Source: Eubacteriales bacterium
GTDB taxonomy: Bacteria; Bacillota; Clostridia; Saccharofermentanales; DTU023
DNA length: 35,395 nucleotides
NCBI GenBank assembly: GCA_030537595.1
Contig: JAUNVR010000002.1
Span: 69,750 to 105,144 of the forward strand
Reading direction: 5' to 3'
In this document: piece by piece, positions 1 through 35,395 of the stretch
Position numbering within the stretch: position 1 is the first letter of the stretch
How the letters are laid out: the number at the start of each line of letters is the position of its first letter
Notes under the pieces: model-generated
The model's database searches: none
What the model was told of the DNA's origin: nothing
The model's input: the letters and a program-made list of their open reading frames with translations, nothing else
Program-made: the position numbers and the translations under genes

Positions 1-1
1 C

Positions 2-1225
2 GAGTTACAGCTGGTTACAAAGCGCTACCAGGAGCTTTGTGAGATTGATGCCAGCGAGCTGAACGATGAGGAGAGGGAAGATTACTTCAAATCCAGAGCT
101 CTAATTCAACAGCAGCAAAAATCTTTAGAGTCAGAGCTAGAAGAGATTAAGTCTCAGTTAAAACGCTATGTCGTAAGTGTTGAAGATGTAGCAAAGGTAA
201 TCGAGATGTGGACTGGGATCCCGGTGCAGCAGATTACTGAAGAAGAAAATACTAAGTTATTAAAATTGGAAGAGCGTTTAAAGGGAAGAGTCATCGGTCA
301 AGACCACGCCTTACAGGCCTTGGCTAAGGCGGTGCGCCGCAAGCGGGCTGGCTTTGGCTTACAGAAGAAACCGGCTTCATTCCTCTTTGTTGGCCCGACT
401 GGTGTCGGTAAGACAGAGTCAGTTAAGGCTTTAACTGAAGCGCTTTTCGACAGTGAGGAGAATTTGATTCGCTTAGACATGTCCGAGTACATGGAGGCTC
501 ACACAGTTGCGAAATTAATCGGTTCCCCTCCGGGCTACATTGGCTATGACGACGGAGGCCAGCTCTCTGAGAAGGTCCGGCGCCATCCTTACTCGGTAAT
601 TTTATTTGACGAGATTGAGAAGGCACATGCCGATGTTTACAATATCCTCTTGCAGATTCTGGATGATGGTCGCTTGAGCGACAGCCAGGGCCGGGTGGTT
701 AATTTCGAGAACACGGTGATTGTCCTGACCTCTAATGCTGGTACTAGCTTAAAGCGGCATGGCTTCGGCTTTAATAAGGATCCGCGACCTGATTTAGAGG
801 AACGTGTAACGACCGCTTTACGCGAGATTTTCAGACCGGAATTTTTGAATCGGATTGATGAGACTATTATCTTCAATGAGTTGGATCAGGCTGACTTACT
901 AAAGATTGTCGATTTAATGCTGGCGGATGTCGAGCGCGATTTGAAGCTGAAGGGAATTAAATTTAAAATTACTGAACGGGCCAAGATTAGATTGGTCGCC
1001 GATGCATATGATCCTAAGTTTGGAGCAAGACCTTTACGTCGTGCGGTGCAAAAGCAGATAGAAGACCCTCTTGCTGAGGCCTATCTAAAGGGAGAGCTAA
1101 AAGGAAAGTCAATGCTAAACTTGGATCTTAAGGAGAATTCAGATCAGCTTGAGCTGGATCCGGAAGACAGCTTTAGCGGAATCTATGAATTTAGATTTAC
1201 TACGGAGGAAGATGATGAAGCTTAA
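2..1225 (+). CDS. clpC: ATP-dependent Clp protease ATP-binding subunit, ClpC type (5' partial)
   Basis: This is the C-terminal part of a class I Hsp100/Clp AAA+ unfoldase. The reading frame is open from base 2, so the true start lies upstream. The first ~60 visible residues are a charged, probably helical segment, followed by WTGIP and the second AAA+ domain. Visible motifs are Walker A GPTGVGKT (bases 392-415), the GSPPGYIGYD pore loop, Walker B VILFDEIEK, sensor 1 LTSNAG, the arginine-finger region FRPEFLNRIDE and sensor 2 FGARPLRR. The segment KRHGFGFNKD occupies the place of the ClpP-contacting loop of ClpC, which favours ClpC over ClpB. In the family, such proteins thread unfolded substrates into ClpP in the cytoplasm. 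The end overlaps the start of the next gene by about 11 bases, suggesting translational coupling. ClpE is a less likely alternative because the N-terminus is not visible. Confidence 0.88.
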   Translation, partial: ELQLVTKRYQELCEIDASELNDEEREDYFKSRALIQQQQKSLESELEEIKSQLKRYVVSVEDVAKVIEMWTGIPVQQITEEENTKLLKLEERLKGRVIGQDHALQALAKAVRRKRAGFGLQKKPASFLFVGPTGVGKTESVKALTEALFDSEENLIRLDMSEYMEAHTVAKLIGSPPGYIGYDDGGQLSEKVRRHPYSVILFDEIEKAHADVYNILLQILDDGRLSDSQGRVVNFENTVIVLTSNAGTSLKRHGFGFNKDPRPDLEERVTTALREIFRPEFLNRIDETIIFNELDQADLLKIVDLMLADVERDLKLKGIKFKITERAKIRLVADAYDPKFGARPLRRAVQKQIEDPLAEAYLKGELKGKSMLNLDLKENSDQLELDPEDSFSGIYEFRFTTEEDDEA

Positions 1226-2255
1226 TACTAAGTATTTACGCAGTCGGACCGAAGCTACCTTTCAAGGCAAGCTTGCTTCGGCTTATGGGGTCCTATTAGT
1301 TAGGAATATAATTTTAGCCGTCGGGCTATCCCTGATAACTCAGCTTGGATCACTGGCGCTTTTTGGCGGATCAAGTTTGAGTATGATTTTTGACAATTTA
1401 AAAAGAATAATTGCCTTAGATCAAGCGGGGGCTTTAACCGACGCTCAGATCTTCAAACTTGCATTGGAGTTCTTACCCAAAATCCCGAAGATCCTGATTG
1501 GACTCTTCACGCTGAATTTTGTCTTGAAAGCTCTCTTTGCAATTTTCATCAAAGAGCATTTTGTGCTTGGTTCAAAACGTTGGTTTTCTCGGAATCGTGA
1601 GCAGAATCATCCAGCTTCATTTGACTTGCTTTTCTCCCTTTTCCGGAAGGAAAATTATGCTGGTGTTTTAAAGGGGATGTTCTGGAAGAATTTCAAGCTC
1701 TTCTTGTGGCGCTTACCGCGTCTCTTTGGTCTAGTTCTTTTACCTCTGTATCTTTTGCTTACTAAAGTCATACCCTTGGCTTTAAAACTCTTAAGGAGAC
1801 CGCAGCTTGCGAGCAATCCTGAGTTCGAACTGACAGCCTATGTGTACGTCGGAACTTTTGCTCTATTATTATTCGCTATACTCTGGTCGATTGTCTTAAT
1901 TATCAAGCGGCTAGAATATCATTTCGTTGATTGGCTTTTAGCAGATCAGGCTCAGCTTGATCCGAGTGAAGCAATCAAACTCAGCCGAGAGATGGCAAAG
2001 GGACATAAATGGCTAATCTGTAAAGTTCATTTACGCTATCTGATTTATCACATCCTGGCGAGCCTTTCTTTACTTTTCTATTATTTCCTGAAGCCTCTAA
2101 TCAATTCTTTCAAGCAAGCGATGTTTGCAGAGCTCTATGCCATTCGTAGAGATCAAATGGTAGCTCAGGGCAGAATTACAATGGAAGACTTGGGCTATCG
2201 CTTAGCCGCCGCTCCGGTGACTACGATTTATAAAGTGAATCAGGAGGAAAATTAA
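1215..2255 (+). CDS. DUF975-like integral membrane protein
   Basis: This is a 346-residue polytopic membrane protein with about five hydrophobic segments (near residues 20-45, 100-125, 180-205, 220-245 and 285-310). The segment around residue 265, with SREMAKGHKW after a 'P-x-EAIKLS' approach, resembles the conserved MKG(H/Y)K signature of DUF975 proteins of Firmicutes, whose function is unknown. ATG 1215 is preferred because GGAGG at 1204-1208 sits 6 bases upstream; ATG 1212 is also possible. The gene starts inside the end of the clpC-type gene and its stop abuts the GTG of pgi, so it appears co-transcribed with both. I see no signal for substrate or partner, and the assignment to DUF975 rests only on the short motif and topology. 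Confidence 0.6.
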   Translation: MKLNTKYLRSRTEATFQGKLASAYGVLLVRNIILAVGLSLITQLGSLALFGGSSLSMIFDNLKRIIALDQAGALTDAQIFKLALEFLPKIPKILIGLFTLNFVLKALFAIFIKEHFVLGSKRWFSRNREQNHPASFDLLFSLFRKENYAGVLKGMFWKNFKLFLWRLPRLFGLVLLPLYLLLTKVIPLALKLLRRPQLASNPEFELTAYVYVGTFALLLFAILWSIVLIIKRLEYHFVDWLLADQAQLDPSEAIKLSREMAKGHKWLICKVHLRYLIYHILASLSLLFYYFLKPLINSFKQAMFAELYAIRRDQMVAQGRITMEDLGYRLAAAPVTTIYKVNQEEN

Positions 2256-3596
2256 GTGTTAGCTTTAAATGAAAAATATTTAGCAGGAATTATCTCAGAG
2301 GAAGAAATCTTAGCCCATAGTCCCTATGCCGATTTGGCCTGGTCTGAGTTAGCTGAGGGCAGTTCTCCGGGCAGTGATTTTCTGGGTTGGTTAAATTTAC
2401 CTCAGAATTTTGATCCCGCTTTACTACGTGAGATTAAAGAAGCAGCTGAGCGGATTAAAAAGCAATCCGAGGTTTTAGTTAATATCGGGATTGGTGGTTC
2501 TTATTTAGGGGCCAAGGCTGTCTATGAAGCGCTCAAAGATCCTTTTAAGGCCCGTCAGGATGATGGCGTCGAGCTCTTATTTGCCGGCCAAAATCTAAGC
2601 GGGAAGTACCTGGAAAGCTTGATTGAGTATTTGCGTGATAAGGATTTCAGCCTCAATGTGATCTCAAAGTCCGGGACCACCACGGAGCCAGCGATTGCCT
2701 TTCGAATCCTCAGGGCCCTCTTGGTAGAAAAATATGGCGAAGATGCCTTACGTGAGCGGATCATTTGCACAACGGATAAGTCCAGAGGTGCGCTCAAAGC
2801 CTATGCTGATAATTTAGATTTGACTTGCTTTGTGGTCCCTGATGATGTGGGCGGTCGCTACTCAGTTTTAACGCCGGTTGGCCTTTTACCCTTGGCCGCG
2901 GCAGGTTTTGATATCCAGAAGCTATTAGAAGGGGCCCATAAGGCGCTCTTGAATTTACAGGGGACGAAGCTCAAGAGTAATCCGGCTTATCGCTATGCTG
3001 TAATTCGTAACTGCCTTTATAAAAGAGGCTATGTAGCTGAGTCTTTAGTTACTTTCGAGCCTGAGCTGAGCTTTTTTGCCGAGTGGTGGAAGCAATTGTT
3101 CGGAGAAAGTGAAGGTAAGGACGGGAAGGCCCTCTTACCGACTTCAATGCAGTTTACTCGCGACTTGCATTCTTTGGGCCAATTCGTCCAAGAAGGCAGA
3201 AAATGCCTCTTTGAGACCTGCTTGGTAATTGATGAGCAGCAACAGCTGGCGCTAATCCCAGAGAGCGAAGATGACGGAGATGGGCTGAATTATTTAGCGG
3301 GCAGAGCCTTGCCTGAAGTTAATGCTATTGCGAGAAGGGCGACCTTAATGGCCCACCGCGAGGGTGCTGTTCCGGTTTTAGAAATTAGTCTGAAGCGTCT
3401 GGATGAGGAACACCTGGGCTATTTGATTTACTTCTTCGAACTAGCCTGTGCCATGTCTGCACGTCTACTGGGCGTCAACCCCTTTGATCAGCCGGGGGTC
3501 GAGGCCTATAAGCTAAATATGTTTGCGCTACTTGGAAAGCCTGGCTATGAGGAGCGCAGAGCTGAGCTAAACAGAGAGGCTGCGGATCAATCATAG
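2256..3596 (+). CDS. pgi: Glucose-6-phosphate isomerase
   Basis: This enzyme interconverts glucose 6-phosphate and fructose 6-phosphate in the cytoplasm (glycolysis and gluconeogenesis). The 446-residue length matches the short bacterial PGI form. Visible motifs are the sugar-phosphate-binding GIGGSYLGAKA, SKSGTTTEPA, the active-site stretch FGESEGKDGKALLPTS and the C-terminal GVNPFDQPGVEAYK carrying the catalytic-loop lysine. The start is GTG directly after the TAA of the upstream gene, with AGGAGG at 2242-2247 inside that gene. The stop abuts the ATG of the next gene. It therefore sits in the middle of a tightly packed run. No oddity is visible in the active-site motifs. Confidence 0.96.
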   Translation: MLALNEKYLAGIISEEEILAHSPYADLAWSELAEGSSPGSDFLGWLNLPQNFDPALLREIKEAAERIKKQSEVLVNIGIGGSYLGAKAVYEALKDPFKARQDDGVELLFAGQNLSGKYLESLIEYLRDKDFSLNVISKSGTTTEPAIAFRILRALLVEKYGEDALRERIICTTDKSRGALKAYADNLDLTCFVVPDDVGGRYSVLTPVGLLPLAAAGFDIQKLLEGAHKALLNLQGTKLKSNPAYRYAVIRNCLYKRGYVAESLVTFEPELSFFAEWWKQLFGESEGKDGKALLPTSMQFTRDLHSLGQFVQEGRKCLFETCLVIDEQQQLALIPESEDDGDGLNYLAGRALPEVNAIARRATLMAHREGAVPVLEISLKRLDEEHLGYLIYFFELACAMSARLLGVNPFDQPGVEAYKLNMFALLGKPGYEERRAELNREAADQS

Positions 3597-6260
3597 ATGC
3601 AGAATTGTCCTTTACCGGCTCACATTTTACGCTCAGTGCAGAAGCCTGCGCGCTATTTAGGTGGCGAGCAATACGAAATAATTAAATGGGATCCAAGGCG
3701 GGATGCAGCTGCGGACCGGCCTTTGATTCGCTTTGCCTTTTGTTTTCCTGATCTTTATGAAATTGGGATGTCAAATCTGGCCTTACGCATCATCTATGAT
3801 TTAATCAATCAACGCGATGATGCTTTTTGCGAGCGGGTTTTTGCACCGGCGGCTGATTTACGAGATATTTTAATTGCGGAAAACTTGCCGCTTTTTACCC
3901 TGGAAACGGCCTCCCCTTTGAAAGACTTCGATATCTTAGGCTTTACCTTGCAGTATGAGCTCTCTTACTTAACTGTGCTGGATGTGCTAAAACTCTCAGG
4001 TATTCCGCTTTTGGCAGCAGAGCGGAGCGCAGAAGATCCACTGGTGATTTGTGGAGGACCGATTATCTGTAATGTCGAGCCACTTGCCGATTTCATCGAT
4101 ATCATGCAGGTCGGTGAGGGCGAGGAGTTGATGCAAAACTTCCTCGATTGCTATGCTGACTGTAAGCGCCAAGGCCTCAGCAAAGCTGAGACAATAGCAC
4201 GCTTGGCGGAACTTGACGGGATATATGTCCCGGCTTTTTATCAGCCAATCTACAATCAGGATATGTCGGTCAAGGAATTCATTGATTTAACTGAGTCGAA
4301 GCCAGTTCAGAAAAAGGTTCGTAGACAAATCGTGAAGGACTTGAATAGCCTAGATTTTCCGACTTCGACCCTAGTTCCTAATTTAGAGATTGTCCATGAC
4401 CGCGCCTTTATTGAGTTATTTCGGGGCTGTCCTAGAGGCTGTCGTTTTTGCCAGGCTGGACAAGTCTATAAGCCAATGCGAGAAAAGGAACAAAGTAAAT
4501 TACTGAGTGAAAGTTTAGATCTGCTCGAAAAATCTGGTTATGACGAGCTCGGCTTACTTTCGCTTTCAACTGGAGATTACAGTGAATTAGCAGACCTAGC
4601 TGATGACTTACTGGATAATTTCGCCGGGCGTGACTTCAAACTTTCACTACCCTCATTGCGCTTGGACTCCTTTAGTTTTGCCCTGATGCAGAGAGCGCAA
4701 AGCAGGGGACAAAGATCTGGTTTGACCTTTGCGCCTGAAGCGGGAAGTCAGCGCCTGCGTGACATTATTAATAAGAATATTAGCGAAGAAGACTTACTCA
4801 AAGCGTCTGAATATGCTTTCCGTGGTGGCTGGTCGCATCTCAAGTTTTACTTTATGTTGGGTCTACCAGGAGAGCGAGATGAGGACATCATCGCGATTGC
4901 TGACCTGGTCAAAAAGGTCTTGTCAATTTATGACAGCCTAGGCAAAAAAGAGCGGGCCAGGCGGATGAATATTGTAGTTTCAACTTCCTTTTTTATTCCC
5001 AAGGCTTGGACTCCCTTTCAATGGGCTGCTCAGATTCCATTAGCAGAGATGCGACGCAGACAGGAGTTACTAGCTAAGGAGCTGAGGATTTCAAGAGTCA
5101 AATACCAATGGCATGATCCGGCAGCAACTTGGGTTGAAGGCATCTTAGCCAGGGGGGACAGAAGACTTAGCCAGGTTCTTTTAAATTTATTGGAAAAAGG
5201 ATCCTGGCTAGATGCGTGGAGCGAAAACTTAAGTTTAGAAAAATGGCAAGAGGCCATGGTTGAGGCGGATTTAGATCCTGACTTTTATCTGGGCGATCAG
5301 GAGGGGCGCGAGGGCAGCTTCGCCTGGGAAATCCTCGACATGGGGGTCAATCCGGAACACCTTTGGTCAGAATGGCAAAAGGCAAAGGCGGAGATTACTC
5401 TAGCAGAGTGCCGTGAAGCCTGTGCGTTCTGTGGCGCGCAAGAATACTGTGCAGGTATCTGTCCTTCATCAGAAGAGAGGCAGAAAATTAAACTCGGTCT
5501 GAATGAGGAATTAGAAGCTAAGGACAAAAGTCCGGCAGAATTCTTTGCGGAGCAGGAGCTCGAAGGCGTAAATGCGCCAGCTGCGGCTACTGAGCTAGAA
5601 CTTAAGCCCTTTACCTATCGGGCAAAATATGCTCGAAGTGGAGCTTTAACTTGGCTCGGACACCTGGATATGATGCGTCTTTTTGAACGCAGCTTCCGTC
5701 GAGCCGGCCTGGCTTTGGCCAGAAGTGGTAAGGGCTATCGCCCCAAACCGGATTTGGTCTTTGCGCTGCCTGTCGGTCTGGGCGTCGAGGTTGAGGCTGA
5801 TGTAATTTCATTTGCCCTACCAGAAGACTTAGATCCTGCTGAAATAGAGGCTAGATTCAAAGCGACTGCCCATCCGCAACTAAAACTTTATGCTGTGGAG
5901 AGAAGCGAAGTCGCGAGCAAAAAATTGATGGGTAGTGTGAGTGGGGCAAAATACCGCATCGAATGCCCAGGGATAGCTGCTGCAGCGACTAAGTATTTTG
6001 CGAGCCCAGGACCGCATATTCATATTCGCATGCATAAGGAGAAGCCGCGACCTTTAGATTTGGACCGTTTAGTCTTGGCTTGGACGGCCCTAGGAGCGGA
6101 TCTGATTGAACTCAAAGTTAAGGCAGGAAGTTCTGAGAATTTACGCCCGGATAGCTTCTTGGCTGCCCTGCGGGAAGCTGCTTTAATTGAAAGCATAGAT
6201 GAAGACGATGCAATCATCATCCGCTGCGGACTTTACTTTGACGGGCAGGAGATGGACTAG
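3597..6260 (+). CDS. Two-part radical SAM protein (TIGR03960 family fused to a TIGR03936/DUF2344 domain)
   Basis: This 887-residue protein belongs to an uncharacterised radical SAM family. The N-terminal ~250 residues begin with the family-typical VQKPARYLGGE and FPDLYEIGMSN and resemble a cobalamin-binding-like fold. The radical SAM core follows, with the 4Fe-4S motif CPRGCRFC (Cys278, Cys282, Cys285). A second cysteine cluster, CREACAFCGAQEYCAGIC, lies near residues 605-622. The last ~215 residues (from about YRAKYARSGALTWLGHLD) form the DUF2344 domain, found as a separate protein in other bacteria. The start is ATG immediately after the pgi stop, with only a weak GAGAGG upstream. In many Clostridia this gene lies next to ribonuclease G (rng) and the rplU-rpmA ribosomal genes; here it does not. 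Its reaction is unknown; a role in RNA or ribosome modification is inference. Confidence 0.85.
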   Translation: MQNCPLPAHILRSVQKPARYLGGEQYEIIKWDPRRDAAADRPLIRFAFCFPDLYEIGMSNLALRIIYDLINQRDDAFCERVFAPAADLRDILIAENLPLFTLETASPLKDFDILGFTLQYELSYLTVLDVLKLSGIPLLAAERSAEDPLVICGGPIICNVEPLADFIDIMQVGEGEELMQNFLDCYADCKRQGLSKAETIARLAELDGIYVPAFYQPIYNQDMSVKEFIDLTESKPVQKKVRRQIVKDLNSLDFPTSTLVPNLEIVHDRAFIELFRGCPRGCRFCQAGQVYKPMREKEQSKLLSESLDLLEKSGYDELGLLSLSTGDYSELADLADDLLDNFAGRDFKLSLPSLRLDSFSFALMQRAQSRGQRSGLTFAPEAGSQRLRDIINKNISEEDLLKASEYAFRGGWSHLKFYFMLGLPGERDEDIIAIADLVKKVLSIYDSLGKKERARRMNIVVSTSFFIPKAWTPFQWAAQIPLAEMRRRQELLAKELRISRVKYQWHDPAATWVEGILARGDRRLSQVLLNLLEKGSWLDAWSENLSLEKWQEAMVEADLDPDFYLGDQEGREGSFAWEILDMGVNPEHLWSEWQKAKAEITLAECREACAFCGAQEYCAGICPSSEERQKIKLGLNEELEAKDKSPAEFFAEQELEGVNAPAAATELELKPFTYRAKYARSGALTWLGHLDMMRLFERSFRRAGLALARSGKGYRPKPDLVFALPVGLGVEVEADVISFALPEDLDPAEIEARFKATAHPQLKLYAVERSEVASKKLMGSVSGAKYRIECPGIAAAATKYFASPGPHIHIRMHKEKPRPLDLDRLVLAWTALGADLIELKVKAGSSENLRPDSFLAALREAALIESIDEDDAIIIRCGLYFDGQEMD

Positions 6261-6267
6261 TTATAAT
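6238..6267 (+). promoter_or_regulatory. Sigma-A-type promoter for the esterase-like gene
   Basis: The -35 TTGACG (6238-6243, five of six consensus bases) is followed after 18 bases by a perfect -10 TATAAT (6262-6267). The -35 lies inside the end of the radical SAM gene. Transcription would start near 6274, about 30 bases before the ATG at 6303. This makes the esterase-like gene, and probably valS and ligA after it, at least partly independent of the upstream run. Confidence 0.7.
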
Positions 6268-6302
6268 GAGCTTTAGTTATTTTGAGGAAGGGTTGGCAAT
6301 CT

Positions 6303-8447
6303 ATGTCTGAAGTTTTGCGACTAGCAGCCTGGTATGGCGATCATATGGTCTTACAGCAGAGAGTGCGTTCGCGCATTTATGGCAAAACTTTAGCCGGCGC
6401 AGAAGTGCGCTTGACCTTAGAGCGCTTTCCTCAAGATCGACGTAAGAAAGCTGATGATGACCAGCGTTATGGCCTGATTTTCCAAGAGCATGACTTTGCT
6501 GAAACTGATGGTTTTTTCGAGTTTAAGCTGCCTTTTATCGAGGCATCTTTTGATTCATTCCGCCTGACCATAGAATCCTGTGGCGATAAACGAGTTTTTA
6601 AGGACCTGCTCTTTGGAGAGCTCTGGTTTACCGCAGGCGGTTCAAATATGAGCATGCCAAGCCGCTATTCGGACTGTTCCCGCGATAAGCTGGCGCCGGA
6701 AGAGCATAATTTTATTCGCTATTTTGCCTTCCCTGAATCGGGCCTGGCTACAGGTGAGAATTTATATCGTTATGAGGCGACTTCGGATATTCCTGAGGGC
6801 AGGTGGTATCTGGGGAACAGCCAGAAGCGGGCGGAGGTGAGTGCCATCGCCTGCAGTTTCTCGCGGCGGCTATTTAAGGAACTAAACTGTCCCATTGCGA
6901 TTATTGATGCGGCGGCAGATGATTCTATGATTCATGCCTGGCTGCCACGGCAGATTACAGAAAAAGATGCAGTCTTAAACAATCATCTGAAGGAAATTAA
7001 ACATTATCGGGATGCTCAGAGTTGGAACGCCTTGCCGGAGGGTGAGCGGCGTGAAGAGCGCTCAATTCGGCGGCCAATTGTGCAGAAGGACTTGGCTGCA
7101 GAGCCTCGAGAGTTTTTACGCCGGAATCAGGCGGGGGCTTTGTTTAACCATAAGATTGCTCCTTTTACTGGTATGGCGATCCGCGGTATTCTCTGGGCTC
7201 AGGGTGAGCAAGATGTGCAGTACCCAAGCCATTATCAACGAGCCTTTAGACGGCTGGCTAATGTCTTTAAATCTGTCTTCCAAGCACCAATTACAGGCCT
7301 TTCATTAATCTACTCACAGCTGCCACCATTCCTTGCCTCTGCTGCAGACCAGCATCGCCTGGCCGACTTTAATGAAGTGCTGGCAGTCGTGCGTCGCCGG
7401 CTAAGTATTCCTGCCGCCCTGGTTACAGTCTATGACCTGCCACCTGACTATGCGGGAGCTAGGGGCAAGTTTGAGCGCCCGGAAACGCCGATTGCAAAGC
7501 GGGCAGTGGGTGAGCGGATGGCTGCGGTAGCCTTAGGCTTGGCCTATAAGCATGACTTGCCGAACTCAGCTCCGGAAGTGGCCTCAGCTGAGGCTGTTGG
7601 CAGTAAGTTAATTTTAAGCTTTGAAAATATCGGGCGGGGCTTGAGTTTAAAAGACGGTGAAAGCGAAGTGAAGGGCTTTGCTGTGGCGGGTGCCGACGCT
7701 GTGTTAATTCCTGCGGAAGCAAAAGACCTCTACGGGGTCAGAGTGCTGCTTTGGCATGATGAAATTGCTGAGCCCTTAGCCTGCTCCTACGCCTACCAGA
7801 ACTTCAATCATGCTGCTAATCTCTGTTCTTTAGAAGGTATGCCTGTTGTGCCTTTTAGACTCGCGCGCGAACTCGAAGATCGCTCTAAGGTCTGGGCCTG
7901 GACATACTGTGATGCCCTCTCTGAATTTAAGTACCTCAGCGATGACCCGCGGATTGAACGCCTGCCGGACCTAGCCAGACCTGCAGAGCAGCCACTCTGG
8001 AAGGTCTATTCAGGACGCGGTGAATTTGCCTTAGAAAAAGATAATAAACGCCATGGCAAAGCTTCAATCTTTTTGGCTTATCGTAGAGCTGATGAAAGGC
8101 CGGTGAGCTTTGGCCCGATTCTGGATTATGCCTCGGACTATCCGCCTCTGGATTTAAGCTTATGGCGGAGGCTGACAGTATCTGTTTTTAGTGCTGATCA
8201 CCGAGCTAAATATTTGGCCTTGAGGCTAAAAGATACCAATGGTAGAGAATATCTCTTCCCAAAGGAAACCTTATCTGATGCCCTGAGCTGGCAGGAGATA
8301 AGTTTTGACTTAAGTCAAGCAACAGTCGATAGAATGCGACTTAGTGAATTACAATTTGTGATCCAAGACCCTGGCGAAAGCGGTGGCTTAACTCTAGATA
8401 GGGTTAGCTTTTCCGACTTGAACCTGAGTGAATATGAAGAGGACTAA
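6303..8447 (+). CDS. Sialate O-acetylesterase-like protein with altered catalytic site
   Basis: This 714-residue protein follows the sialate O-acetylesterase layout: an N-terminal β-domain opening with a GDHMVLQQ-type strand, then LFGELWFTAGGSNMSMP carrying the nucleophile-position Ser114, then WAQGEQD, and a C-terminal β-sandwich-like domain (from about residue 545) resembling a carbohydrate-binding jelly roll. Family members remove acetyl groups from sugars. Two things are odd. The block I GQSNM reads GGSNM. The family DIHPxNKxxVGERL segment, which supplies the catalytic Asp and His, aligns with PETPIAKRAVGERM, so His is replaced by Thr395 and the Asp is also absent. No signal peptide is visible, so the product is probably cytoplasmic. 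ATG 6303 is chosen over an in-frame TTG at 6282 because GAGGAAGG lies at 6284-6291. The protein may be non-catalytic or may use another residue. Confidence 0.72.
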   Translation: MSEVLRLAAWYGDHMVLQQRVRSRIYGKTLAGAEVRLTLERFPQDRRKKADDDQRYGLIFQEHDFAETDGFFEFKLPFIEASFDSFRLTIESCGDKRVFKDLLFGELWFTAGGSNMSMPSRYSDCSRDKLAPEEHNFIRYFAFPESGLATGENLYRYEATSDIPEGRWYLGNSQKRAEVSAIACSFSRRLFKELNCPIAIIDAAADDSMIHAWLPRQITEKDAVLNNHLKEIKHYRDAQSWNALPEGERREERSIRRPIVQKDLAAEPREFLRRNQAGALFNHKIAPFTGMAIRGILWAQGEQDVQYPSHYQRAFRRLANVFKSVFQAPITGLSLIYSQLPPFLASAADQHRLADFNEVLAVVRRRLSIPAALVTVYDLPPDYAGARGKFERPETPIAKRAVGERMAAVALGLAYKHDLPNSAPEVASAEAVGSKLILSFENIGRGLSLKDGESEVKGFAVAGADAVLIPAEAKDLYGVRVLLWHDEIAEPLACSYAYQNFNHAANLCSLEGMPVVPFRLARELEDRSKVWAWTYCDALSEFKYLSDDPRIERLPDLARPAEQPLWKVYSGRGEFALEKDNKRHGKASIFLAYRRADERPVSFGPILDYASDYPPLDLSLWRRLTVSVFSADHRAKYLALRLKDTNGREYLFPKETLSDALSWQEISFDLSQATVDRMRLSELQFVIQDPGESGGLTLDRVSFSDLNLSEYEED

Positions 8448-8460
8448 GAAGGAGCATATT

Positions 8461-11130
8461 ATGCGAGATTTTGACTCAATCCCGAAACATTTTGAACCCT
8501 GCAAGACAGAGCAGGAGATGTATCAGCAATGGGCTGATTCAGGCTGCTTTAAGCCGGTAGAGGACCAGGGCCAGGAATGTTTTGCGATTGTTATGCCACC
8601 GCCAAATATTACCGGACAGTTGCATATGGGACATGCGCTGGACCTTTCTATGCAGGATATTGCGGTACGCTTTAAGCGGATGCAGGGCAAAAGGACAGTC
8701 TATGTACCTGGGACAGACCACGCCTCAATTGCAACTGAGGCAAAGGTGGTTGAGAAGCTGCGCAATGAAGGGCGGGAGAAACGCGAGATCGGACGCGAAG
8801 CCTTCCTCAAAGAAGCCTGGGATTGGAATGATAAATATGGCTCGAAAATTGTCGAGCAGACCAGACGCCTGGGGATCTCATGTGATTGGTCTAGGCAGCG
8901 CTTCACCCTCGACGAGGGCTTGTCAAAAGCTGTTCTAGAAGCCTTTTGCCGACTTTACGAAAAGGGCTATATCTACCGTGGTGAACGGATGATTAACTGG
9001 TGTGCAGATTGTGGCACCTCGATTTCCGATGCTGAAATTGATTACGAAGAAGCAGATGCAAAGTTCTATTACCTCAAGTATCCGCTCAAAGGCCAGCCGG
9101 ATAAGTATCTGGAAATTGCGACAACGCGCCCTGAAACAATGCTGGGCGATACTGCGGTTGCAGTCCATCCTGATGACGAGCGCTATGCGGCTTTAGTTGG
9201 GGAAAAATGCATTCTGCCTTTAGTTGAACGAGAATTAGAGATTATTAGCGATAACTATGTTGAGGCTGATTTCGGTAGTGGTTGTGTAAAAATTACACCA
9301 GCCCACGACCCGAATGATTTTGAAATCGGTTTGCGTCATGACTTAGAGATCATAGATGTGATTACTGATGATGGTAAGATTAATGAATTGGGTGGAGTCT
9401 ATGCTGGCCTGAGTATCAACGACTGTCGTGAGCAGATAGTTCGCGATTTAGAGGCCAAGGGCTATTTAATTAAAGTCGAAGATATGAAGCATAACATTGC
9501 CCTTTGTAGCCGCTGCCACTCGGTAATCGAGCCAAAGCTATCCCTACAGTGGTGGGTAGCAATGGAAGAATTAGCAAAGCCAGCGATTGCTGCAGTCAAG
9601 GACGGGAGTATTGAGTTTATTCCTGACCACTTTGTTAAGACTTATCTCAATTGGATGGAGAATATTAGAGACTGGTGTATCTCTAGGCAGCTTTGGTGGG
9701 GTCATCGAATTCCAGCCTGGTACTGCGAGGACTGTGAGGAAATAAATGTTTCGCGAGAAGTCCCCACAGAGTGCTCACACTGCCATTCTACTCACTTGAA
9801 ACAGGATGAGGATACTTTAGACACTTGGTTCTCCTCAGCCTTATGGCCCTTTTCTACCCTGGGCTGGCCTGAGCAGACTAAGGACCTAGCTGACTTTTAT
9901 CCGAACAACCTGTTAATTACTGGCTATGATATCTTGCCGCTTTGGGTTTCGAGAATGATTTTCTCAGGTCTCGAACACACGGGTCAGGTGCCCTTTAGAC
10001 AGGTCGGATACCATGGCTTGGTGCGCGATGATCAGGGGCGAAAGATGTCCAAGTCTTTAGGCAATGGGATTGATCCGCTAGAGATTATCGACAGCTCTGG
10101 TGCTGACTCATTGCGCTATGCCTTATTCTGGGGCACATCAGTTGGGAAGGATATGCGCTTTTCCGAGCAAAAGGTTGAGGCCGGCCGTAATTTCATGAAT
10201 AAATTGTGGAATGCACTGCGCTTTTACCGCATGAATTTGGGTGATAGTTCAAAGACTGTCTTAAAGCTATCCGAGATAGACAGCGCCGAGCTAAAACTTG
10301 AGGATAAGTGGATTCTGGACCAGTTGAATGAACTAATCAAAGATTCTGCGAGGAATTTCGAGCGTTTGGACTTCTCCCTGGCCCTGGAAAAAATCAGTCA
10401 TTTTGCCTGGGATCAATTCTGTGACTGGTATGTCGAAATAGTTAAGGATAGATTGAATCAAAAGGCAGGTAAGAGCCGTGAGATTGCTCTGGCAATCATG
10501 AATCACTGCTTGAGCGAAACGGTTAAACTTCTCCACCCGATCATGCCCTTTGTCACAGAGGCAATCTATGCTGAGCTATTGAACACCGAGTCCTTACTGA
10601 TTTCAGCTCAATGGCCAGAGTATCAAGCAGACCTTGAATTCAAAGAGGCTGCTGAAAATATGGAGCAGATTATTAATGCTGTGCGGGGAATCCGAAATGT
10701 CAGAGCTGAGCAAAATGTGCCTGCGGGGAAGGAAGTAGATGCCCTAATCTATAGCTCCGATCAGGCTATTGTTGAGCGCTTTATGGAAGCAGAGGCTATC
10801 TTTAGGCGCTTGGCTCGGGTTGCAGAGTTAAAACTGATCGACTCACTTGACGACTTACCTGAAAATACGAGCTCAGTAGCTTTGCCAAAGCTTTCCTTGC
10901 ACCTACCTTTGGCAGACTTAATCGACTGGGCACAAGAGCGCGAGCGTCTGGAAAAGGAAAGTCAGAATCTGGAGCAGTTAATTACTGCTCAGGAGCGCAA
11001 GTTGGCTAATCAGAACTTTGTCCAGCGGGCCCCAGCTCAAGTTGTCGATGCTGAACGAGAAAAACTTAAGAACTATGAGGCCTTGTTAAAGCAGACTAAT
11101 GAGAGTCTCGCGAACTTGCCTAAGTCTTAA
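8461..11130 (+). CDS. valS: Valyl-tRNA synthetase
   Basis: This class Ia aminoacyl-tRNA synthetase charges tRNA-Val. The 889-residue product has the HIGH-type motif in PPNITGQLHMGHAL, the class Ia editing (CP1) domain with TTRPETMLGDTAV, and KMSKS at residues 528-532. Cysteine pairs at CSRC and at CEDC/CSHC suggest bound zinc. A charged coiled coil fills the last ~65 residues, as usual for ValRS. ATG 8461 is chosen because AAGGAG lies at 8449-8454; an earlier in-frame ATG at 8428 lies inside the upstream gene and lacks a clear site. Only 13 bases separate it from the previous stop, so there is no room for the T-box leader that often controls valS in Firmicutes. It seems to be expressed from upstream promoters. 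Confidence 0.97.
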   Translation: MRDFDSIPKHFEPCKTEQEMYQQWADSGCFKPVEDQGQECFAIVMPPPNITGQLHMGHALDLSMQDIAVRFKRMQGKRTVYVPGTDHASIATEAKVVEKLRNEGREKREIGREAFLKEAWDWNDKYGSKIVEQTRRLGISCDWSRQRFTLDEGLSKAVLEAFCRLYEKGYIYRGERMINWCADCGTSISDAEIDYEEADAKFYYLKYPLKGQPDKYLEIATTRPETMLGDTAVAVHPDDERYAALVGEKCILPLVERELEIISDNYVEADFGSGCVKITPAHDPNDFEIGLRHDLEIIDVITDDGKINELGGVYAGLSINDCREQIVRDLEAKGYLIKVEDMKHNIALCSRCHSVIEPKLSLQWWVAMEELAKPAIAAVKDGSIEFIPDHFVKTYLNWMENIRDWCISRQLWWGHRIPAWYCEDCEEINVSREVPTECSHCHSTHLKQDEDTLDTWFSSALWPFSTLGWPEQTKDLADFYPNNLLITGYDILPLWVSRMIFSGLEHTGQVPFRQVGYHGLVRDDQGRKMSKSLGNGIDPLEIIDSSGADSLRYALFWGTSVGKDMRFSEQKVEAGRNFMNKLWNALRFYRMNLGDSSKTVLKLSEIDSAELKLEDKWILDQLNELIKDSARNFERLDFSLALEKISHFAWDQFCDWYVEIVKDRLNQKAGKSREIALAIMNHCLSETVKLLHPIMPFVTEAIYAELLNTESLLISAQWPEYQADLEFKEAAENMEQIINAVRGIRNVRAEQNVPAGKEVDALIYSSDQAIVERFMEAEAIFRRLARVAELKLIDSLDDLPENTSSVALPKLSLHLPLADLIDWAQERERLEKESQNLEQLITAQERKLANQNFVQRAPAQVVDAEREKLKNYEALLKQTNESLANLPKS

Positions 11131-13193
<2,063 letters not shown>

Positions 13194-13194
<1 letters not shown>

Positions 13195-13607
13195 TGAATC
13201 TATTCTTCATCTTTACCTACCTTTTATCAACCTTGATTGTACTTTTACTTTATCTGCTTTTAATTAAACGCTTGGAAATTAACTGGCAGAAGAAGAACAA
13301 ACATGCTGTGTCATATTTTCTGCCGCTGCTTTTAACGCTGCTATTGGTATTTCAGATTATGCTAGATTTCCGGGCGAGAAGCTTGGATTTATTAGAGCTA
13401 TTGCAGAATAATAGTGCTGTGGTCATCGTTTCATCAGAGCAAATTGATACGGAGCGCCAGCTGATTATCCTAGATGGCAATGAGGAATTGATCTACCGTA
13501 ACATCAGTTTTCCCCAAGATAGCAGTAGATTCTATCGTTTGAATTATGGCCGACGTTCTAAAATCGTCTTAAGTTTAGAAGAAGTGGTCGAAAAGAATGG
13601 CGAATAG
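13194..13607 (+). CDS. Hypothetical small membrane protein
   Basis: I do not recognise this 137-residue protein. It has two clear hydrophobic helices (about residues 2-24 and 40-58) separated by a short basic loop containing KKNKH, then a soluble C-terminal part of about 75 residues that is mostly polar and predicted to be β-rich (for example NSAVVIVSSEQ and RQLIILDGNEELIYR). By the positive-inside rule the loop would be cytoplasmic, which puts the tail outside the membrane. The ATG overlaps the ligA stop by one base, so it is translationally coupled to ligA. It has no cysteines or catalytic-looking motifs. The coding frame is well formed up to TAG; no terminator hairpin follows. Confidence 0.65.
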
Positions 13608-13617
13608 CCCATAAAAA

Positions 13618-13678
13618 ATCGTTTATTTTTGTATAAAATTACAAAAGACTAATTTAATCGTCAATATTCATCGTTTAT
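13618..13678 (+). repeat. Pair of 9-bp direct repeats in a 194-base gap
   Basis: ATCGTTTAT occurs at 13618-13626 and again at 13670-13678, 52 bp apart (close to five helical turns). The gap 13608-13801 is AT-rich and also has an inverted pair CGCTGAA/TTCAGCG near 13684-13734 and a -10-like TATTAT near 13721, but no convincing -35. The region presumably holds the promoter of the following regulator. A binding-site role for the repeats is only a guess. Confidence 0.3.
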
Positions 13679-13801
13679 ACATCGCTGAAAGGCTGATTTT
13701 TAGGCTGAAATGTAATATTCTATTATTCAGCGTTATTCATAGCGCCCCGGGATCAAGACCCGCTTAGAAAATTCAAGTATGAAACAGTAAGGATTGCAAT
13801 T

Positions 13802-14557
13802 ATGAATCGAAGAAAGAAAGCTATTTACAAACAGCCGGCGTTAGAGCATCAATCGGACGATAGTATTGCCTTTTATATCGCCTGCTCAAATCACGAAATT
13901 TTGCAAGGAGTGGAACAGATACTCCGCAAGCACGGAATCATGGGAGTAACAGATATGTCGGGAAATATCAATTACTTTATTGATGGACGCTGGGGCTCCC
14001 AACTGGCTAGTAGAAGAGTTTTAGAACTTACAGATTTTATTAGAGAAAGGAAAAGTAAAATGTCAAGAAATTTACTACTCGAAGCAACAATAGTGGTTGA
14101 TGAATGCTTAGATACTTTGCTTTTTCGACAACACCTTAGAGGTTTTGTCTTTCTGCGACAGATTTTAATTGCAATTTATCTGGACGGCGGTCTAATGACT
14201 CCACTGAGTAAGACTGTATTTCCTGAGGTAGCTACAATCTTTAATTGCTCAGTCTCACATGTCGAGCGCAATGTGCGATACTTGTTCGACAAACTAGGGG
14301 AGGATGAATCCTATATTCGCTCAATCCTAGATACGAATGCTGAGTTGCCAGATTATGTGTACCAGGAAAGTGAAAATCGAGAGAAGCGTCTATTGTTTAA
14401 GCAGGATACAGCCTATTCGATTAGAACCTGTCTCTCACGCTTGTCAAGCTTAATGAAGACACATGCCTTGACCTATCACGAAGGCAAGAAAGAAAATGAT
14501 GAGCTAGATCAAAATGAGCTCAAAGTTGCTGATGATAATGAGGAGTGGGAGAAGTAG
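13802..14557 (+). CDS. Spo0A C-terminal-domain regulator lacking a receiver domain
   Basis: This 251-residue protein carries, at about residues 95-180, a segment that aligns with the effector domain of the sporulation regulator Spo0A: GFVFLRQILIAIY, LSKTVFPEVATIFN and the recognition-helix-like SVSHVERNVR (Spo0A of Bacillus has KGYLYLREAI, KVLYPDIAKKFN and TASRVERAIR). Spo0A binds DNA at TGTCGAA boxes. The ~85 residues before it (FYIACSNHEILQGVEQIL, then INYFIDGRWG) are too short for the receiver fold, and I cannot place a phospho-acceptor Asp. A polar, acidic tail follows. It is therefore likely a DNA-binding protein that is not switched by the usual phosphorelay. The start has AAGGA about 9 bases upstream. 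It converges on the HU gene across a shared terminator. Confidence 0.75.
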   Translation: MNRRKKAIYKQPALEHQSDDSIAFYIACSNHEILQGVEQILRKHGIMGVTDMSGNINYFIDGRWGSQLASRRVLELTDFIRERKSKMSRNLLLEATIVVDECLDTLLFRQHLRGFVFLRQILIAIYLDGGLMTPLSKTVFPEVATIFNCSVSHVERNVRYLFDKLGEDESYIRSILDTNAELPDYVYQESENREKRLLFKQDTAYSIRTCLSRLSSLMKTHALTYHEGKKENDELDQNELKVADDNEEWEK

Positions 14558-14622
14558 TTTTTACTGTAGGAATTTTCTAAGCAATAAATCTTTTAATTAA
14601 ATTAGGGCAATCCCGGAAATTT

Positions 14623-14650
14623 AAAAAGGCGGTTTAACCGCCTTTTTGTT
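14623..14650 (+). terminator. Bidirectional rho-independent terminator
   Basis: The sequence from 14623 to 14647 is a perfect inverted repeat: AAAAAGGCGGTT, one central T, then AACCGCCTTTTT, giving a GGCGG/CCGCC core with an A-run on one side and a T-run on the other. It lies between the convergent Spo0A-like gene (plus) and HU gene (minus) and can end transcripts from both sides. Confidence 0.92.
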
Positions 14651-14679
14651 TTGATATTTGTCTAACTCAGCAAAAAATA

Positions 14680-14955
14680 CTAGGCGTTGACTCTATCTTT
14701 GAGATTCTTACCAGCCTTGAAAGCAGGTGCTTTAGAGGCAGGGATCATAATCTCTTCTTTGGTGGCGGGATTGCGGCCCTTACGAGCAGCGCGATCACGT
14801 ACTTCAAAGGTACCAAAGCCAACGAGGACTACTTTTTCACCTGCAGCCAGGGTTTCAGCAATGGTATCAAGAACTGCGGAGATTGCGCTCTCACAGTCTT
14901 TTTTACTAAGTTGTGTCTTTTCCGCCACAGCGGTAATCAGTTCGGTCTTATTCAT
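14680..14955 (-). CDS. hup: DNA-binding protein HU
   Basis: This 91-residue histone-like protein dimerises and bends DNA without strong sequence preference, compacting the nucleoid. It shows the complete HU pattern: N-terminal helices ([20 protein letters not shown]), the signature [20 protein letters not shown], and a basic DNA-gripping arm ending in [12 protein letters not shown]. The ATG is preceded by a very strong AAAGGAGG, and upstream are -10 and -35 elements overlapped by an inverted repeat (see separate entries), consistent with a highly expressed, regulated monocistronic gene. It ends at the bidirectional terminator at 14623-14647. IHF is unlikely in this group of bacteria. Confidence 0.97.
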
Positions 14956-14991
14956 CTAGAAAAAACCTCCTTTGTGATGTTCTTGGCTATT

Positions 14992-15018
14992 ATTATATTA
15001 AAAGCCTTGTCATGTCAA
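14992..15018 (-). promoter_or_regulatory. Promoter of the HU gene
   Basis: Read on the minus strand, a perfect -35 TTGACA (15018-15013) and a perfect -10 TATAAT (14997-14992) are separated by 15 bases, shorter than the usual 17. Transcription would begin near 14985, leaving a leader of about 30 bases with the AAAGGAGG ribosome site. The short spacer could make the promoter sensitive to DNA twist or dependent on an activator. Confidence 0.7.
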
Positions 15019-15033
15019 GCTTTTCAAGGCTTT
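15001..15033. repeat. Inverted repeat over the -35 region of the HU promoter
   Basis: AAAGCCTTG (15001-15009) and CAAGGCTTT (15025-15033) are perfect 9-bp inverted arms 15 bases apart; a smaller CTTG/CAAG pair (15006-15009, 15016-15019) is nested inside. The repeat surrounds the -35 of HU and lies upstream of the expected transcript start, so it fits a DNA operator better than an RNA hairpin. Confidence 0.6.
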
Positions 15034-15213
15034 ACGGCTTATTCTATAGCCTGTGAGACAGTTTTAATCTTTTCAGCTGTGAAAATTGCAGAATATTTCT
15101 AGATTGAGTAAACTTAGCACTGACAAAGCCCGCGTTAGACTGGTCTTTGTTCTTGGATAATGTTTTGCAAGTAGAAGCTATTAGCTAGAGATAAGTTATT
15201 TTAGGAGAAGATT

Positions 15214-15444
15214 ATGGCAAATAATGTGATTAATAAAGAGATGATTATTACTGAGGTTTTACAAGACAGAGAGTATCTGGTTCCGGTATTTTACCGCCAT
15301 GGCTTATTCTGCCTCGGTTGTGTAATGGCCCATAACGAGAGCTTGGAGGAAGCTTCTTTTGTGCATGGGATTAGCTGTGATGCATTGGTCAATGACTTAA
15401 ACGCAGCAATCGAAGCACATCAGGCCGCAGAAAGCGCTCAATAA
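15214..15444 (+). CDS. DUF1858 redox-disulfide domain protein
   Basis: This 76-residue protein matches the DUF1858 family (hybrid-cluster-associated redox disulfide protein): an N-terminal ITEVLQDREYLVPVFYRHG segment, the conserved CLGC dithiol and a downstream SLEEASFVHGI helix with a final DLNAAIEAH helix. Family members are small cytoplasmic proteins thought to use the CxxC pair in redox chemistry or metal binding; the partner is unknown. The start has AGGAGA upstream. Its TAA overlaps the ATG of polA by one base, so the two are translationally coupled. A weak promoter candidate (TTAGAC, 15-base spacer, GATAAT at 15156-15161), flanked by an inverted pair ACAAAG/CTTTGT (15123-15128, 15145-15150), lies upstream. 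Confidence 0.85.
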   Translation: MANNVINKEMIITEVLQDREYLVPVFYRHGLFCLGCVMAHNESLEEASFVHGISCDALVNDLNAAIEAHQAAESAQ

Positions 15445-18041
15445 TGAGACCGATCTTACTACTCGACGGGAACAGTCTGCTCAATCGGGCGCATTTTGGC
15501 CTGGGTGTCTATACGCGGCTGACTGCCACGGACGGGACTCCGACAGCAGCAGTTTACAGTTTTCTGAACAGTTTAATTGCCTGGTTGGAAGAGTATGATC
15601 CCCAGGGCGTTTTCGTAGCCTGGGATGTTTCCAAAAAGACTTTCCGCCATGAAATATTCCCTGAGTACAAGGGGGGAAGACCCCCAATGGATGAGGATTT
15701 AAGACTGCAGTTCCCTGTGGCGAAAAAAATCCTGAAGCAGATGGGAATTAAGAATTTCGGGCTCGAGAGCTATGAGGCCGATGATTTAATCGGCACTGCA
15801 GCTAAGGCAGCCAAGGCTGCTGGCGTGCCGGCGATTATAATTTCCGGAGACCGCGATCTTTATCAGTTGGTCGCACCTGGTGTGACTGTGCTTCGGCCGA
15901 CTACCAGGGCAGGCAAGCCGGTCCAGTTTACGGTTGATGAGGCTGCTTTTTTTGAGCACTATGGATTTACGCCGGAGTCTTTTATCGATTACCGAGCTCT
16001 CGTTGGTGACTCATCCGATGGCTTACCTGGGGTGAAGGGTATTGGCGAAAAGACGGCCAGCAAGTTAATCCGCAAGTATCAGGACTTGGATCAAATTTAT
16101 GAGCATCTTGAAGACTTAAGTGCTGGCCAGCAAAAGAATCTAAAAAATGATCGTGAAAATGCTTATAAGACTAAAGAGCTCTCGCGCATAAATTGTGATT
16201 CGCCGATTGATTTGAAACCAGAGAACCTAGACTATCAGCCTGTTTTTACTGCTGAACTTAGGACGACGCTGCAGAATCTAGGACTTAGAACTATTATCAA
16301 AAAGCTAGAAGAATTATGTCCTGATTCGCTTGAATGGCTAGAATTTGACCTTGAGCAAGGAGAGGCTGAAGCAGAGCCAGAGCTAAGGCAGATTGAAAGT
16401 TTTACTGAATTTTTAGACCGCCTGGCCAACTGCGAGCAGCGCAAGTTGTTAATTTTAAGCTCTGCAGAGGCTGCAGCTGGAGCTGAGGAGAGCGAAGATG
16501 ATAAGCTGAATTTCTATTTGGCGGATAATTCTTACTTTACGACTCCCTTTGCTGCTTTCAATCCAACGAGATTGTCTGCCCTAGCTGAGCTAGCTGATCA
16601 GATTTATGTTCACGACATTAAGGAGAAGTTCCGTCGCCTTGCTTTTACTAAGCCTGATTTAGCGATTTTCGATTTCAAGGTAGCGGCTTACCTCTTAAGT
16701 GAGGGGATGGAAGAAACCCATAGTCTTGCCGAGCTTTTGGAGGCTCGAGGCCATAGCTTAAAAGGACTGCCCCAAAGTGCTTTTAAACTGGCTGAGGAGC
16801 AGTCTGAGGCCTTAGCCGAGAAGGGCATGACCGAGCTGGCCTATGAAATCGAGTTCCCTCTAGCTGAATTGCTAGCGCGGATGGAGCTTAGTGGCATCTA
16901 TGTCGATCGGGCAGAGTTAAAAAGCTTTGCCGAGGAACTGAGTGAAGAAGTTTCAGCTCTCGAAAAGCAAATCTATGAATTAGCGGGTTCAGAATTTAAT
17001 TTGAACTCTTCACAGCAGCTGGCTAAAGTTTTGTATGAAGATTTGGCCCTGCCAAGTGGCAAAAAGACAAAGTCAGGCTATGCTTCGACGGCTGTCGATG
17101 AGCTTAAGCGTTTAGAAGCAGAGCATCCGATAATTCCTTTACTTTTACAATATCGTGAGCTTTCTAAGCTTTTGAATGGCTTTGTTTTAAGTCTCGATAA
17201 ATATATCGAGTCCGATGGCCGAATTCACACCCATTTCAATCAACTCTTAACGGCCACGGGAAGACTTTCCAGTGCTGAGCCCAATCTGCAAAATATTCCT
17301 ATTCGCTCAGAAAAGGGCAGGGAAATTAGGCGGGTTTTTAAGGCCACACCCGGTAAGCTTTTACTGTCGGCTGACTACTCGCAGATTGAACTGCGCCTCT
17401 TGGCTGCCTTTAGTGGTGATGAAAACCTGACGAAGGCCTTTAGGGAAGGGCAGGATATTCACCGCATGACCGCCTTAAATCTATTTCCTGAACTAGAGGA
17501 AATTGGTCAGCGGGAGAGGGCCATTGCTAAAACTGTAAACTTCTCAATTGTCTATGGAATTTCAGCCTTTAGCCTAGCCGGAGATTTAAAGCTCTCGGTC
17601 GCAGAGGCCAAGCGCTATATTGACTCATACCATCGCAGCTATCCCAAGGTGCAGCCCTGGCTAGACGCTCAGGTAAAGGCGGCAGAAGAGAGTGGATATG
17701 TGAGTACCATGCTCGGGCGCAGGCGAGCCTTACCAGAGTTAAAGGCTAAGAATTACAACAGTAGACAGTATGCAGTGCGTCAAGCGATGAACGCACCGGT
17801 CCAAGGTTCAGCAGCAGATCTAATCAAGGTGGCGATGCTGAAGGTTGACCGTGCGATTCGGAAGGCTAAATTAGACGCCAAGCTGATTTTACAAATTCAT
17901 GACGAGTTAATCTTAGAACTTGATCCGGCCGATTTGTCAGCAGTTTCTGAACTTTTACACCAGGAGATGATAGAAGCTTATGATATTGGTCTACCTTTAG
18001 AAACCTCGCTTGACGAGGGTGAAAGCTGGTATGAGCTATAG
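15444..18041 (+). CDS. polA: DNA polymerase I
   Basis: This 865-residue protein fills gaps and removes RNA primers during lagging-strand synthesis and repair. Residues 1-290 form the 5'-nuclease (FEYKGGRPP-like EYKGGRPPMDE, YEADDLIGT, GDRDLYQL, GDSSDGLPGVKGIGEKTA). The middle section, where proofreading polymerases carry an acidic D-x-E motif, shows LILSSAEAA and no recognisable Exo motifs, so 3'-5' proofreading is probably absent, as in other Gram-positive PolI enzymes. The polymerase domain is intact: motif A DYSQIELR (Asp644), the O-helix region RAIAKTVNFSIVYG, and motif C HDELILE (Asp820). Its ATG overlaps the DUF1858 stop. It ends 6 bases from the convergent coaE gene with no hairpin terminator visible. 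Confidence 0.97.
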   Translation: MRPILLLDGNSLLNRAHFGLGVYTRLTATDGTPTAAVYSFLNSLIAWLEEYDPQGVFVAWDVSKKTFRHEIFPEYKGGRPPMDEDLRLQFPVAKKILKQMGIKNFGLESYEADDLIGTAAKAAKAAGVPAIIISGDRDLYQLVAPGVTVLRPTTRAGKPVQFTVDEAAFFEHYGFTPESFIDYRALVGDSSDGLPGVKGIGEKTASKLIRKYQDLDQIYEHLEDLSAGQQKNLKNDRENAYKTKELSRINCDSPIDLKPENLDYQPVFTAELRTTLQNLGLRTIIKKLEELCPDSLEWLEFDLEQGEAEAEPELRQIESFTEFLDRLANCEQRKLLILSSAEAAAGAEESEDDKLNFYLADNSYFTTPFAAFNPTRLSALAELADQIYVHDIKEKFRRLAFTKPDLAIFDFKVAAYLLSEGMEETHSLAELLEARGHSLKGLPQSAFKLAEEQSEALAEKGMTELAYEIEFPLAELLARMELSGIYVDRAELKSFAEELSEEVSALEKQIYELAGSEFNLNSSQQLAKVLYEDLALPSGKKTKSGYASTAVDELKRLEAEHPIIPLLLQYRELSKLLNGFVLSLDKYIESDGRIHTHFNQLLTATGRLSSAEPNLQNIPIRSEKGREIRRVFKATPGKLLLSADYSQIELRLLAAFSGDENLTKAFREGQDIHRMTALNLFPELEEIGQRERAIAKTVNFSIVYGISAFSLAGDLKLSVAEAKRYIDSYHRSYPKVQPWLDAQVKAAEESGYVSTMLGRRRALPELKAKNYNSRQYAVRQAMNAPVQGSAADLIKVAMLKVDRAIRKAKLDAKLILQIHDELILELDPADLSAVSELLHQEMIEAYDIGLPLETSLDEGESWYEL

Positions 18042-18047
18042 CTGAGA

Positions 18048-18665
18048 TTAAAGTTTTTTAAAATTAATTCCGCGGCCACCGAGTTCGCGTTCCAGGAGCT
18101 CTTGAACCTTCTGCTTCAAATCCTCGAAGCTACCGTTGTTCAGGAGCTCTTCATCTGCCTTTTCACGATATTCTTCGCGGGTCATTTGAACCTGCATTCG
18201 TAGTTCTGCATCAGCTTTTGCTAAGCCACGTAGACTAAGTCTTTCGAGTCTCAGCTGACGCTCAGCCCAGACCGAAACAACATGGTCAGATAAATCCAGA
18301 AAGCCTTCTTCAACAGGGATTGGAAAATCTAAAACCAGGGCTTTAACCCCGGCCTCAGAGAGTTCTTTGACTCGTTTTTTAACTGTTTCTCTGACTTTCT
18401 TGTGAACAATTTGGCCTAATTTATCGAGGGCTTGTTTATCCGTAAAAACTAGTTTTGACATCTTCTCACGATTCAGACCGAGCTCGGGCAAAATAAATTT
18501 TTGGCCGAATTCACTTGCGATTTCAGCTAGGGCTGAGCCACCGGCCTGGGTCACTTGGCGCGAGATTTCGTCTGCATCGATAACCGTCAAGCCGGCCTCG
18601 CGACAGAGCGAAGCGACAGTTGACTTACCTGCACCGATTCCACCTGTGATTCCTAAGACAAACAA
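18048..18665 (-). CDS. coaE: Dephospho-CoA kinase
   Basis: This enzyme phosphorylates dephospho-CoA in the last step of coenzyme A synthesis. The 205-residue product begins with the P-loop GITGGIGAGKST (residues 5-16), followed by VIDADEISRQV, which is the conserved acidic substrate motif, and ends in a basic lid/helical region with RLERLSLRG. The usual DxPLLFE motif appears as LDFPIPVEEG, a mild variation. The start is TTG at 18665 with AGGAG 5 bases upstream. It follows ychF by 39 bases on the same strand and is probably read from the ychF promoter. The 3' end nearly touches polA, which runs towards it. Confidence 0.92.
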   Translation of the reverse strand: MFVLGITGGIGAGKSTVASLCREAGLTVIDADEISRQVTQAGGSALAEIASEFGQKFILPELGLNREKMSKLVFTDKQALDKLGQIVHKKVRETVKKRVKELSEAGVKALVLDFPIPVEEGFLDLSDHVVSVWAERQLRLERLSLRGLAKADAELRMQVQMTREEYREKADEELLNNGSFEDLKQKVQELLERELGGRGINFKKL

Positions 18666-18693
18666 TTTTACTCCTAAATCTTATAATTTAAGC

Positions 18694-18722
18694 TTCCGTT
18701 CCAATTATACATTGAAACGGAA
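18694..18722 (-). other. Strong RNA hairpin at the ychF stop codon
   Basis: On the minus strand a 12-bp stem (TTCCGTTTCAAT pairing with ATTGGAACGGAA, one G-U wobble) closes a 5-base loop GTATA. It spans the ychF stop codon and precedes the coaE ribosome site by about 15 bases. No T-run follows, so it is not a standard terminator; it may stabilise the ychF message or reduce coaE expression. Confidence 0.55.
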
Positions 18723-19799
18723 TAAGAGCATGTCACCATCTTTGACTAAGTAATCCTTACCCTCGGAGCGATACAAGCCGCGTTCCTTTGCCTTGACTAA
18801 GGAGCATTCAGCTTCGTTGACGAATTTCTCGTAGTTGATGCATTCCGCCCGGATGAAGCCGCGCTCGAAGTCGGAGTGGATCTTGCCGGCTGCTTGTGGC
18901 GCCAGTGTGCCATCGACGATGGTCCAGGCCCGGCATTCGTCTTCGCCTGTGGTGAAGTAGGAGATATAGCCGAGTAGGGAGTAGGCAGCTTTGATGACCT
19001 GATCCAAGCCAGACTCGCTGAGACCTAAGTCAGCCATGAAAAGCTCTCTTTCATCGGGTTCTAGGGCTTGTAAATCAGCTTCGACCTTGGAGCAAAGGCT
19101 AATTACCTCGGCATTTTGTTCAGCTGCGTAAGCTTTAAGCTCAGCTAGTTCTGCTAGCTCCTGACCTAGCTCGGATTCTGCGATATTGGCCAGGTAAAGG
19201 ATAGGTTTATTACTCAGTAGAAATAGCTCTTTCATTAGCTCCGGATGCTCTGCTCCGAGTGCAAATTGACGTGCCGGTTTAGCCTGATCGAGGTGTTTAA
19301 GGAGCTCTGCTAAGACTTCGAGCTCCTGTCGGGCTTTCTTCTCGCCTGATTTTGCTTGTTTTTCAACTTTTTGTAGGCGCCTTTCGACCTGCTCATAGTC
19401 GGCTAGAATTAATTCGGTTTCGATTGCTTTGACATCTCTAATGACATCTACATTGCCATAAACGTGAGTTACATTCTCATCCTTGAAAGCTCTGACCATG
19501 TGGACAATCGCATCACATTCACGAATGTTACCGAGGAACTTGTTCCCCAAGCCCTCGCCCTTAGAAGCCCCTTCTACTAAACCTGCGATATCAACAAAGG
19601 TTACAGTCGCAGGGGTCTTTTTCTTGGGCTTAAAGATTTCTGCCAAATGATCTAAACGCGGATCTGGCACAGGCACGATTCCGACATTGGGCTCGATCGT
19701 ACAGAAGGGATAGTTTGCTACATCAGCACCAGCTGCTGTCAGGGCATTAAATAAGGTAGATTTTCCGACGTTCGGCAATCCGACAATTCCTAGTTTCAT
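18705..19799 (-). CDS. ychF: Ribosome-binding ATPase YchF (Obg/OLA1 family)
   Basis: This 364-residue P-loop protein matches the usual length of YchF. Visible motifs are the G1 GLPNVGKST near the N-terminus, NYPFCTIEPNVGIV (switch I), the G3 segment DIAGLVEGASKGEGLGNKFL, and NIAESELG in the position where NKxD is altered in this ATP-preferring subfamily. A coiled-coil arm rich in E, K and Q follows near residues 130-195, and a C-terminal TGS domain contains FTTGEDECRAWTI and HSDFERGFIRAE. The family binds ribosomes and is linked to stress responses. ATG 19799 is preferred by homology over an upstream in-frame ATG at 19835. It is read divergently from comM and probably heads an operon with coaE. 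Confidence 0.96.
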   Translation of the reverse strand: MKLGIVGLPNVGKSTLFNALTAAGADVANYPFCTIEPNVGIVPVPDPRLDHLAEIFKPKKKTPATVTFVDIAGLVEGASKGEGLGNKFLGNIRECDAIVHMVRAFKDENVTHVYGNVDVIRDVKAIETELILADYEQVERRLQKVEKQAKSGEKKARQELEVLAELLKHLDQAKPARQFALGAEHPELMKELFLLSNKPILYLANIAESELGQELAELAELKAYAAEQNAEVISLCSKVEADLQALEPDERELFMADLGLSESGLDQVIKAAYSLLGYISYFTTGEDECRAWTIVDGTLAPQAAGKIHSDFERGFIRAECINYEKFVNEAECSLVKAKERGLYRSEGKDYLVKDGDMLLFRFNV

Positions 19800-19838
19800 A
19801 TTTACCAGCTTTCTTAAGATGAGTAATAAAGTCATTGT

Positions 19839-19867
19839 ATTTTAGCCTATAGTGGAATTTTTGTTAA
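19839..19867 (-). promoter_or_regulatory. Promoter of ychF-coaE
   Basis: On the minus strand, -35 TTAACA (19867-19862) and -10 TAAAAT (19844-19839) are separated by exactly 17 bases; each matches consensus at five of six positions. Transcription would start near 19832, about 32 bases before the ychF ATG. Confidence 0.72.
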
Positions 19868-19884
19868 GTTTTAAGTTGAAAGCT

Positions 19885-19913
19885 AAGCAGCTAGGCTGCT
19901 TTAGATTTTTCTT
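19885..19913 (+). terminator. Terminator-like hairpin upstream of comM
   Basis: AAGCAGC (19885-19891) and GCTGCTT (19895-19901) form a 7-bp stem with a 3-base loop, followed by TTTTT at 19906-19910. A weaker second hairpin (AGCTTT/AAAGCT at 19935-19949, then TTTT) follows. No plus-strand gene ends nearby, so these would stop antisense transcription arriving from polA through coaE and ychF. Confidence 0.5.
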
Positions 19914-20068
19914 TGGCTGCTCGGCCTTGTTTTGAGCTTTGAAAAAGCTTTTTATTTAAAGCAGTAATTTGACATCTAATTTGATAGCTTTTGACTCCTT
20001 TTAGCTAGCTTATTTTCAGTAATTTCCAAGGTATCTAAAGAGAATAAAGTTAGAAAGTTGAGGTGCTT

Positions 20069-21643
20069 ATGTCCTATGCGAGCCTTCCAAGCTTATTTCG
20101 CCAAGGGCGGGAGAATTATCGTGGGCAGCTTGAGGTGCAACTGTTGCGTGGCCTACCAAGCTTTGATTTGTCAGGCTTGGCCGGAGCAGCCTTAAAGGAG
20201 GCTCCCGCCCGCTTACGTGCAGCTTTTGCTCAGACTGGGCTGGATTTTCCGAGGCAGAGAATTCTCCTTTCCTTTTTGCCAGCCAGTCGGCCAAAAGATG
20301 GGAGTCACTATGATTTGGCAATTGCAGTTTTGATTTTAAAAGCTAGTGGCCAGTTAGTGATTAGTAAAAAGTTCCAGCAGGCTTTAATCCTCGGTGAGTT
20401 AGCCTTTTCAGGTGAATTACAAGCTCTAGACAGAGCAAAGTCCCTCTTACAGGCTGCTGAATTAAATGGCTTTAAGGACCTGATTGTTCCAGAAAAATCT
20501 CTAGCTGAGCTCCATCGCTCGCTGAGTAGGGAGAGTAAGCTTAGACTCTGGCCGGTTAAGGATCTGGCTGCTTGCCTTGATTTACTAGCCGGTTACAGGC
20601 AGGCTGAGCCGCAGTATGGTAGTAAAAGCTCCAGGGAGGAGAGGCTTAAGAAGTTAAGAGCCGAGCAGTTGAGTGGGATTGCTGAGATTCCGAGCCAAAG
20701 CTCGATGCTTAGAGCATTGGCGATTGCCGCGGCTGGCTGGCACCCGACTCTAATTCTAGGCGCACCGGGGAGTGGCAAGACCTATCTGGCGGAGAGGATT
20801 ACCGCCTTTATGTCGCCATTGAGTGAGCAGGAGGCGAGAGAGCTTTCGGCCTTGGCCTCATATTTCCCGGAAAAGCAGGAGCTCTCTCAAGGCTTGCCAC
20901 CCTTTATTACTTGTCACCACTCGGTTAGTCCGGCTGCCTTAATCGGCGGAGGTACGCCAATTCATGCTGGTTTGATTAGCGCAGCCCACCGTGGCGTCTT
21001 ATTCCTAGATGAGTTGACTGAATTTCCCAAAGCAAAATTAGACTTACTGCGCCAGGCCCTGACAGATGCTTATGTCGACTTAGCTCGAGGCGAGGAAAGG
21101 CTGCGGTTGCCGGCAGATTTTCTCTTACTTGCTGCAGCCAATCCCTGCCCCTGTGGCTACTATTTAGAAGCGGGGAAATGCCTCTGTACGACTCAGCAGG
21201 TCGAGCGCTATTTGAGCAAAATCTCTGGCCCTTTATGGGATCGCTTTCAACTCATGGTGACAGCACAGTCCCTAGCCGAAGCTGAGTTTTCTCAGCTCTT
21301 AAAGGGGTCGAGCGTAAAAAGCGAGGAAAGTACAGCCTTTAAATTACTTGAACAGGTCAAAACTGCTAGCGCAATGCAAGCTGAACGAGCGGATAAATAT
21401 GCCTTGGCGGAAAAACGAAACGGGCGCGTAAGCTTGGCGAATCCGGCCAAAGTTTTTGCCGTCGACCGCTTAGCAGAAAAAAGCCTGGTAAAAATTGCTG
21501 AACATTACTCGCTTTCAGCGCGCGGCCTACAGAATCTACTCGCTGTGGCGAGAACGATAGCCGACTTAGAGGCCAAAGAGCAGGTAAGTGAAGCTGAAGT
21601 TTTGGCCGCTGCAACATATTTACCAATCCGCCAAAACAGTTAA
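20069..21643 (+). CDS. comM: YifB/ComM family Mg-chelatase-like AAA+ ATPase
   Basis: This 524-residue protein matches the YifB/ComM family, in which ComM of transformable bacteria is a hexameric helicase that promotes branch migration during integration of taken-up DNA. The N-terminal domain (LRGLPSFDLSGLAG to KDGSHYDLAIAVLIL) is followed by Walker A GAPGSGKT (residues 231-238), the sensor/insert ITCHHSVSPAALIGGG, Walker B VLFLDELTEF, and a cysteine cluster NPCPCGYY...CLC that may bind zinc. ATG 20069 is chosen because GAGG ends 6 bases upstream; an in-frame GTG at 20063 overlaps that site. It lies 15 bases before dprA, another DNA-uptake gene. Its promoter is not clear; two TTGAC boxes lie at 19969 and 19991 without good -10 partners. 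Confidence 0.92.
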   Translation: MSYASLPSLFRQGRENYRGQLEVQLLRGLPSFDLSGLAGAALKEAPARLRAAFAQTGLDFPRQRILLSFLPASRPKDGSHYDLAIAVLILKASGQLVISKKFQQALILGELAFSGELQALDRAKSLLQAAELNGFKDLIVPEKSLAELHRSLSRESKLRLWPVKDLAACLDLLAGYRQAEPQYGSKSSREERLKKLRAEQLSGIAEIPSQSSMLRALAIAAAGWHPTLILGAPGSGKTYLAERITAFMSPLSEQEARELSALASYFPEKQELSQGLPPFITCHHSVSPAALIGGGTPIHAGLISAAHRGVLFLDELTEFPKAKLDLLRQALTDAYVDLARGEERLRLPADFLLLAAANPCPCGYYLEAGKCLCTTQQVERYLSKISGPLWDRFQLMVTAQSLAEAEFSQLLKGSSVKSEESTAFKLLEQVKTASAMQAERADKYALAEKRNGRVSLANPAKVFAVDRLAEKSLVKIAEHYSLSARGLQNLLAVARTIADLEAKEQVSEAEVLAAATYLPIRQNS

Positions 21644-21658
21644 AAAGAGGTCAAAAGA

Positions 21659-22882
21659 ATGAATGAAGCTGACTTGTATAGACTTAGACGCTTGGCCTGG
21701 GCTGAATTTGCCCTCCTTTACTTTCAAAAGCAAAAGTTCCCGCATAAATTACGCTATTTACTGATCGAGGATAGTTTAGCCCTGATTGGCGAAGAGCTTG
21801 GACTTGAAACTTTAGTAGCTCATCCTCTCGAGCCTAGGCCAAATCTTAGTCGCGAGGAATACCAGCTGAGTGAAGCTGTAAAATTTGTAAAAGCTGATTT
21901 TTTAAAAGAGTCTTTGGCCTTAATTCGAAAAGTTCCAGAAACTGACTTGAAGAAGGACCTTTTAAAGACAAGTACAGATGTGATTATTTGGTCAGCTCGG
22001 GAATATCCTGAACGGGTGATAAATTCGAATCGGCCAGCCCTATTTATCTGGACCCGTGGTCCAGCGCGTGAACTACTCTACGCAGAGCATACGGCCGCGG
22101 TGATTGGCAGTCGTAGTGCAAGTGGTTATGGGCTGAAGGTGGCAGGAGAATTAGCTAAGGTCCTAGCAGATTATTCGATTTGCTTAGTTAGTGGCTTGGC
22201 GCGGGGGATAGATAGTACTGGACAAACTGCGATTTTAAACTCAGGGGGTCAAACCATTGGTGTAATGGGCGGTGGCTTCGAGCACCCTTATCCGAAGTCC
22301 TCATACAATTTATTTAATCGACTCTATCAAGACTCGCTGGTTCTAGCGGTATTCCCGCCGGAGGAGAGGACTAGACCCTGGCATTTCCCAGAGCGCAACC
22401 AATTGATTGCGGCCCTAGCTGATGAGCTATTTGTGATCGAGGCCGGGCGAAATTCTGGATCCTTGATTACAGCCCATGCCGCCTTAGATTTTGGCCGGAA
22501 TGTCTGGGCGGTTCCCGGATCAATCTATAAGGCGGAAGCATATGCTTGCAACGCTTTAATCAGTGATGGGGCAGCGCCACTATATGACTTTGCGGAGCTG
22601 CGGCGATATTTGGAGCGGCTTACAGAGTCGACTAAGCTAAAAGGAGAAGCCCAGCATCTAGTCCCCAGAAAGGAAGCTCAGATGGAAAGTTTACTGCGGG
22701 ATATTTTACTCAGCTTAGAAGAGGAGAGTTTAAGCCTAGCCGGGCTCATCAGTAAATTTAAAATTGCCGAAAAGGACTTGCGGAGTATTCTTGGCTCTGC
22801 CCTCGTGCAAGGTCTCTTGATTAATCGCGGAGGAAAATATATTTTGACAGCACAGGGCATATCAAGTATATATAGTACTTGA
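21659..22882 (+). CDS. dprA: DNA-processing protein DprA
   Basis: DprA loads RecA onto single-stranded DNA taken up during natural transformation. The 407-residue product has an N-terminal helical region, then the Rossmann-like DprA core with GSRSASGYG, SGLARGIDSTGQTAIL, FPERNQLIAALADE, EAGRNSGSLITAHAA and AVPGSIY. A C-terminal winged-helix domain (about residues 345-400, SLAGLISKFKIAEKDLRSILGS) follows. The start has AGAGG 8 bases upstream. The gene is transcribed after comM, and its 3' end contains the topA promoter and a palindrome across its stop codon. Many Firmicutes carry dprA and topA side by side even when no competence has been shown, so presence does not prove transformability. Confidence 0.95.
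   Translation: MNEADLYRLRRLAWAEFALLYFQKQKFPHKLRYLLIEDSLALIGEELGLETLVAHPLEPRPNLSREEYQLSEAVKFVKADFLKESLALIRKVPETDLKKDLLKTSTDVIIWSAREYPERVINSNRPALFIWTRGPARELLYAEHTAAVIGSRSASGYGLKVAGELAKVLADYSICLVSGLARGIDSTGQTAILNSGGQTIGVMGGGFEHPYPKSSYNLFNRLYQDSLVLAVFPPEERTRPWHFPERNQLIAALADELFVIEAGRNSGSLITAHAALDFGRNVWAVPGSIYKAEAYACNALISDGAAPLYDFAELRRYLERLTESTKLKGEAQHLVPRKEAQMESLLRDILLSLEEESLSLAGLISKFKIAEKDLRSILGSALVQGLLINRGGKYILTAQGISSIYST
22844..22872 (+). promoter_or_regulatory. Promoter of topA inside the end of dprA
   Basis: A perfect -35 TTGACA (22844-22849) is followed after 17 bases by TATATA (22867-22872, four of six). The predicted transcript starts near 22880, giving a leader of only about 22 bases before the topA ATG with its AAGGAGG site. 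TATAGT at 22871 is a better hexamer but would need a 21-base spacer. Confidence 0.6.
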
Positions 22883-22883
22883 T
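22861..22883. repeat. Palindrome covering the topA -10 region
   Basis: ATCAAGTA (22861-22868) and TACTTGAT (22876-22883) are perfect 8-bp inverted arms around a 7-base centre TATATAG. The element sits over the -10 and start site of the topA promoter and overlaps the dprA stop codon, the geometry of a repressor operator. No T-run follows, so it is not a terminator. Confidence 0.6.
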
Positions 22884-22901
22884 TCATCTAAGGAGGATTC
22901 C

Positions 22902-25094
22902 ATGGGCAAAACACTGATTATTGTTGAGTCACCGGCAAAAGCAAACACGATTGGCAGGTATCTAGGTAAGGACTATGAGGTGATGGCCTCAGTGGGTCAC
23001 GTCAGGGATTTACCGACCTCAACTTTGGGGGTTAATACCGCCCAGAATTTCAAGCCGCTCTACATTACTATGCCCGGTAAGGAATCTGTGCTCGCTGCTT
23101 TGAAAAAGAAAAAGCAAAGTGCGGACCGCGTTCTCTTGGCGACTGACCCGGACCGCGAAGGTGAGGCGATTGCTTGGCACTTGGCTCAGGCTTTGAAGCT
23201 GGATCCAAGTGAGAATTGTCGGATCAGTTTTAATGAGATTACGAAGAAGGCAATCCTCGAAAATATTGAAAAACCACGCCCCTTAGATATGAATCTAGTT
23301 GATGCCCAGCAAGGACGCAGAATTTTAGATCGTCTAGTCGGCTATGAGCTCAGCCCCCTGCTTTGGGAAAAGATTCAAAAAGGTTTGTCTGCAGGCCGTG
23401 TACAGTCTGTTGCCTGCAAACTTTTAGTCGATCGGGAGCGGGCCATTCAGGCCTTCGAACCTGAAGAGTACTGGTTACTAAAGGCGATTTTACAAAGCTC
23501 TAAAACAGAGCCGAGCTTTGTTGCGCGCTACCACGGTCAGTTAAAGGATGGCAAGGTCAGTAAGCGAACAATCCCCAATGAGGAGAGTTGCAAAGAGATT
23601 CTGGCTTATTTAAAAGAGCAGGACTTTGTCCTCTCAGAATTAAAAAAGCGCAATCTTAAACGCCAGTCTTATCCACCCTTTACCACCTCGACCCTACAGC
23701 AGGAAGCTTCGCGCTATCTAAACTTCTCTGCGGGCAGAACGATGCGTGCAGCTCAGCAATTATATGAAGGTATAAAACTTTCTGAGGAAGGCCAGACCTC
23801 ATTAATTTCATATATTAGAACTGACTCATTAAGAATTTCGACCGAGGCTATTGCCCCGGCCAGAGATTATATTGAGCGGCGTTATGGGGCAGAATACCTA
23901 CCCCCGAAGCCGCGTTTCTTTAAGAATAAAAGAGCGGCACAGGATGCGCACGAGGCCATCCGGCCAATTCACTTTGACCTACCTCCGGAAAAGCTCCGCT
24001 CAGAGCTCGGGGGAGACCAGTTTAAACTCTATAAGTTAATTTGGGATAAATTCATTGCCTCTCAGATGGAAGCGGCCAAAATTGAAAGCATCAATTTACA
24101 GATCTTAGCCGGAATTGAAGTTTTCAAGGCCCGTGGCGAGCGGGTAATTTTCCCGGGTTGGCAAGCGGTCTACGGCTTTAAAGAAGAAAGTGCCGAAGAC
24201 GATGAAAAGGCAGATTTACCCGAGCTTAGTGAAGGGCAAAAACTGCTCTTAGAAAAACTTGAGCATGAGCAAAAGTTCACCCAGCCTCCGGCTCGCTATA
24301 CCGAAGCTTCGCTAATTAAGGAGATGGAAGAAAAAGGAATTGGTCGTCCCTCAACCTACGCACCTACCATCAATACCTTATTCAATCGACGCTATGCCGA
24401 AAAGGATGGGCGCAGCCTGATTCCCAGTGAGCTTTGCTTCCTCGTGACTGTGATGTTGGAAGAGAATTTTGCAAACATCGTTGACTCTGAGTTCACAGCT
24501 CGCATGGAGTCTCAGCTCGACACGGTCGAGGAGGGGAAGAAAGACTGGGTAGAGGTATTGTCTGAGTTTTATCCTAGCTTCCATGAGCAGGTCGAAAAGG
24601 CTGCTAAGACAGTCGAGAAGCATGAGTTCCCGGAAGAGAAGATTGGTGAAAAATGTCCGGAGTGTAAAGACGGCGATTTAGTCAAAAAGCATGGACGTTT
24701 TGGCCAGTTTATTGCCTGCACCAACTATCCGGACTGCCGCTATACGAGAAATATCGAAGAGCGTGCTGAGGGCAAGTGTCCGATCTGTGGCTCTGGCCTA
24801 CTGATCAAACGCCGTAGAAAGCGCCCAAGCTCGATCTTCTATGTCTGTGCAAAAGAGGCTGACAAGCCTGATTGTGACTTCATTTCCTGGGATTTACCAA
24901 TCGAGAAGAATTGTCCAAGCTGCGGTGCCTATATGGTCAAAAAGCGTTATCGAAATCGCTTTTTTGAACGCTGTTCTAATCCTGATTGTGAAAGCAATAA
25001 AAGCCGGAGCAAAAGCAAAAAAACTAAAGCAAGTAAGTCTAAGCCTAAGACTGATCCTGAGGCCAAGCCCGAAAAGAAGAGCGAGGCAGAATAG
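22902..25094 (+). CDS. topA: DNA topoisomerase I
   Basis: This type IA enzyme relaxes negative supercoils. The 730-residue product opens with the Toprim domain (LIIVESPAKANTIGRYLG; acidic triad in DPDREGEAIAWHL), then the gate domains with the active-site tyrosine in SYIRTDSLRIS (Tyr304) and KEMEEKGIGRPSTYA. The C-terminus carries three zinc-ribbon modules: CPEC...CTNYPDC, CPICGSG...C...DC and CPSCGAY...CSNPDC. A lysine/serine-rich tail of about 30 residues follows. AAGGAGG lies 8 bases before the ATG. Neighbours dprA and trmFO match the order seen in many Firmicutes. The -10 palindrome suggests dedicated control, plausible for a gene whose product sets supercoiling. Confidence 0.97.
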   Translation: MGKTLIIVESPAKANTIGRYLGKDYEVMASVGHVRDLPTSTLGVNTAQNFKPLYITMPGKESVLAALKKKKQSADRVLLATDPDREGEAIAWHLAQALKLDPSENCRISFNEITKKAILENIEKPRPLDMNLVDAQQGRRILDRLVGYELSPLLWEKIQKGLSAGRVQSVACKLLVDRERAIQAFEPEEYWLLKAILQSSKTEPSFVARYHGQLKDGKVSKRTIPNEESCKEILAYLKEQDFVLSELKKRNLKRQSYPPFTTSTLQQEASRYLNFSAGRTMRAAQQLYEGIKLSEEGQTSLISYIRTDSLRISTEAIAPARDYIERRYGAEYLPPKPRFFKNKRAAQDAHEAIRPIHFDLPPEKLRSELGGDQFKLYKLIWDKFIASQMEAAKIESINLQILAGIEVFKARGERVIFPGWQAVYGFKEESAEDDEKADLPELSEGQKLLLEKLEHEQKFTQPPARYTEASLIKEMEEKGIGRPSTYAPTINTLFNRRYAEKDGRSLIPSELCFLVTVMLEENFANIVDSEFTARMESQLDTVEEGKKDWVEVLSEFYPSFHEQVEKAAKTVEKHEFPEEKIGEKCPECKDGDLVKKHGRFGQFIACTNYPDCRYTRNIEERAEGKCPICGSGLLIKRRRKRPSSIFYVCAKEADKPDCDFISWDLPIEKNCPSCGAYMVKKRYRNRFFERCSNPDCESNKSRSKSKKTKASKSKPKTDPEAKPEKKSEAE

Positions 25095-25139
25095 CTAGCC
25101 TAATACATCGTTTAATTACTAGTGGAAACCGAGGTTCAA

Positions 25140-26551
25140 TTGAGTTCAAAAAAAGACAGAAAGATAATGATCATCGGTGGCGGTTTGGCGGGTGTAGAGG
25201 CTGCATGGCAGCTTTTACAGCGTGGTGCCGCTGTTGACTTATATGAAATGCGGCCAGAGCAGATGACGCCGGCTCACAGTGGTGGGGATTTAGCTGAACT
25301 GCTCTGTTCTAATTCGCTACGCTCCTTGCGCCTGGAAAATGCTTCAGGCCTATTAAAAAAGGAAATGGAGTATTATCATTCCTTGGTCATGGAGGCCGCC
25401 TACCAAAGCAGGGTTCCAGCTGGATTTGCCTTAGCAGTGGATCGCCTAGCTTTTTCCTCCTATATAGAAAAGAAACTTAAGGCAGAAGCGAAGTTTAATT
25501 TAATCCGGGCTGAAGTTAAGTCGATTGAAGAGAGTATTTTCGACTCATATGACGCTCTGATTGTTGCTTCCGGACCGCTCAGCTCAGATTCCTTAGAAAG
25601 TTCAATCCAGGCTCTTCTAGGTGCAGATAATCTATATTTCTTTGATGCTCAAGCGCCAATTATCGCCGCGGATAGCATTGACTACAGCAAGGTTTTTCGA
25701 GCTTCACGTTACCAGGATGGCAGCGGAGATTACCTAAACTGCGCCTTTACAGAAGCTGAGTACAAGCGCTTTTATGAAGCCTTGATCGAGGCAAAAACCA
25801 CTCCTTTAAGAAGTTTTGAAAGTTTGAAGCTGTTTGCTGGCTGTATGCCCCTAGAAGAAATTGCGCGCAGTGGTTACGAGAGCTTACGCTTTGGACCGCT
25901 GAAGCCGGTGGGTTTAAAGCGTCCAGATGGGACAGAGGCCTATGCAGTTTTACAACTGCGTCAGGATAACTTATCTGCTAGCCACTACAACCTCACGGGC
26001 TGCCAAACTAGATTGCTCTACGGCGAGCAAGAGAGGGTCTTTAGATTAATTCCCGGGCTGGAGGAAGCCAGCTTTGTCCGCCATGGTCAAATGCATCGGA
26101 ATAGCTATATCAACGCACCGCGAAACCTAGACTTTGCCTATCGTTTGCGCTCCGCCTATCCTCGAGAGCTTTTATTTGTGGGTCAATTGAGCGGGGTTGA
26201 GGGCTATCTTGAGTCAGCCGCCTCAGGGCTCTTGGGCGCGGTTAAATTAGCCGAGCGGCTCGGTCTAGAGGGGATGACTTGGCCAGCTTTAAAAGCCGAG
26301 GGGGCTGAGCGAGAGACCATGCTCGGTGCACTTAGCTTTTATCTAACCGCTGCTGATCCAGATAATTTCCAACCGGCCAAATCTGCCTTCGGCCTCTGTC
26401 GGGAGCTAGCTGGGAAGGAGCGCAATAAATACCGGGCCAAGTATGGGATTAAGCAAAAGGGTCGGCGTGGCAGACGCCTAGTTTATGCGGCAAGAGCCTT
26501 GGAGCACTACTATCCTGAAGCAGAAGTAGAAAAGATTATGGAGGCGGAATT

Positions 26552-26555
<4 letters not shown>
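25140..26555 (+). CDS. trmFO: Folate-dependent tRNA (uracil-54-C5) methyltransferase TrmFO
   Basis: This FAD protein makes ribothymidine at position 54 of tRNA using methylene-tetrahydrofolate. The product has the GGGLAGVEAAWQLL dinucleotide-binding start, YEMRPEQMTPAHSG, AELLCSNSLRS (with the family's conserved cysteine), FFDAQAPII, and the C-terminal FVGQLSGVEGYLESAASGLL. TTG 25140 (471 residues) is preferred because CGAGG lies 5 bases upstream; GTG 25122 lacks a ribosome site, and ATG 25167 would cut directly at the FAD motif. The stop overlaps the GTG of queA. The three following genes, trmFO, queA and tgt, all act on tRNA and appear to form one operon, with topA just upstream. Confidence 0.93.
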
Positions 26556-28749
<2,194 letters not shown>

Positions 28750-28776
28750 TCTTGCCTCGAATTGTCCTAGTCTTTA

Positions 28777-28805
28777 TTTACAAAAGTAGGGCAGAAGTGT
28801 AAGAT
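28777..28805 (+). promoter_or_regulatory. Promoter of yajC-scfA-scfB
   Basis: TTTACA (28777-28782, five of six) is followed after exactly 17 bases by TAAGAT (28800-28805, four of six). The predicted start near 28812 lies about 30 bases before the yajC ATG. Confidence 0.55.
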
Positions 28806-28841
28806 AGTAAGGATTCAATTGTTAGCTTAAGGAGTGAAAGA

Positions 28842-29168
28842 ATGAATTTTCCTTTATTTTTACAACAGGCGGGTAACCCCTATTTCAGCATGATTTTAAT
28901 GGTTGTCATGCTTGGCGGCTTTTGGTTTTTACTAATGCGCCCACAAAGAAAGCGCGAGAAGAAGCTGCGTGAAGATCTGCAGGCCATGAAGGTTGGTGAT
29001 CGGATTATGACCATCGGTGGTATTGTCGGCCGGGTAATGAACATAAATGCTGATGAGGTTACCGTCTCAACTTCAGCTGCGAATACCTTAATGACTTTCA
29101 AAATGTCAGCAATCAGCCAGGTGCTGAAAGATAATGAGGAAGTTAAGTCAACAGTCGAAAAAGGCTGA
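28842..29168 (+). CDS. yajC: Preprotein translocase subunit YajC
   Basis: YajC is a small accessory subunit of the SecDF-YajC complex in the cytoplasmic membrane. The 108-residue product has one N-terminal transmembrane helix (about residues 12-30, SMILMVVMLGGFWFLLM) followed directly by the family signature RPQRKREKKLREDL and the cytoplasmic MKVGDRIMTIGGIVGRV domain. AAGGAG lies about 8 bases before the ATG. In Clostridia, yajC, the SCIFF genes and secD/secF often lie together; here the SCIFF pair follows but secD and secF are not in the window. Confidence 0.95.
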   Translation: MNFPLFLQQAGNPYFSMILMVVMLGGFWFLLMRPQRKREKKLREDLQAMKVGDRIMTIGGIVGRVMNINADEVTVSTSAANTLMTFKMSAISQVLKDNEEVKSTVEKG

Positions 29169-29175
29169 GGCTTTT

Positions 29176-29241
29176 AATTCCAGCGATAGCTGAATTCCCG
29201 GTTGGGAATATCTAATTTGTACTTTATAGCCGCTTTTGCGG
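29176..29241 (+). other. Leader with three small stem-loops before scfA
   Basis: Between yajC and scfA, three hairpins can be drawn: CAGC-GATA-GCTG (29181-29192, extendable by AATT on each side), ATTCCC-GGTT-GGGAAT (29194-29209) and CCGC-TTTT-GCGG (29230-29241). The first in extended form competes with the second for bases 29194-29196. None is followed by a T-run. They may set message stability or the yajC/scfA ratio. Confidence 0.4.
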
Positions 29242-29271
29242 ATAAATTAAGTAGGGAATAGAGGTGCTCTT

Positions 29272-29424
29272 ATGAAACGTATTAAAATTGTCCAGAAACC
29301 TTGTTTAGTCAAGAAAATGCACAGCATGGCCTGTGGCGAGTGTCAAACTTCTTGCCAATCGGCTTGCAAGACTTCTTGCACAGTCGGTAACCAACCGTGT
29401 GAGAACCCGGAGGTTAGAAAATAA
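29272..29424 (+). CDS. scfA: SCIFF-family RiPP precursor peptide
   Basis: This 50-residue peptide is a SCIFF precursor, the widespread clostridial substrate for thioether crosslinking (ranthipeptide type). The C-terminal core CGECQTSCQSACKTSC followed by TVGNQPCE is the family hallmark, with six cysteines at 21, 24, 28, 32, 36 and 43. In the characterised homologue CteA from Clostridium thermocellum, as I recall, the maturase links Cys32 to Thr37; this peptide has Cys32 and Thr37 at those positions. A seventh cysteine, Cys11, lies in the leader (IVQKPCLVKK), which is unusual for a family named for six. GAGG lies about 8 bases before the ATG. The TAA directly abuts the TTG of the maturase gene. 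The mature function is not established. Confidence 0.93.
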   Translation: MKRIKIVQKPCLVKKMHSMACGECQTSCQSACKTSCTVGNQPCENPEVRK

Positions 29425-30822
29425 TTGCTGCATCAATTTGAGCTTTTTGAGAAGTGCTTCGCTTACGATTCAGAAAGCGGAGCCCTTCTTCGTTTAGATG
29501 AGATTTCAGCTGCAGTTTTGCAGCTTTTTCGTGCGCACGAAGGCCAAAGACCGAGTGAGGCTGAGCTTGCCCAGCTCGCAAGACGCTACTCGCTTGATTT
29601 TTCTGAGCTAAAGGAAACGGCAGATGATTTCGAGCAATTAATTGCCGAAGAATATCTTTTCCATCCAGAACATCATTTGACCTTGGCCGAACTCTATCCA
29701 GATGGGCCTAAGTTTAAGGCGATGTGTTTGAATATCTGCCATGACTGTAATATGCGCTGCACTTACTGTTTTGCGGGCACTGGTGATTACGGTCATGAGC
29801 GTTCAATGATGTCTTATGAGACTGGTTGTCAAGCAATCGACTTCCTCGTAAGAGAGTCTGGCAAACGGCGCAACCTGGATATTGACTTTTTCGGTGGCGA
29901 ACCACTTTTGAACTGGCCAGTAGTTAAGGATTTGGTTTATTACTGTCGTGAAATTGAAAAGCGCAGCGGTAAAAATTTGCGCCTAACCTTGACGACTAAC
30001 TGTAGTTTATTGTCTGAAGAAAAGATTAAATTCATCAATGAGCATTTTGCAAATGTAGTTTTATCGATTGATGGGCGTGAGAAGATTCATGATAAAATGC
30101 GTCCTTTTACAGGCGGACGTGCTTCGCATCAATTTATAGTCGATAAAATTCGCCGCTTTGTGGAACTCAGGGGTGATAAGAGCTATTATCTGCGCGGTAC
30201 ATTCACAGCTCATAACCTGGACTTTGCAGAGGACGTTTTCGCTCTTGCAGAGCTCGGGGCGCAGGTATCTTTGGAACCAGTTGTAGCTCCGCCGGAGTTA
30301 GACTACAGTATTGGGCCGCAGCATTTAGAGCAGATTAAAAGGGAGTATGAGCGTCTAGGGAAGCTTCTCTCGGAGTCTGAACTTAGGGGCGAGAATATCA
30401 ACTTCTTCCACTTTAATATCTATTTACAGGGCGGACCATGCCTTTATAAGCGTGCTAAGGGATGCGGGGTTGGGACAGAGTATTGTGCGGTCACCCCGAC
30501 TGGAGATATCTACCCCTGCCACCAATTGGTGGGTGAGGAGCAGTTTATTTTAGGCAATGTTGCAACTGTCGCAGAAGAGGGCCTAAGGTCAGACTACCTG
30601 GGTCTATTCAAACGCCTCCTCTTACCAGATAAGGATGCGTGCCGGGCCTGCTGGGCGCGTTACTTCTGCAGTGGCGGTTGTGCGGCAAATGCCTACTTTG
30701 CCTGTGGTGATCCCGATGCTATCTCAGAAATAAACTGTGAGCTACAGAAAAAGCGCTTGGAAGTGTCCTTGTGGTTAGAAAATGAGCGGAGGGAAAGAAG
30801 AGAAATGAGAGATCACGCCTAA
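29425..30822 (+). CDS. scfB: SCIFF peptide maturase, radical SAM/SPASM
   Basis: This 465-residue enzyme matures the upstream peptide by forming cysteine-based thioether bonds. Residues 1-90 (FELFEKCFAYDSESGALLRLDE onward) form the peptide-recognition (RRE-like) region. The radical SAM motif is CNMRCTYC (Cys108, Cys112, Cys115), followed by DIDFFGGEPLLNWP and TLTTNCSLL. The SPASM region near the C-terminus contains GGPCLYKRAKGCGVGTEYC, YPCHQL and CRACWARYFCSGGC, which should bind two auxiliary 4Fe-4S clusters. The start is TTG immediately after the scfA stop, with GGAGG (29409-29413) inside scfA, so translation of the pair is coupled. A terminator follows at 30857. Confidence 0.95.
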   Translation: MLHQFELFEKCFAYDSESGALLRLDEISAAVLQLFRAHEGQRPSEAELAQLARRYSLDFSELKETADDFEQLIAEEYLFHPEHHLTLAELYPDGPKFKAMCLNICHDCNMRCTYCFAGTGDYGHERSMMSYETGCQAIDFLVRESGKRRNLDIDFFGGEPLLNWPVVKDLVYYCREIEKRSGKNLRLTLTTNCSLLSEEKIKFINEHFANVVLSIDGREKIHDKMRPFTGGRASHQFIVDKIRRFVELRGDKSYYLRGTFTAHNLDFAEDVFALAELGAQVSLEPVVAPPELDYSIGPQHLEQIKREYERLGKLLSESELRGENINFFHFNIYLQGGPCLYKRAKGCGVGTEYCAVTPTGDIYPCHQLVGEEQFILGNVATVAEEGLRSDYLGLFKRLLLPDKDACRACWARYFCSGGCAANAYFACGDPDAISEINCELQKKRLEVSLWLENERRERREMRDHA

Positions 30823-30856
30823 AAGGTGGGATTATCATTTTTTTAACGTAGCTATT

Positions 30857-30887
30857 AGCCGGAGTCGATTCCGGCTTTTTGATTTTT
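30857..30887 (+). terminator. Rho-independent terminator after scfB
   Basis: AGCCGGA (30857-30863) pairs with TCCGGCT (30870-30876) around a 6-base loop, followed by a T-run interrupted once (TTTTTGATTTTT). It closes the yajC-scfA-scfB unit 35 bases after the scfB stop. Confidence 0.88.
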
Positions 30888-30939
30888 GGCTTTAGATTCA
30901 AGCAAAGTTAGAAATCAAGATTTATAGGGAGGTTTAGTA

Positions 30940-32832
30940 ATGGCTCGCTTAATTGCGCAGGAAACAATCGATGAGATTCTCGCCACTTGTGACTTGGTCC
31001 AGCTGGTTTCAGAATACATTGCCCTGCCTAAACATAGCGGCAGCAATTATTACGGACTTTGCCCATTCCACCAGGAAAAGACGCCTTCCTTTGCGGTCAG
31101 TAATGAGCGCAAACGTTATCACTGCTTCGGTTGCCGAGAGGGTGGGGATGCGATTAGTTTTATCATGCATATGGAAAGACTGGAGTTTACAGAGGCTTGC
31201 GAGTTTTTGGCCAAAAAACTAGGCCTTGAGCTGCGTTATAAAGGTGGTAAGGTCGATTATAAAAAGGAAGTTAAAGCTCGGCAGAAGCTACTGCACCTCG
31301 AAGCCGCTAGATTCTTTTATCGCTATCTTCATAGTCCAGAGGGGACCCCAGCTCTAAATTATCTTTTAAAGCAAAGAGGGCTTTCAATGAGCACTCTAAA
31401 ACGCTATGGGGTGGGTGCCAGTCCGCCCGAGCATCGAAGACTGAGTGATTATCTTTTAAGCAAGAGTTTTAGCGAAGAAGAGATTCTGGCTGCAGGACTC
31501 GCCAGAAGTGGAACTAGGGGTTTAAATGACTTATTTCGAGGACGTGTAATTTTTCCGGTCTTTGATATTAAGGGCAGCATTATAGCTTTTGGTGGTAGAG
31601 TTTTAGGTGATAATTTACCCAAGTATGTAAACTCGCCCGAAACCGATATTTTCAAAAAGGGCAAAGAGCTTTACGCCTTTAATTTTGCGAAGCAAAGCCG
31701 TGAGCCTAGGGTCATTCTTTGCGAGGGATATCTCGATGTGCTTGCACTTTCTGAGGCCGGTTTTGATAACGTTACTGCTGGCCTGGGCACTGCTTTTACC
31801 CTGGAGCAAGCGAAGCTTTTGCTGCGCTTAAGGAAAGAGATTGTCCTCTGTTATGATTCTGACCGTGCAGGTCAGAAGGCTGCCCTCTCAGCTTTGGAGA
31901 TTTTGGAGGCAAATGGGGCGGAAGTTTATGTCTGCCGTCTGCCAAAGGGTCTAGACCCCGATGATTATATTAAAAGTCACGGTCAGGAACGCTTTAAGGC
32001 ACTCTTAGATAAGGCCCTAGCAGGTTTAGATTTTAAGCTGGCACTAGCTCGGGAAGCGCAAATTAAAGCCGATGGAAGTCTCGATCTACTCGCTTATAGT
32101 GAGGCGGCTTGTAAATTGATTGCAGAGTATCCTAACGCGGTACAGCAGGAGATTTACGCTGCCCGTTTGGCAAAGGAAATCAATGTCTCCGCAGCTGCTG
32201 TCCAAAAGCAGATCAAAGCGGCTGAAGAGGCGAGTAAGAAGGCTCGAGCTAAGGACTATCGGCCTCAGCAAAGGCTGGAGCAAGTGCCCCAGCCGGGCGA
32301 GATCAGCCGGGCAGAGGAAATTATCTTAAGTGCCTTAGTTTTTGGCCAGCTAAACAGCGAAGATATTGAAGTTGCTTTTAATCAGGAGATTTATCAAAGC
32401 CCGGCTTCACGGCAGTTTATTCAGCGCCTAGCTGATGAATTAACGAGCTCTGATGAGTCTGATGAAGATTCCGTTGAAAATTTTAGCGAGGCGCTTAGAG
32501 AGTTAAATAGTGCTCAATTGCTCTATCGTGCGGAAGATATCAAGATTGCTGATACCAACTTAGCTCAGTTCCTATCTGCACTCGAGGCTGATGATTTCCG
32601 CAGTTTGAATTTGGAGAATTCACTGAATAGTGAGGCGACAGCAGAGCTCAATAATTTGAGTACTGAGCTGATGCGCAATAAGCGCAAGAATTTAGCTCGG
32701 GCCGCAATTGTCAGTGATGATAAGGCAGAGCGTGATGCCAAGCTAAGACAATTGCAGGCTAATGATTTAGCCAAGCTTTCACGCGAGCAAAGGTTAAAAC
32801 AGTCTGAAAGTCAAAAGGATTATTTCAGCTGA
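30940..32832 (+). CDS. dnaG: DNA primase DnaG
   Basis: DnaG makes RNA primers at the replication fork. The 630-residue product begins with the CHC2 zinc site (Cys41, His44, Cys62, Cys65) in FCPFHQ-type CPFHQEKTPSF...YHCFGC, then the catalytic core with the Toprim motif LCEGYLDVLAL and the metal-binding DSDRAGQKAA. The C-terminal ~200 residues, which bind the replicative helicase DnaB, are poorly conserved and acidic. GGGAGG lies 9 bases before the ATG. A weak promoter (TTGGCT, 17-base spacer, TAGAAA near 30886-30914) may lie just past the upstream terminator. rpoD follows 69 bases later, the classic dnaG-rpoD macromolecular synthesis pair; rpsU is absent here. Confidence 0.97.
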   Translation: MARLIAQETIDEILATCDLVQLVSEYIALPKHSGSNYYGLCPFHQEKTPSFAVSNERKRYHCFGCREGGDAISFIMHMERLEFTEACEFLAKKLGLELRYKGGKVDYKKEVKARQKLLHLEAARFFYRYLHSPEGTPALNYLLKQRGLSMSTLKRYGVGASPPEHRRLSDYLLSKSFSEEEILAAGLARSGTRGLNDLFRGRVIFPVFDIKGSIIAFGGRVLGDNLPKYVNSPETDIFKKGKELYAFNFAKQSREPRVILCEGYLDVLALSEAGFDNVTAGLGTAFTLEQAKLLLRLRKEIVLCYDSDRAGQKAALSALEILEANGAEVYVCRLPKGLDPDDYIKSHGQERFKALLDKALAGLDFKLALAREAQIKADGSLDLLAYSEAACKLIAEYPNAVQQEIYAARLAKEINVSAAAVQKQIKAAEEASKKARAKDYRPQQRLEQVPQPGEISRAEEIILSALVFGQLNSEDIEVAFNQEIYQSPASRQFIQRLADELTSSDESDEDSVENFSEALRELNSAQLLYRAEDIKIADTNLAQFLSALEADDFRSLNLENSLNSEATAELNNLSTELMRNKRKNLARAAIVSDDKAERDAKLRQLQANDLAKLSREQRLKQSESQKDYFS

Positions 32833-32901
32833 GAATATTTAAAGTCGGGTTTTGCCTGTGCTGAGGAGCCGACAGAGAAAAGCTAAAAGAAAGGGACAAG
32901 T

Positions 32902-34386
32902 ATGGCAGAGAAAAAAGCTAAATCTCCCTCCGCTCAGGCGAAAGCTAAGAGTGCTAAAGCTGCGGCGAAGGGAAGTGGCAGCAAGGGGAGCAAAAGCTCG
33001 AGTAGGACTAAAGGAAATTCTGGCGGTGCTAAAGCTTTAAAGAAAGCTGAAAGTACAGCTGGAAAGCTTGAGCTAGAAATGGACTTAGATCCGACAGTTG
33101 ATCAATTGAATGATGATTCTACCGAGGATTTAGGCCTACTTCTAGTCAGCAGTTACGATGAAACAGATGGAGAAGAAATGACAGACAATTATCTTTTAAG
33201 TGAGGAAAAGGCAGCAGATGTTGAGTTAATGCGCATGGATATGAGCAAGAAGGTTATTGCCAATTTAATCAAAAAAGCCATGCTCAATGATAAGTATCTC
33301 GATCAGCAGGAAGTCCTTGATTATTTGGATGATGTGCGGCTCGAAGATGATCTCTTAGATGAGGTTGTTGAGGGTCTGCAAAAAGCCGGTATTCAAATCG
33401 GTGACGATGATGATTTAAGTGATGACTTGGACGATCCTGACCTCGATGATGATGGAGATGAGGACGAAAGTTCTGAGGCTTATAAAACGAAGCGCAAGCT
33501 TGCTGCACACCAGCTGATTGACGATGCACGGAAAAAACAAGTTTATAACGATGCAGTTCTGGTCGATGATCCAGTCAGAATGTACCTGAAAGAGATTGGT
33601 AAGGTTGACTTGTTGACCGCTGAGGAAGAGTGTGAGCTGGCCGCTCGTATGGAGGCTGGAGACTGGGATGCAAAGCAGCACTTAACTCAGGCCAACCTGA
33701 GGTTAGTAGTCTCAATTGCAAAGCGTTATACCGGGCGTGGAATGCAATTTTTGGATTTAATTCAGGAAGGCAATCTCGGTTTAATCAAGGCAGTTGATAA
33801 ATTTGATTACCACAAGGGTTTTAAATTCTCAACCTACGCCACCTGGTGGATTAGACAGGCTATCACGAGAGCAATCGCTGACCAGGCGAGAACGATTAGA
33901 ATTCCGGTTCATATGGTTGAAACCATTAATAAGTTGATTCGCCATCAGCGCCAACTGCTGCAAAAGTTAGGCCGTGAACCTGAGCCTGAAGAAATTGCCA
34001 AAGAGATGGGAATTACCGTCGAAAAGGTGCGAGAAATCATGAAGATTTCTCAGGAACCAGTTTCCTTAGAAAAACCGATTGGCGAAGAAGAAGATTCGCA
34101 TCTTGGTGATTTCATTCCTGATGAAGATGCCCCTTCACCGGCTGACCAGGCCGCATTTACCCTGCTCAAGGAACAGCTCTGCGAAGTCTTAAAAGAACTA
34201 ACTCCGCGTGAAGAAAAGGTCTTACGTCTGAGATTTGGTCTGGACGATGGAAGAACTAGAACGCTCGAAGAAGTAGGCCGAGAGTTTAATGTCACCAGGG
34301 AAAGAATAAGACAAATTGAAGCAAAAGCTTTAAGAAAGCTGCGTCATCCGTCACGCTCTAAGAAACTTCGGGATTACCTTGATTAA
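32902..34386 (+). CDS. rpoD: Primary sigma factor RpoD (sigma-A) with extended N-terminus
   Basis: This is the housekeeping sigma factor that directs RNA polymerase to promoters. Region 1.2 starts near [11 protein letters not shown], region 2 contains [24 protein letters not shown] and [13 protein letters not shown], region 3 follows, and region 4.2 ends with [20 protein letters not shown]. The 494-residue length is about 100 more than many clostridial homologues. The excess is N-terminal: about 50 residues very rich in Lys, Ala, Ser and Gly ([17 protein letters not shown]), then an acidic stretch, then a region 1.1-like fold ([25 protein letters not shown]), then a second, highly acidic linker (about residues 168-192). 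ATG 32902 follows a weak GAAAGGG site. The stop overlaps the trmK start. Confidence 0.97.
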
Positions 34387-35059
34387 ACTACCACAGAGAT
34401 TAGAACGCATTTCTGAGCTCCTGCCGGAACGAATGGAGCGTTTTATTGATGTCGGTTGCGATCATGCCTTACTGCCTCTGTCTTTAATTGAAAGACAGAG
34501 GCTTAATTCTGCCTGGGCAATTGATATAAACTCTGGGCCGCTCGCTAAGGCAGAGCAGAATGCAAGGCTCAGAGGACTCGAGGCTGATTTAAGGCTAATC
34601 CAGAATAATGGTCTGGAAAATCTCGACTTAGAACAAGACGATACTATTCTGATCGCAGGCCTCGGAGGGAATGAGATCCTTGAGATTATTGCGAATGCCA
34701 AAGCCGTAGAGGGACTGAAAATTTATATTCAGGTAAATTGGCACTGGGATAAGCTTCGCCAAGGCTTGGCTGAGAGGGGATGGGCCATAATTGAAGAAAC
34801 AGCAATTGAAGAGCGAGGTAGGGTCTATCACTTCATAATCACCGAATATAGAGCAAAGCCGTATGAATTGACTAGTCTTGACTTGTATCTGGGCCCTGTA
34901 ATGCACTCTAAAGTTAAAAAGAGGGAAGTAAACGAGGCCGAACGCGCGCTTTTAGCTGAGCTTTATAGAGTTCAGAAAAAGAAAGCTAAATCTAAGCGAG
35001 TCGAAGAGCTGCGCCTTTTAAAGGAAATCGAAGAAGTTCTAAAACAGCTTGAGATCTAG
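34379..35059 (+). CDS. trmK: tRNA (adenine-22-N1)-methyltransferase family protein (TrmK/COG2384)
   Basis: TrmK methylates N1 of adenine 22 in tRNA using SAM. The 226-residue product starts, as the family does, with [15 protein letters not shown], followed by the SAM motif [11 protein letters not shown], the acidic motif [13 protein letters not shown], and [12 protein letters not shown]; a coiled-coil C-terminus follows. The family motif QPN after the fourth strand reads QVN here. The start is TTG 34379, overlapping the rpoD stop by 8 bases, which fits the family's N-terminus. In Firmicutes, trmK usually follows rpoD and is followed by a NIF3-like gene; here the next gene is different. Assignment rests on motifs and context. 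Confidence 0.88.
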
Positions 35060-35080
35060 GCTTCAAGGGCTTTAATCACA

Positions 35081-35190
35081 GGTAATAACAAGCGGCAAAA
35101 GATGTAAGCATGAGCGTGAATACTTGTAAGTACAGGCATAAATAGTGGTAATTACAAGTGACTAAAGTTGTAATGACAGCAAATAAAGTC
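35081..35190 (+). repeat. Array of five degenerate tandem 22-bp repeats
   Basis: Units begin at 35081, 35103, 35125, 35147 and 35169 with an exact 22-bp period. Aligned, positions 2-5 read GTAA in all five, positions 8 and 18 are A in all five, and positions 9, 10, 12, 13, 17, 20 and 21 are mostly C, A, G, C, A, A and G. The consensus begins KGTAAKNACARGC and ends near AAAGT. The array fills most of the 160-base gap between trmK and the last gene. The third and fourth units also produce a perfect inverted pair ACTTGTAA/TTACAAGT (35122-35129, 35152-35159). Because 22 is not a multiple of 3 and no long frame crosses it, it is not coding. It resembles a row of protein-binding sites two helical turns apart. 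Confidence 0.7.
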
Positions 35191-35219
35191 AGAGGAAAAT
35201 GCTTTGGAGGACAGAATCA

Positions 35220-35395
35220 ATGAGTTTTAGAGAGCAAATTAAGGAAGTAAACAAAAATCTACTGGATTTAAACTTAGCTCGGGACTATCAAGACATAATA
35301 GAAGTCTTAAGTAAGGATAATGGAGGAGAGCCCCTTTATCTGCCTGCTCGAGAAAAGCCGACTGAGGAAGGCCAATATCCTACTGTTGAAGAGAT
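35220..35395 (+). CDS. Unrecognised protein, N-terminal fragment (3' partial)
   Basis: The frame opens at ATG 35220 with GGAGG at 35206-35210 and stays open to the window edge, giving 58 residues. The visible part is charged and probably helical (REQIKEVNKNLLDLNLARDYQDIIEVL in outline, with basic and acidic residues alternating), then a proline-containing stretch ending in EGQYPTVEE. There is no signal peptide or transmembrane segment. It does not look like the NIF3-like protein that often follows trmK. The 22-bp repeat array lies directly upstream and ends about 15 bases before its ribosome site, so this gene is the likely target of any control there. I cannot assign a function from this length. 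Confidence 0.75.
   Translation, partial: MSFREQIKEVNKNLLDLNLARDYQDIIEVLSKDNGGEPLYLPAREKPTEEGQYPTVEE

Follow-up and report, generated by a model that had tools for sequence, protein, structure and literature searches.

The window, i.e. the whole stretch of 35,395 nucleotides that was analysed, carries genes in the order comM/yifB, dprA, topA, trmFO, queA, tgt and yajC, followed by those for a SCIFF peptide and its maturase, the names queA, tgt and yajC being the ones we presume from the translations. The open reading frame of dprA (21659..22882, plus strand) matched NCBIfam TIGR00732 with an E-value of 1.5e-51 and 174.7 bits, under the cut-off of 191.15, and ends with the stop codon TGA at 22880-22882, 19 nt ahead of topA. 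The topA gene (22902..25094, plus strand, ATG at 22902) codes for a DNA topoisomerase I of 730 aa (NCBIfam TIGR01051, 782 bits vs a cut-off of 456.4) and is preceded by the Shine-Dalgarno sequence AAGGAGG at 22890..22896. The relatives of this topA in named records are Saccharofermentans, which NCBI places in the Oscillospiraceae, and other Clostridia metagenome assemblies; a search of the literature on Saccharofermentans topoisomerase found nothing evidently related. Further downstream, an open reading frame of 50 aa with several cysteines (29272-29424) lies directly 5' of the SCIFF maturase gene (29425-30822) and presumably codes for the SCIFF precursor peptide.

Inspection of the 3' end of dprA revealed a promoter-like element on the plus strand that is spanned entirely by the dprA reading frame. 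The -35 hexamer TTGACA (22844..22849) doubles as the DprA codons TTG ACA, coding for Leu-Thr in the peptide KYILTAQG, and is followed by a spacer of 17 nt (22850..22866) and by the -10 element TATATA (22867..22872; at the start of the tract TATATATAG), in which an A stands where a T is usual. The two palindrome arms, ATCAAGTA at 22861..22868 and TACTTGAT at 22876..22883, bracket the sequence TATATAG, and the right arm holds the dprA stop codon together with the transcription start region of topA predicted from the spacing (about 22878-22881). The first-pass annotation had described TTGACA, the 17-base spacer, TATATA and perfect arms of 8 bp, and all of these were read directly at exactly the positions given there. 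With at most one mismatch allowed, the 35-kb window contains a single TTGACA-N17-TATATA vs 0.07 expected. A sigma-70 promoter scan of the window did not call the topA site, because the hexamer is TATATA, with A replacing T at the sixth base. On the minus strand, a promoter-like site at 22836-22865 (TTGATA, 18 nt, TATATT; 10 of 12 positions) overlaps the topA promoter and could give an antisense RNA into dprA or could be a chance match in A/T-rich DNA.

The region upstream of topA was compared across the order. The topA start was found by motif in 119 of the 124 loci taken, belonging to four families, and the counts refer to these 119; four of the five loci left out carry TTGACA-N17-TATATT, the fifth being L203. 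Perfect TTGACA-N17/18-TATATA was found before topA in 83 of the 119 genomes vs 1 of 5950 shuffled regions, with a spacer of 17 nt in 76 cases and of 18 nt in seven. By family, the perfect form is present in 32 of 34 genomes of f1, to which the window belongs, 34 of 61 of f2, 13 of 16 of f3 and four of eight of f4; 18 of the 25 genera contain at least one such case, the genomes of the order being related and the counts accordingly not independent. The 36 genomes without the perfect form belong mainly to genus f2g8, where it is present in nine of 32 and where the other genomes show TATTTT, AATGAT or TATAGT at the same register, TATATT being seen in four further loci. Among the best topA sites, TTGACA is perfect in 111 of 118 and has one mismatch in the remaining seven.

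Genus-balanced column information was 1.5-2.0 bits in the -35, 1.1-1.75 bits in the -10 and at most 0.4 bits in most spacer columns. Beside the hexamers, a T just 5' of TTGACA, a T five bases 5' of TATATA (22862 in the window) and the G adjoining TATATA (22866) are also kept. The latter two, which lie in the spacer, are not conserved in 101 other promoters of the form TTGACA-N17/18-TATAAT from the same genomes, these being the distinct strings among the matches listed of 433 TATAAT sites, which indicates an element specific to topA and not the general promoter of the lineage. Outside the order, none of 66 topA loci of other groups has TATATA at 17-18 nt, one having it at 16 nt behind GTGACA, and 11 have a TATAAT-like -10. 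The topA upstream regions of Bacillus type (L062, L066, L090 and L103) resemble the present ones in carrying TTGACA, while differing from them in a spacer of 18 with AATAAT or CATAAT, i.e. with T at -7.

The position of the -35 relative to the dprA end was determined in the 83 perfect cases. It falls within dprA in 47, spans the stop codon (T-TGA-CA) in six and lies past the stop in 24, and in the other six no dprA ORF end was found. The C-terminus of DprA contains a conserved Tyr/Phe-x-Leu-Thr. This Leu-Thr coincides with the -35 in 73 genomes, of which 67 encode it by TTG-ACA and six by TTG-ACT, background use in the same dprA genes being about 0.18 for TTG and about 0.28 for ACA. In f1g2, the one genus whose promoter is situated downstream of dprA, the -35 follows the Leu-Thr codons by 40-82 nt. 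Leu is encoded there by TTA, CTA or CTG and Thr by ACT or ACA, and TTG-ACA occurs in none of the seven cases; L256 has an eighth Leu-Thr that does not coincide with the -35 and that is internal. The ORF 5' of topA in L023, L030, L027 and L126 (f1g4 and f1g6) ends early, lacking the C-terminal Leu-Thr segment of DprA, and the topA promoter is kept in these loci.

It might be argued that the motif is kept solely through the DprA codons, with the -10 merely supplying the dprA stop (ATA TAA) and no promoter being present, and the dprA TAA does fall inside TATATAA, 27 nt past the first base of the -35, in nine of the 119 genomes. This explanation is scarcely tenable, since the motif persists in the genomes in which it lies past the dprA end or has the stop within its -35, and since the TTG-ACA pair is lost where the promoter sits elsewhere. 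As judged from these cases, the conserved promoter is not a by-product of the DprA codons and has stayed in place while the dprA end moved around it. The claim of the first-pass annotation that a topA promoter is hidden in the end of dprA is thus strongly supported by the comparison, the element being conserved at the nucleotide level in four families independently of the DprA frame. The locus would also illustrate cleanly how a promoter can dictate which codons the gene upstream uses, with f1g2 as a natural control genus.

The -10 of topA deviates from the usual TATAAT in that, in the 17-nt register, the A at -11 is present and the T at -7 is absent. Position -7 is A in 92 of the 118 best topA sites and in 81 of 86 outside f2g8, and TATAAT occurs 16-18 nt after TTGACA in none of the 119 topA upstream regions, the set from which we take it that no TATAAT site is at topA. 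In 59 genomes, TTGACA-N17/18-TATAAT was found at 433 sites vs 28 for the backward control, and TTGACA-N17/18-TATATA at 89 sites vs 41 for the backward-pattern control. Of these 89, 43 are at topA (topA coordinates from 56 of the 59 genomes were used) and the other 46 match the control, so that outside topA TATATA with a TTGACA -35 scarcely serves as a promoter. A second TTGACA-N17-TATATA site is present in the genome of the window on contig C8, and a recurrent one with similar spacer ends occurs away from topA once each in three f3g9 genomes (G038:C44, G046:C252 and G043:C50).

The spacing between the -35 and TATATA is the optimal 17-18 nt, and in 29 of the 83 perfect cases a TATAAT can also be read 19 nt after TTGACA, within the 8-mer TATATAAT, nearly always where the first spacer is 17 nt. 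The functional -10 could accordingly be this TATAAT, in which case, according to a twist model, the long spacer would make the alignment of -35 and -10, and hence activity, rise with negative supercoiling. In the model, as far as it is given in the available part of PMC9303308, strongly negative supercoiling favours long spacers, and sub-optimal spacing is also used by mycobacterial topoI promoters (PMC4770202, available part). Against this, the hexamer at that position in the window is TATATA, and TATATATA, TATATATG and TATATATT are found in 33, 16 and five of the 83 cases, so that T at -7 is not conserved in the 19-nt register. Genus f2g8 moreover has T at -7 in the 17-nt register (TATTTT, TATAGT, TATATT), which favours the latter as the true -10. 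The flanking columns of other promoters do not separate the registers, a T at -19 that stood out among 24 of them having faded among the 101. We regard use of the 19-nt register as unlikely and take TATATA at 17-18 nt provisionally as the -10.

The palindrome was the other element to which a role had been ascribed: the first-pass annotation proposed a real promoter whose -10 and start site are covered by a repressor operator or by a cruciform sensing superhelicity. The perfect 8-bp arms are placed exactly around the -10. Dinucleotide shuffling of the 61 nt produced such arms at the same spot in 26 of 5000 runs, or in 58 of 5000 with the promoter hexamers fixed; the arms fold as single-strand DNA with -5.2 kcal/mol (z -4.7). 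In the window as a whole, perfect inverted repeats with arms of at least 8 and loops of 3-12 number 10 vs 5.25 +/- 2.5 in shuffles, and the topA palindrome is thus locally unusual and across the window not remarkable. As to RNA, a read-through transcript folds the arms with -13.2 kcal/mol over 71 nt (z -1.2), and for an RNA that begins at the predicted start the fold has -8.7 kcal/mol (z 0.75); an Rfam family search of 22500-23200 returned no hit. Copies of the palindrome with at most three mismatches in the genome of the window number seven forward matches including itself vs 11 for the control. For cruciform extrusion, arms of 8 bp around a loop of 7 nt are short.

Comparison of the 118 topA regions, the check that the first-pass annotation itself had suggested, revealed the arms in no relative examined, and near the element 86 of the 118 lack perfect inverted repeats of at least 6. 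Those in the remaining regions are of different sequence and come chiefly from a subclade of f2g8 (TATATTTTT-aatt-AAAAATATA) and from two genomes of f1g7, which have theirs inside the spacer; that such repeats occur nearby may be counted in favour of an operator. The sole other species of the genus sampled lacks dprA and topA, and the palindrome may be genus-specific. An operator or cruciform at this place is, in our judgement, decidedly improbable, and we regard the palindrome as a feature that, within the genomes sampled, is private to that of the window, and assign it no role. What stands of the earlier reading is the conserved topA promoter overlapping dprA, whereas the role given to the palindrome gained no positive evidence. 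In f1g7, the inverted repeat upstream of topA in L129 and L140 reads GACATAT...ATATGTC and is located between -35 and -10, where MerR-type regulators bind elsewhere.

The ATATAT cores centred at 22839.5 and 22870.5 could alternatively represent a pair of NrdR boxes through which NrdR with dATP would repress topA. Their distance of 31 bp fits the box pairs described in the available part of PMC12051234, with 15-16 bp between boxes, nrdR was found in 58 of the 59 genomes, and the topA cores are the best-scoring pair in the window. A weight matrix was built from boxes collected at nrdD in the order, with flanks CAC...GTG. With this matrix, the topA site scored 8.5 + 0.3 bits vs 22 bits for the nrdD box of the same genome (CCACAATATATTGTGG), most nrdD pairs of relatives scored 16-34 bits, and no pair upstream of topA in any relative scored like these, the best reaching 8.0 bits (L022). 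NrdR control of topA was rejected on these scores, far below those of nrdD boxes in both the own genome and the relatives, and we give it practically no credence. The strong nrdD-associated box of the own genome, at L272:3889-3904, is a single one without a partner at 30-33 bp.

With the alternatives weighed above, the site is very probably a dedicated core promoter of topA, of sigma-A type, that lies within the 3' end of dprA and has been conserved across the order of Clostridia studied here. The elements, their spacing and the codon signature are conserved; that RNA polymerase uses the site is what we infer from them. RNA polymerase would recognise the (TA)n -10 (TATATA) together with the consensus -35 (TTGACA) 17-18 nt upstream of it, the latter serving most genomes at the same time as the codons of the last conserved Leu-Thr of DprA, and topA would thereby be transcribed independently of dprA. 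The A at -7 in place of the T of TATAAT would be expected to weaken opening and to leave binding good. If opening is limiting, negative supercoils might raise and relaxation might lower topA expression, a step that we put forward with less assurance than the preceding ones. That a non-consensus topA promoter is fixed in four families suggests that selection maintains a feature of its sequence.

Supercoiling control of topA is plausible here by analogy with topA biology elsewhere (PMC4770202 and PMC5055605, available parts), and the sub-consensus -10 may make opening depend on superhelicity. Topoisomerase homeostasis is also treated, for Synechocystis, in the part available of PMC9825172. The accessible text of PMC8422995 ties supercoiling sensitivity to G/C-rich discriminators. 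The GC content of the topA discriminator is 0.28 vs 0.42 in other promoters and the nearest-neighbour melting cost of the topA promoter -12.95 vs -14.6 kcal/mol, and by that discriminator rule an A/T-rich discriminator with a low melting cost argues against strong supercoiling dependence. We advance only tentatively, as possible rather than probable, that the order-wide topA promoter, with its perfect -35 and selectively kept TA-repeat -10, is a built-in superhelicity gauge written into dprA codons. If true, this would add a third type of feedback promoter for topA to the actinobacterial ones with short spacers; promoter-level knowledge of how topA senses superhelicity comes from few bacteria.

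The Salmonella leu-500 promoter, in which a defective -10 requires negative supercoiling to open, shares a non-consensus -10 with the topA promoter described here, although in leu-500 this is a single mutation in one strain and here a conserved natural -10. The mycobacterial topoI promoters (PMC4770202, available part) likewise are sigma-70-type promoters with a non-ideal element, and their link to superhelicity was measured, activity falling on relaxation; they differ in spacers of 14-16 nt, while here the spacer is 17-18 nt, the deviation lies in the -10 and a response to relaxation is a prediction. Streptomyces coelicolor topAp1, as described in the part of PMC5055605 available, is also a dedicated topA promoter, homeostatic and read by the housekeeping sigma factor, and unlike the present promoter with its 17-nt spacer and TA-rich -10 it has a GC-rich spacer of 13 nt. 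A limited literature search found nothing on dprA-topA, on a topA promoter internal to dprA or on topA with TATATA and supercoiling. Among the topA matches compared, those of G021 and G031 contain two TGA and one TAG internally, which may reflect read-through at the alignment end, recoding or decay.
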